Assembly (NCBI RefSeq): GCF_003711105.1
Contig: NZ_CP023865.1
Span: forward strand, 2,505,001 to 2,569,000
DNA length: 64,000 bases
Source: Actinoplanes teichomyceticus ATCC 31121
Lineage (GTDB): Bacteria > Actinomycetota > Actinomycetes > Mycobacteriales > Micromonosporaceae
Direction: 5' to 3'
Positions 1 through 64,000 of this stretch are shown here, piece by piece (position 1 is the stretch's first letter; each line of letters opens with the position of its first letter). The position numbers and the translations under genes were made by a program. The notes below the pieces were generated by a model. It did not search any database and had not been told where the DNA came from. It saw nothing but the letters and a program-made list of their open reading frames with translations.

Positions 1-2178
<2,178 letters not shown>

Positions 2179-2287
2179 TCTATGCTTTATGCTTAGCGTC
2201 CACTGTGTGATTCACAGCAAACGAACAACCATCCCATGCTGCTGTTTGTGGTGTGTGGGTTGCTGGTTGTGGTTTCGCTGATGGCTG

Positions 2288-2404
2288 TTTCGGTGGTCAT
2301 AGCGGAGGGGAAACGCCCGGTTACATTCCGAACCCGGTAGCTAAGCCCTCCAGCGCCGATGGTACTGCACTCGGGAGGGTGTGGGAGAGTAGGACGCCGC
2401 CGGA
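2288..2404 (+). rRNA. rrf: 5S ribosomal RNA
   Basis: A 117-base 5S gene about 110 bases after the 23S gene. It shows the cggtggtcatagcg 5' strand, the central ccgaacccgg loop and the 3' strand gagtaggacgccgcc. The order 23S-5S on the plus strand implies that the 16S gene lies upstream, outside the window. The 23S-5S spacer (2179-2287) holds no tRNA that I can see. Confidence 0.95.
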
Positions 2405-2415
2405 CTTAACGTTGA

Positions 2416-2450
2416 GAAAGGCCCACCCCTGACGGGGTGGGCCTTTCTTC
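2416..2450 (+). terminator. Rho-independent terminator of the rRNA operon
   Basis: A 14-base perfect stem (2416-2429 with 2434-2447) closes a four-base loop. It overlaps a T-rich run ending near 2449. It sits 12 bases after the 5S gene. Confidence 0.9.
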
Positions 2451-2533
2451 GTTTCCACGGAATGGTGGCTCCGCGGGCCCGCGCGCGACCGTGACACATG
2501 GCGGTCGGCCGAGTTCAGCGGCGGTCGGCGGTA

Positions 2534-2695
2534 AATGCGGTTGGGCGCGCGGTTCGACGGCGGTCGCCGGTAATGCGGTTGGGCGCGCGGTTCGACGGCG
2601 GCCGCCGGTAATGCGGTTGGGCGCGCGGTTCGACGGCGGCCGCCGGTAATGCGGTTGGGCGCGCGGTTCGACGGCGGCCGCCGGGAATGCGGTTC
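2534..2695. repeat. 38-base tandem repeat, four copies plus a partial fifth
   Basis: Copies begin at 2534, 2572, 2610 and 2648, with a diverging fifth at 2686. Copies are nearly identical (core ggttgggcgcgcggttcga). The array lies between the rRNA terminator and the end of the CBS-domain gene. The period is not a multiple of three, so the array is not a conserved coding repeat. Confidence 0.9.
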
Positions 2696-2703
2696 GGCCG
2701 GCG

Positions 2704-3141
2704 TCAGTGGCGGTCGCCGGTGATGTAGTCGGCGAGGGTGCTGCGTTCGGTCTCCAGCTCGTCGATCCGGTTCTTCACCACGTCACCGATGCTGACGACG
2801 CCGGACAGGCGGCCGTCGACGAGCACCGGCACGTGCCGGAAGCGGCGTTCGGTCATGAGCCGGGCCACGTCCTCCAGCTGCGCATCCGGCGCGACCGTCC
2901 GGACCTGGGTCGTGTGAATGGTGCTGACGGGTTCGGTCAGCACTGCCGGACCGCGGTCGGCCAGGGCCCGGACGACGTCCCGCTCACTCACGATGCCCTC
3001 CACCGTCACCCCGTCCCGTGACACCACTACGGCGCCGATCCGGTGGCGTGCCAGCTCGCCGACCAGCCCCTCCACCGACATGTCCGGCGCCACCGTCACC
3101 ACCGCGTCGCCTTTGACGCGAAGAATGTCTCTGATCCGCAT
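2704..3141 (-). CDS. CBS domain-containing protein
   Basis: A 145-residue protein made almost entirely of two CBS motifs (roughly residues 8-62 and 76-130). CBS pairs form a Bateman module that binds adenosine nucleotides or S-adenosylmethionine and senses energy state. Visible marks are RIGAVVVSRDG, GIVSERDVVRAL, RFRHVPVLVDGRLSGVVSI and a short acidic C-terminal helix. Length and layout match the stand-alone CBS proteins common in actinomycetes. No catalytic domain is attached, so the partner is unknown. The gene is alone; its 3' end borders the 38-base repeat array. Family assignment is secure, physiological role is not. Confidence 0.9.
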   Translation of the reverse strand: MRIRDILRVKGDAVVTVAPDMSVEGLVGELARHRIGAVVVSRDGVTVEGIVSERDVVRALADRGPAVLTEPVSTIHTTQVRTVAPDAQLEDVARLMTERRFRHVPVLVDGRLSGVVSIGDVVKNRIDELETERSTLADYITGDRH

Positions 3142-4220
3142 CGCCCCTCCTGTACCGGTCGGCCCCCGTGCTCCCCTCTATCCCTTCCTGCCTTCTATGC
3201 CGAAAACCGACCCCGCAAGTCAAGGCCCTTCGGCGTACGTCGAAGCCGCGGCCCACCGGGCGGTCTCCCACTCATGGAGACTATCGCCGGTCCCTCGATG
3301 GGCGGACTGTCATCTGAAATCCTGCTATAGCACCACGGCTGGATGCCGGTCAATCGACTGTTGACCAACGTGCGGCCGGAAGGACCATCTGAGTGCTCAT
3401 CGAGCCTCGCGGCAAATATGGCACTCGGACAGGTCACGTTCCGAAGAGGTTTCCAGGCATCGGCGTCCCGCGACGATCAACCGATTGCCGATACGTCCCT
3501 GTCCCGCGGCGATCAGCGGAACACCGATACGCCCCTCCCGGGTGGCACCCCGGTCACGGGCCCGGATGGCGCGCGATCTCCGTGCGCGATGCCGGGCCGG
3601 GTGGTGCAGCGGACGCGGGTTGCGGCGCCATGCCGGGTGGCGTGGCGCAGGGCGGCGCAGCGGAGGGCGGGCGTGATGCCGGCCGCGCCCGGTCTGCGGG
3701 TGTGGCGCCATGCCGGGTGGCGTGGCTGAGGGCGGGCGTGATGCCGGCCGCGCCCGGTCTGCGGGTGTGGCGCCATGCCGGGTGGCGTGGCCGAGGGCGG
3801 GCGCTGGTGCCGTCGGTGCGCCGGTCTTACGGGGGGCGGCGTCGCCGCGGGTGGCGCAGCCGGGGCCGGGCGTGGTGCCGGGGGCGTCCGGTCTGCGCGC
3901 CGGGCACTATGCCGGGTGGCGCAGCGGCGTGCGCGGAGCCACGGGTGCGGCGTCGCCGCGGGTGGCGCACCTTCAGCGAGCGTTGTTTCGTGACCGGCGG
4001 CGTACCGTGCGGTGGGCGCGGTGCCGTGAGGGCGGTGCACCGTTCAGTGCGGCGGTGTCGTGAGGGCGGCGGTGTGGCGCCGTGACGGCGCGCGGCCGGC
4101 TCACGTCCTGGCCAGGACGGTTCGGCGAGCGGCCGTCGCGCATCCGGCGTCGACCCGGCGTATGCGGTCGGCGGCTGTGTCGACGTGCGCCTCAGGCGAT
4201 GGAGGAGAGCGGGGGAGAGG
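3142..4220. other. Non-coding, low-complexity region
   Basis: About 1.1 kb without a convincing gene. Positions 3240-3480 are relatively AT-rich and may hold the CBS gene promoter. From 3580 onward the sequence is built from degenerate repeats of a gccgggtggcg-type motif. Long open frames exist in several phases (for example 3393-4085 plus strand), but their products are compositionally biased Arg/Ala/Gly strings without a recognisable domain. Confidence 0.7.
3664..3802. repeat. 65-base tandem repeat, two copies plus partial third
   Basis: The same point of the unit recurs at 3664, 3729 and 3794, a 65-base period. The first two copies are almost identical over their length; shorter derivatives of the gccatgccgggtggcg motif extend on both sides. 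Confidence 0.85.
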
Positions 4221-4754
4221 ATGGCGGACGTGTCTGACGGCAGGGTGGTGCGGCAGTTGGAGGCGATCGCCGAGGTGGTCGAGGTCAGCGGGCGGTTGGG
4301 CGTCACGGCCTGGTTGCGTGGTGGGTGGGCGATGGACTTCTTCCTCGGTGAGCTGACCCGCCCGCACGTAGACATCGACTGGTTCGTCTGGGATGACCAG
4401 GCGGCACGCCTGGCGGAGGCTCTGGTCGCCCGCGGCTGGGCGCTCGAGGCAGAGCCGCCGCACGACCGGCAGATGGATCTGAGCATGAGGGATGTCGAGC
4501 AGAGCCTGACGCTTCTGGGCCGTGACGAGTCCGGGAATCCGGTGGTTCCGGCCGGGCCGTGGGCCGGCGCGCCGTGGCCGGAGACCATGCTCGACGGTCC
4601 GCCGCGCACTCTGGCCGGCATCACCTGCCGGATCATCGCCCCGGAAGCGCAGATCGAGATCAAGCGGATGCTGCCGGTCTGGAATCCGGCCCTCCCGCGC
4701 CGCCCGAAGGACGCCACCGACATCGCCCGCCTCGAGGCTGCCCTGCGCCGCTGA
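4221..4754 (+). CDS. Aminoglycoside adenylyltransferase-like nucleotidyltransferase
   Basis: A 177-residue protein with the nucleotidyltransferase signature LRGGWAMDFFLGELTR followed by HVDIDWFV. This matches the ANT(2'')-like family, which adenylylates small-molecule hydroxyls such as those of aminoglycosides. The GG pair and DID acids would bind Mg-ATP. The C-terminal half carries EAQIEIKRMLP and a dispersed basic tail typical of the family. The start at 4221 is chosen because a purine-rich ribosome-binding stretch (4201-4220) precedes it; an in-frame ATG at 4185 lacks one. The gene stands alone. Family members in soil actinomycetes are often of unknown substrate, so resistance activity is only a possibility. 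Confidence 0.75.
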   Translation: MADVSDGRVVRQLEAIAEVVEVSGRLGVTAWLRGGWAMDFFLGELTRPHVDIDWFVWDDQAARLAEALVARGWALEAEPPHDRQMDLSMRDVEQSLTLLGRDESGNPVVPAGPWAGAPWPETMLDGPPRTLAGITCRIIAPEAQIEIKRMLPVWNPALPRRPKDATDIARLEAALRR

Positions 4755-4940
4755 CCCCCTTGTGCGTGCCGAAGGCGCTGACCGGCTGCCGTCCGAGGCG
4801 GCGCGGCGCCTGGTCGCGGGCGGCGCGGGCGCCGCGTCGCGGGAGGGTGGGCGATACCGGTCAGGGCAGTGTGGACGCGCCTCGCCAGGCGGCGTGGACG
4901 CCGCCGCCCCGCCGGGCGGCGGCGTCGGTGGGAGCGGAGG

Positions 4941-5183
4941 TCAGCGGCGGCGGATGGCCGAGCGCCAGCCGGACGGCACCGGCTTGGTGGTGCGTTTGCG
5001 GAGGAGGAACAGGGCTGCGGCGGCGCCGGCGAGGGCCAGCAGGCCGGCGGCGGGTTTGCGGTGAGTGGACACCGCCTGGGCGGGACGGGACGTGCGGACC
5101 GTGGTCACCGCCTGCCGCAGGCGCGACGGTGACGAGTCCGGGTCCATGTCGGTACGGACCTGCTCGGGTGCGTTGGTGGTCAT
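4941..5183 (-). CDS. Small single-pass membrane protein
   Basis: An 80-residue hypothetical protein. A polar N-terminal part of about 45 residues precedes one hydrophobic segment (AAGLLALAGAAAALFLL, about residues 46-62) followed at once by RKRTT and a basic tail, which suggests the C-terminus stays in the cytoplasm. A plausible ribosome-binding site (gaggttgagcg) lies just upstream. No family was recognised. Small proteins of this kind with one transmembrane segment and a basic tail are common in actinomycetes. Confidence 0.55.
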   Translation of the reverse strand: MTTNAPEQVRTDMDPDSSPSRLRQAVTTVRTSRPAQAVSTHRKPAAGLLALAGAAAALFLLRKRTTKPVPSGWRSAIRRR

Positions 5184-5346
5184 CGCTCAACCTCTCAGGA
5201 GGGGGTGCGTGCTATGCCCGGCTTTATGCCCCTTGGTGGCGTGGTTTCAACCCGTGCTGTGACTGAAGTTAATCGGAGAGTGACGTCAGCGTTGTCCGCG
5301 AACTGACAGACTCCGTGTCCGAAACGGGTGAAGCGGGAAAACCGGG

Positions 5347-6231
5347 TCAAGCGTCGAGTGGCACGTGCCCGGAGATCACCGCGTCCGGCCAGCCGGCGGG
5401 GATACGTTCGAGGACGCCACCGGCGAAGACCTCACGCAGCCCGAGCGGCTTCAGGTGCACGTAGCCGATGTGGCAGTCGCAGATCGCGTTCACGCAGGTT
5501 CGCGGGCGCAGCGCGGCACGCCACGTACCGTCGTACAGATTTCCGATCTCCTCCTGGACGAAGTGACAGCGCCGCACCGTGCCGTCACCGCGCACCGAGA
5601 TGGCCGTCTCCCCGGCGTGGCAGGGGCGGTCCAGCGACAGGTGGGGTCGCACGCTGTAGCCGAACAGCGGGTCGAGCGCGGTCCACCGCGCCTCCTCCTC
5701 GGGCGTGTACCGCCGGCCCTCGGCGGCGTTGACCCACACGTACACCCGCTCCGGAAGCGCGGCGCGCAGCGCGCGCGCCTCGTCGAGGTGTTCCGGAAGG
5801 CCGACCACCCCCACCGAGAAGCGCACGCCCATCCGCAGCAGCGCCGCGCAGCGGGCCAGGAACCGCTCCCGGGTGACCTGGCCCGGGTGATAGGTCGCCC
5901 AGAGCGCGGCGGTCGCCGGGTCGGCCGCGGCCAGCCAGTCCGGCCGGGCCGCCAGGTTCGTCTGGATCGCCACCCGCTCGACGTGCGGCAGATGCGACAG
6001 CGACACCATCGCGTCGCGGTACCAGCTGCGGGTCAGCCCCTCGCCCCACGGGGTGAAGAGCACCGACAGGCGTACGTCGGTGGTCGCGGCCACCCAGCCG
6101 GTGAAGCGCTCCAGCGCGGCGCGGTCCTCCCGCAGCAGCCCGGGCGGATCGTGCCGCTTCGCGAACGGGCAGTACGGGCAGTCGTAGTTGCAGCTCGCGA
6201 GCGGTCCGCGATAGAGCACGGCGAGCTTCAT
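5347..6231 (-). CDS. STM4011-family radical SAM protein
   Basis: A 294-residue radical SAM enzyme and the last gene of a seven-gene operon. The 4Fe-4S motif CxxxCxxC is present as C14, C18 and C21 (CNYDCPYC), beginning unusually close to the N-terminus. After the core domain, a second cysteine set (RPCHAG, RRCHF, then CVNAICDCH) looks like a SPASM/Twitch-type auxiliary cluster. Enzymes with that extension often modify peptides or proteins. The ATG overlaps the stop codon of the STM4012-type gene (ATGA at 6228-6231), implying translational coupling. The family name comes from Salmonella locus STM4011; to my knowledge the reaction is not established. The domain assignment is firm, the substrate unknown. 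Confidence 0.88.
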   Translation of the reverse strand: MKLAVLYRGPLASCNYDCPYCPFAKRHDPPGLLREDRAALERFTGWVAATTDVRLSVLFTPWGEGLTRSWYRDAMVSLSHLPHVERVAIQTNLAARPDWLAAADPATAALWATYHPGQVTRERFLARCAALLRMGVRFSVGVVGLPEHLDEARALRAALPERVYVWVNAAEGRRYTPEEEARWTALDPLFGYSVRPHLSLDRPCHAGETAISVRGDGTVRRCHFVQEEIGNLYDGTWRAALRPRTCVNAICDCHIGYVHLKPLGLREVFAGGVLERIPAGWPDAVISGHVPLDA

Positions 6232-7532
6232 CGAGCCTGGTACCCGGCCATCGCCCGGCGTACGTCGGCGGAGGTGAGCCAGGGGCCGACGGCGTCCGAG
6301 CGTTCCAGCCCGGCGGCGGTCAGGCGCAGCCCGCCGGGCTCCGCCCATCCGGCCTCGACCAGCCGGGCCAGCTGTGGGAAGTCCGCCGCCGGGTCGCTGG
6401 CGAACCTTTCCCGGTACGCCGCCGCGGGCACCCCGTCCACCCGCAGCAGCGACTTGATCAGCCACCGCCGCCGCTGCTCGGCCTCGTCCAGCGCGAAGCC
6501 CACCTCGGCGAACGCGAAGTCGTCCGGCGGCCGGGACAGGTAGTCGTCGAGCACCGCCCGGACCTGGCCCACCGAGACCGCGTAGTCGAACGAGTAGTGC
6601 AGCCGCCGGGTGTACGAGCGCGCCCCACAGCCGATCCCGACCATCCCGTCGTCCTGGCAGCAGTAGTCCGGTCCGTCGTCGGCGACCGTGGGCAGCCGGA
6701 ACTGCCGCATCGACTCCTGCCGGTAGCCGGCGGCCAGCAGCGCCTCGCGGCCCTGGCGGTAGAGCGCCAACCGCTGCGCGTCCCAGTCCGAGCGGGTGAC
6801 GGCGCGGCGGCCCAACCCGGTCAGCGGGCGTACGTACAGCGGGTAGAGGAATACCTCCTCGGGGCGCCAGGCCAGCGCGGCGTCCAGGCTGAACTGCCAG
6901 GACCGCGGGGTCTGGCCGTCGATGCCGTAGATCAGGTCGAGGTTGAGCACCGGCACCCGGGCGTCCCGGATCGCGCCGAGCGCCCGCTCCACGTCGGCGC
7001 GGCGCTGCGGACGGCCGGCCGCGCGGGACTCCGCGTCGAGGAAGCTCTGCACGCCGATGCTGACCCGGGTCGTGCCGTGCGCGGTGAGCACGCTCAGCCG
7101 GTCCGGGGTGGCGGTGGCCGGTGACGTCTCCACCGACAGCGGCGCCCCGGGCAACCGCGCGCCGAGCACGGTGGTGCAGATGTCGAACAGCTCGGCCAGC
7201 TCGCCCGCCTCCAGATGGGTCGGGGTGCCGCCGCCGAACGCGGCCCGGGCGAACGCCGCGTCCCCGACCGCGTCGCGCACCCGGGCGGCCTGGTGGCGCA
7301 GCTGGGCGAGATAGGCGGTGACCTGCTCGGCGGGAGCGTTGGCCCGGGTGAACAGGTTGCAGAAGCCGCATCGCATCTCGCAGAACGGCACGTGCACGTA
7401 GAGGAAGAGCGCGTCGACCGCCTCGTCACGCCACACGTCGGCCAGCGCGGGGCGCGGGCGCAGCGGGCGGTACGACGTCTTGTGCGGGTACGCGTACAGA
7501 TAGGCCTGGTAGGGGGAACCGTCGATCATCAT
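6228..7532 (-). CDS. STM4012-family radical SAM protein (HemN-like)
   Basis: A 434-residue radical SAM protein resembling the HemN/HemW group. The cluster motif is C51, C55 and C58 (FCEMRCGFC), followed by the SAM-binding GGGTP motif and the SIGVQSF stretch typical of that group. A C-terminal winged-helix-like region ends in SADVRRAMAGYQ. It is not a plain HemW because its partners are those of the STM4011-STM4015 set. Of two adjacent ATGs (7532 and 7529) the first is used here; it overlaps the stop of the upstream hydrolase gene in an ATGA. The protein probably generates a 5'-deoxyadenosyl radical for an unknown modification shared with its cluster partners. Confidence 0.88.
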   Translation of the reverse strand: MMIDGSPYQAYLYAYPHKTSYRPLRPRPALADVWRDEAVDALFLYVHVPFCEMRCGFCNLFTRANAPAEQVTAYLAQLRHQAARVRDAVGDAAFARAAFGGGTPTHLEAGELAELFDICTTVLGARLPGAPLSVETSPATATPDRLSVLTAHGTTRVSIGVQSFLDAESRAAGRPQRRADVERALGAIRDARVPVLNLDLIYGIDGQTPRSWQFSLDAALAWRPEEVFLYPLYVRPLTGLGRRAVTRSDWDAQRLALYRQGREALLAAGYRQESMRQFRLPTVADDGPDYCCQDDGMVGIGCGARSYTRRLHYSFDYAVSVGQVRAVLDDYLSRPPDDFAFAEVGFALDEAEQRRRWLIKSLLRVDGVPAAAYRERFASDPAADFPQLARLVEAGWAEPGGLRLTAAGLERSDAVGPWLTSADVRRAMAGYQAR

Positions 7533-8329
7533 GCTCCCGGGGTCAGCACGAACTGGGCGTACGGCACGGTCCACACCACCTCGTGACCGACCCGGTGTCC
7601 GGTGTGGCCGTCCTCGCCGTACGCCGTGCCGTGGTCCGCGCAGACGATCGTGAACACCGGCCGGTCCCGCCCGCTGACCAGCTGGAACAGGCGGTCGATG
7701 CGGCTGTCGACGTACTCCAGGGCGGCCGCGTGGCTGTCCCGGCTGTCGGTGGCGGCGCCGGGCAGGTAGTGCCGGTTGGGCTGGTGCAGGGCGGCCACGT
7801 TGAGGAAGGTGAACAGCGGCTGCCCGGCCGGCAGCGCGCCGAGCGACGCCTCCAGGCGCCGCAGCTGGGCGCCGAGGCAGTCCGGCGCGGTCACCCCGAA
7901 CTCCGGTTCCCAGTGCGCCTCGGCGAACAGGCCGGGCAGCACCCGGCCGAGCGCGCCGCGCTGGTTGAAGAAGCCGACCCCGCCCAGGCAGAGCGTGTGG
8001 TAGCCGGCCCCGGCGAGCGCGGTGGGCAGGTCCGGCGCGTCGAACACCCAGGTGTCCGGCCCGGACGTCGTGCTGCCGGGGAACGCGGCGGCGTAGAGCC
8101 GCTCGTGGTCGCCCGGGGAGTCGGGGGTGGGCAGGAACCCGGCGAAGAACGCGTGGTGGGCGGCGTAGGTGAAGCTGGCCGGGGAGTGCCGCCGCTCCCA
8201 GCGGCCGCCCGGCAGCACCCGGGACAGGTGCGGCGTGCGGCCGGTCGCGGCCAGCTCGGCGGCCACGTCGTAGCGCAACGTGTCCAGGGTGACCAGGAGG
8301 ATGTCGTGGCTGCCGATCAGCGAACGCAC
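7529..8329 (-). CDS. STM4013/SEN3800-family hydrolase (alkaline phosphatase superfamily)
   Basis: A 266-residue protein with the alkaline-phosphatase/sulfatase fold. The N-terminal metal site and nucleophile region read DILLVTLDTLRYD; the C-terminal metal ligands are ADHG and HTGHRVGHE. The fold usually hydrolyses phosphate or sulfate esters or transfers phospho-groups. A GTG start at 8329 is chosen because a gggagg ribosome-binding site lies 6-7 bases upstream and translation begins directly before the conserved core. This gives a 13-base overlap with the ATP-grasp gene. Longer in-frame readings upstream are shadows of that gene. Part of the STM4011-STM4015 set; substrate unknown. Confidence 0.85.
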   Translation of the reverse strand: MRSLIGSHDILLVTLDTLRYDVAAELAATGRTPHLSRVLPGGRWERRHSPASFTYAAHHAFFAGFLPTPDSPGDHERLYAAAFPGSTTSGPDTWVFDAPDLPTALAGAGYHTLCLGGVGFFNQRGALGRVLPGLFAEAHWEPEFGVTAPDCLGAQLRRLEASLGALPAGQPLFTFLNVAALHQPNRHYLPGAATDSRDSHAAALEYVDSRIDRLFQLVSGRDRPVFTIVCADHGTAYGEDGHTGHRVGHEVVWTVPYAQFVLTPGA

Positions 8330-9387
8330 GCGGCCTCCCGGTGCCGCTGCCAGCGGCCGCTGACCAGCGCGTGGATCTGCTCGGCCCAGGTGTCGCGGCC
8401 GTCGTGCCGCACGCCGGGGATCAGGTCGCCGAACGCGTTCACCTCGGCGACCGCGTGTCGCGCCCGGCCGGCCAGGAACATCAGGTCGACGCCGACGTGC
8501 AGGCTGCGCGGGAAGCAGGCGGCCACCCGCTCGCAGGTCTCCATCGCGGCGGTCCAGGCCGCCGGGCCGGTGTGCGCGCGGAACGCGGCCAGGTCGCCGC
8601 GGGCGTTGCCCAGGTGCAGATTGGTCAGCGGGCTGCGGGACGTCCGGACCACCACGTGCGTGGGGCGCCCGGCGATCACCACCACGCGCAGGTCGGCGAC
8701 CCGGTCGCCCAGGCGGGCCTTGGGCAGCCAGCGCTCCACGTGCAGGCCGTCCGGGGCGAGCCGGTCGACGATGGCCGCGATCTGTGGCTCGGTCGTGTAC
8801 CGCCGCAGGCGCAGCGAGTTGAACAGCCCGTCCGGGGTGAGCTCGACCGAGGTGGTGGCCAGCACCCGGCCCGGCCCGACGGCGAACGCCAGCACCCCGG
8901 AGGCGGAGGAGCCGTGCGCCGGTTTGACGAAGACCCGGTGCCACCCCGCGGCGCTCATCGCCTCGCGCAACTGCGGATAGGAGCGCACCGGTGGCAGCGC
9001 CGCGGGCACCGGGATCCCGGCGGCGGACAGCAGCGCGTGGCACCGGCGCTTGTCGCAGAGCACCGCGATGTCGCCGGGGTGGTTGAGCGGGTCGGCCCCG
9101 CCGGACACCGCCCGCGTGGCAGCCGTGACCAGCCCGGCGTACGCGGCGGCCAGGCCGAGGATCTCGCCGTGGCGGGCGGGCCGGTCGCCGCCGCGCAGCA
9201 GGCGATCGACCTGCGCGTCCTCGCCGGGCGAGTCGATGCGCAGCAGCCCGCCGGTGGGCGCCGGGGCCCCGCTCAGCAGCTCCCGCCAGGGCAGCACCCG
9301 CGGCCGGGGCAGGCCGGCCGCCACCGCCGCCCCGACGAAGCCGGCCACCCGGCGGTTCGCCGGGTTGCCGATCACGGACAGCCGCAT
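8317..9387 (-). CDS. STM4014-family ATP-grasp protein
   Basis: A 356-residue protein with an ATP-grasp architecture. It has a divergent N-terminal subdomain (to about residue 110), DKRRCHALLSAAGIPVP, the phosphate-loop-like FVKPAHGSSASGV, a central DLRVVVIAGRP strand and the metal-binding HVGVDLMF and VAEVNAFGDL. ATP-grasp enzymes join a carboxylate to an amine or thiol through an acyl phosphate; RimK-like members act on protein or peptide termini. The gene starts one base after the stop of the first leucine-rich gene and overlaps the hydrolase gene by 13 bases. The fold is visible; the acceptor is unknown. Confidence 0.82.
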   Translation of the reverse strand: MRLSVIGNPANRRVAGFVGAAVAAGLPRPRVLPWRELLSGAPAPTGGLLRIDSPGEDAQVDRLLRGGDRPARHGEILGLAAAYAGLVTAATRAVSGGADPLNHPGDIAVLCDKRRCHALLSAAGIPVPAALPPVRSYPQLREAMSAAGWHRVFVKPAHGSSASGVLAFAVGPGRVLATTSVELTPDGLFNSLRLRRYTTEPQIAAIVDRLAPDGLHVERWLPKARLGDRVADLRVVVIAGRPTHVVVRTSRSPLTNLHLGNARGDLAAFRAHTGPAAWTAAMETCERVAACFPRSLHVGVDLMFLAGRARHAVAEVNAFGDLIPGVRHDGRDTWAEQIHALVSGRWQRHREAACVR

Positions 9388-9388
9388 G

Positions 9389-10336
9389 TCACTCGGCCAC
9401 CGCGGTGTAGCGCTCGGAGAAGTGTTCGCCGCCGGAGTCGTACTCGTCCGGCTCCTGCGGGTCGCCGACGTCGACGCGCACCCCGGGCAGCGCGGCCACC
9501 ACGGCCGCCGCGGTCTGCTCGGACATGTAGTGGAACCGCAGGTTCAGCTCGCGCAGGTGGGTGAGGGGCTGCCCGGCCAGCAGGGCGGCCGCGCCGGCGT
9601 CGCCGAGCGTGCCCATCGACAGGTCGAGCGACTCCAGACGCTGGACCACCGGCGCCCCGGCGAGCGCGGCGGCGATGTCGTCGGCGAACTCGGCGTTGCG
9701 CAGGCCGAGCCGGCGCAGGTTCGGGAAGAGCTCGCCGTCCAGCAGCGGGCGCAGCACGTCGAGCGTGACCCGGCCGCCGTAGTCCGCCACGCCCAGCCAC
9801 AGCTCCAGATCGGTCAGGGCGGGCAACCGGGAGGCGAGCACCGCGCCGGCGAAGTCCGCGCCGAGGCCGCCGCTCTGCACCACCAGCCGGCGCAGGCTGT
9901 CGTGGCGGACCGGGGCGGCGAACCGGAAGTCCTCGCCGCCGCGCACCTGCAGCGTCTCCAGCCGTGGGTAGGCGGTGAGCAGCGGGCTGACGTCGCCCAC
10001 CTTCATCCAGGAGATTTCGCACTCCTCCGCGCCGATGTCACCGAGGAACAGCGAGCGCAGCCGGGGCAGGCGCGGGGCGGCCGCGCAGATCTGCGCGACC
10101 GGCGCGGGGGCGAAGGCGGCGTACCCCCACGAGCCGATCACCAGGGACTCCACGGCCGGGCCGAGGTCGGTCACGAACGCCTCGAACTTGGCGCGGAACT
10201 CCTCGCAGAGCTTGATGTCGACGGAGCCGTCGTAGCCGACGTGGGACACCCGCCACGCGACCGGGCCGGTGGTGTCCTGCGGGTAGTCGACGACCCGGCG
10301 GCCGTCGAAGGAACCGGTGCCGGAGGAGAACGTCAT
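9389..10336 (-). CDS. STM4015-family leucine-rich protein, copy A
   Basis: A 315-residue protein with about six leucine-rich repeats in the middle and C-terminal half (LRRLVVQSGGL, LTDLELWLG, LRRLGLRNAEF, LESLDLSMGTLG, LRELNLRFHYM). It is closely related to its neighbour 10344-11279. Shared blocks are GSWGYAA, RSLFLGDI, CEISWMKVGDVSPLL and GGEDFRF. After the repeats a divergent acidic linker leads to the tail RYTAVAE, which recurs as RYTAVSE in the neighbour. No signal peptide or membrane segment is present. In this operon it may be a scaffold, a recognition protein or the substrate of the radical SAM and ATP-grasp enzymes; none of these roles is shown by sequence alone. Confidence 0.85.
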   Translation of the reverse strand: MTFSSGTGSFDGRRVVDYPQDTTGPVAWRVSHVGYDGSVDIKLCEEFRAKFEAFVTDLGPAVESLVIGSWGYAAFAPAPVAQICAAAPRLPRLRSLFLGDIGAEECEISWMKVGDVSPLLTAYPRLETLQVRGGEDFRFAAPVRHDSLRRLVVQSGGLGADFAGAVLASRLPALTDLELWLGVADYGGRVTLDVLRPLLDGELFPNLRRLGLRNAEFADDIAAALAGAPVVQRLESLDLSMGTLGDAGAAALLAGQPLTHLRELNLRFHYMSEQTAAAVVAALPGVRVDVGDPQEPDEYDSGGEHFSERYTAVAE

Positions 10337-10343
10337 GGCGTGC

Positions 10344-11279
10344 TCACTCCGAGACCGCGGTGTAACGGGACGAGCCGCGCGGTTGCTGGCGTTCCGAGAC
10401 GTCGACGCGGACCCCGGGCAGCGCGGCCACCACCGACTCGGCCACGGGCGCGGTCATGTAGTGGTGGTGCAGGTCGAGTTCGCGCAGATGGGTCAGCGAC
10501 CGGCCGGCCAGCAGCGCGGCGGCGCCCTGGTCGCCGAGCGTGCCCAGGGACAGGTCGAGCGACTCCAGGCGCTGCACGACCGGCGCGGCGGCCACCGCGC
10601 CGGCCAGCTGATCGGCGATCTCGGCGTTGCGCAGGCCGAGGCGGCGCAGCTCGGGGAACAGGTCGCCGGCCAGCAGCGGGGCCAGGTCGGGCGGGGTGAT
10701 GTCGCCGCCGTAGTCGCTGACGCCGAGCCAGAGCTCCAGGGCGGTCAGCGCGGGCAACTCGGAGGCCAGCACGGCCGCGGCGAAGTCGCGCGGCAGGCCG
10801 CCGCTCTGCACCACCAGCTCGCGCAGCCGCTCGTGCCGCACCGGGGAGAACCGGAAGTCCTCGCCGCCGCGCACCCACAGCACCTGCAGCGCGGGGAACG
10901 CGGCCAGCAGCGGACTCACGTCGCCGACCTTCATCCAGGAGATCTCGCACTCGTCGAAGGTGATGTCGCCCAGGAACAGCGCCCGCAGCCGGGGCAGGCG
11001 CGGCGCCAGCGCACACAGGTGCCCGATCGGGGCGACGTTCAGCGCGGCGTAGCCCCAGGAGCCGACGACCAGGGCGGTCGTGTCCGCGCCGGCCTGGTCG
11101 ACGAACCGGTCCAGCAGGGCGGTGAACTCCGCGGAGACCTGGTCCTCGTCGTCGTCCTCCACCTCCGGGTCGGCGATGCGCCACGCGACCGGGCCGGTCA
11201 CCGCCGGCAGCGGCCCCTCGGCGGGGAACTCCACGACCGGTAGACCGGCGAAGGTCTCGGCACTGCTGTTGAAGGTCAT
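10344..11279 (-). CDS. STM4015-family leucine-rich protein, copy B
   Basis: A 311-residue paralogue of the 9389-10336 protein, seven bases upstream of it. It keeps the same block order (GSWGYAAL, ALFLGDI, CEISWMKVGDVSPLL, GGEDFRF, LVVQSGGLP) and the same run of leucine-rich repeats. An acidic insert (EVEDDDEDQ, residues about 39-47) and a different linker before the C-terminal RYTAVSE distinguish it. Copies A and B look like a tandem duplication that has diverged mainly in the N-terminal 50 residues and the linker. The ATG overlaps the stop of the membrane-protein gene (ATGA), so the cluster continues upstream. Function unknown. Confidence 0.85.
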   Translation of the reverse strand: MTFNSSAETFAGLPVVEFPAEGPLPAVTGPVAWRIADPEVEDDDEDQVSAEFTALLDRFVDQAGADTTALVVGSWGYAALNVAPIGHLCALAPRLPRLRALFLGDITFDECEISWMKVGDVSPLLAAFPALQVLWVRGGEDFRFSPVRHERLRELVVQSGGLPRDFAAAVLASELPALTALELWLGVSDYGGDITPPDLAPLLAGDLFPELRRLGLRNAEIADQLAGAVAAAPVVQRLESLDLSLGTLGDQGAAALLAGRSLTHLRELDLHHHYMTAPVAESVVAALPGVRVDVSERQQPRGSSRYTAVSE

Positions 11280-11866
11280 CGGCGCCCCCTGCCCTGCGTT
11301 CGACTCAGCGGCGCGACCGTAGCAGGAGCCACCGACAGAACGCCGCCCGCCCGCGGCCCGCGGGACCGGCGCAGGGCCCGCCCGGCCAGAGTGAGCAGCA
11401 GGATCGTGGCGGTGTCGCACAGCGCGGCGAGGACCAGGCCGGAGCCGGAGAGGCCGGTGGCCGTGACGGCCCGCAGCACCAGGCAGGCGGCGGCGCTGAG
11501 CGCGGCCACGGCGGCGAGCCGGCCCACCCGGTCGCGGCGTGGCCGGAACCGGTCGCCGTGGCCCTGCCACCAGCCGGGCAGCCGGCGCTCCACCAGCGTG
11601 GCGAACAGCAGCGCGGGCAGGGTGACCGTGGCGGCCAGCGCCAGCGACAGCAGCAGCCCGGCGCCGGCCACGGTGGCCGACACCGCGGTCACCGTGCCGA
11701 GGGTGATCACGTCGAACCGGCGCAGGCCCCAGCGGCCCTGCGCGAGCAGCCACACCGCGGCGACCGCGAGCGGCGAGAACCCGGGCAGCAGGGTGCCCAC
11801 CCAGTGGACGAGCAGGTACGCGGCGGCGAACACGGCGGTCCGGGCGGCGTAGCGGGCGACGGTCAT
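11276..11866 (-). CDS. Polytopic membrane protein leading the STM4011-4015 operon
   Basis: A 196-residue protein with about five to six hydrophobic segments (residues roughly 8-27, 30-45, 52-70, 72-92, 115-135 and 140-162) and a basic, disordered C-terminus. A gagg ribosome-binding site lies eight bases before the ATG. Its stop overlaps the start of leucine-rich copy B, so it is the probable first gene of the operon. The arrangement recalls the N-terminal sensory membrane domain MASE1, but I could not confirm that. It is not among the STM4011-STM4015 families, so it may be a lineage-specific addition or simply co-transcribed. Confidence 0.65.
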   Translation of the reverse strand: MTVARYAARTAVFAAAYLLVHWVGTLLPGFSPLAVAAVWLLAQGRWGLRRFDVITLGTVTAVSATVAGAGLLLSLALAATVTLPALLFATLVERRLPGWWQGHGDRFRPRRDRVGRLAAVAALSAAACLVLRAVTATGLSGSGLVLAALCDTATILLLTLAGRALRRSRGPRAGGVLSVAPATVAPLSRTQGRGRR

Positions 11867-11992
11867 CGGCGTACCTCGAAGGCTCGGGGCGGTTGCCGGA
11901 CCATCGGCGGGCGGCGCCCCCGGGTGAGGATTCCGCCGCCGTTGGTCGCCGGGCGGGCGGGCGCCGGTACGGCCGCCCCGCGCCGCCGGCGG

Positions 11993-13024
11993 TCACGCCA
12001 CGCCGACCTCCCGGAACGCGGCCCGGACGGTCTGCGGGGCGTGCCGGCCCGCCTTGCCGTCGCGGGCCAGGAGCCGAGCCTGCTCGGCGCAGATGTAGGC
12101 GCAGTCCTTGAACTGCGCCTGCGGCCAGAGGTTCTGCAACGCGGCGTAGAAGATCTTGGCGGCCGGGAACGAGCCGAGCTCGATCGCGGTCAGGTAGAAG
12201 GCGCGGTTGACGATGCCGCTGTTGATGTGCGGGTCGCCGCTGGGCACGTACCGCGACATGTGCGCGGCCTGCGGGTCCTTGCCGAGCACCGGGTTGTCGT
12301 AGGCGGTGCCGGGGTGGGCCATCGAGCGGATCGCCTCGCCGTACATCGGGTCGGCCATGACCTGCTCGCCGATCAGCCAGTTGTGCTCGCCGGCGTCCAC
12401 ATGCTGCACGTACTGCTCGACGCAGGCGCCGAAGATGTCGGAGAACGCCTCGTTGAGCGCGCCCGGCTGGTCGGTGTAGACCAGCCCGGCGGTGTACTGG
12501 GTGACCCCGTGCGTCAGCTCGTGCGCGCACACGTCGATGTCCCGGGTGAAGTCCTGGAAGACCTGGCCGTCGCCGTTGCCGAAGACCATCCGGGTGCCGT
12601 CCCAGAACGCGTTGCCGTACTTCTCGCCGTAGTTCACGTCGCCGAGCAGCGCCGATCCGGCGCCGTCGATCGAATGGCGGCCGAGCACCTCCCGGAAGAA
12701 CTCGCGGGTCGCGCCGAGCGCGTCGTAGGCGGCGTTGACGTTCCCCGCGGCCACCGGGTCGTCGCCCTCGCCGCGCACCGCCTGCACCCCGGTCTCGAAC
12801 CGGTGCTGATCGTCGAAGATGTGCCGGTCGCCGTTGCCCGGCGAGGGCGCGGTGACCGCGTTGAGGCCGGTGGCGGCCAGCAGCAGGCGGCGCTGCTGGC
12901 GGACCGCGGTGGAGGCGACCGCGGTGCGTTGCGCGGCATCCGCGTCCAGTCCGAGCTGGCGGGCGTTGCGCGCGATGTGATCGACGATGTACGACGGGAC
13001 GTAGAAGCAGACCGATCCGGACAT
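11993..13024 (-). CDS. Protealysin-like M4 metallopeptidase
   Basis: A 343-residue zinc metallopeptidase of the thermolysin family (M4). The zinc motif is HELTH (residues about 168-172), and the third ligand lies in GALNEAFSD about 20 residues on. NSGIVNRAFY and a final active-site His region complete the family pattern. The N-terminus is a short leader (CFYVPSYIVDHIARNA), as in protealysins, in place of the long propeptide of secreted thermolysins, and no signal peptide is visible. The ATG at 13024 follows a strong aggggg ribosome-binding site. Location is therefore probably cytoplasmic or exported by a non-classical route. The gene stands alone. Confidence 0.88.
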   Translation of the reverse strand: MSGSVCFYVPSYIVDHIARNARQLGLDADAAQRTAVASTAVRQQRRLLLAATGLNAVTAPSPGNGDRHIFDDQHRFETGVQAVRGEGDDPVAAGNVNAAYDALGATREFFREVLGRHSIDGAGSALLGDVNYGEKYGNAFWDGTRMVFGNGDGQVFQDFTRDIDVCAHELTHGVTQYTAGLVYTDQPGALNEAFSDIFGACVEQYVQHVDAGEHNWLIGEQVMADPMYGEAIRSMAHPGTAYDNPVLGKDPQAAHMSRYVPSGDPHINSGIVNRAFYLTAIELGSFPAAKIFYAALQNLWPQAQFKDCAYICAEQARLLARDGKAGRHAPQTVRAAFREVGVA

Positions 13025-13284
13025 GATTCCCCCTGGCACGATCTCGCGGGTCCGCATGATCAAGCGTGGGGGCCCGCCGGCCTTGAGCAGACAATGGCGC
13101 CGCTGCGACACGTCGCGTCCACTCTCGACCGCCCGGCGCATCGGTTCCTGAGCTGAAGATTACGGCCGGTCCACATCGGCGCCAATTCCCCGATCGCGGC
13201 ATTGTCCCACGTCAAACCCCGAAAAGGGGGGTGAGTGGGAGCGCGCCGGTCCGGCGGCGCGCCCGTGACCTCACGATCGCGCGG

Positions 13285-14205
13285 TCAGCACTCCGCCCGG
13301 CCGAGGCGCCAGTAACCCATGAACGCGACCGCCCGGCGGTCCACGGCGCACGTGCCGACCAGGTGCCGGCGCAGCGTCTTGATCACCGCGGCCTCGCCGG
13401 CCAGCCAGGCGTAGAACCCGTCGGTGGCGGCGGTGCCGTCCGGGACCTCCCAGAGCATCTCCTCATCGACGTTCACGTCCTCCAGCTCCGCGCGGGTCAC
13501 CCCGGCGGCGTCGCCGAGCAGGCGGGCCGCGGCGGCCTGGACCGCCGGGACCAGCTTGGCGCCGTGGGCGGCGCCGTCGCGCGCCAGCCAGGTGACCCGG
13601 ATCCCGGCGGGGGCGTCCAGCAGCAGCTGGTCGCCGCTCTCCGGAACCTCCAGGACGACCTCGCCGCCCATGTCCGCGGGCAGGCCGGACAGGATGGAGG
13701 CGATCGCCGGGACCGCGGTCTCGTCGCCGACCAGCAGGATCCGGTTGGTGTCGACCGGCGGGTGGAAGTCGATGCCGCCGTGCGGGCCGGCGAAGTCGGC
13801 GTTCGGCCCGAGCAGGCAGGCGATCGAGCCGGGGCGGGCCGACGCGGCCCAGCGCGAGGCCGGGCCGTTCACCCCGTGCAGCACCATGTCGACGTCGACC
13901 TCGCGCAGGTGGCGGCGGACGGCGCGGACGGTGTACGTCCGGATCGGATTCTGCCGGTCGGCGGGCAGGCAGCGCCACTGCGCGAACCAGTCCGGCCCGG
14001 TGGGCAGGTGGTCGAGCCCGCAACCGGCCAGCGGCGGGATCAGCTTGCAGCGCTGGTCGAAACCGTTGTCGGCGAACCGGTCCAGATCGTCGCCGGTGAA
14101 CGTGACGCGCAGGAAGTTCGGGCTGAGCCGGGTGACCCGGGCCACCTCGACCGGGAAGAACCGGAACGGGATCACCTCGGTCGACGGAACAACGGTCTGC
14201 GTCAC
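13285..14205 (-). CDS. Siderophore-interacting protein (FAD/NAD(P)H ferric-siderophore reductase)
   Basis: A 306-residue ViuB/SIP-family flavoprotein that reduces ferric siderophores in the cytoplasm to release iron. The FAD-binding half has RTYTVR and [14 protein letters not shown]; the NAD(P)H half has [18 protein letters not shown], the diagnostic SIP stretch. The C-terminal [19 protein letters not shown] and AFMGYWRLG are also family signatures. A 19-base IdeR/DmdR-type iron box overlaps the promoter region 24 bases upstream of the start, so the gene should be repressed when iron is plentiful. No siderophore synthesis gene is adjacent. Confidence 0.93.
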
Positions 14206-14228
14206 GGTCGCCTCCCCGGCGGATCGGT

Positions 14229-14247
14229 TTAGGTGACCCTAACCTAA
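14229..14247. promoter_or_regulatory. IdeR/DtxR-type iron box upstream of the SIP gene
   Basis: The sequence ttaggtgaccctaacctaa matches the 19-base palindromic iron-box consensus of IdeR/DmdR at 17 of 19 positions. It ends 24 to 42 bases before the start codon of the minus-strand siderophore-interacting gene, as expected for an iron-dependent repressor site. It could also affect the divergent receiver gene. Confidence 0.85.
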
Positions 14248-14345
14248 TCCGCCCGGGTGCTGGCAACCCGATGGCAACCCGGAAATTCCTGCCGGCCGCC
14301 GCCGGCCGGACGATCCCAGGGGTCCCGTCGCAGAAGGAGCCGGAG

Positions 14346-14810
14346 ATGCCGCAGACCCCGCCCGGAACCACCACCGTGCTGACCTTCAGCGATGCCGACG
14401 CCGGACTGTCCTGGCCCGCCGACGACTGGGCCGCCGCGCTGGAGCCGCCGACCGTGCTGATCGCCGACGACGACGAGGGCGTCCGGGACCTGATCGGCAC
14501 GAGACTGCGGGCGGCCGGCTACCGGACGTTGATCGCCTCCGACGGGCGTACCGCGATGGCCCTGGCCCTGGGGGAGCGGCCCCAGCTGGTGCTGCTGGCC
14601 GTGGACATGCCCGGGCTGGACGGGTTCGCCTTCTGCTACGAGCTGCACTCCTCCCCGCAGACCGCGCACCTTCCGGTGATCTTCATCAGCGCGCGGGCCG
14701 AACCGGCCGAGGCCGAGCTGGCCCGGGTGGTCGGCGCCGAGGACTACCTGGTCCGGCCGCTCGACCCGGCCGACGTGCTGCGCCGGGTCCAGCGCCTGCT
14801 GCACCACTGA
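14346..14810 (+). CDS. Receiver-like protein lacking the phospho-acceptor aspartate
   Basis: A 154-residue single-domain response-regulator fold (residues about 36-152) after a 35-residue disordered leader. The acidic pocket DDD (41-43) and Ser115 are present. The phospho-acceptor position in LVLLAVDMPGLDGF is Ala85 (codon gcc) where receivers have Asp, and the conserved lysine is Arg137 (LVRPLDP). It is therefore likely a pseudo-receiver that signals by binding and not by phosphorylation; Asp87 two residues on might conceivably substitute. An aaggagccgg ribosome-binding site supports the start. It lies directly upstream of the PAS-SpoIIE phosphatase and may be a partner of that module. Confidence 0.85.
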   Translation: MPQTPPGTTTVLTFSDADAGLSWPADDWAAALEPPTVLIADDDEGVRDLIGTRLRAAGYRTLIASDGRTAMALALGERPQLVLLAVDMPGLDGFAFCYELHSSPQTAHLPVIFISARAEPAEAELARVVGAEDYLVRPLDPADVLRRVQRLLHH

Positions 14811-14905
14811 CCGGTCCCGCGCCCGGCCGCGGCTCGCCGGTGGCCCACCGGCCCCGTGCGGCCCGCGGCGGCCGGCGGTGGCGCGCGGACCGTTAAGCTG
14901 CGGAG

Positions 14906-16402
14906 ATGGCCGACGAGGACGTGGTCCGGGAGCTGCTCGCCGCGGTTCCCGCCGGCTGCACCTATCTGGTGCCGATCAGCGGCGAGGATGGCGCGATCAT
15001 CGACTTCCGGGTCGCGGCCACCAGCGACCAGATCCACGACATCTACGGCCGCGGCACGCAACGCGTCGACAGCCGGCTCAGCAAGCTCTACCCCTCCATG
15101 GTGGACGGCCCGCTCTGGCGGCTGTACCTCGAGGTGATGCGCACCGGGACATCCGCCACGATGGACGAGTTCCGGTACGACGAGACCCGTCCCGGCGTGG
15201 TCGCCGAGTCCCGCTTCGAGATCAGCGTGCGCCGGGTGCTGAACGGCCTGCTGGTCTGGTGGACCCGGGTCGACGAGCACCGCCGCCGGCTGGAGAGCAC
15301 CGAGCTGCTGGGCAGCCTCGGCTGGACGGAGTACGACCTGGTCACCGGCCGGGTGGACTGGTCCCCGGGGATGTACCGGATCTTCGAGCGGGAGCCGGCC
15401 GACGGGCCGTTGTCGCGTACCGAACAGGCCGCCGCCATCCTTGCCGAGGACCGCGGGATCTCCGAGACGGCCTGGCAGACCCTGGATCTCGGGGCCACCT
15501 CCGACGTGACCGTCCGGTTCCGGATCGGCGCCGGCGTCAAGCACCTGCGGATCCTCTCCGACATGGCACGCGACGCCCAGGGCCGGCCGGTCAAGATCTA
15601 CGCCGTGGTGCAGGACGTGACCGCCCGCGTCGCCTCCCGCACCGAGATCGAGCGGCTCAGCGACGAGGTCCGGGTCGGCCAGCTGAGCGCGGTGGCCCAG
15701 CAGCGGGTGGCCCGCCAGCTGCAACAGATGATCCAACCGGTGCCGGCCGGCACGTTCGAGCTGGCCGGCCTGGAGGCGATGGTCAGCTACCTGCCGGCCG
15801 AGAGCGCCGTACAGGTGGGCGGCGACTGGTACCACGCGCAGACCCTGCCGGACGGCCGGGTCGCGCTCGCCGTCGGCGACGTGGCCGGGCACGGCCTGGA
15901 CGCCGCCAGCGGCATGGCCCACCTGCGCTTCGCCCTGGTCGCCTGGCTGTCGGTGGGCATCCGCGACCCCGGCCTGCTGCTGCGCCACCTGAACCAGCTC
16001 TGTGCGCAGCTGGGCATCACCGCCACCGCGGTCGTCGGCGTCTACGACCCCGCCACCCGGCAGCTGCCCTGGGCGCGGGCCGGGCACATGGCGCCGCTGC
16101 TGGCCCGGCACGGCCGCGACATCGACCTGGGGTGGCCGCCCGGCCTGCTGCTGGGCGCCGAGCCGGACGCCGACTTTCCGGTCGCGCAGACCCGGCTGCA
16201 GTCCGGCGACCTGGTGCTGCTCTACACCGACGGCCTGGTGGAGCGCCGCGGCGACATGCGCCGCCGGACCGCCGAGGTGCGCGGGCACCTGAGGGCGGTC
16301 TCCGCCGATCCGGGCGCGGACCCGCTGCCGCGGCTGCACCGGCTGCTGTACGCGCCCAGCCCGGACGACGACACCTGCACGCTGGCCGTGCGGGTCCGCT
16401 GA
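14906..16402 (+). CDS. PAS domain-containing SpoIIE/PP2C phosphatase (RsbP/RsbU-like)
   Basis: A 498-residue protein. An N-terminal sensory region (1-130) is followed by a PAS domain (about 130-235; LGWTEYDLVTGRVDWSPGMY), a short linker helix and a SpoIIE-type PP2C domain (about 265-498). Metal-binding marks are GGDWYHA, VGDVAGHGLDAAS and LLYTDGLVE. Such phosphatases dephosphorylate STAS anti-anti-sigma proteins to release a sigma factor under stress. No membrane segment is seen, so it is cytoplasmic. An anti-sigma kinase and a STAS protein lie immediately downstream on the opposite strand, a plausible partner-switching set. The start at 14906 precedes a typical acidic N-terminus. Confidence 0.9.
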   Translation: MADEDVVRELLAAVPAGCTYLVPISGEDGAIIDFRVAATSDQIHDIYGRGTQRVDSRLSKLYPSMVDGPLWRLYLEVMRTGTSATMDEFRYDETRPGVVAESRFEISVRRVLNGLLVWWTRVDEHRRRLESTELLGSLGWTEYDLVTGRVDWSPGMYRIFEREPADGPLSRTEQAAAILAEDRGISETAWQTLDLGATSDVTVRFRIGAGVKHLRILSDMARDAQGRPVKIYAVVQDVTARVASRTEIERLSDEVRVGQLSAVAQQRVARQLQQMIQPVPAGTFELAGLEAMVSYLPAESAVQVGGDWYHAQTLPDGRVALAVGDVAGHGLDAASGMAHLRFALVAWLSVGIRDPGLLLRHLNQLCAQLGITATAVVGVYDPATRQLPWARAGHMAPLLARHGRDIDLGWPPGLLLGAEPDADFPVAQTRLQSGDLVLLYTDGLVERRGDMRRRTAEVRGHLRAVSADPGADPLPRLHRLLYAPSPDDDTCTLAVRVR

Positions 16403-16408
16403 GCGCGC

Positions 16409-16795
16409 TCAGAGGTCCAGGGCCACCCGGACCAGCGTGCCGCCCGGCACCTCGGCCGAGTAGACCCAGTCACAGATCCGTTCCACGATGGCCAGGCCCC
16501 GGCCGCGGGTCGCCTCCGCCGACGGCATCGCCCGGCCGAACGGCCGCGGCCCGCCGCCGTCGACCACGTCGCAGAGCAGCCGGCCGTCCTCGGCCCAGAC
16601 CCGGATGTGCCCGCCCCCGCCGGTGTGCTGCAGGGTGTTGGTGGTCAGCTCGCTGACCGCCAGGGTGAGCAGGTCGATCCGGGCCTGCGCCAGGCCCAGC
16701 GCCCGGGCCCGCTCGGCGACGAAGGCGCGCACCGCGCGCAGATCGTCGGGCTCGGTGTACGACATGCCGTCGACGCCGGTCGGCTGCTCAGACAT
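16409..16795 (-). CDS. Anti-sigma factor-type serine kinase (HATPase, RsbW-like)
   Basis: A 128-residue GHKL ATPase. The N-box is in LAVSELTTNTLQHTGG, and the G-box region is GRGLAIVERICDWV. Such proteins bind a sigma factor and phosphorylate their STAS antagonist. A ggag ribosome-binding site precedes the start, which overlaps the end of the STAS gene by eight bases, so the pair is translated together. It converges on the phosphatase gene with seven bases between stops. The cognate sigma factor is not in this neighbourhood. Its kinase activity is inferred from family. Confidence 0.88.
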   Translation of the reverse strand: MSEQPTGVDGMSYTEPDDLRAVRAFVAERARALGLAQARIDLLTLAVSELTTNTLQHTGGGGHIRVWAEDGRLLCDVVDGGGPRPFGRAMPSAEATRGRGLAIVERICDWVYSAEVPGGTLVRVALDL

Positions 16796-17117
16796 GGCGG
16801 CGCTCCGTGGCCGGGGCGCGCAGCAGGGCGTCCAACCCGGTCAGCCGGAGCACCGTGGCGACCGGGCCGGTGGCGTTGACGACGTGCAGCCGGCCGGCCC
16901 GGCCCCGTGCCGCGTGGTGGGCGACGACCAGGGCGTGCACGCCGGTGGAGTCCAGGAAACCGACCGCGGCGACGTCGACGAAGACCGTGCCGGCCCGGTC
17001 CACCGCGTCCAGCAGCACGGCGGTGAGCCGGTCGCGGGCGGTCAGGTCGCAGTCGCCGGACAGGATCACGGTGACCCGACCCGGCTCGGCGACCGTCCTC
17101 GCCTCGAAGCTCGCCAT
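16788..17117 (-). CDS. STAS-domain anti-anti-sigma factor (RsbV-like)
   Basis: A 109-residue STAS protein. The conserved phosphorylatable serine lies in FLDSTGVHALV (about residue 57), the classical D-S-T-G site. The protein would sequester the adjacent anti-sigma kinase when unphosphorylated. It is transcribed with that kinase (eight-base overlap). The PAS-SpoIIE protein encoded convergently is a candidate for its phosphatase. Confidence 0.9.
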   Translation of the reverse strand: MASFEARTVAEPGRVTVILSGDCDLTARDRLTAVLLDAVDRAGTVFVDVAAVGFLDSTGVHALVVAHHAARGRAGRLHVVNATGPVATVLRLTGLDALLRAPATERRHV

Positions 17118-17220
17118 CGACCGCCGTACCTTTCCCTGCCGGGGAACAGCCTGTCCGGCCCCATCATGTCACCCGGCGGCCGGAAACGCGCCCGGGGCGG
17201 GGGATGCGGGCGGCGCCGAA

Positions 17221-17265
17221 CGAGCCCGCGCGGGCGCCGGCTCCAGCGGCGCCCGCGCGGGCTCG
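17221..17265 (-). terminator. Hairpin downstream of glutamine synthetase II gene
   Basis: A perfect 19-base GC-rich inverted repeat (17221-17239 with 17247-17265) around a seven-base loop, eight bases beyond the stop codon. There is no T-run, as is usual for actinomycete terminators. Confidence 0.75.
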
Positions 17266-17272
17266 GGATGCG

Positions 17273-18283
17273 TCAGGCCTGCTCGGCCAGGGCCGCGCAG
17301 CAGGTGTCGATGAGCAGGCGGGTGACCACGTACGGGTCGACGTTGGCGTTCGGGCGGCGGTCCTCGATGTAGCCCTTGCCGTCCCGCTCCACCTGCCACG
17401 GGATGCGCACCGAGGCGCCCCGGTCGGAGACGCCGTAGCTGTACTCGGTCCACGGGGCGGTCTCGTGCAGGCCGGTCAGGCGGTGCTCGATGCCCGCGCC
17501 GTAGCCGTCCACGTGCTCCTGGCGCCGCTTGCCCAGCGCCTCGGCCGCGGTGATGATCGCGTCGTAGTTCTCGCGCATCCCGTTGGTGGAGAAGTTGGTG
17601 TGCGCGCCGGCGCCGTTCCAGTCGCCCTTGACCGGCTTCGGGTCCAGGGTGGCGGAGATGCCGTAGTCCTCGGCGATCCGGTAGAGCAGCCAGCGGGCCA
17701 CCCACAGCTCGTCGGCCACCTGCGGCGCGGCGACCGGGCCGATCTGGAACTCCCACTGGCCCGGCATGACCTCGGCGTTGATGCCGGACAGGTGCAGCCC
17801 GGCCGCCAGGCAGGCGTCCATGTGCTTCTCGACGATCTCACGGCCGAAGACCTCGTCCGCGCCGACGCCGCAGTAGTAGCCACCCTGCGGGGCGGGGAAG
17901 CCGCCACCGGCCGGGAAGCCCAGCGGCCGGCCGTTCTCGAAGAAGGTGTACTCCTGCTCGATGCCGAAGATCGGCTCCTGGCTCGCGTACTTGTCCGCGC
18001 TCGCGACGCAGGCGGCCCGGGTGTTGGTCGGGTGCGGGGTGCCGTCGATCAGCTCGACCTCGCACAGCACGATGATGTTGTCACCGCCGCGGATCGGGTC
18101 CGGACAGGTGAACACCGGCCGCAGCACGCAGTCGGACTTGTCGCCCGGCGCCTGGTTGGTGCTGGAGCCGTCGAAGCCCCAGATGGGCGGCTCGGCGCCG
18201 TCGGCCAGGATCTTGGTCTTCGACCGGAGCTTCGCGGTGGGCTGGGTTCCGTCGATCCACAGGTACTCGGCCTTGACAGCCAT
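17273..18283 (-). CDS. glnII: Glutamine synthetase type II
   Basis: A 336-residue GS of the short, eukaryotic-like class (GSII), which makes glutamine from glutamate, ammonia and ATP. Family marks are WGFDGSSTNQA, FGIEQEYTFF, NAEVMPGQWEFQIGP, GDWNGAGAHTNFST and EDRRPNANVDPY. The adenylylation site of GSI enzymes is absent, as expected. Actinomycetes such as Streptomyces and Frankia carry GSII in addition to GSI. The gene is monocistronic with a strong downstream hairpin. A gTnAC-n6-GTnAC-like pair on the upstream side (18411-18426) is a weak candidate for a GlnR site. Confidence 0.95.
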   Translation of the reverse strand: MAVKAEYLWIDGTQPTAKLRSKTKILADGAEPPIWGFDGSSTNQAPGDKSDCVLRPVFTCPDPIRGGDNIIVLCEVELIDGTPHPTNTRAACVASADKYASQEPIFGIEQEYTFFENGRPLGFPAGGGFPAPQGGYYCGVGADEVFGREIVEKHMDACLAAGLHLSGINAEVMPGQWEFQIGPVAAPQVADELWVARWLLYRIAEDYGISATLDPKPVKGDWNGAGAHTNFSTNGMRENYDAIITAAEALGKRRQEHVDGYGAGIEHRLTGLHETAPWTEYSYGVSDRGASVRIPWQVERDGKGYIEDRRPNANVDPYVVTRLLIDTCCAALAEQA

Positions 18284-18422
18284 GAAATCTCCTAAAACGT
18301 GAAAACGGCGCCTTGCGGCATTGCCGGACGACCCTGGCGCGGCGGGCAGAGGCTACCGACCGAAGATCAAATCCACGTTTCCGATCCCGAACATCGGACG
18401 AGTGATCCCGGTAACCCGGCGG

Positions 18423-19298
18423 TCACCAATTCCTGCCCTCCCGGAGCAGAGCGGCCCGTGCCGCGGCGATGTGCGGCGCGTCCCGGGTGGCCGAGCGGGT
18501 GGCCAGGTAGAGCGTGTTGATCGGCGGGTCGGCGGTGGTCAGCACCTCGACCAGGGTGCCCGCGGCCAGGTCGTCGGCCACCAGGTAGCGCGGCAGCACG
18601 GTGACCCCGATGCCCGCGGCCGCGGCGGCGCGCAGCGCACGCAGGTCGGGAACGACCAGCACGGCGCGCCGGGGCGGGGGTGAGCCCAGCACGTGCCGCC
18701 ACCAGCGGCGCACGATCGGCAACTCCTCCGCGTACGCCAGCAGCGGCGCCTGGTGCAGGTCCGGCAGCGGGAGTATCGCCGGGTCGGCCACCAGCACGAA
18801 CTCCTCGTCGCAGAGCGGCTCGGCGTGCAGGCCGGCGCGGCGCGGGCGGATCGCGCTGACCACCAGGTCGAGCCGGCCCTGGCTGAGCTCGGTGAGCAGG
18901 TCGTCGGCCAGGCCGAGCCGCACCCGTACCGACACGCCGGCCGCGATCGTGCCGGCCAGCGCGGGCAGCACCCGGGCGGTCATCAGCTCGGCCGGGCCGC
19001 CCAGGTGCAGCGTGCGGCCGGCCGGCTCGGCCGCCTCGTGCAGCCCGGCGGCCACCCCGGTCAGGGCGTCCATCGGCCCGTCCAGGCGCCGGGCCAGGTC
19101 GTCGGCGGCGGCGGTCGGGGTCACGCCCCGGGCGCCGCGCACGAACAGCGGGTGCCCGAGCTCGCTCTCCAGGCTGCGCAGCTGCGCGGTGACCGTGGGC
19201 TGGGCCAGGCCGAGCAGCTCGGCGGCCCGGGTCAGGGTGCCGGCCCGGTAGACGGCCAGGAACGTGTGCAGCAGGTCGAGACTCACCACGTCGGCCAT
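18423..19298 (-). CDS. LysR-family transcriptional regulator
   Basis: About 291 residues with an N-terminal winged HTH (FLAVYRAGTLTRAAELLGLAQPTVTAQLRSLE) and a C-terminal periplasmic-binding-like effector domain. The start is uncertain. An ATG at 19316 would place the start codon inside an inverted repeat. The ATG at 19298 or the GTG at 19289 gives the usual LysR N-terminus (VVSLDLLHTFLAV); a gggag element lies just before 19298. It is divergent from a DJ-1/PfpI gene, the classical arrangement for a LysR regulator and its target. The effector is unknown. Confidence 0.88.
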   Translation of the reverse strand: MADVVSLDLLHTFLAVYRAGTLTRAAELLGLAQPTVTAQLRSLESELGHPLFVRGARGVTPTAAADDLARRLDGPMDALTGVAAGLHEAAEPAGRTLHLGGPAELMTARVLPALAGTIAAGVSVRVRLGLADDLLTELSQGRLDLVVSAIRPRRAGLHAEPLCDEEFVLVADPAILPLPDLHQAPLLAYAEELPIVRRWWRHVLGSPPPRRAVLVVPDLRALRAAAAAGIGVTVLPRYLVADDLAAGTLVEVLTTADPPINTLYLATRSATRDAPHIAAARAALLREGRNW

Positions 19299-19311
19299 TC
19301 TCCCGCGGCAT

Positions 19312-19331
19312 CCCATCAGTTTCCTGATGGG
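19312..19331. promoter_or_regulatory. Inverted repeat between LysR and DJ-1/PfpI genes (candidate LysR site)
   Basis: The arms cccatca and tgatggg are separated by six bases and contain the T-N11-A pattern of LysR operators. It lies between the divergent start codons, about 90 bases before the DJ-1/PfpI start. Confidence 0.5.
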
Positions 19332-19420
19332 TGACTGCCGTTGTTGCTGTTGGTGGCCGATGGCTGCCGGCGGGCAGAGTGGACCGCGAGACCCCTACTC
19401 TCGGAAGGAAGAGAACCGTC

Positions 19421-20098
19421 ATGGCGAAGATCCTGATCGGCCTGACCAGCCACGCCGACCTGGGCGGGCTCCGCGGCACCGGCTACTACCTGCCCGAGGC
19501 CGCCCACCCCTGGCAGGTGTTCACCCGGGCCGGCCACGAGGTCGAGTTCGCCAGCGTCGCCGGCGGCGAGCCGCCGGTCGACGGGGTGGACCTGACCGAC
19601 CCGGTGCAGAAGGCGTTCACCGACGACCCGGCGGTGCAGCAGCGGCTACGCCACACACCCCGGTTCGCCGACCTCGACCCGGCCGGCTACGCCGCCGTGC
19701 TGTTCGCCGGCGGCCACGGCGCCATGTGGGACTTCCCCGGCGACGAGGGCCTGATCCGGTTCGGCCGCGGGGTGTACGAGCAGGGCGGCGTGGTGGCCGC
19801 GGTCTGCCACGGCCCGGCCGCGCTCATCGGCCTCACGCTCTCCGGCGGGACCCCGCTGGTGGCCGGCAAGCAGATCGCCGGCTTCACCAACAGCGAGGAG
19901 GCCGCCGTCGGGCTGACGGACGTGGTGCCGTTCCTGCTGCAGAGCCGGCTCGAGGAGCTGGGCGGCAAGCACAGCGGCGCGGCCGACTGGCAGCCGCACG
20001 TGGTCGTCGACGGGCGCCTGGTGACCGGGCAGAACCCGGCATCCTCCACCGGAGTGGCGGAAGAAGTGCTGAAAGTCCTGTCCACGCCCGGCCGGTAG
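19421..20098 (+). CDS. DJ-1/PfpI-family protein (Hsp31-like)
   Basis: A 225-residue class-I-glutamine-amidotransferase-like protein. The nucleophile elbow is AAVCHGPAAL with the active cysteine, and an acidic residue and FAGGHGAMWDF precede it. The length and the GTGYYLPEAAHPW motif resemble Hsp31-type glyoxalase III/chaperone enzymes, which detoxify methylglyoxal. The ATG follows a ggaaggaagag ribosome-binding site. It is divergently transcribed from the LysR regulator, which probably controls it. Substrate is inferred from family only. Confidence 0.88.
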   Translation: MAKILIGLTSHADLGGLRGTGYYLPEAAHPWQVFTRAGHEVEFASVAGGEPPVDGVDLTDPVQKAFTDDPAVQQRLRHTPRFADLDPAGYAAVLFAGGHGAMWDFPGDEGLIRFGRGVYEQGGVVAAVCHGPAALIGLTLSGGTPLVAGKQIAGFTNSEEAAVGLTDVVPFLLQSRLEELGGKHSGAADWQPHVVVDGRLVTGQNPASSTGVAEEVLKVLSTPGR

Positions 20099-20183
20099 AC
20101 ACATAATGTGACCGGCCCCACAGCCTTGCCGGGAGGGGCCCGAGGAACGACGATCAGTGGTAACAGCGCGGGAGGAGGCGGCC

Positions 20184-21059
20184 GTGCAGACCCAGAGGAT
20201 CGTCGTCGGCTACGACGGCTCGGTGGAGGCGCGCAAAGCGGCCCGCTGGGCCCTCGACGAGGCCGAGCGTGGCGGTGTGCCGGTGGAGTTGGTGTACGCG
20301 TACGAGTGGCCCAGCTACGTCCCCGCCGCCGCGATGATGCCCGCCGCGGCCGTCTACCCGGACGCGGACACCGACGTGGCCGTCACCGACATGCTCACCG
20401 CCGCGGTCGACACCGCGACGGCCACCCATCCCGGCGTGCGGGTCTGGGCCCGGGTCGAGCACTCCACCGCCGCGGTCGCCCTGCTCCAGCGGGCCGCCGA
20501 CGCCTCCCTGGTGGTGCTCGGCGGCCGCCGTCCCAGCGGTATGCGGGCCTGGCTCGGCTCGACCAGCGGCTCGGTCAGCGCGCACGCCCGTTGCCCGGTC
20601 GTGGTGGTCCGCGGCGAGCCCCGCACGACCGACCCGGTGGTGGCCGGGGTCGACGAGTCGGAGGCCGCCGGGCTGGTGCTCGGCTTCGCGTTCGAGCAGG
20701 CCGCGGTGCGCGGGGTGCCGGTCCGCGCGGTGCACGGCTGGTTCCCGCCGGACGGCCGGGACCTGCTCTGCGACGCGAACCTGCGCGCGGTCGTCGAGCA
20801 GCGCGGCCGCCTGGAGGCGATGGTGAGCTGCTGGCGCAGGCGGTTCCCGGGCGTCCCGGTCAGCGCCGAGGTGGTGGTCGGGACACCGGGTGAGGTGCTG
20901 GCCCAGGCCGCCACCGGCGCTCAGCTGGTGGTGGCCGGCGCGGGCGGGCGCAGCAGCCTGCGGGCGGTGCTGCGGCCCTCGGTCGGGCGGCACCTGCTGC
21001 ACCGGGCGCGGTGCAGCGTCGCGCTGGTCGGCCGCGCTCGTGCCGCCATCCGGTTCTGA
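20184..21059 (+). CDS. Universal stress protein with two UspA domains
   Basis: A 291-residue tandem Usp protein (domains about 4-140 and 150-288). The first domain begins RIVVGYDGS and ends with the ATP-binding-type loop GGRRPSGMRAWLGSTSGSV; the second has VVAGVDES and VVAGAGGRSSLRAVL, a weaker loop. The GTG at 20184 is preferred to one at 20157 because a ggaggagg ribosome-binding site lies directly before it and the domain begins at once. Dual-domain Usp proteins are common in actinomycetes under hypoxia or stress. It is followed by a 40-base tandem array. Confidence 0.88.
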   Translation: MQTQRIVVGYDGSVEARKAARWALDEAERGGVPVELVYAYEWPSYVPAAAMMPAAAVYPDADTDVAVTDMLTAAVDTATATHPGVRVWARVEHSTAAVALLQRAADASLVVLGGRRPSGMRAWLGSTSGSVSAHARCPVVVVRGEPRTTDPVVAGVDESEAAGLVLGFAFEQAAVRGVPVRAVHGWFPPDGRDLLCDANLRAVVEQRGRLEAMVSCWRRRFPGVPVSAEVVVGTPGEVLAQAATGAQLVVAGAGGRSSLRAVLRPSVGRHLLHRARCSVALVGRARAAIRF

Positions 21060-21060
21060 C

Positions 21061-21235
21061 GTGCCGGCGGTGTTTCGTTCGTGCTGCAGTCGGTTGTGAC
21101 GTGCCGGCGGTGTTTTGCTCGCGCTGCAGTCGGTTGTGACGTGCCGGCGGTGTTTCGCTCGTGCCGCAGTCGGTTGTGACGTGCCGCGGGGTCGCGCCGA
21201 CGCGTGACGTCCGGTTGTGACGTGCCGCGGGGCCG
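21061..21235. repeat. 40-base tandem repeat after the universal stress protein gene
   Basis: Three clear copies (21061-21100, 21101-21140, 21141-21180) with few substitutions share the core gtgccggcggtgttt and end in cggttgtgac. Degenerate pieces containing cggttgtgacgtgccg continue to about 21235. The rest of this gene-free stretch (to 21372) shows nothing recognisable. Confidence 0.9.
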
Positions 21236-21372
21236 CGCCCAGGCTGCCTTCGAGCGGTGCCTTGCCGCCCGCAACCGCCGCGCCTCAGCCCGTCAACGAC
21301 GCCGAAGGCTTGGCCTTCACCGCACGAGCGGACCGTGTCCGGCCCGCGGCGCCTCGCTCGCCGGGAGCCGGC

Positions 21373-22254
21373 TCAGATGCGACCGGCGTCCAGCTCGTCG
21401 AGGATCCGGGTGAGGATCGCGGGCGTCTCGGCCGGTGGTTCGGCCTCGATGAACAGGCGGCCGATCGCCGCCGCGTAGTGGTCCACCTCGTCGCGCCGGT
21501 CCAGGTAGAGGGCGCTGGTCAGGTGCTCGATGTAGACCACGTCGGGCAGTTCCTCGTGCGGGAACCGCAGGATGCTGAACGCGCCGCCGGCCGCCGCGTG
21601 ACCGCCCGACTCGAACGGGACGACCTGCAGCCGCACGTTCGGCGACGCGCAGGTCTCGATCAACGTGACGATCTGCTCGCGCAGCACGGCGCGGCCGCCG
21701 ATCGGCCGGCGCAGCACCGCCTCGTCCAGGACCGCCCACAGGCGTGGCGCATCCGGCCGCTTCAGCACCTGCTTGCGCTGCATCCGCAGACTGGCGCGGC
21801 GGTCGATCTCGTCGGCACCGGCGTTGCTGTGACCGAGACGGATCACCGCGCGGGCGTACGCGTCGGTCTGCAACAGGCCCGGCACGAACTGCACCTCGTA
21901 CGTCCGGATCAGCTCCGCCGCCTGCTCCAGGTCCAGATAGTTCTGGAACCAGGTGTCCAGCACGTCGCCGTACGCGTGCCACCAGCTCGGCGCGCTCGCC
22001 TCCCGGGCCAGCGCGACCAGGCGCTCGTGCTCGGCCGGGTCGTCGACGCCGTACAGCTTGAGCAGGTCGACGATGTCGCGCTCCTTGAAGCCGACCCGGC
22101 CCAGCTCCATCCGGCTGATCTTGGATTCTGAGGCGCGGATGGAGTACCCGGCCTGCTCCCGGCTCAGGCCGCTGGCCCGCCGCAGGGCGCGCAGATGGGT
22201 GCCGACCTGGAGCCGGCGCACGGTCGAGCCACCGCTGTCGTGTTCCTCCGCCAA
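21373..22254 (-). CDS. XRE-family HTH regulator with DUF5753 (Scr1-type)
   Basis: A 293-residue protein. An N-terminal helix-turn-helix (residues about 18-75; LRALRRASGLSREQAGYSI, ESKISRMELGR) is followed by the DUF5753 C-terminal domain. The family marks seen there are WFQNYLDLEQAAELIRTYE, FVPGLLQTDAYARA, LWAVLDEAVLRRPIGG and RLQVVPFESGGH. In actinomycetes such proteins often pair with a small DUF397 protein as a toxin-antitoxin-like or developmental switch. No DUF397 gene is adjacent here, so it is an orphan copy. It is followed by the DUF574-type methyltransferase on the same strand. Confidence 0.9.
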   Translation of the reverse strand: MAEEHDSGGSTVRRLQVGTHLRALRRASGLSREQAGYSIRASESKISRMELGRVGFKERDIVDLLKLYGVDDPAEHERLVALAREASAPSWWHAYGDVLDTWFQNYLDLEQAAELIRTYEVQFVPGLLQTDAYARAVIRLGHSNAGADEIDRRASLRMQRKQVLKRPDAPRLWAVLDEAVLRRPIGGRAVLREQIVTLIETCASPNVRLQVVPFESGGHAAAGGAFSILRFPHEELPDVVYIEHLTSALYLDRRDEVDHYAAAIGRLFIEAEPPAETPAILTRILDELDAGRI

Positions 22255-22347
22255 GGAGACCTCCTCGGAGGCGAGCGTAGAGACCAGGGATCCGAAGCGA
22301 AGGAGAGGGGGTGGACCGCGGCGGGCGGAATACCGTGCCGGACGGCG

Positions 22348-23145
22348 TTACGGCTTGCGGCCGACGGCGCAGAACTGGCTGATCTCGGCGGCGTCACGGC
22401 CGTCCGGATCTGGCCGCCACCGGGTCACCGAAACCACCCCGGGCTCGACCAGCTCCAGCCCGTCGAACAGCGCGGCGATCCGTTCCGGGCTGCGCAGGTG
22501 GTATTTCGGATTGGCCGAGATGTTCCAGATCCGGGCGGCCTCGCGGACCTCCGGATCGGTGTCGCTGCCGTCGTACATCGCGAAGTAGCTGCCGGACGGG
22601 AAACGCGCCATCAGGGTGTCGATGATCCGCTTGGCCTCGGCGTCGCTCTCCACGTGACCGAGGATGCCCATCAGCATCAGGGCGACCGGCTGGTCGAGAT
22701 CCAGCGTCGTCCCGGCCTGCGCCAGGATCCGCTCCGGATCGTGCAGGTTGGCGTCGATGTACGCGGTACGGCCCTGCGGGGTGCTGGTCAGCAGCGCCCG
22801 GGCGTGCGCCAGCACCAGGGGGTCGTTGTCGACGTAGACGATCTTCGCGTACGGGTTGGTGGCCTGGGCGACCTCGTGCGTGTTGTCGGCGGTGGGCAGG
22901 CCGGTGCCGATGTCCAGGAACTGGGTCACCTCGGCCTCTCCGGCCAGGAAACGCACCGCGCGGGCGAGGTACTGCCGGGAGAGACGGGCGTGCTCGGCGA
23001 AGTGTGGCATGGACGCGACGATCTGGTCACCGACCTCGCGGTCGACGACGAAGTTGTCCTTGCCGCCGAGCAGATAGTTCCAGATCCGGGCGGTCTGCGG
23101 CACGGTCGTGTCCAGTTTGGGCACGTCGGGCAGGTCGTCGGCCAC
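22348..23145 (-). CDS. SAM-dependent methyltransferase (DUF574 family)
   Basis: A 265-residue putative S-adenosylmethionine methyltransferase. The N-terminal RIWNYLLGGKDNFVVDREV and the cofactor motif FLDIGTGLPTADNTHEVA are characteristic, with VYVDNDPLVLAHARALL as motif II and ALMLMGILGHV further on. The GTG start at 23145 follows gagg by eight bases. These proteins are abundant paralogues in Streptomyces-like genomes; their substrates are unknown. The gene lies upstream of the Scr1-type regulator with about 90 bases between. Confidence 0.88.
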   Translation of the reverse strand: MADDLPDVPKLDTTVPQTARIWNYLLGGKDNFVVDREVGDQIVASMPHFAEHARLSRQYLARAVRFLAGEAEVTQFLDIGTGLPTADNTHEVAQATNPYAKIVYVDNDPLVLAHARALLTSTPQGRTAYIDANLHDPERILAQAGTTLDLDQPVALMLMGILGHVESDAEAKRIIDTLMARFPSGSYFAMYDGSDTDPEVREAARIWNISANPKYHLRSPERIAALFDGLELVEPGVVSVTRWRPDPDGRDAAEISQFCAVGRKP

Positions 23146-23300
23146 GCGTACATCCTCGCGTCGGGGCGGACCCGGTGTCCGTTGTGGATCCGCGGCGGGC
23201 AGTCGCCGCCAGCATACCGAGCCCGGCCGTCCGAAAGGGAGCCGGGAGAGGATCAGGAGAGCGATGCCGTCACCCGACGTCGGACTTCCGTGTTCGTCGC

Positions 23301-23624
23301 GGTCGTCCCCGGCCGCGTCGGCAACCGGTGCGCGCCGTGGCGTCGGTCCGGGGCGGCCCAGCTCGCGGTCGTCCCCGGCCGCGTCGGCAACCGGTGCGCG
23401 CCGTGGCGTCGGTCCGGGGCGGCCCAGCTCGCGGTCGTCCCCGGCCGCGTCGGCAACCGGTGCGCGCCGTGGCGTCGGTCCGGGGCGGCCCAGCTCGCGG
23501 TCGTCCCCGGCCGCGTCGGCAACCGGTGCGCGCCGTGGCGTCGGTCCGGGGCGGCCCAGCTCGCGGTCGTCCCCGGCCGCGTCGGCAACCGGTGCGCGCC
23601 GTGGCGTCGGTCCGGGCGGCCCAG
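23301..23624. repeat. 66-base tandem repeat, nearly five copies
   Basis: Copies start at 23301, 23367, 23433, 23499 and 23565; the first four are essentially identical and the last loses one g in the ggggcggcc run. The period equals 22 codons, so long reading frames pass through on both strands (22-residue repeats such as VVPGRVGNRCAPWRRSG on the plus strand). Neither start signals nor a domain support translation. Confidence 0.92.
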
Positions 23625-23637
23625 CGTGCCGCAGCTG

Positions 23638-23927
23638 GTCAGCTCGGCCGGTGGTGGCGGCCCGTCGTGCCGGGTGCCGGTCGTGACCAGGTCGATCGCC
23701 GCGAAGATCCGGGTCTTGGCCGGCGCCCGGTCCGGTCTGAGCCCGGCGTTGCCGGCGCTCCCGTGCTCGTCGACGATATCGGGCACCACCAGCGCGCTGG
23801 CGACGATCGTCAGCGGACCGGCGCCCGCGATGTCGCGGACCGCGTCGAGCAGCCGCTCGGCGGCTGCAGCGCGAAGCTGTCCAGGCCCCCGGAACGGGTG
23901 CGGCCGGGCCGGACATGCCACCGGCAT
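23638..23927 (-). pseudogene. Possible gene fragment, unrecognised
   Basis: In one minus-strand phase this stretch reads as a plausible globular segment (ERLLDAVRDIAGAGPLTIV and PDIVDEHGSAGNAGL, then KTRIFAAIDLVTTG), unlike the biased products of neighbouring frames. The frame then runs directly into the 66-base repeat array without a stop. That suggests either an intact small gene whose end was overrun by the repeat or a remnant. A possible ATG lies at 23927, but no ribosome-binding site is evident. Confidence 0.25.
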
Positions 23928-24012
23928 CCGGGTGGCGCGCACCGTAGCGCCGTTCGCGGATGCCGCCCAGTAGGGCAGGATGGACGGCACAGGTCGCGGG
24001 GAGGGAGATGAC

Positions 24013-24489
24013 ATGCCACTGTTGCGCCGGGTCATCGGGGCGGTGCTGCGCCGTGTGCGCCAGCGCCAGGGCCGCACCCTCAAGGAGGTCGCGGGCGCGG
24101 CCGGGGTGTCGTTGCCGTACCTGTCGGAGGTGGAGCGCGGCACCAAGGAGGCGTCGTCGGAGATCCTCGCGGCGATCTGCCGAGCGCTCGGGCTGCCGAT
24201 GACCGACCTGCTCGACCTGGTCCGCGACGAGATGCTGCGCCAGCTGGCGCCGCAGACCGCCCGCCGCGCCGGCCCGCTCGTGCAGGCTTCCCGCCGCCCC
24301 GCCCGGCCGCTCGTGCAGGCTCCCCGCCGCGCCGTTCCGGTCTCGCGGATCAGCGCGCCGGTCCCGTCGGCGGCGCCCGTGGCCGAGTGCGCGACCGGCA
24401 CGACCCTGCGGCTGCGTTCGGCGGCGGGCCGCCCGCGCACCCGGCTCAGCTGCGCGCGCCGGGCCGTCCCTCTCACGGTGACCTGCTAG
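24013..24489 (+). CDS. XRE/ClgR-like HTH transcriptional regulator
   Basis: A 158-residue protein. Residues 1-70 are a helix-turn-helix closely resembling ClgR, the activator of Clp protease genes in actinomycetes ([40 protein letters not shown]). The remainder is a low-complexity basic tail with repeated [13 protein letters not shown] units. The start is fixed by a gagggag ribosome-binding site at 24001-24007. ClgR itself usually has a shorter, more conserved tail, so this may be a paralogue. Confidence 0.8.
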
Positions 24490-25019
24490 GAGGGTCGCCG
24501 GGTGAGGCCGCCTCCACGCCGGACCGCGGCGCGCGTGGCGGCCCGTGGCAGCGCGGACGCCGCGCGGGGCCGCCGCGGGGCTCGGCCGCGAGGCCCGCGG
24601 GCGGGGCCCCACTGCTCGTACCCGGAAGCAAGCGGCCCTGCCACGAGCGAACCCGGAGCCGACCCGCCTCCGCGGCGGGACAGGAGGACGAAGCCGACAC
24701 CGGGATGAGGCAGGCCCGGCGCCGGATAAGGGAGGCGTGGCGCCGGGATGGGGCAGGCGTGGTGCCGGGATGAGGCAGGTCGGACCGGCGGGATCAGCGA
24801 GGCCGGGCGGCCGAGGCCGGATCGCCGGCCGGAGCCGGCAGCGGCGACGCCGCGTGGCACCGCGACCGGACGAAACGGCGCAGCCGGGCGGGAAGGGCGC
24901 AAGCCGGCGGCCGGCGGAAGCGGCTGGGAACGGGCCGGGTGGGACGGCCGGGGCCGAGGCGAAATCGAAGCTGGGCAGGGGAGATCGGGGCGGTTGCGGG
25001 GCTCAGTACGATCGTCGCC
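24490..25019. other. Intergenic low-complexity region
   Basis: About 530 bases with no supported gene. A loosely repeated motif containing gccgggatgaggcagg recurs between 24703 and 24785. The promoter of the LCP gene presumably lies in the last 100 bases. Confidence 0.6.
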
Positions 25020-26105
25020 ATGCCTGCGACCGGACAGCCTCTCGACGAGCCTGCGACCACCGAGCCGACCGAGGCCACCGGCGAGCAGCCGGATGGCGGG
25101 CCGGCGTCCCGACGTCGCCGTAAGTGGCTGCGGATCACGCTGATCCTGACGCTGATCCCGGTGGTGCTGATCGCCGGCGCCGCGGTCGCCGGCACGTTCT
25201 ACTTCCGGTCGGTGACCAGCGACGTCGCCCGGGTCGACGCGTTCAGCGCGGTGCCCGAGGCGGCCCGCCCGACGAAGGACACGGTCGCCAAGGACGCCCT
25301 GAACTTCCTGGTGCTGGGCAGCGACACCCGCGACCCGGAGAACACCGGCGGTTCGCGCAGCGACACGATCATCGTGCTGCACCTCACCCGGGACCGGTCG
25401 GCCGCGCAGCTGATCTCGATCCCCCGGGACACCTGGGTGCACGTGCCGCGGTCGGCCGACGGCAAGCACGGCGACGTGAACGCGAAGATCAACGCGGCGT
25501 ACGCGTGGGGTGGCGTCCCGCTGACCGTGCAGACCGTGGAGAGCTACACCGGGATCCGGATCGACCACGTCGCCATGGTCGACTTCGCCGGCTTCAAGGA
25601 GATCGTCGACGCGCTGGGTGGCGTGCGGATCACCGTGGAGCAGGCGTTCACCTCGACGCACTCGCTGAGCAAGGACAGCGTCCGCAAGTTCCAGGCCGGG
25701 CCGCAGACCATGGACGGCGCCACCGCCCTGGACTACGCCCGCGAGCGGTACGCGTTCAAGGACGGCGACTTCGCCCGGATCCGGCACCAGCAGGACGTGA
25801 TCAAGGCGGTGCTGGACAAGGCGTCCTCCGGCGGCGTGCTGACCAACCCGGCGAAGCTGAACGCGTTCCTGCGGGCCACCACCAGCGCGGTCGGCGTGGA
25901 CAAGACGCTGAACCTGCTCGACATGGCGATGGAACTGCGCCACCTGCGCAGCGGCAACCTGGCCTTCTACACCAGCCCGAGCAGCGGCACCGGCATGAAG
26001 GGCGACCAGAGCGTCGTGCTGCCGGACCGGGCCAGGGCGAAGAAGCTGTTCACCGCGATCCGCAAGGACGACCCGGCCGCGGCCGCCGCCGTGGCCGCCG
26101 CTTAG
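25020..26105 (+). CDS. LytR-CpsA-Psr (LCP) family cell-wall ligase
   Basis: A 361-residue membrane-anchored protein. A cytoplasmic leader of about 33 residues ends in RRRRK and is followed by one transmembrane segment (about 37-60). The extracytoplasmic LCP domain shows LNFLVLGSDTRD, SRSDTIIVLHL, LISIPRDTWV, KINAAYAWGG and DYARERYAFKDGDFARIRHQQ. LCP enzymes transfer glycopolymers from lipid carriers to peptidoglycan. The ATG at 25020 is chosen because it begins directly before the polar leader; an upstream in-frame ATG (24939) extends into low-complexity sequence. It converges on a polysaccharide operon, a context that fits its role. Confidence 0.92.
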   Translation: MPATGQPLDEPATTEPTEATGEQPDGGPASRRRRKWLRITLILTLIPVVLIAGAAVAGTFYFRSVTSDVARVDAFSAVPEAARPTKDTVAKDALNFLVLGSDTRDPENTGGSRSDTIIVLHLTRDRSAAQLISIPRDTWVHVPRSADGKHGDVNAKINAAYAWGGVPLTVQTVESYTGIRIDHVAMVDFAGFKEIVDALGGVRITVEQAFTSTHSLSKDSVRKFQAGPQTMDGATALDYARERYAFKDGDFARIRHQQDVIKAVLDKASSGGVLTNPAKLNAFLRATTSAVGVDKTLNLLDMAMELRHLRSGNLAFYTSPSSGTGMKGDQSVVLPDRARAKKLFTAIRKDDPAAAAAVAAA

Positions 26106-26167
26106 GCGTCCGCCGGCACCGGCGGCGCCCGGAGCGGTTCTCGACCGTGCTGATCCTCGCTACCCGA

Positions 26168-27343
26168 TCAGGCGGTGACCGCTTCCGCGGGCGCCTTCGC
26201 GGTGCCGGCGATCCGTACCCCGAACCATGCGACCACCAGCGCCTCCGCCACCAGCAGCAGCGGGAAGAGTTCCGCCGGCCGGTCCACCCAGGCCGTCGCG
26301 GCGGCCAGGGCGCCGAAGGCGATCACCCGGGAGCCGATCCCGGAGACCAGGTAGCGCCGCGGGGCGGCCCAGATCATGTGCCGCACCGACATCCAGGTGG
26401 AGAACATCAGCAGCGCCTTGTACCCGCAGTACGCCGCCACCGCGGACAGGGCCAGGTCCCGCAGGTCGCCGGCGAGCAGGCCGCGCACCCACGGCCAGGT
26501 CAGGATCACGGCGGAGACGGCGGCCAACGCCGCCACGGTCAGCATCCGGGCGCCGGTGACCAGCCTCGCCCGGCGGCCGCCGACCACGTCCTCCCGGGTG
26601 CTCGCCGACAGCGCGACGTGGAACGGACCGAACGCCAGGTCCATCGCCCGCAGCACGACCACCGCGGCCGGTCCGGCCAGCGCGCCCGCCACCGAGGGCA
26701 GCGCGACCGTGTAGACCAGGTCGACCGCGGCCGTGGCGCAGTAGAGCGCGCCGACCCGGACCGCGGCCAGCGGGCTCGGCCGGATCCCGCCGGTCCGTTC
26801 CCGCCGGCCGCTCAGCAGCACCCAGGCCAGCACGGCGAGCTGGCCGGGCACCGCGGCCACGTCGACCCGCAGGCCGGCCAGCGCCAGCAGCCCGCCGGAC
26901 ACCAGCGTGCCGATCGCGGTGAGCTGCGGGATCAGGTTGGCGCGGGCGGTCGTGCCGGTGCGCGCGGCGGCCCAGAACAGCGCCTCCAGCGGGATCTGCA
27001 GCAGCACCGGCGTGAGCATCAGCAGCCGGTCGCCCCAGCTCGCGCCGGGCAGCGCGGTGCCGGCCGAGACCAGGCCGACCAGCGCGACCGGCCCGATGGT
27101 GACCGCGGCGGCGCGGCGGGCCCAGGCGTGCACGTCCCAGCCCGCCGGGACCAGCTCGGCCGAGAGCGGGCGGCCGATCAGCGACTCCATCAACGCGTAC
27201 GGCACGGCGAGCAACGCGCCCTGCAGCGCGACGAGCGCGAGCCGGTCCGGGTCGGCCCACGAGGCGAGCAGGAAGAGGACGACGCTGGCCAGCCGGGACA
27301 GCGCCTGCACCGACAGCTGCGAGGACCGGAGTCCGCGGATCAC
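26168..27343 (-). CDS. Polysaccharide flippase-like membrane protein
   Basis: A 391-residue polytopic protein with about 10-12 hydrophobic segments and no catalytic motif. Its place as last gene of a polysaccharide operon suggests a Wzx/MATE-type exporter of lipid-linked glycan; the sequence itself shows only general resemblance. The GTG start at 27343 overlaps the stop of the upstream polymerase/ligase gene (GTGA), indicating coupling. It converges on the LCP gene with about 60 bases between stops. Confidence 0.65.
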   Translation of the reverse strand: MIRGLRSSQLSVQALSRLASVVLFLLASWADPDRLALVALQGALLAVPYALMESLIGRPLSAELVPAGWDVHAWARRAAAVTIGPVALVGLVSAGTALPGASWGDRLLMLTPVLLQIPLEALFWAAARTGTTARANLIPQLTAIGTLVSGGLLALAGLRVDVAAVPGQLAVLAWVLLSGRRERTGGIRPSPLAAVRVGALYCATAAVDLVYTVALPSVAGALAGPAAVVVLRAMDLAFGPFHVALSASTREDVVGGRRARLVTGARMLTVAALAAVSAVILTWPWVRGLLAGDLRDLALSAVAAYCGYKALLMFSTWMSVRHMIWAAPRRYLVSGIGSRVIAFGALAAATAWVDRPAELFPLLLVAEALVVAWFGVRIAGTAKAPAEAVTA

Positions 27344-28731
27344 GGCTCCGACCCGACAGCGGCGCTCGGCTCCCGCCGCTGCGGGGCCGGCGCGACGTCC
27401 GGATCGGCTGCGGCGGCGGTGCGCTGGGCGTACGCGGCGAACACCGCGAGCACCATCATCGCCCCGGTGTACTCCCACGTCTCGATCATCAGGCTGCCGC
27501 AGAGCAGCCCGGCCAGCAGCGCGAGGTGTACCACGTGAGCCGGGTGCGCGGCCGAGCCGCGGGACAGCCGCAGCAGTCCCCAGCCGGCCAGGCCGAGCAC
27601 CACGACCAGCACCGGGACGCCGAACTGCAGCGCGATGCTGAGGAAGTAGTTGTCCACGAAGATCTGATGCCCCGCGCCGACCACCCGGGAGGTGGTGGCC
27701 GCGCCGGCCCCGCCCAGCCCCCAGCCGTACGCCAGCGGCGCGTCGCGCAGCAGCGCCGCCCAGTTGTCGAGGCGGTCGAAGGTGCTGGTGGAGCCGACCG
27801 CGCCGAGCGCCGCGAACCCGGCCACCACGCAGGCGACCACCGCGGCGCCGAGCAGCCGTGCCCGGCGCCGGGCCGCGGGGCCGCCGGCCCGGTTCAGCAC
27901 CACCGCGGCGACCAGCCCGCCGACCAGCAGCAGCGCCCCGGACCGGCTGGTGCTCAACACCAGGCAGAGGGCGGCCGAGGCGGCGCCGGCGTGCCAGGAC
28001 CAGGCGCGCGGGCGCAGGTCGCGGCTGATCCAGAGGGCGACGTAGCCGAGCAGGTAGGCCCCGGCGAGCATTCCCAGCTCGGCGTTGAACTCGGTGAGCC
28101 CGGGGGCCCGGAACGTGTCGCCGATGATCCGGATCGCCCGGTCCACCTCGAAGCCCCAGAGAACCAGCTGGTCCGGCCCGATCAGCACCTCGGCGACGGT
28201 GGCGACGGCGTTCGCGACGACCAGCCACGCGGTCACGGTGACCAGCCGGCGCAGGTCACGCTCGGACAGCCCGGCGGCGACCACGGCCAGCACGATCGGC
28301 AGCATCAGCAGGCGCCCGCCGACCGCGGTCTGCCCGAAACCGTGGTGCATGATGCCGACGAGCGCCCCCACCCCGGTCACCAGCAGCCCGGCCCCGGCGA
28401 TCAGCAGCTGGCGGCGGGACGGCGGGCGGCGGATCAGGGTGACCACCAGCAGGGTGCAGGCGACCGCGGCGGCGGAGAGGCTCAGGGCGTAGTCGCGGCC
28501 ACCGAACACCCAGCCGAGGAACCACTCGACCCGCAGCATCCAGAGACCGAGCGGCGCGACCAGCACGACGAGCACGTAGACGAGCCCGGGCAGCGGCCGC
28601 ACGGCGAGGTACGCCAGTCCGGCGACCACCACCGGCAGGGCGGGGGAGAGGCCGGCGAGCCAGCAGAACGCGCCGGCGACGGCCAGGAACGCCGCGGCGA
28701 TGACGGCGGGCCTCTTCCATTCGGTGATCAC
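27340..28731 (-). CDS. O-antigen ligase/polymerase-like membrane protein
   Basis: A 463-residue protein with about 11-12 transmembrane segments and a long extracytoplasmic loop carrying LSTSRSG and WGLGGAGAATTSRVVGAGH. This pattern resembles the O-antigen ligase (WaaL/Wzy_C) superfamily, which joins or polymerises lipid-linked glycans. The GTG start overlaps the stop of the upstream glycosyltransferase (GTGA at 28728-28731). The C-terminus is a polar tail. Polymerase versus ligase cannot be decided from sequence. Confidence 0.75.
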   Translation of the reverse strand: MITEWKRPAVIAAAFLAVAGAFCWLAGLSPALPVVVAGLAYLAVRPLPGLVYVLVVLVAPLGLWMLRVEWFLGWVFGGRDYALSLSAAAVACTLLVVTLIRRPPSRRQLLIAGAGLLVTGVGALVGIMHHGFGQTAVGGRLLMLPIVLAVVAAGLSERDLRRLVTVTAWLVVANAVATVAEVLIGPDQLVLWGFEVDRAIRIIGDTFRAPGLTEFNAELGMLAGAYLLGYVALWISRDLRPRAWSWHAGAASAALCLVLSTSRSGALLLVGGLVAAVVLNRAGGPAARRRARLLGAAVVACVVAGFAALGAVGSTSTFDRLDNWAALLRDAPLAYGWGLGGAGAATTSRVVGAGHQIFVDNYFLSIALQFGVPVLVVVLGLAGWGLLRLSRGSAAHPAHVVHLALLAGLLCGSLMIETWEYTGAMMVLAVFAAYAQRTAAAADPDVAPAPQRREPSAAVGSEP

Positions 28732-29879
28732 GATCGGCTCGTCTCCAGATGCGGGGTGGTGTACTCGTGCAGCACGGCATCGACGTGCGCGTCCCAGTCG
28801 AGGCGTGCGCCGTCGGAGCGGGCCGAGGCGGCGAGCGCGGTGTAGCGGTCCGCGGGCAGTCCGGCCGCTTCCTCGAGGCGGCCACGGAGCGCCGCGGCGC
28901 CGTCGAACAGCAGGTAGGAGCCGGGGGCGGCCATCACCGGCGCGGCCGCGGCGGAGGCCAGGATCGGCCGGCCGGCGATCAGGGCCTCGGCGCAGACCAG
29001 GCCGTACGTCTCGGACACCCGGCTGGGGAAGACCAGCCACCCGGCCTGCCGCAGCGCCTCGCGCTTGCCGTCGGAGTCGAGATAGCCCAGGTAGCGCACC
29101 GACGGGTGGGCGGCGGCGGCCGCCTCGACGCGCGCGCGCAGCGGCCCGTCGCCGCCGATCAGCAGGGTGCCCCGCGCGCGCAGCGGGCTCGCGCTCCACG
29201 CGTCGAGCAGATCGGTGACGCCCTTGTGCGCGGCGAGCGCGCCCAGGTAGAGGAAGGTCGAGCGGTCGCCGGGCGGCAGCGCGCGCCGGTCCGGCGGCAC
29301 CGGCGTGGACAGCGGCACCACGCGCTGGTCCAGGGCGGCGGCCGACGGCACCAGGCGCAGCAGGGTGGCCCGGGTGCGTTCCGCGGGCAGCAGCAGACGG
29401 ACCCGCCGCAGGCCACGGACGAGCGCCGCGGCGCGGGCGGCGAGCAGCGCGTCGAGGGCCCGGGACCGGCCGGTGTTGCCGAGCGCGTTGTTCGGGTCGC
29501 AGATCGCCATGTCGTGCACCGAGTGACAGACCGGATAGGCCGCGGCGAGCCGGGTCACCGCCGGCATCCCGATGCCCTGCCAGTTGTGCACGTGCACCAC
29601 GTCGGGGGCGAACTCGCGCAGGTCACCCGGGTGCAGGCCGGTGCGGTCGGCGAGGTCACCCAGGTGCGTGGCGAGTTTGCGCAGCGGGCCGGGCGCGCGG
29701 TCGCTGACCCGGGTCCGGATCGGCCGGTCACCGGGTTCGCCGTGCGCGGAGGGACGCGCGTACACCGCGACGTCGTGGCCGCGCGCGACCAGGGCGGCGC
29801 TCAGGTCACGCAGGTAGCGCTCGGCCCCGCCGCGCACCGCGAACGACGTGTGCACCATCGCGATCCGCACCTCAGCCAC
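28728..29879 (-). CDS. Glycosyltransferase family 4
   Basis: A 383-residue GT-B enzyme. The N-terminal acceptor domain contains TSFAVRGGAERYLRDLSAAL and DVVHVHNWQGIG; the C-terminal donor domain has TFLYLGALAAHKG, LLIGGDGPL and the GT4 signature ETYGLVCAEALIAGRP. It would transfer a sugar from a nucleotide donor to a lipid-linked intermediate at the cytoplasmic face. The start is GTG at 29879; it overlaps the preceding gene by eight bases. Confidence 0.88.
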   Translation of the reverse strand: MAEVRIAMVHTSFAVRGGAERYLRDLSAALVARGHDVAVYARPSAHGEPGDRPIRTRVSDRAPGPLRKLATHLGDLADRTGLHPGDLREFAPDVVHVHNWQGIGMPAVTRLAAAYPVCHSVHDMAICDPNNALGNTGRSRALDALLAARAAALVRGLRRVRLLLPAERTRATLLRLVPSAAALDQRVVPLSTPVPPDRRALPPGDRSTFLYLGALAAHKGVTDLLDAWSASPLRARGTLLIGGDGPLRARVEAAAAAHPSVRYLGYLDSDGKREALRQAGWLVFPSRVSETYGLVCAEALIAGRPILASAAAAPVMAAPGSYLLFDGAAALRGRLEEAAGLPADRYTALAASARSDGARLDWDAHVDAVLHEYTTPHLETSRS

Positions 29880-30906
29880 CCGCCGGCGTCGCCACCGGGC
29901 CGAGCAGCTCGACCAGGTGATCGGTGGCCTCCTGCCAGGAACGCCCGGCGCCCGCGGTGGCCGGCCGGGGGCCCGCGACCGCCGCCCGCACGGCGTCGGC
30001 CAGCGCCTCGGCGGTCCAGGTGGTCATCCGCACGGCCGCGCCGGCGGTCGCTTCCAGCAGCGCCGGGTCGGGTGAGATCACCACCGGGGTGCCCAGGCGC
30101 AGCGCCTCGGCGGCGGGCAGGCCGTACCCCTCGAAGTGGCTCGGCATCAGGACCGCGGCGGCGCCGGCCACCGCCGCCGCGTACTCCGCGTCGGTGAGCC
30201 GGCCCAGGAACCGCACGCCGGGGCGGGGCGGGCCCCACAGGTCCGGCTTGCCGCCGGTCAGCACCACGATCTCGTACGGCGTGAGCAGCCCGGCCGCCTC
30301 GATCGCCAGCTCCACGCCCTTGTGCGCGGCGTGCCCGGCCACCAGCAGGTACGGCTTCTCCCCGGTCACCGGCGAGCGGCCGGGCGCCGTGCTCAGGTCG
30401 CTGCCCGGGTGCCACACCGCGGTCCGGTGGTAGCCGACCCCGTACACCCCGAGCAGGTCGTGCCGGGTGCGCGCGCTGACGCAGAGCAGCCGCGCCGACC
30501 GGTCCACCGCGGTGCGGTAGCTCAGCCTCCGGTACTGCAGCACGGCCGGCGACAGCCCGTGCGGCCACAGCCGGAACGCCAGGTCGTGCATGATCGTGGT
30601 GACCGGGGCCCGGCTGCCGCGGATCGCCAGCGACGGGCTCAGCGACAGCACCCGCGAGCCCGCGGCGGTGGCCCGGCGCAGCGCGGCGGCGGCGCCGGTG
30701 ATCGTGGCGGCCCGGCCGCCGGACTGGGCGCTGAGCACGCTGACCGCGGCGGCCGACGCGGGCACCTCCCAGTCCGCCGGGGCGGCCACGATCCGCAGCT
30801 GGTGCCCGGCCGGCCAGTGCCGGGCCAGTTCGGTCAGGACCCGGGTGATGCCGCCCGGCCCGACACCGCTGGCCTCCAGCACGGTGACCCGGTCAGCGGA
30901 GGGCAT
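29872..30906 (-). CDS. Glycosyltransferase family 4 (GT1-type C-domain)
   Basis: A 344-residue GT-B enzyme with GVGPGGITRVLTELA in the N-terminal domain. The donor half has YLLVAGHAAHKGVELAI and the signature MPSHFEGYGLPAAEALRLG, whose glutamates bind the nucleotide sugar. It overlaps the preceding glycosyltransferase by 14 bases and the next by eight. It is the second enzyme of the operon and probably adds one residue to the repeat unit. Donor unknown. Confidence 0.85.
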   Translation of the reverse strand: MPSADRVTVLEASGVGPGGITRVLTELARHWPAGHQLRIVAAPADWEVPASAAAVSVLSAQSGGRAATITGAAAALRRATAAGSRVLSLSPSLAIRGSRAPVTTIMHDLAFRLWPHGLSPAVLQYRRLSYRTAVDRSARLLCVSARTRHDLLGVYGVGYHRTAVWHPGSDLSTAPGRSPVTGEKPYLLVAGHAAHKGVELAIEAAGLLTPYEIVVLTGGKPDLWGPPRPGVRFLGRLTDAEYAAAVAGAAAVLMPSHFEGYGLPAAEALRLGTPVVISPDPALLEATAGAAVRMTTWTAEALADAVRAAVAGPRPATAGAGRSWQEATDHLVELLGPVATPAGG

Positions 30907-32041
30907 CGGCGATCCAGGTGTTCATCCGGGCGGCGAACAGCTCCGGCGCGAACGTCTGGGCGTGCGCGCGGATCCGGGTCGGGTCCAGCTCGTCCAGACG
31001 ATCCAGCGCGGCCACGTACCCGGCCGGGTCGTAGCCGTCGACCAGGACGCCGGTCTCACCGTCGATGACCGTTTCCAACAGCCCGCCCCGGCGCAACCCG
31101 ATGATCGGGGTGCCGGCGGCCTGCGCCTCGACCGGGATGATGCCGAAGTCCTCGTGCACCGGGAAGAGCAGGGCGCAGGCGCCGGCGTACAGCTCGCGCA
31201 GCCGCGCCCGGTCCGGCCGGAGCTCGATGGTGATCTCCGCGCCGGACGCGGCCGCGAGCCGGCGCAGCCGCGCCTCGTCCGGCCCGTGCCCGGCGATGAC
31301 CAGCGGCCGTCCGGACGCCTCGGCGATCGCCATCATCAGGTCGAAGTTCTTGTACGGGATCCAGCGCCCCAACCCGAGCAGATAGTCGCGCGACCCCTCC
31401 GGCGCGGCCCCGAAGTACGCCGCGTCGACCGGCGGGTAGATCACCTCGGCGTCCCGCTTCCAGAACCGCTGGATCCGCTGCCGCACCTCACGCGAGTTCG
31501 TGGCGTACGCGTGCACGTGCCGGCTCAAGCGCCGGTCGGCGGCCTGCAGGATCCGGCGCGGCCCGTGCAGCAGCGGGTTCGCGCCGCGCTCGTCGAACTC
31601 CGGCGACCAGATGTAGCGGGCCGGCGTGTGCACGTAGCTCAGGTGCCGGGTCTGCCGCGGGTCTCCGATCCGGACGGTGTGCGCGAACGCGTGGCTGCTG
31701 GAGAGCACCACGTCGTAGTGCTGCCGGGTGAGGGTGCGCCAGGCCAGCGGCATGAGCGGCAGCGCGAGTGCCTTGCTGTGCCGCAGCGGCGTGCTGGCCA
31801 GCCAGGATTCACGCAGGCGCCCGAAGACGCTGACGTCGGCGTCGCGGTCGGCCCAGAGCGCGTACCGGTCGGCGGCCGGCAGCAGCCCGGCGATGTGCCG
31901 GAAGACCAGTTCGGCGCCGCCGGTCGAGCCGTACCACTCGTGGACGATCGCCGCCGAGCGACCGCCCAGGACGTCGTCGGTCCACACCGGGTCTCCGCGA
32001 AGTGCCGGGCGTTCGCCCAGCAAGTCGTCAGTACTCACCAT
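30893..32041 (-). CDS. Glycosyltransferase family 4, first gene of polysaccharide operon
   Basis: A 382-residue GT-B enzyme. VHEWYGSTGGAELVFRHIA marks the N-domain. The YVHTPARYIWSPEF and YATNSREVRQRIQRFW stretches are typical of mannosyltransferase-like GT4 members. The donor site is FPVHEDFGIIPVEAQAAGTP. An ATG (32041) and an adjacent GTG (32038) are both possible starts; ggagga lies immediately upstream, which slightly favours the GTG. About 70 bases separate it from the stop of the upstream proline-rich protein gene, so the operon could begin here. Confidence 0.87.
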   Translation of the reverse strand: MVSTDDLLGERPALRGDPVWTDDVLGGRSAAIVHEWYGSTGGAELVFRHIAGLLPAADRYALWADRDADVSVFGRLRESWLASTPLRHSKALALPLMPLAWRTLTRQHYDVVLSSSHAFAHTVRIGDPRQTRHLSYVHTPARYIWSPEFDERGANPLLHGPRRILQAADRRLSRHVHAYATNSREVRQRIQRFWKRDAEVIYPPVDAAYFGAAPEGSRDYLLGLGRWIPYKNFDLMMAIAEASGRPLVIAGHGPDEARLRRLAAASGAEITIELRPDRARLRELYAGACALLFPVHEDFGIIPVEAQAAGTPIIGLRRGGLLETVIDGETGVLVDGYDPAGYVAALDRLDELDPTRIRAHAQTFAPELFAARMNTWIADALR

Positions 32042-32113
32042 TCCTCCGCGAAGTCGTGCGTCACCGGACGGCGGCCCGTGCGTCCGGCCGCCGTCGATGT
32101 GGTGCGGGTTCCG

Positions 32114-33208
32114 TCAGCTGTGCCGGGACCAGAGATCACGCAGGGGAGCCCAGCTGCCGCCGAGGTCCTCCTTGCACAGCGCCTCCAGGTAGACCGCGGA
32201 GATCTCGCCCTCGCGGTCCCACCAGATGCCGCAGTACGCCCGGTTGTCGGCGCCCTTGAGCGCGTACTCCACATAGGTGCCGGTCGTGCCGGTGACCCCG
32301 CCGGTCTTGTGCGAGGGCAGCTCCATGCCCTGCACCAGCGAGCCGTTCTGCAGGCTGAGCTGCTGCCGCCAGGCGCGGGCGGCATCGCGCTGCGCGGCCG
32401 TCCGGTACGACGCGAAGTGCACCGACACCCCGCCGTAGCGGCAGAAGACGTGGGTCTTCTCGTCGACCGGCAGCTTCGGGCCGCCCGGCTCGGTGTTGCT
32501 CGCGCAGCCACCGACCTCGGCCACCCACGGGCCGGCGATGCCGCTCAGGTCGTTGCCGAGCTTGGCCCGGTTGATCGCCAGCTGGGACGCCTCGTACGGC
32601 GGCAGCGAGGTGCTGGCCGCCGGTTTCGCGGCCGTGCCGGCGGCCGCCGGGGACCCGCCGTCGCCCTGCGACTTGCCGAGGAAGAAACCGCCGGCGCCGA
32701 AGGCGAGCGGCAGCACGATCAGCGCGGCGATGATCCCGGCCCGGCCACGCTTCGGCTTGGCGGTGGCGGGGAAGCGCGGCGCGGCGGGCGGGCGCTGCTC
32801 GTCGAACGGGTCAACGGCCCAGGCCGGCGGCCCGCTCTGCGGCGGCGCCGACGTCGGGTCGGCCGGCCAGTAACCGGGACCCGAGTTCGGGTTCGCGGCG
32901 TCCCACGAGGGCAGCGGCGACGCCGAGGTCTGCTGCGGGGCCACCGGCGGGGTGGGCGGCGGGCCCCACTGCGGCTGCGGGGCGACCGGCTGCGCCGAGA
33001 TCGGCTGCGTGGCGACCGGCTGCTGCGGCCCGGGCGCCACCGGCTGCTGCGGCGCCGGCGGCTGCATCATCGGCGGCGCCGGCGGGAACGGGCCGTTGAC
33101 CGGCGTGGCCTGCGGCGACGTGGCCCACGGTCCCGGCGGCGGCGGGGGTACCGGGCCCGGGGTGATGGGCTCGTCGCCAGTGGGATTCCGGGAGGGGTCT
33201 TCGCTCAC
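32114..33208 (-). CDS. Proline-rich single-pass membrane protein, unknown function
   Basis: A 364-residue protein in three parts. A Pro/Gln-rich cytoplasmic region (1-150) contains repeated QPVAPGPQQPVA-type units. One transmembrane segment follows (about 158-178; IIAALIVLPLAFGAGGFFLG). The extracytoplasmic domain of about 185 residues has four cysteines (GGCASNT, VFCRYGG, AYCGIWW, EALCKED). The cysteine spacing suggests disulfides. Such proline-rich tails are common in actinomycete membrane proteins linked to cell envelope. No domain was recognised. Confidence 0.7.
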   Translation of the reverse strand: MSEDPSRNPTGDEPITPGPVPPPPPGPWATSPQATPVNGPFPPAPPMMQPPAPQQPVAPGPQQPVATQPISAQPVAPQPQWGPPPTPPVAPQQTSASPLPSWDAANPNSGPGYWPADPTSAPPQSGPPAWAVDPFDEQRPPAAPRFPATAKPKRGRAGIIAALIVLPLAFGAGGFFLGKSQGDGGSPAAAGTAAKPAASTSLPPYEASQLAINRAKLGNDLSGIAGPWVAEVGGCASNTEPGGPKLPVDEKTHVFCRYGGVSVHFASYRTAAQRDAARAWRQQLSLQNGSLVQGMELPSHKTGGVTGTTGTYVEYALKGADNRAYCGIWWDREGEISAVYLEALCKEDLGGSWAPLRDLWSRHS

Positions 33209-33272
33209 GGACGGCAGGCTACCAGCGCGGGCAAGCGGGATCGATGGTGTGCCCGGGTCCTTGATCAGACAG

Positions 33273-34139
33273 TTAGGCGAGCACGGTCAGCGGGGTTCCG
33301 GCGCCGATCTCGTCGAGCAGGGTGCGCTGCGCGGCCCCGGGCATCCGGATGCACCCGTTTGACACGCTGCGCCCGAAAACGCTGCTGCGGTACCACGCGT
33401 GGATGCCGGTGTGCGCGAGCTGGAAGGCGGCCGCCATCTTCTCCCGGTCGTCCGGGATGGAGCCGAGCACCAGCGCGTCCAGCCCGAGATAAGGCTCACC
33501 GGAAATCCGGGTGGTGCCCATCACGTACGTCCGGCCGACCGGCGTCGGGGTGGCCGCCGAGCCGACCGCCACCGTCCAGCGTTGCTGCTCCTGGCCGTCC
33601 CGCAGCCAGCTCAGCGTGTGCCCGGAGCGCTGCAGCACCAGCTGGTCGCGCAGGGCCTGGATCTCCCAGTCGCCCGGGGGCACCCAGCCGATCCGCCGGT
33701 TCACCGACGGCACCAGCACCGCCACCCAGCCGTTGTCCTCCCCGACGATCGGCACCACCGTGCGCAGCCCGCTGATCTTCGGCGGGAGGAAGGCACGCGG
33801 CTCGCCGCCCGGGGCGTCGTAGAGCGCCACCCGTTTCGACGGGCGCAGGCCCTGCGTCGGCGCGACCGTGGAGTTCTGCTCCGGGTCGGCGGGCAGGCCC
33901 CGCGGGCCCTGCTCGTACGAGATGACCGGCAGGTCGTCGGGGGGTTCCGCGGCCGGCAGCGGCGTCGCCGAGGTGCTGGGCCGCGCCGGTGCGGGGGCGG
34001 CCGCCGACGAGGGCGTCACCCACTGACCGGCGACCGGTTCGGGGTCGCGGTCGTGGGCGAGACCCACGGCCGCGCCGGTGGCGAGCACCGCGGCGGCGGC
34101 CGCGGCCGTCAGGTACACACGGGTGCGGGCGCTCGGCAT
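33273..34139 (-). CDS. L,D-transpeptidase (YkuD domain)
   Basis: A 288-residue exported protein with an N-terminal hydrophobic segment (about 8-28) and an Ala/Pro linker. The C-terminal YkuD domain carries the catalytic motif HTGIHAW followed by SVSNGCIRM; the cysteine is the nucleophile that forms 3-3 peptidoglycan cross-links. Residues 95-150 (VALYDAPGG, NGWVAVLVP, RRIGWVPPGDW) look like an SH3-type wall-binding insert. The length suits a single-domain Ldt with linker. Alone between the proline-rich protein and the LLM gene. Confidence 0.9.
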   Translation of the reverse strand: MPSARTRVYLTAAAAAAVLATGAAVGLAHDRDPEPVAGQWVTPSSAAAPAPARPSTSATPLPAAEPPDDLPVISYEQGPRGLPADPEQNSTVAPTQGLRPSKRVALYDAPGGEPRAFLPPKISGLRTVVPIVGEDNGWVAVLVPSVNRRIGWVPPGDWEIQALRDQLVLQRSGHTLSWLRDGQEQQRWTVAVGSAATPTPVGRTYVMGTTRISGEPYLGLDALVLGSIPDDREKMAAAFQLAHTGIHAWYRSSVFGRSVSNGCIRMPGAAQRTLLDEIGAGTPLTVLA

Positions 34140-34232
34140 CGGCCCAGACTAGCCATCCGGTCCGCCCACGATCAAAAAATGAGAGATGCTCGGCACAAGA
34201 TTCGTTCACATCCGCCGGATAGGGTTCCCGGC

Positions 34233-35234
34233 ATGCTTCGCAAGCTGGGCTTTCTCACCATCGGCCGGTTCGACGAGGCTGATCCGCGCCGCGGCCACGA
34301 ATCCACGCTGGAGATCATCGAGCTGGGGGAGCGGCTCGGTTTCGACAGCGCCTGGCTGCGCCACCGGCACCTGCAGTTCGGCATCTCCTCACCGATCGCG
34401 GTGCTGGCCGCCGCCTCGCAGCGCACCAGCCGCATCGAGCTGGGCACCGCGGTGATCCCGCTGGGCTGGGAGAACCCGCTGCGCCTGGCCGAGGACCTGG
34501 CCACCGTGGACGTGCTCAGCGGGGGTCGGCTCAACCCGGGGGTCAGCGTCGGCCCGCCGATGAACTTCGAGCGCATCAAGGACGCGATCTACCCGGACAC
34601 CGCGGCGGTCGAGGACTTCAGCTATGCCCGGGTCGAGCGCCTGCTCGCCGGCGTGCGCGGTGAGCCGGTCACCGACCTGCGCGGGACGGTCGGTTTCGAG
34701 GAGTTCTCCGACCGGGTCCAGCCGTACTCGCCGGGACTGGCCGACCGGATGTGGTACGGCGGCGGCAGCCTGCGCTCGGCCCGGTGGGCCGGCGAGCACG
34801 GCATGAACCTGCTGACCAGCAGCGTGGTCAAGGCGGAGGACGCACAGGACTTCGCGCAGATCCAGCTCTCGCACATCCGCGCGTTCCGGGCCGCGCACCC
34901 CGACGGCGCGCGGGCCCGGGTCTCGCAGGGGCTGGTGGTGATCCCGACCGACTCGGCGACCGCGGCCCAGCGGGCGAGATATCAGGCGTACGCGCGGAGC
35001 CGGACCGCGCGTACCCGGACCCCGCAGGGCCCGGCCCGGATGATGTTCGCCCCGGACCTGGTCGGCAGCTCCGCCGAGATCGCCGAGCGGCTGGCGGCGC
35101 ACGTCGCCTTCCGCGAGGTGGACGAGGTGGCGTTCGCCCTGCCGTTCACCTTCGAGCACGACGACTACGTGCAGATGCTCACCGACATGGCGCACCACCT
35201 GGGCCCGGCGCTGGGCTGGCGGCCGGCCGCCTGA
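34233..35234 (+). CDS. LLM-class flavin-dependent oxidoreductase
   Basis: A 333-residue luciferase-like monooxygenase (bacterial luciferase TIM barrel, FMN or F420). Marks are LGERLGFDSAWLRHRHL, RIELGTAVIPLGWENPLRLAEDLATVDVLSGGR (family strand and loop) and a final AHVAFREVDEVAFALPF. The ATG at 34233 is chosen as the residues before it do not belong to the fold. Substrate unknown; cofactor may be FMN or F420 since actinomycetes have both. It is followed by a 28-base tandem repeat. Confidence 0.85.
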   Translation: MLRKLGFLTIGRFDEADPRRGHESTLEIIELGERLGFDSAWLRHRHLQFGISSPIAVLAAASQRTSRIELGTAVIPLGWENPLRLAEDLATVDVLSGGRLNPGVSVGPPMNFERIKDAIYPDTAAVEDFSYARVERLLAGVRGEPVTDLRGTVGFEEFSDRVQPYSPGLADRMWYGGGSLRSARWAGEHGMNLLTSSVVKAEDAQDFAQIQLSHIRAFRAAHPDGARARVSQGLVVIPTDSATAAQRARYQAYARSRTARTRTPQGPARMMFAPDLVGSSAEIAERLAAHVAFREVDEVAFALPFTFEHDDYVQMLTDMAHHLGPALGWRPAA

Positions 35235-35259
35235 GGGGCCCGGCGGCCCGTCACGTTTC

Positions 35260-35355
35260 GCGCCGGGCTGCTGGGCCGCCGCGTCTCGCGCCGGGCTGCT
35301 GGGCCGCCGCGTCTCGCGCCGGGCTGCTGGGCCGCCGCGTCTCGCGCCGGGCTGC
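35260..35355. repeat. 28-base tandem repeat
   Basis: Copies begin at 35260, 35288, 35316 and 35344 (last partial). The unit begins gcgccgggctgctgggcc and is nearly perfect between copies. It lies between the ends of the convergent LLM and PfkB genes. Confidence 0.9.
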
Positions 35356-35404
35356 GGTGGCGTCGCGCGCCCGGTGCTGGGCTCCGGCGGCGGCCGGCCG
35401 GGCA

Positions 35405-36328
35405 CTAGGCTCCGGCGGCCGGATCCGCGGCCGGATCCGCGGCCGGGTTCGCGGCGGGTGACGCGGACATCCAGGCTCGGGTGCCGAAGAAGGCGCAGGA
35501 GCGGCTGGCGACGGCGGCCGCCTCGTCGAGCGCCTCGGCGAACGCCGCGTCGGTGAGCGGCCAGCGCCGGGCCACCGCGAGGGTGAGCGCGCCGTGCAGG
35601 ATGTCGCCGGCGCCGAGCGTGTCGAGCACCGCCGGCCGGGGCACCGGCTGCGCCACGAAGCCGCCGGGAGTCCAGCGCAGCAGTGGCTCGGCGCCGCGGC
35701 TGACCGCGATCCAGCCGACGCCGTGGGCGGACAGGTAGGCGGCCACCGGTGGTCCGCCGGCGACCCCCGGCGGGCGGAAGTCGGCGGAGCAGACCACCAC
35801 GTCCAGCAGCGGCAACAGTTGCGGGATGACCGGTTTCCAGCTGCCCGCGTCCAGCACGGTGGGTATCCCGCGGCGGCGCGCCTCGGTCAGCACGGCGGTC
35901 GCCAGCTCCGGGTAGTGGCCGTCGACCTGCACGGCCGCGGCACCGGCCAGGAGCGGGGCGAGGTCGGGGACGGTGAGGGTGCGGGCGGCGCCGTTGGTGG
36001 AGACCACGGCGCGGTTGCCGGTGCCGGCACTGACCACGATGCTGGAGACCGGCGGGGCGCCGGGGTCGTCCGCGCTCAGGTCGCTCAGGTGGACGCCGAG
36101 CTGCGCCAGATCGGCGTGGATGCCGGCCGCGAGCGGGTGCCGGCCGACCGCGGTGAGCAGCACGGCCGAGCCGCCGAGGTGGGCGACGGTGGCCGCGGCG
36201 TTGGTCGCCGGGCCGCCCGCGGCCACGGTCTGCGCGAGCGCGGTGACCTTCTCGTTGTCTGCCGGGTACCGCTCGACGAGCTGCAGCACGTCCAGAGTGC
36301 ACAGCCCGGCGAGCAGGACGCGGCTCAC
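35405..36328 (-). CDS. PfkB-family carbohydrate kinase
   Basis: A 307-residue ribokinase-type sugar kinase. The first signature is GGPATNAAATVAHLGG (about residues 39-54); the second is DTLGAGDILHGAL with the catalytic Asp. It ends with a repetitive tail (PAADPAADPAAG) encoded by short direct repeats. The start overlaps the stop of the upstream TetR gene (ATGA), suggesting shared transcription. The substrate cannot be predicted. Confidence 0.87.
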   Translation of the reverse strand: MSRVLLAGLCTLDVLQLVERYPADNEKVTALAQTVAAGGPATNAAATVAHLGGSAVLLTAVGRHPLAAGIHADLAQLGVHLSDLSADDPGAPPVSSIVVSAGTGNRAVVSTNGAARTLTVPDLAPLLAGAAAVQVDGHYPELATAVLTEARRRGIPTVLDAGSWKPVIPQLLPLLDVVVCSADFRPPGVAGGPPVAAYLSAHGVGWIAVSRGAEPLLRWTPGGFVAQPVPRPAVLDTLGAGDILHGALTLAVARRWPLTDAAFAEALDEAAAVASRSCAFFGTRAWMSASPAANPAADPAADPAAGA

Positions 36329-36963
36329 CGGACCGCCCGCGGCTCGGTGCGGGCCAGCCGCGCGGCGAGCCCGTCGACGAAGGTGACCAGCGCGAACTCG
36401 AAACTGTCCCGGTCCACCGCGTCGGCGTGCTCGCGCAGCCGGTGCGCGTCGCCCAGCGCCGGGTACCGGTCCAGGTAGACCTGCACGTCGTCGACGAATC
36501 CGCGCGAGAAGGACCCCATCGCCGCGCCGACGACCAGGTACTTCGTCGAGGCGCCGATCATCGTGGCGTCCCGGGCCGGCCAGCCGGCCGCGACCAGGCC
36601 GCCGTGCACCGCGTCGGCCCGGCGCAGCGAGGCGTCGCGCTGGCCAGGGCCGTGCGCGAGGAACGGCACGATGTTCGGGTGCTCGGCGAGCGCCGCGCGG
36701 TACGACCGGGCCCAGCCCAGCAGCCCCTCCCGCCAGCCGGCGGTGAACGCGCTGACGTCCACCCGCTCCATGATCTCGCTGGCCACGTCGTCGAGCAGCT
36801 GCTCCTTGGTGGGGTAGTGGAAGTACAGCGCGGGGGCGCTGACCGACAGCGCGGTGGCGAGCTTGCGCATGCTCAGGCCGTCCAGCCCGTCCCGGTCGAT
36901 GATCTCCAGCGCGGCCGCCCGGATGCCTTTCCTGCTCAGCAGGGGGGTGGTGGGCCGGGGCAT
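36325..36963 (-). CDS. TetR-family transcriptional regulator
   Basis: A 212-residue regulator with an N-terminal HTH (LDGLSMRKLATALSVSAPALYFHYPTKEQL, split across residues 28-60) and an all-helical ligand domain of TetR_C type. It is divergent from an acyl-CoA dehydrogenase operon, with palindromic sequence in the shared 84-base region, so a role in regulating lipid or acyl-CoA catabolism is likely. It is translationally coupled to the PfkB kinase. Confidence 0.87.
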   Translation of the reverse strand: MPRPTTPLLSRKGIRAAALEIIDRDGLDGLSMRKLATALSVSAPALYFHYPTKEQLLDDVASEIMERVDVSAFTAGWREGLLGWARSYRAALAEHPNIVPFLAHGPGQRDASLRRADAVHGGLVAAGWPARDATMIGASTKYLVVGAAMGSFSRGFVDDVQVYLDRYPALGDAHRLREHADAVDRDSFEFALVTFVDGLAARLARTEPRAVR

Positions 36964-36987
36964 GGTTCCTCCGGGGATTGAGAAGAC

Positions 36988-37025
36988 TAACGACGTTAAG
37001 TTAACATGGCGGCGTTAACCTGACA
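36988..37025. promoter_or_regulatory. Candidate TetR operator between regulator and acyl-CoA dehydrogenase
   Basis: Between the divergent start codons are taacgacgtta (36988-36998, perfect palindrome around a central base) and a second gttaac...gttaac pair (37000-37018). A ctgac...gttcag half-symmetry follows. This AT-richer block is the obvious place for the TetR protein and both promoters. Confidence 0.55.
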
Positions 37026-37047
37026 GCGTTCAGTTTAGGAGCCGGCC

Positions 37048-38196
37048 GTGGACCTCACCCTCTCCGCGGAACAGCAGCAGCTGCGCGACCTGGCCCGCGA
37101 GTGGGTCGAGCGTGAGGTCGTCCCGCACGCGGGCGAGTGGGACCGGGCCGAGCAGGTCGATCCGAAGATCGTCGGGAAACTCGCCGAGCTCGGTTTCCTC
37201 GGCCTGGGGATCGCCGAGGAGTTCGGCGGCTCGGGCGGCGACTTCCTGTCCTACGCGCTGGTCATGGAGGAGCTGGGCCGCGGCGACACCTCGGTGCGCG
37301 GCATCGTCTCGGTCTCCCTCGGACTGGTCGCCAAGAGCATCCAGGCCTACGGCGACGAGCACCAGAAACGCCGCTGGCTGCCGGCCCTGTGCGCCGGGGA
37401 GACCCTCGGCTGCTTCGCCCTCACCGAGCCCGGCACCGGCTCCGACGCCGGCAACCTCGGCGCCCGCGCGGTGCGCGACGGCGACGACTGGCTGATCAGC
37501 GGCGAGAAGATCTTCATCACGAACGGGACGTGGGCCGGAGTGGCGCTGATCTTCGCCCGTACCGGCGGGCCCGGGCCGAAAGGCGTCTCCGCCTTCCTGG
37601 TCCCCACCGACCGCGCCGGCTTCGTCCGGCGCGAGATCAAGGGCAAGCTCGGCCTGCGCGGGCAGGCCACCGCCGAACTGGTCCTCGACGAGGTCCGGGT
37701 CGCCGACTCCGAGCGGCTCGGCGCCGAGGGCGCCGGCTTCAAGATCGCGATGGGCGCGCTGGACAAGGGGCGGATCGCGGTCGCGGCGGGCAGTGTGGGC
37801 CTGGCCCGCGCGTGCCTGGAGGCCAGCCTGGCGTACGCCGGTGAGCGCACCCAGTTCCGCAAGCCGATCGCCGCCTACCAGCTCGTCCAGGAGATGATCG
37901 CGGACATCGCCGTGGAGACCGAGGCCGCCCGCCTGCTCGTCTGGCGGGCCGCCGACCTGGTCGACCACGGCCGGCCGTTCGGCACCGCGGCCTCGATGGC
38001 CAAACTGTTCGCCAGCGAGGCCGCGGTCAAGGCCGCCAACCAGGCGATCCAGATCTTCGGCGGGTACGGCTACGTCGACGAGTTCCCGGTCGGCAAGTAC
38101 CTGCGCGACGCCCGCGTCACCACCCTCTACGAGGGCACCAGCCAGATCCAGAAACTGCTCATCGGCCGGGCGCTGACCGGGATCAGCGCGTTCTAG
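37048..38196 (+). CDS. Acyl-CoA dehydrogenase
   Basis: A 382-residue FAD-dependent enzyme that introduces an alpha-beta double bond into acyl-CoA. The three-domain ACAD layout is complete. FALTEPGTGSDAG and FITNGTWA are FAD/substrate motifs, RTQFRKPIAAYQL lies in the C-terminal helices, and the catalytic base is Glu362 in YEGTSQIQ. The GTG start follows ttaggag, a good ribosome-binding site. It is the first gene of a three-gene catabolic operon (ACAD-SDR-ACAD) divergent from the TetR regulator. Confidence 0.93.
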   Translation: MDLTLSAEQQQLRDLAREWVEREVVPHAGEWDRAEQVDPKIVGKLAELGFLGLGIAEEFGGSGGDFLSYALVMEELGRGDTSVRGIVSVSLGLVAKSIQAYGDEHQKRRWLPALCAGETLGCFALTEPGTGSDAGNLGARAVRDGDDWLISGEKIFITNGTWAGVALIFARTGGPGPKGVSAFLVPTDRAGFVRREIKGKLGLRGQATAELVLDEVRVADSERLGAEGAGFKIAMGALDKGRIAVAAGSVGLARACLEASLAYAGERTQFRKPIAAYQLVQEMIADIAVETEAARLLVWRAADLVDHGRPFGTAASMAKLFASEAAVKAANQAIQIFGGYGYVDEFPVGKYLRDARVTTLYEGTSQIQKLLIGRALTGISAF

Positions 38197-38213
38197 AACA
38201 AAGGAGTTCCTCC

Positions 38214-38963
38214 ATGAGCCGGGTAGCCATCGTCACCGGGGCCGCGCGCGGCATCGGCGCGGCCACCGCGCTGCAGTTCGCGTCCGAGGGCGCCGCCGTC
38301 GCCGTGCTCGACCTGGACGAGTCGGCCTGCGCCGACACCGTCGGCCGGATCCGGGCCGCCGGCGGCACCGCCGTCGCGCTCGGCTGCGACGTGGCCGACG
38401 AGGCCCAGGTCGACGGCGCGGTCGACAAGGTCGCCGCCGAGCTGGGCGGCGTCGACGTGCTGGTCAACAACGCCGGGGTGCTGCGCGACAACCTGCTGCA
38501 CAAGATGTCCGCCGCGGACTGGGACACCGTGATGAGCGTGCACCTGCGTGGCGCGTTCCTGTGCAGCCGGGCGGCCCAGCGGCACATGGTCCCCCGGCGC
38601 TCCGGCAAGATCGTCAACACGTCGAGCGTCTCCGCGCTGGGCAACCGCGGCCAGGCCAACTACGCCGCCGCCAAGGCCGGGATCCAGGGCCTGACCCGGA
38701 CGCTGGCGATGGAGCTCGGCCCGTTCGGCATCAACGTGAACGCGGTGGCGCCCGGCTTCATCGTCACCGAGATGACCGACGCGACGGCGGCCCGGGTCGG
38801 GCTCTCCGCCGCCGAGATGCAGACCAAGGCGGCCGAGATCACCCCGCTGCGCCGGGTCGGACAGCCGGAGGACGTCGCCCGGGTGGTCGCGTTCCTGGCC
38901 AGCGACGCCGCCTCGTTCGTCACCGGCCAGACCCTGTACGTCGACGGCGGCCGCCGTCTCTGA
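38214..38963 (+). CDS. Short-chain dehydrogenase/reductase (FabG-like)
   Basis: A 249-residue NAD(P)H oxidoreductase. The Rossmann motif is TGAARGIGAA, NNAG stabilises the sheet, and the catalytic Ser-Tyr-Lys appear as SVSALGNRGQANYAAAKAG. The C-terminal half has PGFIVTEMT and ends LYVDGGRRL. It probably acts as 3-hydroxyacyl-CoA dehydrogenase or 3-oxoacyl reductase in the pathway of its two acyl-CoA dehydrogenase neighbours. It is 17 bases from the first gene. Confidence 0.93.
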   Translation: MSRVAIVTGAARGIGAATALQFASEGAAVAVLDLDESACADTVGRIRAAGGTAVALGCDVADEAQVDGAVDKVAAELGGVDVLVNNAGVLRDNLLHKMSAADWDTVMSVHLRGAFLCSRAAQRHMVPRRSGKIVNTSSVSALGNRGQANYAAAKAGIQGLTRTLAMELGPFGINVNAVAPGFIVTEMTDATAARVGLSAAEMQTKAAEITPLRRVGQPEDVARVVAFLASDAASFVTGQTLYVDGGRRL

Positions 38964-39000
38964 GGTGCCCCCCGGGCACGCTGAGTTTTGAGGGAGCGAC

Positions 39001-40158
39001 ATGCGCCGCACCGTATTCAACGAGGACCACGAGGCCTTCCGGCAGACCCTGCGCGAGTTCCTGCAGGCCGAGGTCGTTCCGCACTACGACGCGTGGCTGC
39101 GCGCCGGTGAGGTGCCGCGCGAGTTCTACAAGAAACTCGCCGAGCTCGGCCTGTTCGGCATCGAGGTGCCCGAGGAGTACGGCGGCGCCGGCATCGCCTC
39201 GTTCAAGTTCGCCGCCGTGCAGTACGAGGAGACCGCCCGCGCCGGCGTCTCCTTCGGCGGCTCCGGCGTGCACGTCGCGCTCTGCCTGCCGTACCTGCTC
39301 AAGCTCGCCACCGAAGAGCAGAAGCGGCGTTGGCTCCCGTCGTTCGTCAGCGGCGACATGATGTTCGCGATCGCGATGACCGAGCCCGGCACGGGCTCCG
39401 ACCTGGCCGGCATGAGCACCACCGCCAAGCTCACCGAGGACGGCAGGCACTACGTGCTCAACGGCGCGAAGACCTTCATCACCGGCGGCGTCCTGGCCGA
39501 CCGGGTGATCGTCTGCGCCCGCACGTCACCGCCGAGACCGGACGACCGGCGCTTCGGCATCTCGCTGCTCGTGGTGGACACCAAGCTGCCCGGCTACACG
39601 GTCGGCCGCAAGCTGGACAAGCTCGGGCTGAAGACGTCCGACACGGCGGAGCTGGCCTTCCAGGACGTGCTGGTGCCGGTGGAGGACCTGCTCGGCGAGG
39701 AGAACCGGGGGTTCTCGTACCTCGGTCAGAACCTGCCGCAGGAGCGCCTGGGCATCGCCTACGGGGCGTACGCGCAGGCCGCCGCGGCGGTGGAGTTCGC
39801 CAAGAAGTACACACAGGAGCGCAAGGTGTTCGGGCAGACCGTCGCCTCGTTCCAGAACACCAAGTTCGAGCTGGCCGCCTGCCAGGCCGAGGTGGACGCC
39901 GCGCAGGCCGTCGCCGACCGGGCCCTGGAGGCGCTGGACGCGGGGGAGCTGACCCCGGCCGAAGCGGCCTCGGCGAAGCTGTTCTGCACCGAGGTGGCGC
40001 ACCGGGTGATCGACCGGTGCCTGCAGCTGCACGGCGGGTACGGGTTCATCAACGAGTACCCGATCGCGCGCCTGTATGCGGACAACCGGGTCAACCGGAT
40101 CTACGGGGGGACGTCCGAGGTGATGAAAATGATCATCGCCAAGGGGATGGGGCTCTAG
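39001..40158 (+). CDS. Acyl-CoA dehydrogenase (isovaleryl/long-chain-type active site)
   Basis: A 385-residue ACAD, third gene of the operon. It has IAMTEPGTGSDLAGM and KTFITGG. The usual C-terminal catalytic site reads YGGTSEVMK with Gly in place of the Glu of the first ACAD. Glu248 in NLPQERLGIAYGA occupies the alternative helix position used by isovaleryl-CoA and long-chain dehydrogenases. A different acyl chain from that of the first enzyme is therefore likely. Start ATG follows gagggagcgac. Confidence 0.92.
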   Translation: MRRTVFNEDHEAFRQTLREFLQAEVVPHYDAWLRAGEVPREFYKKLAELGLFGIEVPEEYGGAGIASFKFAAVQYEETARAGVSFGGSGVHVALCLPYLLKLATEEQKRRWLPSFVSGDMMFAIAMTEPGTGSDLAGMSTTAKLTEDGRHYVLNGAKTFITGGVLADRVIVCARTSPPRPDDRRFGISLLVVDTKLPGYTVGRKLDKLGLKTSDTAELAFQDVLVPVEDLLGEENRGFSYLGQNLPQERLGIAYGAYAQAAAAVEFAKKYTQERKVFGQTVASFQNTKFELAACQAEVDAAQAVADRALEALDAGELTPAEAASAKLFCTEVAHRVIDRCLQLHGGYGFINEYPIARLYADNRVNRIYGGTSEVMKMIIAKGMGL

Positions 40159-40302
40159 GGTTCTCGGGAGCGCCCCACCCGGAACCTGCCTGGTCGCCGA
40201 AGGCGCCGCGAGTCCGGGAGGATCGTGGCGAGTGATCAAGCGGTGGGTGCGGGTGAGTGCGTGCATGGCTGGCCGAGCCGGTGAATGGGCCGGCGTGGTC
40301 GG

Positions 40303-41229
40303 TCAGGGGATGTAGTCCTCCAGGCGGGCCGGGGTGAGGCCGTTCTTGTGGATCGCTTCGAGGACGGCCAGGAAGTCGTCGACGAAGCGGGGGCGGAAGT
40401 GCATCAGGATGATGTCGCCGGGCTTCACGACCTTCGGGGTCCCCTGGTAGAAGATCTTGCCGTGGTCGGTGGTCTGGGTCCAGTTGAACACCGCCTTCAT
40501 GCCGCAGTCGTGCGCGGCCCGCAACGTCGTCCCGTTGTAGGCGCCGCCGGGCGGGCGGAACAGGGTCGGACGGTCGCCGTACAGCTGGGCCAGACGATCG
40601 GCGCCACCGCAGATCTCGCGCTTCTGGCCCGGGTAGGACAGCCGGGTCATGGTGGCGTGGGTGATCGTGTGGTTCTCGATGGTGGCGCCCGCGGCCTTCA
40701 GCGGGGTGAAGTAGCCCGGGTCGTCCTTGATCGCGTCGACCTCGAGGAACAGTGTCACCGGCACGTTCGCGGCCTGGAACAGCCGCAGCGCCAGCGGGTT
40801 CTTCGCCCAGCCGTCGTCGATGGTGATGAACGCGACCTTCTGGGTGGTCGGGATGTGGCTGAAGAATGCCGCCTTGTCGCCGCCCGGCAACGCGACCCTG
40901 GTCGCCGCGGGCGCCGGTGGGAACCGCGGGATCCGGGCGCGCAGGTCCGGCGGCAGCGCGGCGAGGGCGGCCGACACCGATTCCGGCACCCCGGTTCCGG
41001 CGGCCGCTGATTCCGGCAGCCCCGCCCCCGGGCCGCCTTCCGGCGCGTTCGGCCCGGCGGACGCCGCCGCGGCGGACGGGTCCGGGGCCGTGGCGGAGCC
41101 GGACTTCGTGGCGCCGGGCGCGGCTGCCGCCGCGGCGCCGGTGGGCCGGCTGCCGGAGCTGCCGCACCCGGCGACGAGTGCCAGCAGCGCCGCCGCGGCC
41201 ACGCTGCGGAACAGCCTGCTCGATCTCAT
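40303..41229 (-). CDS. Polysaccharide deacetylase lipoprotein (NodB domain)
   Basis: A 308-residue lipoprotein. Signal ALLALVAGC with the lipobox cysteine near residue 21, then an Ala/Pro/Gly-rich linker and a NodB-type deacetylase domain (about 130-305). Metal site: ITIDDGW and HTITHAT; further motifs LFRPPGGAYN and GDIILMHFRP. It would remove acetyl groups from cell-wall or external glycans. The start is fixed at 41229 by a ggagg ribosome-binding site eight bases upstream; a longer frame to 41334 has none. Confidence 0.9.
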   Translation of the reverse strand: MRSSRLFRSVAAAALLALVAGCGSSGSRPTGAAAAAAPGATKSGSATAPDPSAAAASAGPNAPEGGPGAGLPESAAAGTGVPESVSAALAALPPDLRARIPRFPPAPAATRVALPGGDKAAFFSHIPTTQKVAFITIDDGWAKNPLALRLFQAANVPVTLFLEVDAIKDDPGYFTPLKAAGATIENHTITHATMTRLSYPGQKREICGGADRLAQLYGDRPTLFRPPGGAYNGTTLRAAHDCGMKAVFNWTQTTDHGKIFYQGTPKVVKPGDIILMHFRPRFVDDFLAVLEAIHKNGLTPARLEDYIP

Positions 41230-41425
41230 GCCTGCGCCTCCGGGGGGAAGAGGTGGTCCGTCAGACGTGAGACGTCGTCGACCGGTGAAATGTGCGCCTG
41301 GAAGGTGGATCGTGTGGTTCGTCATGGCCGCCACCCGCCAGGTCGGGGAGCGCGGCCGATCTTAGAGGGTGGTGCAAAATCGTTCAGGGTGGTCTGTCCG
41401 CTGAGCCCGTTCGGAGATCGTTTCG

Positions 41426-41620
41426 CAGGTCCGCCACAGATTCGACCGGCGCCAGGACCCGACCGCGGTCGCCGTCGACTCGCTCCGGGGCCGCGAACCA
41501 CGTCCCCGCGGCCACCATCGGCGAAGACGCCGGCACGAAGGTGCCGGGCCGCAAACGCGGGCCGGCCGTGGACGCCCTCGGCCTGATCATCGCCGTGGTC
41601 GCGACCGCCTGTGGCGCTGG
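41426..41620 (+). pseudogene. IS5-family transposase remnant, frameshifted
   Basis: Reading in one plus-strand phase gives QVRHRFDRRQDPTAVAVDSL; after a frame change near 41485-41500 another phase gives AANHVPAATIGEDAGTKVPG and then KRGPAVDALGLIIAVVATA. These two pieces match, in order, the conserved middle of IS5-type DDE transposases (DPTAVVIDSQ, GKKVTGRKRHIVVDTLGL). Both ends and the remaining catalytic residues are missing, and no terminal inverted repeats are visible. It is a decayed insertion between the deacetylase and GNAT genes. Confidence 0.6.
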
Positions 41621-41701
41621 CGTGCGTTCGACCGTCACAGTGACGCCTATCCGGACGCCACGAAGCAAATGAACGAGTGCGCCGAGGGCTATCGTCGTCG
41701 G

Positions 41702-42223
41702 ATGCCTGAGTTGATCGCGCCTTCCGTCCGTCTGCACCGGGCCTGGCTCGAGGCTCATGCGGAGTGGGGCGCGGGGCCGCACGAGGACGGCTTCGGACTG
41801 GGCCAGTCTGACGACGTTGGCACACCAGCCGGCTTCGCCGCCTGGCTGGCACGGCTGGCGAAGCAATCGGATCCCGCCGAGACGATCGACGTCGGCAGAC
41901 ACCGCTGCACGTACCGCTGGATCGTCGACGGTGATCGGGTGCTCGGCGGGATCGCGCTGCGAGACGGCGATGACGACTACGTGTCATGGGCCGGACACGT
42001 CGGTTACGGCATCCGGCCCTCCGCGCGGCGACGCGGGCTCGCCACGTGGGCATTGGGTCGAATGCTCAACGAGGCTCGAGCGTGGGGCTTGGACCGGATT
42101 CTGGCCGTCTGCGCGGTCGACAATGCCGCGTCGATCAAGACGATCGAGCACGGTGGGGGAGTCTTCGAGGGCGTCAGGGACAACGGAACCGGCCCGCTCC
42201 GCCGCTACTGGATCACACTCTGA
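41702..42223 (+). CDS. GNAT-family N-acetyltransferase
   Basis: A 173-residue acetyl-CoA-dependent acyltransferase. The acetyl-CoA pyrophosphate loop is GIRPSARRRGLATWALGRML, followed by VCAVDNAASIKTIEHGGGVFE, the usual helix-strand region. The ATG at 41702 is preferred to 41669, whose extra residues belong to sequence shared with the transposase remnant. Substrate unknown; possibly acquired with the neighbouring insertion sequence. Confidence 0.85.
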   Translation: MPELIAPSVRLHRAWLEAHAEWGAGPHEDGFGLGQSDDVGTPAGFAAWLARLAKQSDPAETIDVGRHRCTYRWIVDGDRVLGGIALRDGDDDYVSWAGHVGYGIRPSARRRGLATWALGRMLNEARAWGLDRILAVCAVDNAASIKTIEHGGGVFEGVRDNGTGPLRRYWITL

Positions 42224-42528
42224 TCAGGCGGCGATGGGCTCGGGCGGTGCGGCCTGGTGGCTCCCGCCCCGAGTTGCCGGGCGGGCGATGAGGGTGATGG
42301 TCGCCCGGGTGATGTGGGCTTTCGGAGTGTGCGGGGAGGCGTTGGTCGCGGACGTTGCGGCGGGCACGCATTACCGGAATTCGTCCTTCACGCCATCGAG
42401 TGACCACTATCTACCGCGAATCCGCAGAACGATCTCCGACCGGGTCCGACATCCAGATCAACCCGAACAGTTCGGGAGCGCCCTCCTGGATAGCGCCCGC
42501 GAACGCGCCGGGCTCTAGGGTGAGGCGC
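42224..42528. other. Intergenic region without recognised features
   Basis: About 300 bases of somewhat lower GC than its surroundings. Open frames in several phases have no domain and no start signals. It may hold the promoter of the gene at 42529. Confidence 0.5.
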
Positions 42529-43164
42529 ATGGCGCTGCTGCACCGGGCGGAGATCCGCCCCACCAAACTGGAGCTGCTCGGCGGCTGGCTGCCGTACCGG
42601 AGCTGGTTCGCCGGCCCCCGGGACGCCGGACTGAGCCGGGTCGCGGCGGCCCGGTTCGACGATCCGGCCGGAGCGGTCGGGATCGAAGTCCTGCTGGTGC
42701 GGGCCGGGGACGGGCCGGTGCTGCACGTGCCGCTGACCTACCGGGGCGCGCCCCTGGCCGGTGCCGGGGCGTTCCTGGTCGGCACCACCGAGCACGGCGT
42801 CCTGGGCACCCGCTGGGTCTACGACGCGGCCGGCGACCCGGTCTTCGCGGCGGTGCTGGCCGAGGTGATCCGGACCGGCGGCGCTCAGGCCATCGAGAAG
42901 CTCGTCGAGGACGACCGGGTCGTCGTCCGCGAGCCGAGCCTGCTGCTGCGCGGCAGCGGCGGGCCGGGGACCGGCGCGGCCGGCCCGGGCCGGGCCGGCG
43001 GCATCGAGGTCACCGACGGCGACCCGACGGTGATCGGCACGCGGTCCGGCAGCCTGCACCTGGTGCGCACGCCGTCCGCGCCGCACACCGGGTCCGGCGC
43101 GGTCCTGACCGGCCGGTGGTCCGGCGTGGACACCCCGGTCGTCCTCGCCCGCCTGGCCGGCTGA
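42529..43164 (+). CDS. Maltokinase N-terminal cap-like protein (stand-alone)
   Basis: A 211-residue protein whose first 110 residues (HRAEIRPTKLELLGGWLPYR, RFDDPAGAVGIEVLLV, VPLTYRGAPLAGAGAFLVGT) match the N-terminal cap domain of maltokinase (Mak). The kinase domain is absent. The rest consists of two further strand-rich segments. Stand-alone cap proteins occur in actinomycetes with unknown function. No trehalose or maltose pathway gene is adjacent. The ATG at 42529 starts the conserved region directly; an upstream ATG (42355) adds non-conserved sequence. Confidence 0.75.
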   Translation: MALLHRAEIRPTKLELLGGWLPYRSWFAGPRDAGLSRVAAARFDDPAGAVGIEVLLVRAGDGPVLHVPLTYRGAPLAGAGAFLVGTTEHGVLGTRWVYDAAGDPVFAAVLAEVIRTGGAQAIEKLVEDDRVVVREPSLLLRGSGGPGTGAAGPGRAGGIEVTDGDPTVIGTRSGSLHLVRTPSAPHTGSGAVLTGRWSGVDTPVVLARLAG

Positions 43165-43174
43165 CGCCGGGCTC

Positions 43175-43269
43175 GCGCGCCCGGCGGGCTGCGGCCCGTC
43201 CCCGCGCGCCTGGCGGGCTGCGGCCCGTCCCCGCGCGCCTGGCGGGCTGCGGCCCGTCCCCGCGCGCCG
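43175..43269. repeat. 29-base tandem repeat
   Basis: Copies begin at 43175, 43204 and 43233, with a fragment from 43262. Unit core: gcgcgcctggcgggctgcgg. It lies just after the stop codon of the maltokinase-cap gene and before the convergent oxidoreductase gene. Confidence 0.9.
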
Positions 43270-43309
43270 CGAACCCGGCCCGGTGACCGGCCTGCCGCGC
43301 CCGGCAGGC

Positions 43310-44662
43310 TCAGCCCTTGAGCCGCTCCTCCGCCTTGCGCGCGGCGATCAGGATCGGATCCCAGACCGGCGCGTACGGCGGGGCGTAACCCAGGTCCAGC
43401 GCGGTCATCTCGCTGACCGTCATCCGGTTCCAGAGCGCGACCGCGAACGCGTCGATCCGCTTCGCCGCCTCGGCGCGCCCGACGATCTGCGCGCCCAGCA
43501 GCACCCCGGTCTCCCGCTCGGCGATCACCTTGACCGTCATCGGGATGGCGCCGGGGAAGTAGCCGGCCCGGTTGGTCGACTCGACCGTCGCGGTGACGTA
43601 CCGGAAACCGGCCTGCCCGGCCTCCCGGGAGCTGAGCCCGGTCCGGGCCACCTCCAGGTCGCACAGCTTGGTCACCGCGGTCCCGATGATCCCGGGGAAG
43701 GTGGCGTACCCGCCGCCCAGGTTGATCCCGGCCACCCGGCCCTGCTTGTTGGCGTGCGTGCCGAGGGGCACGTGCACCGGCCGTCCGGAGACCCGGTGCA
43801 GGACCTCGGTGCAGTCGCCGGCCGCCCACACCCCCTCGGTCACCTTCTGCCGCAGGTCGGTGCGCAGGCCGCCGGTGGGTCCGAGGGGGATGCCGGCGGC
43901 CTCGGCCAGCGCGGTGTTCGGCCGTACCCCCAGGCCGATGACCACGACCCCGGCCGGCAGCGGCCCGGCGTCGGTGGCCACCGCGGTGACCCGGCCGCCG
44001 GAGCTCTCCAGGCCCTCGACGGTGACGCCGGTGCGCAGGTCGATGCCGAGGCCGCGGACCGAGTCGGCGATCAGCGCCCCCATGTCCGGGTCGACGGTGC
44101 CCATCGGTTGCTCGGCCTTCTCCACCAGCGTGACCCGCAGACCGCGATTGATCAGTGCCTCGGCCATCTCGACGCCGATGTAGCCGGCGCCGATCACCAC
44201 CGCGTCGCGCGGTTGCTCGGCGTCCAGCCACTCGCGCAGCGCGCTGCCGTCCTCCAGGGTCTGCACGCCGAAGACGCCGCCGGCGCCGGTGGCCGCCCAG
44301 CCCGGGCGGACCGGGGTGGCGCCGGTGGCGTAGACCAGCTCGTCGAAGTCCTCGCGCAGGTCCCGGCCGCCGTCGAGGTCGCGCACCGTCACCGTGCGCG
44401 CGGCCAGGTCGATGCCGGTCACCTCGTGCCGGGTGCGTACGTCGATCCCCTGCTCGCGGAACTGCTCGGGGGTGCGGGCGAGCAACGCGTCCGGGCCGTC
44501 GACCACCCCGCCGATCCAGTACGGGATGCCGCAGGCGGAGTACGACACGAACCGCCCCATCTCGAACGCCACGATCTGCAGCTCGTCCGGTCCGCGTCTG
44601 CGCCGCGCCTGAGCCGCCGCCGACATGCCCGCCGCGTCCCCGCCGATCACGATCATTCGCAC
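43310..44662 (-). CDS. FAD-dependent oxidoreductase, CoA-disulfide-reductase type
   Basis: A 450-residue pyridine nucleotide-disulfide oxidoreductase. FAD site GGDAAGMSAAAQARRR, redox-active single cysteine in SYSACGIPYWIGG, NAD(P)H site VVIGAGYIGVEMAEAL, second FAD site GVWAAGDCTEV, and the C-terminal dimerisation domain with VTKLCDLEVARTGLS. The single-Cys motif matches CoA-disulfide reductases and NADH oxidases. It could keep CoA thiols reduced or polysulfide/peroxide levels low. The start is GTG (44662) or ATG (44656). It is divergent from the GH3 gene. Confidence 0.88.
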   Translation of the reverse strand: MRMIVIGGDAAGMSAAAQARRRRGPDELQIVAFEMGRFVSYSACGIPYWIGGVVDGPDALLARTPEQFREQGIDVRTRHEVTGIDLAARTVTVRDLDGGRDLREDFDELVYATGATPVRPGWAATGAGGVFGVQTLEDGSALREWLDAEQPRDAVVIGAGYIGVEMAEALINRGLRVTLVEKAEQPMGTVDPDMGALIADSVRGLGIDLRTGVTVEGLESSGGRVTAVATDAGPLPAGVVVIGLGVRPNTALAEAAGIPLGPTGGLRTDLRQKVTEGVWAAGDCTEVLHRVSGRPVHVPLGTHANKQGRVAGINLGGGYATFPGIIGTAVTKLCDLEVARTGLSSREAGQAGFRYVTATVESTNRAGYFPGAIPMTVKVIAERETGVLLGAQIVGRAEAAKRIDAFAVALWNRMTVSEMTALDLGYAPPYAPVWDPILIAARKAEERLKG

Positions 44663-44716
44663 TCGCCCATTGTGCCCGGTCCGGCGCGCCGATTACCGGC
44701 AGATTTCCGCAAGGTG

Positions 44717-44773
44717 TTGCCTCACGCATCGGTCGGAATCTATGGTGACCCCACCGACGTCGAAGCGCTTCGA
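44717..44773 (+). promoter_or_regulatory. Promoter and LacI-type operator of the GH3 gene
   Basis: TTGCCT (44717-44722) and TATGGT (44741-44746), 18 bases apart, form a good promoter. The perfect palindrome tcgaagcgcttcga at 44760-44773 lies at or just beyond the expected transcription start, ideal for repression. The same 14-mer occurs twice before the ABC transporter operon. Confidence 0.8.
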
Positions 44774-44901
44774 TGGCGCGTCCGCCGCCGAAGCCGGGTC
44801 CCGGCCGGCCCGGTGGTGGTCGTCCGCTCCGGATGATCACCACCGGCGCCGGCCGGAGTCCGACCGGTCCGCTCACCGTGCCTGCCCGAGGGGGGTCCAC
44901 C

Positions 44902-47811
44902 ATGCCCGCACGACGCGGCCTGGCGTTGCTCGCCGCCGCCCTGCTGGCCGTGCCGCCCGCGCCCGGGGCCGCGCGCGCCGGCGAACCGCTGCCGTTCCGC
45001 GATCCGGCCCTTCCGCTCCAGGCCCGCATCGACGACCTGGTCGGCCGGCTCACCCTGCCGGAGAAGCTGTCGCTGCTGCACCAGTACCAGCCGGCCGTCC
45101 CGCGGCTGGGCCTGGCGGTGTTCAAGACCGGCACCGAGGCCCTGCACGGCGTGGCCTGGTCCAACGACCACGACGCCGGCGGCGCCAAGGTCGACGCGAC
45201 CGCGACGGTCTTCCCGCAGGCGGTCGGCCTGGCCAGCAGCTGGGACCCCGAGCTGCTGCGCCGGGTCGGCGCGGCGGTCGGCGACGAGGCCCGCGGGCTG
45301 CACGCGCAGGACCCCACGGTGTGGGGCCTGAACCTGTGGGCGCCGGTGGTCAACCTGCTGCGCGACCCGCGCTGGGGCCGCAACGAGGAGGGCTACTCGG
45401 AGGACCCGCTGCTGTCCGGGACGATCGCCACCGCGTACGGGCGGGGCCTGCAGGGCGACGACCCGCGGCACCTGAAGACCGCGCCCACCCTCAAGCACTA
45501 CGCGGCGTACAACAACGAGACCCGGCGCGACCAGACCTCGTCGGACGTGCCGCAGCGGGTGCTCAACGAGTACGACCGCACCCCGTTCCGGATCCCGCTG
45601 CAGGCCGGCGCCGCGACCGGGGTGATGGCCTCCTACAACCTGATCAACGGGCGCCCGGCCACCGTCGATCCGGACCTGGCCACCCTGGTCCGCGGGTGGA
45701 GCGACCAGCGGCTGTTCAACATCACCGACGCGTGGGCGCCGACCAACCTGACCGGCTCGCAGGGCTACTTCGCCACCCAGGCCGAGGCGGACGCCGCCGT
45801 GGTCGCGGCCGGACTGGACAGCTTCACCGTCGACAACATCGACGGCGAGCCGACCGTCGCCGCGCTGCGGCAGGCCCTCGACCGGGGGCTGCTCACCGAG
45901 CGGCAGGTGGACACCGCGGTCGGCGATGCGCTGAGCATCCGGTTCCGGCTCGGCGAGTTCGACCCGGACGGCGGCCCGTACGCGGACATCCCGCCGTCGG
46001 TCGTGGACAGCCCGGAACATCGCCGGCTGGCCCGGCAGGCCGCGGCCGAATCCATGGTGCTGCTGAAGAACAGCGGGAACGCGCTGCCGCTGCGCCCGGG
46101 CGGCTCGGTCGCGGTCGTCGGCCCGCTCGCCGACACGCTCCACACCGACTGGTACGGCGGACAGCTGCCGTACCGGGTGACCGCCCTCGACGGCATCGGC
46201 GGGCGCGCGGCCGCCACGTACTCCGGTGGCGCCGACCGGATCGCGCTCAGGGACGTGGCCACCGGCCGCTACGTGAGCGCCGCCGACCCGCAGGCGGTGG
46301 CCGCCACCGCGACCACGGCCGACGCCGCCGCCCAGTTCGACTCGGTGGACTGGGGCGACGGGGTCTCCACCCTGCGCAACGCCGCCACCGGCAGGTACCT
46401 CGGCTACGACGGGGGCCCGTTCGTCACCCGCGACGACGCGCCCACCGGCTGGTACGTCCAGCAACAGTTCAAGGTGGAGAAGCAGCCGGACGGCACGGTG
46501 GTGCTGCACTACGCCGGGTACGAGACGCAGGAGAGCTGGTTCGGCGCGAACACGTACGTGACCGTGGGCGCCGACGGCCGGCTCGCGCTGGGCGCGGCGA
46601 CCGCCGCCGGGGCCGCGCGCTTCACCAGGGAGGTGCTGGTCGACGGCGTGGCCGCGGCAGCCGCCGCCGCGCGGGGCAAGCAGGCCGCCGTCGTGGTGGT
46701 CGGGACCGACCCGTTCGTGGCCGGGCGGGAGGCGCACGACCGTACCGGCCTGTCGCTCGGCGCCCGGCAGCAGGCGCTGATCGAGGCGGTCCGGGCGGCC
46801 AACCCGCACACCGTCGTGGTGCTGCAGAGCGGTTACCCGGAGGCGATCACCTGGGCGCAGCGACACGTGCCGGGCATCGTCTGGACCACGCACGCCGGCG
46901 CGGAGACCGGCAACGCCCTGGCCGACGTGCTCTTCGGCGACGTCGACCCGGCCGGGCGGCTGACCCAGACGTGGTACCGGTCGGTCGCCGACCTGCCGGC
47001 CGACCTGACCCGGTACGACATCGTCAAGACCCGGCAGACGTACCAGTACAGCGCCGCGCGGCCGCTCTACCCGTTCGGCCACGGCCTGTCGTACACCAGC
47101 TTCGCCTACCGCGACCTGCGGGTGGCCGGTGACCGGGTCAGCGTGACCGTGACCAACACCGGCCGGCGGGCCGGGGCCGAGGTCGTGCAGCTCTATACCC
47201 ACCAGCGTGCCTCCCGGGACGTCACGGCCGCCAAGCAGCTGCGCGCCTTCCGCAAGGTGTCGCTGCGGCCGGGGCGCAGCACGACCGTCACGTTCCGGCT
47301 GACGCCGCGGGATCTGGCCCGGTGGGACGTCACCCGGCAGCGCTGGGTCACCGAGACCTCGGTGTACGACATCCTGGTCGGCTCGTCGTCGCTCGACATC
47401 CGGCAGCGCGCGACCCGCGCGGTGCGCGGCGAGACGATCCCGGCGCGGGACCTGTCCGTGCCGACCCGGGCGGAGACCTTCGACGACTACTCCGGAGTGC
47501 GCCTGCTGGACGAGAGCAAGACGAGCGGCACGGTGGTCGGCGCGACCGCCGCCGGCGACTGGGTCGCCTTCCGTGACGCGGCGCTGCGCGGCGGCCGGAC
47601 CCTGACGGTGCGGGCGGCGGGCGCCGGGACGGTGCAGGTCCGGGTGGGCTCGCCGACCGGGCCGCTGCTCGGCACGGCCACGGTGGGTGACACCGGCGGG
47701 ATCCATGCGTACGTCGAGACGCGCGCCCCGTTGTCGGCCGTGAGCGGCCGCCGGGACGTCTGTCTGGTGCTGAGCCCGGGCCTGCGGGTGGCCTCGTTCA
47801 GCATCCGGTGA
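44902..47811 (+). CDS. Secreted GH3 beta-glycosidase with beta-trefoil insertion and CBM-like tail
   Basis: A 969-residue exported enzyme. Signal peptide 1-27. The GH3 N-domain (about 35-370) has LKHYAAYNNETRR and the nucleophile Asp276 in NITDAWAPTN. The C-domain is interrupted by about 130 residues (445-575) resembling a fascin/ricin-type beta-trefoil (DVATGRYVSA, NAATGRYLGYD, VGADGRLALG). It resumes with VVVVGTDPFVAGREAHDRTG. A fibronectin-III-like region (about 735-835) and a CBM6-like terminal domain follow. It probably removes terminal beta-linked glucose or xylose outside the cell. Its promoter carries the LacI operator shared with the ABC operon. Confidence 0.88.
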   Translation: MPARRGLALLAAALLAVPPAPGAARAGEPLPFRDPALPLQARIDDLVGRLTLPEKLSLLHQYQPAVPRLGLAVFKTGTEALHGVAWSNDHDAGGAKVDATATVFPQAVGLASSWDPELLRRVGAAVGDEARGLHAQDPTVWGLNLWAPVVNLLRDPRWGRNEEGYSEDPLLSGTIATAYGRGLQGDDPRHLKTAPTLKHYAAYNNETRRDQTSSDVPQRVLNEYDRTPFRIPLQAGAATGVMASYNLINGRPATVDPDLATLVRGWSDQRLFNITDAWAPTNLTGSQGYFATQAEADAAVVAAGLDSFTVDNIDGEPTVAALRQALDRGLLTERQVDTAVGDALSIRFRLGEFDPDGGPYADIPPSVVDSPEHRRLARQAAAESMVLLKNSGNALPLRPGGSVAVVGPLADTLHTDWYGGQLPYRVTALDGIGGRAAATYSGGADRIALRDVATGRYVSAADPQAVAATATTADAAAQFDSVDWGDGVSTLRNAATGRYLGYDGGPFVTRDDAPTGWYVQQQFKVEKQPDGTVVLHYAGYETQESWFGANTYVTVGADGRLALGAATAAGAARFTREVLVDGVAAAAAAARGKQAAVVVVGTDPFVAGREAHDRTGLSLGARQQALIEAVRAANPHTVVVLQSGYPEAITWAQRHVPGIVWTTHAGAETGNALADVLFGDVDPAGRLTQTWYRSVADLPADLTRYDIVKTRQTYQYSAARPLYPFGHGLSYTSFAYRDLRVAGDRVSVTVTNTGRRAGAEVVQLYTHQRASRDVTAAKQLRAFRKVSLRPGRSTTVTFRLTPRDLARWDVTRQRWVTETSVYDILVGSSSLDIRQRATRAVRGETIPARDLSVPTRAETFDDYSGVRLLDESKTSGTVVGATAAGDWVAFRDAALRGGRTLTVRAAGAGTVQVRVGSPTGPLLGTATVGDTGGIHAYVETRAPLSAVSGRRDVCLVLSPGLRVASFSIR

Positions 47812-47940
47812 GACTCGCGGCGGGGAGCCGGATGGGAGCGGGCTCCCCGCCGCGACCCTGCGTGCGCGGGGCGTGATGGCGCGGGTGACTAGGATCGGCG
47901 GGGGGTAGCGGTCTTGGGCCGGGGTACATGGGGAGGCGCT

Positions 47941-48957
47941 GTGCCGACGATCAACGACGTCGCCCGGGCGGCCGGTGTGTCGCCCAGCACGGTGTCGTAC
48001 GTGTTGAGCGGCCGCCGCCCGATCTCCGCCGAGACCCGGGCCCGGGTGCAGGCCGCGATCGCCGAGCTCGGCTTCCACCCGCACGCCGGGGCGCGGGCGC
48101 TGGCCAGCAGCAAGACGAACGTGCTGGCCCTGGTGGCGCCGCTGCGGGTGGACGTCAACGTCCCGGTCATCATGCAGTTCGCCACGGCCGTGGTGACCGC
48201 GGCCCGCGCGCACAACCACGACGTGCTGCTGCTGACCAAGGACGAGGGCACCGCCGGGCTGGAGCGGGTGGCGCACAGCACCATGGTGGACGCGCTGATC
48301 CTGATGGACATCGAGCGCGACGACGTGCGCCTGCCGGCCATCCGCCGGCTCAAGCAGCCGTCGGTGCTGATCGGCCTGCCCGCCGACCATGCCGGCATCG
48401 CCTGTGTGGACCTGGACTTCGAGGCCGCGGCCGGAGCCGCGCTGCGGCATCTGGCCGGGCACGGGCACCGGCGGATCGGGCTGATCGGCCCGTCCCCGGC
48501 GGTCTACCGGCGGCAGACCACCTACGCCGACCGGTTCCTGGCCGGCTTCCTGCAGGCCTCGGCCGACCTGGGGATACGCACCGCGACCCACCCGTGTGAG
48601 CCGGGCGTCGAGGGGGTCCGGGCCGCGCTGGCCGATCTCGACACCGAGCTGCCCGGGCTCAGCGCCCTGGTGGTGCACAACGAGGAGGCGCTGCGGCCGC
48701 TGCTGGACCTGCTGCACGCGGCCGGGCGGCGGGTGCCGGAGGACATCTCCGTCGTGGCGATCTGCCCGCGGGACGTGGCGACCAGTATGCCGGTCGATCT
48801 GACCTCGATCGACATCCCGGCGCACGAGGTCGGCACGCTGGCCGTGGAGACCGCGATGCGGTTGCTGGACGGCCGCCGGGTGGAGTTCACCCGCCTGCTC
48901 GAACCGGGTCTGGTCGAGCGGGGCAGCTGCCGCGAAATCGCGCCGTCACACCGTTGA
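47941..48957 (+). CDS. LacI-family transcriptional regulator
   Basis: A 338-residue repressor. N-terminal LacI HTH (TINDVARAAGVSPSTVSYVL, then GRRPISAETRARV) and a periplasmic-binding-like sugar domain. The GTG start at 47941 follows ggggaggcgct. The three 14-base operators around it make it the obvious regulator of the glycosidase and transporter genes. It has no operator in its own upstream region, so it is perhaps expressed constitutively. Confidence 0.92.
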   Translation: MPTINDVARAAGVSPSTVSYVLSGRRPISAETRARVQAAIAELGFHPHAGARALASSKTNVLALVAPLRVDVNVPVIMQFATAVVTAARAHNHDVLLLTKDEGTAGLERVAHSTMVDALILMDIERDDVRLPAIRRLKQPSVLIGLPADHAGIACVDLDFEAAAGAALRHLAGHGHRRIGLIGPSPAVYRRQTTYADRFLAGFLQASADLGIRTATHPCEPGVEGVRAALADLDTELPGLSALVVHNEEALRPLLDLLHAAGRRVPEDISVVAICPRDVATSMPVDLTSIDIPAHEVGTLAVETAMRLLDGRRVEFTRLLEPGLVERGSCREIAPSHR

Positions 48958-48983
48958 CATCTCCAGCACCGGTTTCATAGCGT
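48954..48983 (+). promoter_or_regulatory. Promoter of the ABC transporter/alpha-xylosidase operon
   Basis: Consensus TTGACA at 48954-48959 overlaps the end of the LacI gene, with TAGCGT (48978-48983) 18 bases on. Two operators lie downstream of the expected start. Confidence 0.65.
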
Positions 48984-49000
48984 CTGCGGCAAGGCCGTTG

Positions 49001-49045
49001 TCGAAGCGCTTCGACATTTTCCGCGCGATTGTCGAAGCGCTTCGA
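49001..49045. promoter_or_regulatory. Tandem LacI operators before the ABC operon
   Basis: Two perfect copies of tcgaagcgcttcga, at 49001-49014 and 49032-49045, identical to the one before the GH3 gene. Centre-to-centre distance is 31 bases, about three helical turns, so two dimers could sit on the same face. Confidence 0.85.
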
Positions 49046-49097
49046 CCCCCTTCGCCGCTGCACCCACTCCTCGACCCAGTCCCCCTGGGAGGACGAC

Positions 49098-50399
49098 ATG
49101 TCTTTTTCGCGTCGCGGTCTGCTGGCCGGGGCAATCCTGACGACCGCCTCGCTGGCCCTGGGCGCCTGTGGTGGCGGCGGTGACTCCGGCGCCGACGCCA
49201 AGTCCCTCACCCTGTGGCACTACGAGGGGCCGACCAGCGCGATGGGCATCGCCTGGAACCGGGCGATCGAGATCTTCAAGCAGAAGCATCCCGGCGTCGA
49301 GGTGAGGTTCGAGGAGAAGAGCTTCGAACAGATCCAGCAGAACGCCCAGATGATCCTGAACTCCGACAGCGCGCCGGACATCCTGGAGTACAACAAGGGC
49401 AACGCGACCGCCGGCCTGCTCTCCAAGCAGGGCCTGCTGACCGACCTCAGCGACCAGGTCACCAGGTTCGGCTGGGACGCCAAGCTCAGCGGCAGCCTGC
49501 AGACCACCGCCAAGTACGACGACGACGGCATCATGGGCAGCGGCAAGTTCTACGGCGTGCCCAACTACGGCGAATATGTCATGGTCTATTACAACAAGGC
49601 GATGTTCGACCGGTACCAGATCGCCGTGCCGACCACACTCGACGAGTTCACCGCCGCGATGGACACCTTCGTCAAGAACAGGGTCACCCCGCTGGCCGTC
49701 GGCGGCGCGGAGTACCCGGCCCAGCAGATCTTCTACGAGCTGGCGCTGTCCCGGGCCGACCGCGCCTTCGTCGACGACTACCAGCTGTACAAGAACAAGG
49801 TCGACTTCACCGGCCCGGTGCTCAGCCACGGCGCGACCACCTTCGCCGACTGGGTGCGCAAGGGCTACGTCGGCAAGGACGCGGCCGGCATCAAGGCCGA
49901 GGACATGGGCGTCTCCTTCGAACAGGGCAGGTTCCCGATCCTGATCTCCGGCAGCTGGTGGTACGGCCGGTTCGCCAAGGAGATCAAGAACTTCGACTGG
50001 GGCACGTTCCTGTTCCCTGGCAACAGCCTGCACCCCGGCTCCAGCGGCAACCTCTGGGTGGTCCCGGAGAAGAGCAAGGCCAAGAGCCTGGCGTACGACT
50101 TTATCGACATCACCATGTCGAGCGAGGTGCAGAACCTGCTCGGCAACAGCGGCGGCGTCCCGGTCGCGGCCGACCCGGCGGCGATCACCGACGCCAAGAA
50201 CAAGGAACTGATCGAGAACTTCAACAAGATCTCCACCGCGGACGGCCTGGCGTTCTACCCGGACTGGCCGGCCCCGGGCTACTACGACGTGATGGTCGCC
50301 GGCGTGCAGGGCCTGATCAACGGCTCGAAGACCCCGCAGGCGTTCCTCGACGAGGTGGCCAAGCCGTACCAGGAGAACCTGGCCGACCTGGGCAAGTGA
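49098..50399 (+). CDS. ABC transporter sugar-binding lipoprotein
   Basis: A 433-residue extracytoplasmic solute-binding protein (family 1). Signal with a twin-arginine-like SRRGLLAGAIL and lipobox ALGAC (cysteine near residue 24). Binding-protein signatures include NSDSAPDILEYNKG and GKFYGVPNYGEYVMVYYNKAMF. It would deliver an oligosaccharide to the two permeases encoded next. An ATPase gene is missing; such importers usually share MsiK. A tgggagga ribosome-binding site precedes the ATG at 49098. Confidence 0.92.
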   Translation: MSFSRRGLLAGAILTTASLALGACGGGGDSGADAKSLTLWHYEGPTSAMGIAWNRAIEIFKQKHPGVEVRFEEKSFEQIQQNAQMILNSDSAPDILEYNKGNATAGLLSKQGLLTDLSDQVTRFGWDAKLSGSLQTTAKYDDDGIMGSGKFYGVPNYGEYVMVYYNKAMFDRYQIAVPTTLDEFTAAMDTFVKNRVTPLAVGGAEYPAQQIFYELALSRADRAFVDDYQLYKNKVDFTGPVLSHGATTFADWVRKGYVGKDAAGIKAEDMGVSFEQGRFPILISGSWWYGRFAKEIKNFDWGTFLFPGNSLHPGSSGNLWVVPEKSKAKSLAYDFIDITMSSEVQNLLGNSGGVPVAADPAAITDAKNKELIENFNKISTADGLAFYPDWPAPGYYDVMVAGVQGLINGSKTPQAFLDEVAKPYQENLADLGK

Positions 50400-50460
50400 C
50401 CCCGGCGTGGGCGGCGGGGCGACCCGCCGCCGGCGCCCGGTGCGGAAAGGATCTCCCCGG

Positions 50461-51360
50461 ATGGCCGGCAACAGCAACACCCGCAGCCGCGGTTACGGGC
50501 TCTACCTCATCCCCGGGATCATCGCCTCGACCGCGGTGATCGTCGTCCCGCTGGTGATGACCGTCTACATCAGCTTCACCCGGTGGACCGGCATCGGCAG
50601 CCCTCGCTGGATCGGTGCCGACAACTACACCCGGCTGTTCGCCGACGCCAACTTCTGGGCCTCGTTCGGGCACATCATCCTGCTCATCGTCGCGATGGCG
50701 GTGGTGCCTACCCTGCTGGGCCTGGTGCTGGCCGCGGTGCTGTTCGACCACGTCGCCAAGCACTTCGGCGACCGCTGGGCCGCGGTGCTGCGCTCCGGGT
50801 ACTACCTGCCGCAGGTGCTGCCGGTCGCGGTCACCGGCATCATCTGGGGCTGGATCCTGCACCCGAGCTACGGCGCGCTGAACAAGATCATGGATGCGGT
50901 CGGGCTCGGCTCGCTGACCCGCAACTGGCTCGGCGACCCGAAGTACGCGCTGTACAGCGTGATGGCCGTGATGATCTGGTTCCAGCTCGGCTACCCGGTG
51001 GTCATGTTCATGTCCGGCCTGCAGCGCATCGACCCGGAGCTGTACGAGGCGGCCGACCTGGACGGCGCCACCTGGTGGCAGCGGTTCCGGAGGATCACCG
51101 TCGCGATGATCCGGCCGGAGCTGTACGTGGTGCTGGTGACCACCACCATCGCCTCGCTGAAGATCTTCGGGCAGATCTTCGTGCTCACCCGCGGCGGGCC
51201 GAGCAACGCGACGTTGGTGCCGTCCTACTTCGCGTACAAGAACTTCTTCGAGAAGGCCCAGGTCGGGTACGGCTCGGCGATCGCCACGGTGCTCACCGTC
51301 CTGATCGTCGTGCTCGCCGTCGTCTTCCTGCGGCTGCAGAACCGTGCCGAGCGGAGCTGA
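50461..51360 (+). CDS. ABC transporter sugar permease (MalF-type)
   Basis: A 299-residue inner-membrane permease with six predicted helices. The EAA loop that contacts the ATPase is EAADLDGATWWQRFRRITV. It starts about 60 bases after the binding-protein gene. With the next permease it forms a heterodimeric channel. Confidence 0.92.
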   Translation: MAGNSNTRSRGYGLYLIPGIIASTAVIVVPLVMTVYISFTRWTGIGSPRWIGADNYTRLFADANFWASFGHIILLIVAMAVVPTLLGLVLAAVLFDHVAKHFGDRWAAVLRSGYYLPQVLPVAVTGIIWGWILHPSYGALNKIMDAVGLGSLTRNWLGDPKYALYSVMAVMIWFQLGYPVVMFMSGLQRIDPELYEAADLDGATWWQRFRRITVAMIRPELYVVLVTTTIASLKIFGQIFVLTRGGPSNATLVPSYFAYKNFFEKAQVGYGSAIATVLTVLIVVLAVVFLRLQNRAERS

Positions 51361-51364
51361 ACGC

Positions 51365-52243
51365 ATGACCGTCACCGCTACGCGCACCCCGTCGCGCGCC
51401 CCGGCGAAGCCGTCCTTGCGGGAGCGGCACCCCGGCCGCTTCCTGGTGCTGGCCCTCCTGCTCGTCCTGCTGCTGCTGATGGTCGCGCCGCTACTGGTCG
51501 TCGCGGTCAACGCGGTCAAGAGCCCGGCCGACTACGCGTCCAACGGCCCGCTGTCGGTGCCCACCCACCTGCACTGGGACGGCATCGTCGACTTCTGGAA
51601 CCGGGTCGACTTCGGGCTCAAACTCCTCAACAGCTTCATCACCAGCCTGGTGGTGGCGGTGCTGGGCGTGGTCCTCTCGGTGCTCAACGCCTACGCGCTG
51701 GGCATCGGCCGGGTCCGGGGCCGTGCCTGGTTCCTGGTCTTCTTCCTGGTCGCCAACCTGCTGCCGCAGGAGGTGCTGGTCTACCCGCTGTACTACCTGT
51801 CGAAGCAGATCGGCCTCTACGACAGCCTGTTCTCGATCATCATCATCTTCACCGTCATCCAGAGCGCGTTCGGCACCTACCTGCTCACCTCGGTCTACAC
51901 CGAGTTCCCCCGGGAACTGCTGGACGCCGCCTCGGTGGACGGCGCCGGGAAGTGGCGGGCACTGTGGCGGGTGGTGGTCCCGGTCAGCCGGCCGACCCTC
52001 GCGGTGCTGTTCACGTTCTTCTTCATCTGGACGTGGAACGAGTTCTTCCTGCCCCTGATCTTCCTGATCTCCAACGACAACCAGACCGTCCCGGTGGCGC
52101 TCGGCGTGCTGCAGAGCGACCGGATGATGGACGCCACGACCACCAGCGCCTCCGCGCTGATCGGCATCGCCCCGGCGATGGTCTTCTTCCTGATCTTCCA
52201 GCGGACCCTCACGCGCGGCATCGCCGCCGGCGCCATCAAGTGA
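51365..52243 (+). CDS. ABC transporter sugar permease (MalG-type)
   Basis: A 292-residue permease with a polar N-terminal tail and six helices. EAA loop: LLDAASVDGAGKWRALWRVV. The start is four bases after the previous stop (ATG at 51365), implying coupling. Confidence 0.92.
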   Translation: MTVTATRTPSRAPAKPSLRERHPGRFLVLALLLVLLLLMVAPLLVVAVNAVKSPADYASNGPLSVPTHLHWDGIVDFWNRVDFGLKLLNSFITSLVVAVLGVVLSVLNAYALGIGRVRGRAWFLVFFLVANLLPQEVLVYPLYYLSKQIGLYDSLFSIIIIFTVIQSAFGTYLLTSVYTEFPRELLDAASVDGAGKWRALWRVVVPVSRPTLAVLFTFFFIWTWNEFFLPLIFLISNDNQTVPVALGVLQSDRMMDATTTSASALIGIAPAMVFFLIFQRTLTRGIAAGAIK

Positions 52244-52261
52244 CCCAGGAGAAGGACTGCC

Positions 52262-54550
52262 ATGAAGTTCACCGACGGCTACTGGCGCAAGCGCGACGGC
52301 CTGACCGTGCTGCACCCCGCGCACTACCAGGACAGCACCCCGGGACCCGGCTCGCTGACCGTCTACGCCGCCACCAAACGCATCCGCGACCGGGGCGACA
52401 CCCTGGACGCGCCGCTGATCACCGTCACCCTCACCGCCCCGATGGCCGACGTCATCCGGGTCACCGTCGAGCACTTCCAGGGCGCGCGCCCCCGCACCCC
52501 GGCCTTCGAGATCGCCGCGAAGGACGTGGACGTCACCGTCGACGCGGCGTCGTTCACCTCCGGCGCGCTGACCGCGCGGGTCAGCACCGGCGACGACTGG
52601 GCCCTCGACTTCCTCGCCGACGGCCGGCGGATCACCGGCAGCGGCTGGAAGGGCATCGGCATCGTCGACGGCCCGGACGGACCGTTCGTCCACGAGCAGC
52701 TCGACCTCGGTGTCGGCGAGCTCGTCTACGGCCTCGGCGAACGCTTCGGCCCGCTGGTCAAGAACGGGCAGAGCATCGACATCTGGAACGAGGACGGCGG
52801 CACCAGCAGCGAGCAGGCGTACAAGAACGTCCCGTTCTACCTCACCAGCGGCGGGTACGGCGTGCTGGTCGACCACCCCGGCCGGGTCTCCTTCGAGGTG
52901 GCCTCCGAGATGGTCACCCGCACCCAGTTCAGCGTCGCCGGGCAGAGCCTGTCGTACCTGGTCATCCACGGCCCCACCCCGGCCGACGTGATCCGCAGGT
53001 ACACCGCGCTGACCGGCCGGCCCGCGCTGCCGCCGGCCTGGTCCTTCGGCCTCTGGCTGACCACGTCGTTCACCACCTCCTACGACGAGGAGACGGTGAA
53101 CAGCTTCATCGACGGGATGGCCGAACGGGACCTGCCGCTGAGCGTGTTCCACTTCGACACGTTCTGGATGCGCGAGTTCCACTGGTGCGACTTCGAGTGG
53201 GACACCCGGATCTTCCCGGACCCGGCCGGGATGCTGAAACGCCTCGCCGACCGGGGGCTGCGGGTATGCCTGTGGATCAACCCGTACATCGCGCAGCGGT
53301 CGCCGCTGTTCGCCGAGGGCCGCGACAACGGCTACCTGGTCAGGACCGTGGACGGCGACGTCTGGCAGTGGGACCGCTGGCAGGCCGGCATGGCTCTGGT
53401 CGACTTCACCAACCCGGCGGCCCGGCAGTGGTACGCGGCGAAACTGCGGGCGCTGGTCGACATGGGCGTCGACGCGTTCAAGTCCGACTTCGGCGAGCGC
53501 ATCCCGGTCGACGGCATCGTCTGGCACGACGGCTCCGACCCGGAGCGGATGCACAACTACTACACCCAGCTGTACAACCAGGTGGTCTTCGACGTCCTGC
53601 GAGACAGCCGCGGCGAAGGCGAGGCGGTGCTGTTCGCCCGCTCGGCCACCGTCGGCGGCCAGAAGTTCCCGGTCCACTGGGGCGGCGACAACACCGGCAA
53701 CTTCGCCTCGATGGCGGAGAGCCTGCGCGGCGGGTTGTCGCTGATGTCGTCCGGCTTCGGCTTCTGGAGCCACGACATCGGCGGCTTCGAGGGGCTGCCC
53801 GACCCGGTGGTCTTCAAACGCTGGGTGGCGTTCGGGCTGCTCTCCTCGCACAGCCGGTTGCACGGCAGCAAGTCGTACCGGGTGCCGTGGAACTTCGACG
53901 AGGAGGCGGTGGACGTGCTCCGCTTCTTCACGCACCTGAAGTACCGGCTGATGCCGTACCTGTACGGCGCGGCCCGGGAGGCGCACCTGTCCGGGCTGCC
54001 GGTGATGCGCCCGATGGCGGTGGCGTTCCCGGACGACCCGGCCGTGGCCTACCTGGACCGGCAGTACATGCTCGGCGGCGACCTGCTGGTGGCGCCGGTC
54101 TTCGACGCCGGTGGCGACGTGCGGTACTACGTCCCGGCCGGGCGCTGGACGAGCTACCTGACCGGCGAGGTCGTGCAGGGCCCGGGCTGGGTGCGCGAGA
54201 CGCACGGCTTCCGCAGCGTCCCGCTGCTGGTCCGGCCGGGGGCGGTGATCCCGGTCGGCGCCCGGCAGGACCGCCCGGACTACGACTACCGCGACGGCGT
54301 CACGCTGCGGTTGTACGCGCCCGCCGAGGGCCGTACGGCCGTGGTCGTCCCCGGCCCGTCCGGCGCCGACACCGTCTTCACGGTCGTCCGCGAGGGCGCC
54401 CAGCTGCGGATCGGCCGCAGCGGCGAGGCGCTGCCGTGGAACGTGCGGCGGGGTGACGAGGTCACCGAGCTGGCCGCCGACCAGGACAGCTGCACCCTCA
54501 CCCTCAGCGGTTCGCGGAACCCTTCCGGTTCTGCCTCGCGGCCGCGGTAG
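52262..54550 (+). CDS. yicI: Alpha-xylosidase (GH31, YicI-like)
   Basis: A 762-residue intracellular glycoside hydrolase family 31 enzyme closely resembling YicI alpha-xylosidases. The nucleophile is Asp409 in FKSDFGERIP and the acid/base is Asp476 in HWGGDNTGN. HDIGGFEG and the opening KFTDGYWRKRDGL are typical of the group. It has no signal peptide. YicI releases xylose from isoprimeverose (xylosyl-alpha-1,6-glucose), which suits cleavage of oligosaccharides brought in by the adjacent transporter. It begins 18 bases after the permease gene, and gaggagaaggac lies before the ATG. Confidence 0.93.
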   Translation: MKFTDGYWRKRDGLTVLHPAHYQDSTPGPGSLTVYAATKRIRDRGDTLDAPLITVTLTAPMADVIRVTVEHFQGARPRTPAFEIAAKDVDVTVDAASFTSGALTARVSTGDDWALDFLADGRRITGSGWKGIGIVDGPDGPFVHEQLDLGVGELVYGLGERFGPLVKNGQSIDIWNEDGGTSSEQAYKNVPFYLTSGGYGVLVDHPGRVSFEVASEMVTRTQFSVAGQSLSYLVIHGPTPADVIRRYTALTGRPALPPAWSFGLWLTTSFTTSYDEETVNSFIDGMAERDLPLSVFHFDTFWMREFHWCDFEWDTRIFPDPAGMLKRLADRGLRVCLWINPYIAQRSPLFAEGRDNGYLVRTVDGDVWQWDRWQAGMALVDFTNPAARQWYAAKLRALVDMGVDAFKSDFGERIPVDGIVWHDGSDPERMHNYYTQLYNQVVFDVLRDSRGEGEAVLFARSATVGGQKFPVHWGGDNTGNFASMAESLRGGLSLMSSGFGFWSHDIGGFEGLPDPVVFKRWVAFGLLSSHSRLHGSKSYRVPWNFDEEAVDVLRFFTHLKYRLMPYLYGAAREAHLSGLPVMRPMAVAFPDDPAVAYLDRQYMLGGDLLVAPVFDAGGDVRYYVPAGRWTSYLTGEVVQGPGWVRETHGFRSVPLLVRPGAVIPVGARQDRPDYDYRDGVTLRLYAPAEGRTAVVVPGPSGADTVFTVVREGAQLRIGRSGEALPWNVRRGDEVTELAADQDSCTLTLSGSRNPSGSASRPR

Positions 54551-54758
54551 GGCGGGGTGCGGGTAGATCAGCCGGGATCGGTGGCCGGGCGGGTAGCGGA
54601 CAGCCCGGCCACCGATACCCGCGACGGTGCCCTTGGCGGTCACTTCACCGCGGTCTCGTGTTACCCAGCTCACCATGATCCGGATGTCACAGACGGGCGG
54701 TCAGGGGTCTCTCATCACGTGTCATCAGGAAGGTCCGGTGACGGAAGGAGCAAAGACG

Positions 54759-55073
54759 ATGCAGGCGACGAAGGCGATGGAGCTGGCGCGGTTCACGGTC
54801 GACCCGCAAGATGTCGATGCCATGCTCGCCGCCCGGCCGGCCATGCTGGCCGCGCTGCGGGAGCGGTTCTCCGGCTTCGAGTCGCTGCGGCTGGTCCGGC
54901 TGGACGAGCGGACGTGGCTCGACGTGGTCATCTGGGCCAGCCGCGCGCAGGCCGACGAGGCAGCGGCGCTGGTGGGCGACGTGGCCGCATGCCGGAATGC
55001 GTTCGCGTACATCAAGGAGGTCGTGTCCATGGAGCACGCCGAGGTCGTCTTCGCAGGTGACCGTGCTGCCTGA
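54759..55073 (+). CDS. Small ABM-like protein of unknown function
   Basis: A 104-residue protein. The pattern of a strand, a helix and a second strand-helix pair (ELARFTVDPQDVDAML, FESLRLVRLDERTWLDVVIW, AACRNAFAYIKEVV) resembles the dimeric alpha-beta barrel of antibiotic-biosynthesis-monooxygenase-type proteins. The ATG at 54759 follows ggaaggag. Its 3' end overlaps the sigma-factor start by 17 bases (or 11 if GTG 55063 is used), so the two are co-translated. Its role is unknown; it may sense a ligand for the sigma factor. Confidence 0.65.
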   Translation: MQATKAMELARFTVDPQDVDAMLAARPAMLAALRERFSGFESLRLVRLDERTWLDVVIWASRAQADEAAALVGDVAACRNAFAYIKEVVSMEHAEVVFAGDRAA

Positions 55074-55923
55074 GACCGATGGGGCGAGCGGGCCGGACCT
55101 GGAAGGTCTGGCCCGCCGGGCCGTAGCAGGCGAGGCCCGCGCCTTGGAACAGCTGTGCCGGGAGTTGCAGGACCTGATCTATCGGCTGGCGCTGCGGTTC
55201 TCCTCCGATCCGCAGGCCGCCGCCGACGCCACCCAGGAGATCCTCATCCTGGTCATCACGCATCTCGCCGAGTTCGAGGGCCGGTCGAAGCTGACCACCT
55301 GGGTGTACACGATCGCCTCGCGGTATCTGCTGCGTTCCGTGCGGGGCCCGGTGGAACTCAGCGTCGCCGGCCCCGAACCGTTCGCCGACTGGATCGACGA
55401 CAACCTCGCCGCCGAATCCGCCGGCGGGCACGACGAGGCGGAGTATCGGCTGCTCGCCGGCGAGGTGCGCCTGGCCTGCACCTACGGCATGCTGCTGACC
55501 CTGTCCCGGCCGCTACGACTGGCGTACCTGCTCGGTGACCTGGTCGGTCTGCCCGATGTCGAAGGAGCGGCGGCTCTGGAGATCAGCCGTGCGGCGTTCC
55601 GTCAGCGGCTGGCTCGCGCTCGCACGATCATGCGGGGGATCATCGCGGACCGGTGCGGGCTGGTCCGCGCCGAACACCCCTGCCGCTGCGACCGCCAGAT
55701 CGACTCCAGCATCGCCTACGGCATCCTCGACCCACGCCGGCCCGTGTTCAGCACCCTGCCCGGTGCCACCGCACCGATACCGGCCGGCACTCTGGCCGCG
55801 GCCGCCCACGAACTGGATCTGGCCACCGCCATCGCCGAGGCGTACCGGTCCGGGCCGGACTATCGCGCACCGGGCGACGTCTGGCGGGCCCTGCAACAGG
55901 CGTGCCCAGCTTTGACCGGCTGA
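55057..55923 (+). CDS. ECF-type RNA polymerase sigma factor with C-terminal extension
   Basis: A 288-residue sigma factor. Sigma-2 region (LIYRLALRFSSDPQAAADAT, FEGRSKLTTWVYTIASRYLL) and sigma-4 region (RLAYLLGDLVGLPDVEGAAALEI split, then RAAFRQRLARARTIM) are both present. A C-terminal extension of about 90 residues includes HPCRCDRQI, a short cysteine pair seen in some actinomycete ECF groups. GTG at 55057 or 55063 are alternative starts; both overlap the previous gene. No anti-sigma gene is adjacent. Confidence 0.83.
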   Translation: MTVLPETDGASGPDLEGLARRAVAGEARALEQLCRELQDLIYRLALRFSSDPQAAADATQEILILVITHLAEFEGRSKLTTWVYTIASRYLLRSVRGPVELSVAGPEPFADWIDDNLAAESAGGHDEAEYRLLAGEVRLACTYGMLLTLSRPLRLAYLLGDLVGLPDVEGAAALEISRAAFRQRLARARTIMRGIIADRCGLVRAEHPCRCDRQIDSSIAYGILDPRRPVFSTLPGATAPIPAGTLAAAAHELDLATAIAEAYRSGPDYRAPGDVWRALQQACPALTG

Positions 55924-56044
55924 ACTCCGCCGTCGCGACCCCCACGGGCCCTGGCGAACGGCCGGTACGTGTCGTTCCCGCACCAAGGTTCTGTCCCGCC
56001 TGCGCAGATCCGCTGCGGAGGCGGGACCCACCGGGTCGCGCCGG

Positions 56045-59000
56045 TCATCCGGGCCGGTCCTCGCCGGCCTGGACCCGCTGGGCGCTCTCGATGATCCGGC
56101 GCAGCCGCCGATCGCTCTCCGGGTGGCGGCCGAGAAAGCGCGCGGCGGCGCCGCAGATCGCCGACGCCAGACCGGTGTCGCGCCCGTGCGGGCTCTGCAG
56201 CAGCAGGTCCAGGACACCGACCGCGACCTCGGGATGCGCCGCCGGGTCGGCGCCCAGCCGGCTCAGCACCGAGTCCGCATAGGCGAGGTGATCGTCACCG
56301 GTCCAGCCGAGCCGACTCGCCGCCGCGATCCGGGCGGCGTCCAGGTAGGCCGGGCCGGACGGATCGCTCCAGAGGCCGAGGAGCACGTGCGTCGCCGACC
56401 GGGTCCGCCCCTGCGCGTCGGCGGCGAACGTGTCGACGGTGAAACCCAGCCGGTCCGACAGCGGCTCCAGGGCGTGCTGCACCATGTCGTCCAGCACCGC
56501 GCACTGGAAGTACGACTTGCGGCGCAGCTGCTCCAGGCTCAGGTCGTGCACGGCGAAGGTCCGCCCGCGATCCTCCGGGCGCAGGTCGAAGGTCCAGGCC
56601 GGGTCGACGGCCGGGGCCCGCGGCGAGTTGTACAGGCTCAGGTGCAGGTCGCGCCGGTCGCCGTGCCGGGTGCGCTCCAGCGACACCAGGTCGACCAGGC
56701 TGGTCCACCCGTCCACGCCCAGCTGCGAACGCCACAGCAGGGCCTGGGCGTGCCAGGCGTCCACCGGGTCCGGCGGCTCCGGGTAGAGCTCGCCGCCCCG
56801 CACGTCGCCCACGCACAGGTTGAGCAGCAGCAGGTTCGCGGCGTACGTCGCGTAGCGCGCCGGCTCGCTCGGGCTCAGCGGCCGGTAGCCGGCGTACCGG
56901 GAGCCCGGCGGGGTGTGGTTGACCGCGCGGTACAGCCGCAACAGCAGGTCGCGCAGGTGCTGCCGGGCGTCGTCGGCGATCGGCCCGGCCATGTGGGTCA
57001 GGAACTCGATGACCGGCGCCCGCACGCTCAGCGGCTGGAACGACAGCAGCGCGCGCAGCAGGTCGTCCTCGGCGGGCGCGGGGGTGAACGACATCGACGA
57101 CGCGGCGTCGCGGGCCGCCACGTCCAGCAGCGCCTGCCAGGTGAGCCGGGCGACCAGGAACTCGCCGAAGGTGGCGTGCAGGAACTCGTACGTCTGGAGG
57201 TGGTCGTCGCCGGCCGCCCGGGCCCGGTGGATGAAGAAGAACCGGCCCAGCGTCAGCTCGGCCTCCTGCAGCGGCGAGCGCATACCGGCCGCGGCGGGCG
57301 GGGTCTGCGGCCCGCGGATCCGCAGCGCCGCGATGTCCCGGTCCAGATCGGACTCGGTGGCCCACTGGGTCGCCCGGTTGAACATCGCGAACCCCACCAC
57401 CGACAGACGCCGCAGCTCGTGCTCCACCGCCACCCGCAGCTCCCGGTCCGGGAGACCGGGCCGGTGCTTGGTGATCTCCCGCAGCGCGAAGCTGCGCAGC
57501 AGCTGCTCGTAGAGCTCGTCCGGGCGCAGCGAGACCGGGGAGCGCTGCAGCGCGTTGCCGGCCGCGTCGTAGAGCGCGAGCATGAGCAGCAGCAGCGGCT
57601 GCGCGGCGAGCTCGCGGTGGGCGAGCACGGTCTCCGCGGCGAGCGGCTGGAGCCCTCGCGCGGCGAGGTTCGCGGCGTTCCCCCGGTTCCAGATGTCCAG
57701 CCAGGTGGCCACCTGCTCGTCGTCGAACGGCTCCAGGCGCAGCGCGACCGTCTCCTCCGGAGCGCGGGCCCGGTCGGCCACCGCGGTCCGGCTGGTGACG
57801 AGCACGGCGAGCGGCCGGCCCTGCTCGGCCTCGCGGCGCTGGAACCGGGCCACCCGTACCAGGTAGTCGGTCTGGCTCACCCCGACCGCCTGCAGCAGCT
57901 CGTCGAAGCCGTCGAGCATGACGACCGGCATCGCGTCACCGGCCGAGCGGGCCAGCGCGGGCCACTCGACGCGCTCGCCGGTGGCCTGCCGGACCGCGTG
58001 CTCGATCTGCTCCTGGACGTCGTCGACCGCGGGTGTGTCGCGCAGGACGACCCGGACCGGCAGGAAGTCGGCGGCCGGCAGGCGCGCCGCCAGGATCCGG
58101 GTGAGCACCGACTTGCCGGAGCCGGGCTGGCCGAGCACCAGCAGCGGCGCGCGTGCGGCCTGCGGCGCGGTCAGGTGGCCGATCAGGAACTCCGGCAGGT
58201 CGTCGCGGACCGGACGGCCGGACCACCAGGACTCCTCGCTGACCCGGTCGGCGGGCGAGACGGCGGCGGCCCGGAACCGCGGCGGCAGGTAGCCCTCGCC
58301 GAGCGGGGGCACCCGGATGCCGTCCGGGATGTCGCCGGACTCCACGATGCGGCGACCCAGCTCGGCGCGGTAGGCCCGGGCCAGGCTCTCCCGGCGCTCG
58401 TCGGGCGCGCGGCCGGTGGAGATGTCGCGCAGCATCTCCTCCAGCCCGGCCAGCGCGGCCCGGGTCGCCCGGTGCTCCTGCCGGCTGGCCCAGCAGGCCA
58501 CCTCGGGGAAGTCGGCCACCAGCCGCCGGAACAGCTCCTCGTAGCGCGTGACCGCCCGGGGTGGCACGCTGCTCATCGCGTCGTAGAACTGCCGTCGCCG
58601 GCCGACGGTCAGCCGGTCCCAGACGGCCAGGCCGGTGACGAAGGTGCGGACCGAGGCCGCCAGCTCCCGGTAGTAACCCTGCAGGAGGTCCGCGAAGACC
58701 TCCGGCGGCACCGCGGGCGCGGGCAGCGTCAGCACCGCGTCGTCGACCCGCTCGATGAACGAGCCGGCGGCCACCGACTGCTGCTCCTGGCGGGTCAGCT
58801 CCAGGTCACGGAACCGGAACGGCAGCCCGGCCTGTTCCATCGCCTCGAAGAAGGCGGCGACGACGAGCACCGCGTGGGCCGCCTCCAGCCGCTGCGTGCG
58901 GGTGTGGCGGGCCAGGCCGCTGCGCCGCTCGGACAGCTCCCGGACCAGGTCGTGGCTGAGGCGGGCCAGCTCGGCCTTCGCGTCGAACAGGCCGAGCAGC

Positions 59001-59125
59001 ACCGGCGCGGCCGGCGTCGCGGCGAGCAGGGCGCCACCGGTGAGCTTCTCGATGGCGCGGACGACCGCGCTCTCCTGGCCGCCGAGCAGCCGGACCGCGT
59101 CCGCGTAACTGAGGGACCGAGCCAT
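56045..59125 (-). CDS. NACHT-type NTPase (NLR-like)
   Basis: A 1,026-residue STAND NTPase. Its N-terminal region (1-300) is helical and lacks an enzymatic signature, similar to the NACHT N-terminal helical (NNH) domains. The NACHT core follows: P-loop GQPGSGKS (about 331-338), Walker B VVMLDGFDELLQ (about 400-411), VLVTSRTA sensor and a winged-helix/NTPase-accessory part with EFLHATFGEFLVARL. The C-terminal 450 residues are helical without clear repeats. Bacterial NACHT proteins include phage-defence proteins and transcription regulators. The start is one of ATG 59125, 59134 or 59137; no strong ribosome-binding site decides. It converges on the sigma factor gene. Confidence 0.85.
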   Translation of the reverse strand: MARSLSYADAVRLLGGQESAVVRAIEKLTGGALLAATPAAPVLLGLFDAKAELARLSHDLVRELSERRSGLARHTRTQRLEAAHAVLVVAAFFEAMEQAGLPFRFRDLELTRQEQQSVAAGSFIERVDDAVLTLPAPAVPPEVFADLLQGYYRELAASVRTFVTGLAVWDRLTVGRRRQFYDAMSSVPPRAVTRYEELFRRLVADFPEVACWASRQEHRATRAALAGLEEMLRDISTGRAPDERRESLARAYRAELGRRIVESGDIPDGIRVPPLGEGYLPPRFRAAAVSPADRVSEESWWSGRPVRDDLPEFLIGHLTAPQAARAPLLVLGQPGSGKSVLTRILAARLPAADFLPVRVVLRDTPAVDDVQEQIEHAVRQATGERVEWPALARSAGDAMPVVMLDGFDELLQAVGVSQTDYLVRVARFQRREAEQGRPLAVLVTSRTAVADRARAPEETVALRLEPFDDEQVATWLDIWNRGNAANLAARGLQPLAAETVLAHRELAAQPLLLLMLALYDAAGNALQRSPVSLRPDELYEQLLRSFALREITKHRPGLPDRELRVAVEHELRRLSVVGFAMFNRATQWATESDLDRDIAALRIRGPQTPPAAAGMRSPLQEAELTLGRFFFIHRARAAGDDHLQTYEFLHATFGEFLVARLTWQALLDVAARDAASSMSFTPAPAEDDLLRALLSFQPLSVRAPVIEFLTHMAGPIADDARQHLRDLLLRLYRAVNHTPPGSRYAGYRPLSPSEPARYATYAANLLLLNLCVGDVRGGELYPEPPDPVDAWHAQALLWRSQLGVDGWTSLVDLVSLERTRHGDRRDLHLSLYNSPRAPAVDPAWTFDLRPEDRGRTFAVHDLSLEQLRRKSYFQCAVLDDMVQHALEPLSDRLGFTVDTFAADAQGRTRSATHVLLGLWSDPSGPAYLDAARIAAASRLGWTGDDHLAYADSVLSRLGADPAAHPEVAVGVLDLLLQSPHGRDTGLASAICGAAARFLGRHPESDRRLRRIIESAQRVQAGEDRPG

Positions 59126-59246
59126 GCCGTCCATCATGGCCGGTGATCGCCACGTGGCCGGTGCGCCGGTGTCGCCTTGACCGGGGCCGCCGGGTGGGCC
59201 AGGATAGGCCAAGTTACCAACGGGTAACTTGAGGCAGGGAGGCCGT

Positions 59247-59918
59247 ATGCCCACGCTCGACCGGCAGGACGACGTCTTCGTCCTCGACCTCGGCGACACC
59301 GAGAACCGCTTCCACCCCGACTGGCTGCACGCCGTCGGCGCCGCCCTGGACGAGGTGGAGCGGGCCGGCGGCGCGAGGGCCCTGGTCACCACCGCGACCG
59401 GGAAGTTCTACTCCAACGGGCTCGACCTCGACTGGCTGGGCGCCCACGGCGACTCCTTCCAGGAGTACGCGAACCTGGTGCACGCGCTCTTCGCCCGCGT
59501 GCTGTCGCTGCCGGTGCCCACCGTCGCCGCCCTGCAGGGGCACACCTTCGCCGCCGGCGCGATGCTGTCGCTGGCCCACGACATCCGGGTGATGCGCGCC
59601 GACCGGGGCTTCTGGTGCCTGCCCGAGGTCGCCATCGACATCCCGTTCACCCGCGGCATGTCCGCGCTGATCCAGAGCCGCCTGACCCCGCGGGCCGCGC
59701 ACGAGGCGATGACCACCGGGCGCCGCTACGGCGGCACGGACGCGCTGGCCGCCGGGATCGTCGACCACGCGGTCGCGCAGGAGGCGGTCCGCCCGTTCGC
59801 CGTCGAGCTCGCCGCCGGCCTGGCGGGCAACGCCGGCGACACGCTGGGCACGATCAAGACCCGGATGTACGCCCCGGTCCTCGCCGTCCTGAACGACCGG
59901 GAGAACCCGCTGGGCTGA
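59247..59918 (+). CDS. Enoyl-CoA hydratase/isomerase family protein
   Basis: A 223-residue crotonase-fold enzyme. Oxyanion-hole strands are KFYSNGLDL and QGHTFAAGAML (where the second catalytic residue would be), then VAIDIPF. Shortness and the FYSNGLDLDWL signature resemble delta3,delta2-enoyl-CoA isomerases of the PECI type. The ATG at 59247 follows ggcagggagg. It is divergent from the NACHT gene by about 120 bases. Substrate uncertain. Confidence 0.85.
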   Translation: MPTLDRQDDVFVLDLGDTENRFHPDWLHAVGAALDEVERAGGARALVTTATGKFYSNGLDLDWLGAHGDSFQEYANLVHALFARVLSLPVPTVAALQGHTFAAGAMLSLAHDIRVMRADRGFWCLPEVAIDIPFTRGMSALIQSRLTPRAAHEAMTTGRRYGGTDALAAGIVDHAVAQEAVRPFAVELAAGLAGNAGDTLGTIKTRMYAPVLAVLNDRENPLG

Positions 59919-59930
59919 GCCCGGCGTCGC

Positions 59931-61061
59931 TCACGCGGGCTGGGCGAGCAGCGTGGCGATCCGGTGGTTGAGGCCCGGGACGTCACCCTGCTCCCCGTCG
60001 AGCAGCCACCGGCACATCTGCACGGACCCGTCGACGACCGTGCGCACCCGCTCCAGGCGCCGGGCGGTGAACTCCGCCCAGAGCCGGTCGTCCAGCGCCG
60101 GGCGGGACAGCAGCAGCTCGCCCAGCACGGCGGCGTCCTCCAGGGACATCGCGGCGCCCTGGGCCAGGGTCGGCGGTGCGGTGTGCGCGGCGTCGCCGAT
60201 CACCGCCACCCGGCCGCGGTGCCACGGGCCGTCGAGCAGGTGGTGCCGGAAGCGGGTGAAGTTGATCCCGTCCGGATCGGTGAAGCCCTCGCGGATCTCG
60301 TCCCACGGCCCGTGATAGCCGGCGGCGAGCTCCCGGACCACCGCCAGGGACTGCGCCGGGGTGAGCCGCCCACGGCGGCGGGGCGCCTCGGCGAGGTAGG
60401 CGTACAGGGTGTCCGGCCCGGTCGGGCAGTAGCCGGCGATGTAGGCCGGGCCGCCGTGGATCAGCTCGGTGCGCCGCACCGACGGCGGCCGGGGCGCGAC
60501 CACCCGCCAGATGTCGATCCCGACGTCGTGGGTGGTCAGCTCGATGCCGATCGCCCGGCGCACCGCGGAACGCATCCCGTCGGCGCCGATCACCAGGTCG
60601 TAATGCTCGGTGCGGTGGTCGGTGAGGGTGACCTCCACGCTCGCGCCGAGCGGGCGCATCGAGGTGAACGTGGCGCCGAAGCTGATCCGTGCCCCGGCCT
60701 GCTCGGCCCGCTCCAGCAGCAGCCGTGCCAGCACCGGGCGGTACGTGCCGAAGCTCGCCGGCAGGTCCGGCCCGCCCGTCCGGATGCCGGTGACCTCGGC
60801 GAGCAGCGTCCCGTGTGGATCGGGGGCGCGCAGGCCGAGCGTGTCGAAACCGTACCCACGCTCCCGCAACCGCTCCCAGACGCCCAGCTCGCGCAGCACT
60901 CGCAGGGCGTTGCCCTGCAGCGTGATCCCGGAGCCGTGCGCGCCCGCGTCGGGCCGGACGTCGACCAGGTCGACCGCGACGCCGCCGGCCGCGAGCCGGA
61001 TGGCCACCGCCGCCCCGGCGGTGCCGGCGCCGACGACGAGAACGTTACGGACCGCGGGCAC
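59931..61061 (-). CDS. FAD-dependent monooxygenase
   Basis: A 376-residue class A flavin monooxygenase. FAD site VLVVGAGTAGAAVAIRLAAGG, DG motif VIGADGMRSAVR, second FAD motif RVAVIGDAAHTAPPTLAQGA. It resembles PHBH-type aromatic hydroxylases and FAD-dependent resistance enzymes. The GTG start at 61061 follows aagggagcg; the longer frame to 61163 has no comparable site. It ends convergent with the hydratase gene, 12 bases apart. Confidence 0.87.
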   Translation of the reverse strand: MPAVRNVLVVGAGTAGAAVAIRLAAGGVAVDLVDVRPDAGAHGSGITLQGNALRVLRELGVWERLRERGYGFDTLGLRAPDPHGTLLAEVTGIRTGGPDLPASFGTYRPVLARLLLERAEQAGARISFGATFTSMRPLGASVEVTLTDHRTEHYDLVIGADGMRSAVRRAIGIELTTHDVGIDIWRVVAPRPPSVRRTELIHGGPAYIAGYCPTGPDTLYAYLAEAPRRRGRLTPAQSLAVVRELAAGYHGPWDEIREGFTDPDGINFTRFRHHLLDGPWHRGRVAVIGDAAHTAPPTLAQGAAMSLEDAAVLGELLLSRPALDDRLWAEFTARRLERVRTVVDGSVQMCRWLLDGEQGDVPGLNHRIATLLAQPA

Positions 61062-61307
61062 GGGCGCTCCCTTCCGGATCGGGACTGGACCGCTCCCACT
61101 GTCCACTGTGCTCACCAGGGTGGGAAGGGAGACGTGGGTCACTGCGGCGCACCCCTTGATCACTTTACTCGCCGTTCACGTCGCGGACGGCGCATGTCCC
61201 ACAGCGGCGCGGGTAACGTCCCGATCGGAAGGGCCGAAGGGCCCTGCCAGATGGATCGCCCGCGGAGAAAAGTGAAGATCGAAAAAGCTTTCGGGGAAGG
61301 AAAGATC

Positions 61308-63716
61308 GTGACCGCTGTGCTGGACCACGAGGACCTGGTTCGCAAGCTAGCCCAACCGGACGACTCGGAGGTGGCGAGCCTCGACGCGTGGTGGCGGGCG
61401 AACAACTATCTGACCATCGGCCAGATCTATCTGCAGGGCAACCCGCTGCTGCGTGAGCCGCTCAGGAACGAACACATCAAGCCGCGTCTGCTCGGGCACT
61501 GGGGGACCAGTCCGGGGTTGTCGTTCATCTACGCGCACGTGTCGCGGTTGATCAAGACGACCGGGCAGCAGGCGATCTATCTGGCCGGTCCGGGGCATGG
61601 TGGCCCGGCGCTGGTGGCGGCGGGTTATCTGGAGGGCACGTATTCGGAGGTGTATCCGAACGTCGGGTTGGACGAGGCCGGGATGCTGCGGTTGTTCCGG
61701 CAGTTCTCCAGTCCGGGTGGCATCCCGAGTCACGTGTCGGTGACCACGCCGGGTTCCATCCATGAGGGTGGTGAGCTGGGGTATGTGCTGGTGCACGCGT
61801 TCGGCGCGGTGATGGACAATCCGGATCTGCTGAGCATCGCGGTGGTCGGTGACGGTGAGGCCGAGACCGGTCCGCTGGAGGGCTCGTGGAAGGGCATCTC
61901 GTTCATCAACCCGGAGCACGACGGTGCGGTGCTGCCGATCCTGCATCTCAACGGCGCGAAGATCGCCGGTCCGACCGTGCTGTCGCGCAAGGACCCGGAG
62001 GAGGTCCGCAAGCTCCTCGAAGGCCACGGTTACGAGATCATCGAGGTCGGCGGCGACGACGTGCCCGGCATGCACTACCGGTTCGCGGCCGCGCTGGCCG
62101 AGGCGTGGGGCAAGATCAGGGCCATCCAGACCGCCGCGCGCAGTGGCCAGTGGGACGGCACGCGCCCGCAGTGGCCGTTGATCGTTCTGCGGACGCCGAA
62201 GGGGTGGACCGGTCCGGAGAAGATCGACGGGATCACGGTGACCGGGACGTGGCGGTCGCACCAGGTGCCGCTGTCGGGGGTGAAGGGTAATTCCGATCAT
62301 CTGACCGAGTTGGAGAACTGGCTGCGGTCGTACCGGCCGGAGGAGTTGTTCGACGCGACCGGCGCGCCGGTGGAGCTGGTGCGGGCGTTGGCGCCGGAGG
62401 GTGATCTGCGGATGAGCGCGAGTCCGCATGCCAACGGGGGGTTGCTGACCCGGGATCTGGATCTGCCGGACTTCCGTGGTTATGCGGTCGAGGTGAAACG
62501 GCCGGCGCAGGGGCGGGCGGAGTCGACGCGCAGGCTCGGTGAGTTCATGCGGGACATCTACACCCGTAACCCGGATCGGTTCCGGTTGTTCTGCCCGGAC
62601 GAGACCAACAGCAACCGGCTCGGCGCGGTGTTCGAGGTGTCCGACCGGGCGTTCATGGAGACCGTCACCGGCGAGGACGTGAAGATCAGCCGGTCCGGGC
62701 GGGTGATGGAGGTGCTCTCCGAGCACAACTGCCACGGCTGGCTGGAGGGCTACAACCTGACCGGCCGGCACGGCATGTTCGCCACCTACGAGGCGTTCGC
62801 GATGGTCAGCGCGTCGCAGACGATCCAGCACGGCAAGTGGCTGCAGGAGGCCTCGCACCTGCCGTGGCGGGCCAAGGTGCCGAGCCTGAACATCCTGCTG
62901 ACCTCGACCGCGTGGCGTAACGACCACAACGGGTTCTCCCACCAGGGGCCGGGCCTGATCCAGAACGTGCTGACCCAGCGCGGTGACGTGGCCCGGGTCT
63001 ACCTGCCGCCGGACGCCAACACCCTGCTGTCGGTCGCCGATCACTGCTTCCGGTCCCGGTCGTACATCAACCTGATCGTGATCGACAAGCAGCCGCAGCT
63101 GCAGTGGCTGGACATGGACCAGGCCATCGAGCACTGCACCAAGGGCGCCGGGATCTGGGAATGGGCCGGTACCGACGACGGCTCCAGCGACCCGGACATC
63201 GTGCTGGCCTGCGCCGGTGACGTGGTCACCATGGAGACCGTGGCCGCCGCGCGGATCCTGATGGAGAAACTGCCGCAGCTGAAGGTCCGCGTGGTCAACG
63301 TGGTCGACCTGATGACCCTGCCACGGCCGAAGGACCACCCGCACGGCATGAGCGAGACCATGTTCCGGGAACTGTTCACCGACCACGTCGACGTGGTCTT
63401 CTCCTTCCACGGCTACCCCGGCGCGATCCACCAGCTCGTGCACGGCCGGCCCGACGCCGACCGGTTCCGGGTGCGTGGCTTCATCGAACAGGGCACCACC
63501 ACCACCCCGTTCGACATGACCGTCCGCAACCGCGCGTCCCGCTACCACCTGGTCATGGACGCCATCAACAACGCCAAACGCCTGCCCAGCGGCGCCTCCG
63601 AACTCAAAGCCTGGTGCGAAGCACAACTGGCCCGCCACGAAACCTACGTCGTCGAACACCTCGAGGACATGCCCGAGGTACGTGACTGGTCGCTGGAGGA
63701 CTGGGCCGAGCGCTGA
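61308..63716 (+). CDS. xfp: Phosphoketolase (xylulose-5-phosphate/fructose-6-phosphate)
   Basis: An 802-residue thiamin-diphosphate enzyme that splits xylulose-5-phosphate (and often fructose-6-phosphate) to acetyl phosphate. Full length for the family. Marks: YLAGPGHGGPALVAAGYLEG, VGDGEAETGPLEG (ThDP/Mg site, about 181), WRNDHNGFSHQGPG and FHGYPGAIHQLVHGR. The GTG start at 61308 follows ggggaaggaaag by six bases. It is followed by a strong terminator and is monocistronic. The bypass may supply acetyl-CoA from the pentose sugars released by the alpha-xylosidase elsewhere in the window. Confidence 0.94.
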   Translation: MTAVLDHEDLVRKLAQPDDSEVASLDAWWRANNYLTIGQIYLQGNPLLREPLRNEHIKPRLLGHWGTSPGLSFIYAHVSRLIKTTGQQAIYLAGPGHGGPALVAAGYLEGTYSEVYPNVGLDEAGMLRLFRQFSSPGGIPSHVSVTTPGSIHEGGELGYVLVHAFGAVMDNPDLLSIAVVGDGEAETGPLEGSWKGISFINPEHDGAVLPILHLNGAKIAGPTVLSRKDPEEVRKLLEGHGYEIIEVGGDDVPGMHYRFAAALAEAWGKIRAIQTAARSGQWDGTRPQWPLIVLRTPKGWTGPEKIDGITVTGTWRSHQVPLSGVKGNSDHLTELENWLRSYRPEELFDATGAPVELVRALAPEGDLRMSASPHANGGLLTRDLDLPDFRGYAVEVKRPAQGRAESTRRLGEFMRDIYTRNPDRFRLFCPDETNSNRLGAVFEVSDRAFMETVTGEDVKISRSGRVMEVLSEHNCHGWLEGYNLTGRHGMFATYEAFAMVSASQTIQHGKWLQEASHLPWRAKVPSLNILLTSTAWRNDHNGFSHQGPGLIQNVLTQRGDVARVYLPPDANTLLSVADHCFRSRSYINLIVIDKQPQLQWLDMDQAIEHCTKGAGIWEWAGTDDGSSDPDIVLACAGDVVTMETVAAARILMEKLPQLKVRVVNVVDLMTLPRPKDHPHGMSETMFRELFTDHVDVVFSFHGYPGAIHQLVHGRPDADRFRVRGFIEQGTTTTPFDMTVRNRASRYHLVMDAINNAKRLPSGASELKAWCEAQLARHETYVVEHLEDMPEVRDWSLEDWAER

Positions 63717-63730
63717 TCCGCTAGAAGGTC

Positions 63731-63785
63731 GATCCGCCTCTTTGCCTAACGAAGTGTTGGGTCAAGGGGCGGATCCCCTTTTTTT
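63731..63785 (+). terminator. Rho-independent terminator of xfp
   Basis: A long interrupted hairpin. The lower stem pairs 63731-63742 with 63764-63775; the upper stem cctaac/gttggg closes a five-base loop. A run of seven T ends at 63785. Strongest classical terminator of the window. Confidence 0.9.
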
Positions 63786-63846
63786 CGACGCCGGGTGACG
63801 AGAAGGTGAAGGGCACACACCTACTCGACGTTGAGGAGGACCTCGG

Positions 63847-64000
63847 ATGGTCGCTACGCTCAGCCCCTGGCCGACGACCCGGCAGGGATCGACCCGGCAT
63901 CCCGTGCCCACGCTGCAGTACCTGCTGCGCTCGCACGGCCACACGGTCACCGTGGACGGCGTCTTCGGGGCGCAGACCGGCGACGCGGTCCGCGCCTACC
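63847..64000 (+). CDS. Peptidoglycan-binding domain protein (5' part only)
   Basis: The first 51 residues of a gene cut by the window end. TLQYLLRSHGHTVTVDGVFG followed by TGDAVRAY is the PG_binding_1 repeat. No signal peptide is seen in the N-terminal 20 residues. A gaggagga ribosome-binding site at 63833-63840 supports the start. What domain follows is not visible; such repeats are often attached to cell-wall hydrolases. Confidence 0.8.
   Translation, partial: MVATLSPWPTTRQGSTRHPVPTLQYLLRSHGHTVTVDGVFGAQTGDAVRAY

Follow-up and report, generated by a model that had tools for sequence, protein, structure and literature searches.

Related systems

The described systems closest to the locus reported here are those of the amino-group carriers (LysW with LysX or ArgX, and Vzb22), which combine an acidic globular protein bearing a conserved C-terminal Glu with a RimK/LysX-type ATP-grasp enzyme. 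The C-terminal Glu is the attachment residue of LysW. LysX and ArgX attach an amine to the gamma-carboxylate of this terminal Glu, and their GSWGR motif reads the EDWGE end of the carrier. The related enzyme RimK glutamylates ribosomal protein S6. EDWGE is given as the terminal motif of LysW-family carriers in an excerpt of PMC10433800. The present locus shows the same three elements, and the best structural matches of its ATP-grasp enzyme are ligases of the amino-group carrier pathway. It differs from the LysW systems in that the candidate carrier is a leucine-rich repeat (LRR) protein rather than a zinc-binding one and lacks the EDWGE end, while the ligase lacks GSWGR. Moreover, its partner enzymes comprise two of the radical SAM type and one with a phosphoesterase fold, and no release enzyme was recognised.

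Pearlin pathways use tRNA-dependent ligases, not an ATP-grasp enzyme, and their carrier is a short peptide. They nevertheless resemble the pathway proposed below in that small molecules are built on the C-terminus of a carrier, as described in an excerpt of PMC9303977. Individual enzymes of the locus also have described relatives. SkfB, a SPASM-type maturase of ribosomally synthesised peptides, shares with protein A a CxxxCxxC motif and an alignable Cys-rich part; however, no short precursor peptide was seen at the locus and NCBIfam places A in a subfamily of its own. HemN, HemW, ChuW and NocN-type proteins share the radical SAM core and HemN_C domain of protein B, which exceeds the cut-off of the STM4012 model only. 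Nucleotide pyrophosphatases/phosphodiesterases (NPP) of the alkaline phosphatase superfamily resemble protein C in an aligned Thr segment and in its invariant Asp/His set, but C comprises only 266 aa.

A literature search yielded no functional study of the STM4011 to STM4015 families. In the excerpts of PMC3844500 and PMC2784778 that mention them, STM4013 and STM4015 appear solely as table rows.

Structure of the locus

The window, a stretch of 64,000 nucleotides from Actinoplanes teichomyceticus ATCC 31121, contains the features listed in Table 1. Seven tightly packed open reading frames on the minus strand had been described in the first-pass annotation, and their arrangement was confirmed. 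Its assignment of the products to the families of Salmonella loci STM4011 to STM4015 also holds, since six of the proteins score far above the curated NCBIfam cut-offs, with STM4015 matched twice. The scores in bits (cut-off in brackets) were 397.6 (200) for A, 612.3 (380) for B, 403.3 (250) for C, 427.7 (175) for D, 326.4 for E2 and 344.2 for E1 (both 275).

Table 1. Features of the locus, with positions counted from the first base of the window
Feature	Position	Strand	Description
M	11276..11866	-	membrane-protein ORF, accessory according to family searches and the 80-locus survey
Promoter-like site	11316..11337	-	TGTCGGTG-N8-TACGGT, preceding E1; matches the consensus core of RecA/LexA-independent DNA-damage promoters exactly
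E1	10344..11279	-	STM4015-family LRR protein (NF038076), 311 aa
E1 C-terminal tail	10347..10367	-	RYTAVSE, conserved Glu last
E2	9389..10336	-	second STM4015-family LRR protein, 62% identical to E1
E2 C-terminal tail	9392..9412	-	RYTAVAE
D	8317..9387	-	STM4014-family ATP-grasp ligase (NF038074), RimK/LysX/ArgX-like by fold
C	7529..8329	-	STM4013-family alkaline-phosphatase-fold enzyme (NF038075); Thr54 at nucleophile position
B	6228..7532	-	STM4012-family HemN-like radical SAM enzyme (NF006067); CxxxCxxC at 51-58
A	5347..6231	-	STM4011-family radical SAM enzyme (NF038073); CxxxCxxC at 14-21
A, SPASM-like Cys			C204, C222, C246, C251, C253

Genes C/B and B/A are joined by ATGA overlaps and D/C by an overlap of 13 bases, while E2/D and E1/E2 are separated by one and seven bases, respectively. 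C starts with GTG and is preceded by GGGAGG; B has an alternative ATG start at 7529. M and E1 overlap by four bases. Because the M frame of the window reads through the promoter-like site, which its 3' end overlaps, this overlap is no evidence of translational coupling.

The core unit is formed by the six genes E1-E2-D-C-B-A with a promoter-like site of their own. M had been counted as a seventh member, a view that the survey did not bear out. Its product has no family match in NCBIfam, Pfam or PADLOC, and M was present in only three of 80 related loci (L031, L033 and L034), in all of which its frame ends ahead of the promoter-like site of E. We therefore rejected it as a gene of the conserved core. 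Two other neighbours, a DUF6745 gene (U, linked in 45 of the 80 loci) and a gene for a small protein (H, 38 of 80), were likewise rejected as core genes and treated as accessory. A search for U gave no match in the genome of the window, but the search control also matched nowhere, so that absence is not proven. Reading the 14 commonest clusters of the flanks by eye revealed no conserved peptidase or exporter specific to the operon. In 11 loci (ten from Actinomadura, one from Thermomonospora) a RecQ-like gene is found no more than about 3.5 kb from the operon, which may reflect synteny within a lineage.

Distribution and gene order

It had been suggested that the five families are near-invariant partners, and this was borne out when matches above the NCBIfam cut-offs were counted in 81 sampled genomes of one actinobacterial family. 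All five families occurred in 32 genomes, a part of them in two, and none in 47; independent occurrence in most genomes, which had been named as evidence to the contrary, was not seen in this sample. The single counts were 33 for STM4015, 34 for STM4013 and 32 each for STM4011, STM4012 and STM4014, and a row-by-row reading placed all five families in an identical set of 32 genomes. Of the two partial cases, G078 has STM4015 and STM4013 above the cut-off with fragments of B and D adjoining, and G032 has STM4013 alone. In one genome (G037) STM4011 was read as two pieces. Distribution over the phylum is patchy, as only three of 149 sampled genomes, that of the window among them, exceed the cut-off for STM4011.

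Among the best 80 of 558 STM4012 relatives, all five genes were recognised at 72 loci (B in two pieces in one of them), and in these 72 the order, judged by stop positions, was E(1-6)-D-C-B-A. Eight loci deviated: five lack D in its place (see below), one (L069) has E, D, B and A with no C between D and B at that locus, and two (L056, L107) start at a contig end. The number of LRR genes per operon thus varies from one to six, which leaves the earlier suggestion that the products are needed in fixed proportion unsupported.

The same order was also found on Salmonella, Deinococcus, Methylobacterium and Paenibacillus plasmids, and an example from Bacteroidota was partly decayed. On one Rhizobium and one Cupriavidus plasmid a distant STM4012 relative adjoins a methyltransferase gene, with no STM4015 gene in the stretch examined. 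At megablast sensitivity no place covering 80% of the Salmonella operon was present in 5426 E. coli genomes; 94 of these match about 3% of the operon, and the 20 matches listed all fall in a HAD gene. Five records in a phage collection matched E.

The radical SAM enzymes and the phosphoesterase-fold protein

Protein A is predicted to be a radical SAM enzyme with a SPASM-like C-terminal part whose Cys residues would bind auxiliary clusters. C14, C18, C21, C204, C222, C246, C251 and C253 were invariant in 19 of 19 sequences; in a larger set of 87 the five C-terminal Cys remained invariant and the three radical SAM Cys were conserved to at least 97%. In a profile search SkfB was the sole solved structure at E 0.01, and residues 193-263 of A align with SkfB 323-397 (E 7e-4). 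A Pfam SPASM match was not obtained. Protein B consists of a radical SAM core and a HemN_C domain, its relatives in the PDB being HemN (1olt) and the methyltransferase NocN (9p2u). It fell below the cut-off of every HemN-type NCBIfam model listed.

In protein C the residues D16, T54, D232, H233 and H245 were invariant in 82 sequences. The segment around Thr54 could be aligned with the Thr segment of NPP, with weak scores, and sulfatases were also among the 14 matches, sequence similarity being weak. We take Thr54 to occupy the position of the sulfatase formylglycine residue, i.e. the nucleophile, and the Asp/His set to be metal ligands. Because A is SPASM-like and C has a sulfatase-like fold, it might be thought that C is a sulfatase whose formylglycine is made by A. 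This was rejected, since the nucleophile position holds an invariant Thr and not Cys or Ser. A role in anti-phage defence was also dismissed: the sole PADLOC match among the seven proteins was B, it was weak (PDC-M51A, E 2.5e-5), and nothing else spoke for such a role.

The ATP-grasp ligase

By structural comparison D belongs to the ATP-grasp enzymes of the RimK/LysX type. The leading rows of a VIA-align search were ArgX, LysX and RimK, one of these structures being a complex with LysW. Foldseek placed the graspetide ligase PsnB with its precursor peptide in the top row; PsnB was not among the 50 VIA-align matches listed. Biotin carboxylases ranked between LysX and RimK in the profile matches to the PDB, and in Pfam ATPgrasp_ST was nearest (29 of 35), followed by YheC/D (17 of 35), with RimK at only 3 of 35. 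The GSWGR motif was present in none of 101 D proteins. E is acidic, and D of the window is basic; the D proteins of Deinococcus and Bacteroides are close to neutrality, with pI values of 7.4 and 7.6, respectively.

The LRR protein and its C-terminal tail

E is an LRR protein, without the zinc-binding globular domain of LysW. Of the E proteins encoded at the loci, 175 of 177 end in Glu; the two exceptions (L042, L044) have ends that look frame-disturbed. These 177 proteins and 120 from databases gave a set of 297; a length filter left 294, and reduction to 75% non-redundancy left 141. The terminal Glu was present in 140 of the 141, L042 being the exception, and the tail pattern [YFW]xx[VIL]xE in 135. 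In detail, Tyr or Phe occupies position -6 in 134 and Val, Ile or Leu position -3 in 137, while position -2 is Ser, Ala, Gly or Thr. The linker ahead of the tail is variable in length and not conserved. The terminal Glu is thus the most conserved residue of the tail, and it ranks 11th of 299 alignment columns, behind structural positions of the LRR. When six non-actinobacterial E proteins were used as query, all 120 matches listed (of 2552) ended in Glu; at 75% non-redundancy these 120 gave 36 of 36 with terminal Glu and 35 of 36 with the full pattern. The Salmonella tail, NAMYTE, lacks the aromatic residue at -6.

LRR relatives outside the operons vary in this respect. L129 and the more distant L132 are without the tail, as is the disrupted L131, while L130, truncated at its start, has kept it. 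The tail is also kept in L151-L153, which are third E copies with no other core gene within 1.5 kb on either side, and in E of a Calothrix plasmid, where no partner is annotated in the 10 kb examined.

A solved structure of the family exists: 2ra8 (Q64V53 from Bacteroides fragilis), a structural genomics entry for which a literature search by entry or accession gave no paper. Its aligned sequence ends in YPMITE. The Bacteroides-type members related to it differ by a WGR domain in front (PF05406). 2ra8 could be aligned to the E model up to its last residue, 311, and the AF2 model has a mean pLDDT of 91 for residues 301-310 and 67 for the last residue. The tail may therefore pack on the LRR instead of reaching out. 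Loops of the LRR body were judged by eye to be kept across phyla.

Split operons

In five loci (L031-L034 and L073, with an assembly gap in L033) E is followed by C without D between them. All five genomes have a STM4014 match above the cut-off elsewhere, i.e. on another contig, as these genomes are drafts, and in each the displaced D comes after another STM4015 copy. In one of them (G229) the two parts of D lie at the ends of different contigs, with E adjoining the first part. Each genome has a single STM4013, which adjoins the other E copy and was read as two pieces in G232. In other words, the D half and the C-B-A half each retain an E of their own with its tail, as expected if every enzyme needs E.

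A promoter-like site of the DNA-damage type

The promoter-like site lies 36 bases ahead of the start codon of E1. The consensus of mycobacterial LexA-independent DNA-damage promoters is tTGTCRgtg-8nt-TannnT in an excerpt of PMC5656591, and the site in the window is an exact TGTCRGTG-N8-TAnnnT. Upstream regions (350 bases) of the first E gene matched with at most two mismatches in 63 of 113 cases, a set that includes repeats of some genomes, compared with 4.5% of random windows. A stricter set comprised the 77 named loci for which 100 bases or more of upstream sequence were available, searched within 150 bases; here the motif was found in 42 at up to two mismatches and in 29 at up to one, the sites not being independent because many of the loci come from related genera. 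The respective control values were 1.4% and 0.06% for shuffled letters, one and none of 77 for the reversed pattern, three and none for a spacer shortened by two bases, and ten and two for a spacer lengthened by two. Position 14 is T in 40 of the 42 matching loci and position 15 is G in 40, neither of which the pattern requested. The motif was absent in 35 of the 77.

The whole genome contains two exact sites (one for the control pattern). The second lies six bases before a helicase gene that is nearest to YoaA/DinG but below the cut-offs of those models. With one mismatch allowed there were 106 sites against 27 for the control. Four of these places, chosen because they seemed promoter-like, were read by eye: a tandem pair before a RecQ-family helicase gene, one before a gene for an unknown protein, one before an aminotransferase-type gene and one with no long open reading frame. 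In actinoplanetes and their relatives, induction of the operon by the RecA/LexA-independent DNA-damage response is probable.

A carrier model and its alternatives

From the gene set, its co-occurrence in one family, the conserved tail, the folds, the split operons and the promoter motif we infer the following pathway, to which we give a probability of about one half. E would be the shared substrate or carrier, with the LRR body as docking surface and the C-terminal Glu as attachment point. D would activate this Glu and couple it to an amino group on a small molecule, which might be an amino acid; A, B and C would subsequently modify either that molecule or the neighbouring conserved tail, under DNA-damage control in this lineage. 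The first-pass annotation had proposed a maturation pathway in which the LRR protein serves as carrier, substrate or recognition factor. This is supported, the interpretation as a whole partly so. New relative to that annotation are the conserved tail with its terminal Glu, the model of D as a LysX/ArgX-like ligase, the split operons, the SPASM-like Cys residues in STM4011, the placing of a Thr at the nucleophile position in STM4013 and the promoter motif of the DNA-damage type.

Several observations stand against the carrier model. Comparison of the flanks gave no conserved peptidase or exporter to account for release, the tail appears ordered, D lacks GSWGR, and E lacks both the zinc finger of LysW and its EDWGE end. 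The ranks of biotin carboxylases, the preference of Pfam for ATPgrasp_ST and YheC/D over RimK and the first place of PsnB in Foldseek all weaken the link of D to LysX, as do the near-neutral D proteins. Partnerless E copies keep the tail, the Salmonella tail departs from the pattern and L069 shows no C between D and B. Against damage control in particular stand the loci without the motif and the ten matches at the longer spacing.

In a rival reading E would be a ribosomally synthesised precursor, its tail the core peptide and the LRR an oversized leader. A, B or both would then form a radical-mediated bond or a methylation on Tyr -6 and Val -3, and D an ester or amide inside the tail or an acidic linker in the manner of graspetides. 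The relationship of A to SkfB, the match of D to PsnB with its precursor and the conserved residues at -6 and -3 speak for this idea. We nonetheless regard it as unlikely, as conservation in the tail is highest at the terminal Glu itself, the variation at position -2 leaves no fixed ester partner, the flanks show no conserved protease or exporter, and VIA-align favours ArgX, LysX and RimK. Alternatively E could be an unmodified recognition or scaffold protein, with the tail as docking peptide or structural cap, while the four enzymes produce an unattached small molecule. A tail that is predicted to be well ordered and can be aligned to 2ra8 up to its end would be explained in this way, as would the conserved LRR loops and the retention of the tail in solitary copies. 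There would be little reason, however, for a cap to require a free C-terminal Glu in nearly all sequences after a linker of variable length, and the ligases nearest to D in fold act on just such a residue of a protein; we consider a pure scaffold doubtful.

A last alternative is that D simply (poly)glutamylates the C-terminus of E, as RimK does with S6, to tune binding, with the radical SAM enzymes acting elsewhere. This seems very improbable, because it would explain neither why A, B and C constantly accompany D and E nor why an E is retained beside C-B-A when D is elsewhere.

Returning to the carrier model, a wider form of it can be put forward tentatively: the operon may represent a novel type of carrier, occurring in at least five phyla, in which an LRR protein is loaded at its Glu by its own ATP-grasp enzyme, bears a metabolite or permanent group built by radical SAM enzymes and is induced by DNA damage in actinobacteria. 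In a bolder form still, E could resemble Pup, its terminal Glu serving for conjugation to other proteins once DNA has been damaged.

Significance

Five families named after Salmonella locus tags alone are now seen to travel together in one actinobacterial family, with matching gene order in examples from Bacillota, Deinococcota and Pseudomonadota and a partly decayed example in Bacteroidota. We know of no precedent for an LRR scaffold in carrier-bound biosynthesis. If the LRR protein is a carrier, the operon would open a large unexplored pathway for radical SAM enzymology. With the terminal Glu predicted as attachment residue, D as ligase and DNA damage as inducer, this neglected gene set becomes directly testable.

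Genes flanking the operon

The annotated features on both sides of the STM4011-STM4015 operon in the window are collected in the table. In the related locus L032, what appears by eye to be the end of a thermolysin-type M4 metallopeptidase gene lies upstream of the STM4015 gene (E).

Features flanking the operon, with window coordinates
Feature	Position	Strand	Remarks
23S rRNA gene (3' part) and 5S rRNA gene	1-2405		start of window
PF10706 ORF (aminoglycoside-2''-adenylyltransferase family)	4185-4754	+	family match, E 1e-10
Thermolysin-type M4 metallopeptidase	11993-13000	-	upstream of operon
Siderophore-interacting protein	13285-14205	-	PF04954, PF08021

Among the best 80 of 558 STM4012 relatives (loci L031-L110) two accessory genes were found repeatedly beside the operon, one encoding a DUF6745 protein (45 of the 80 loci) and the other a small protein with a GHxH motif (38 of the 80), each usually in convergent orientation. 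Most of these DUF6745 proteins possessed the C-terminal end YxPxx[QE]T. A DUF6745 gene also adjoined the E-D half in three of the five genomes in which this half is located on a different contig from E-C-B-A. Genes of an ABC transporter, assigned by eye to the methionine type, were located upstream of the operon in about 12 loci, for example upstream of E in L101.

Variant gene arrangements

A gene for a HAD-type phosphatase overlaps STM4011 in the Salmonella operon, and in Bacteroides finegoldii the two form a single fused gene (loci L111 and L118 compared). In the latter species STM4013 and STM4012 are reduced to remnants between STM4014 and STM4011 (L118, positions 8800-9170). In the locus of Streptosporangium subroseum (L069) STM4013 is absent between D and B. 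On plasmids of Rhizobium and Cupriavidus (L112, L113) the gene for an STM4012-like radical SAM enzyme overlaps a SAM methyltransferase gene, and STM4015 was not found in the stretches viewed around it; in L112 the radical SAM gene is adjoined by genes for pseudoazurin and a cbb3 oxidase.

STM4015 proteins of the Bacteroides type, such as P0243, carry an N-terminal WGR domain (PF05406), a domain otherwise known in PARP and MolR proteins.

The promoter motif elsewhere in the genome

The operon's promoter motif (TGTCRGTG-N8-TAnnnT, of the DNA-damage type) also precedes two helicase genes on contig C1 of the same genome (G000; L188 and L190 viewed). A single copy stands before a YoaA/DinG-like gene (7816496-7816517), and tandem copies with one mismatch each stand before a gene of the RecQ family (572694-572861).
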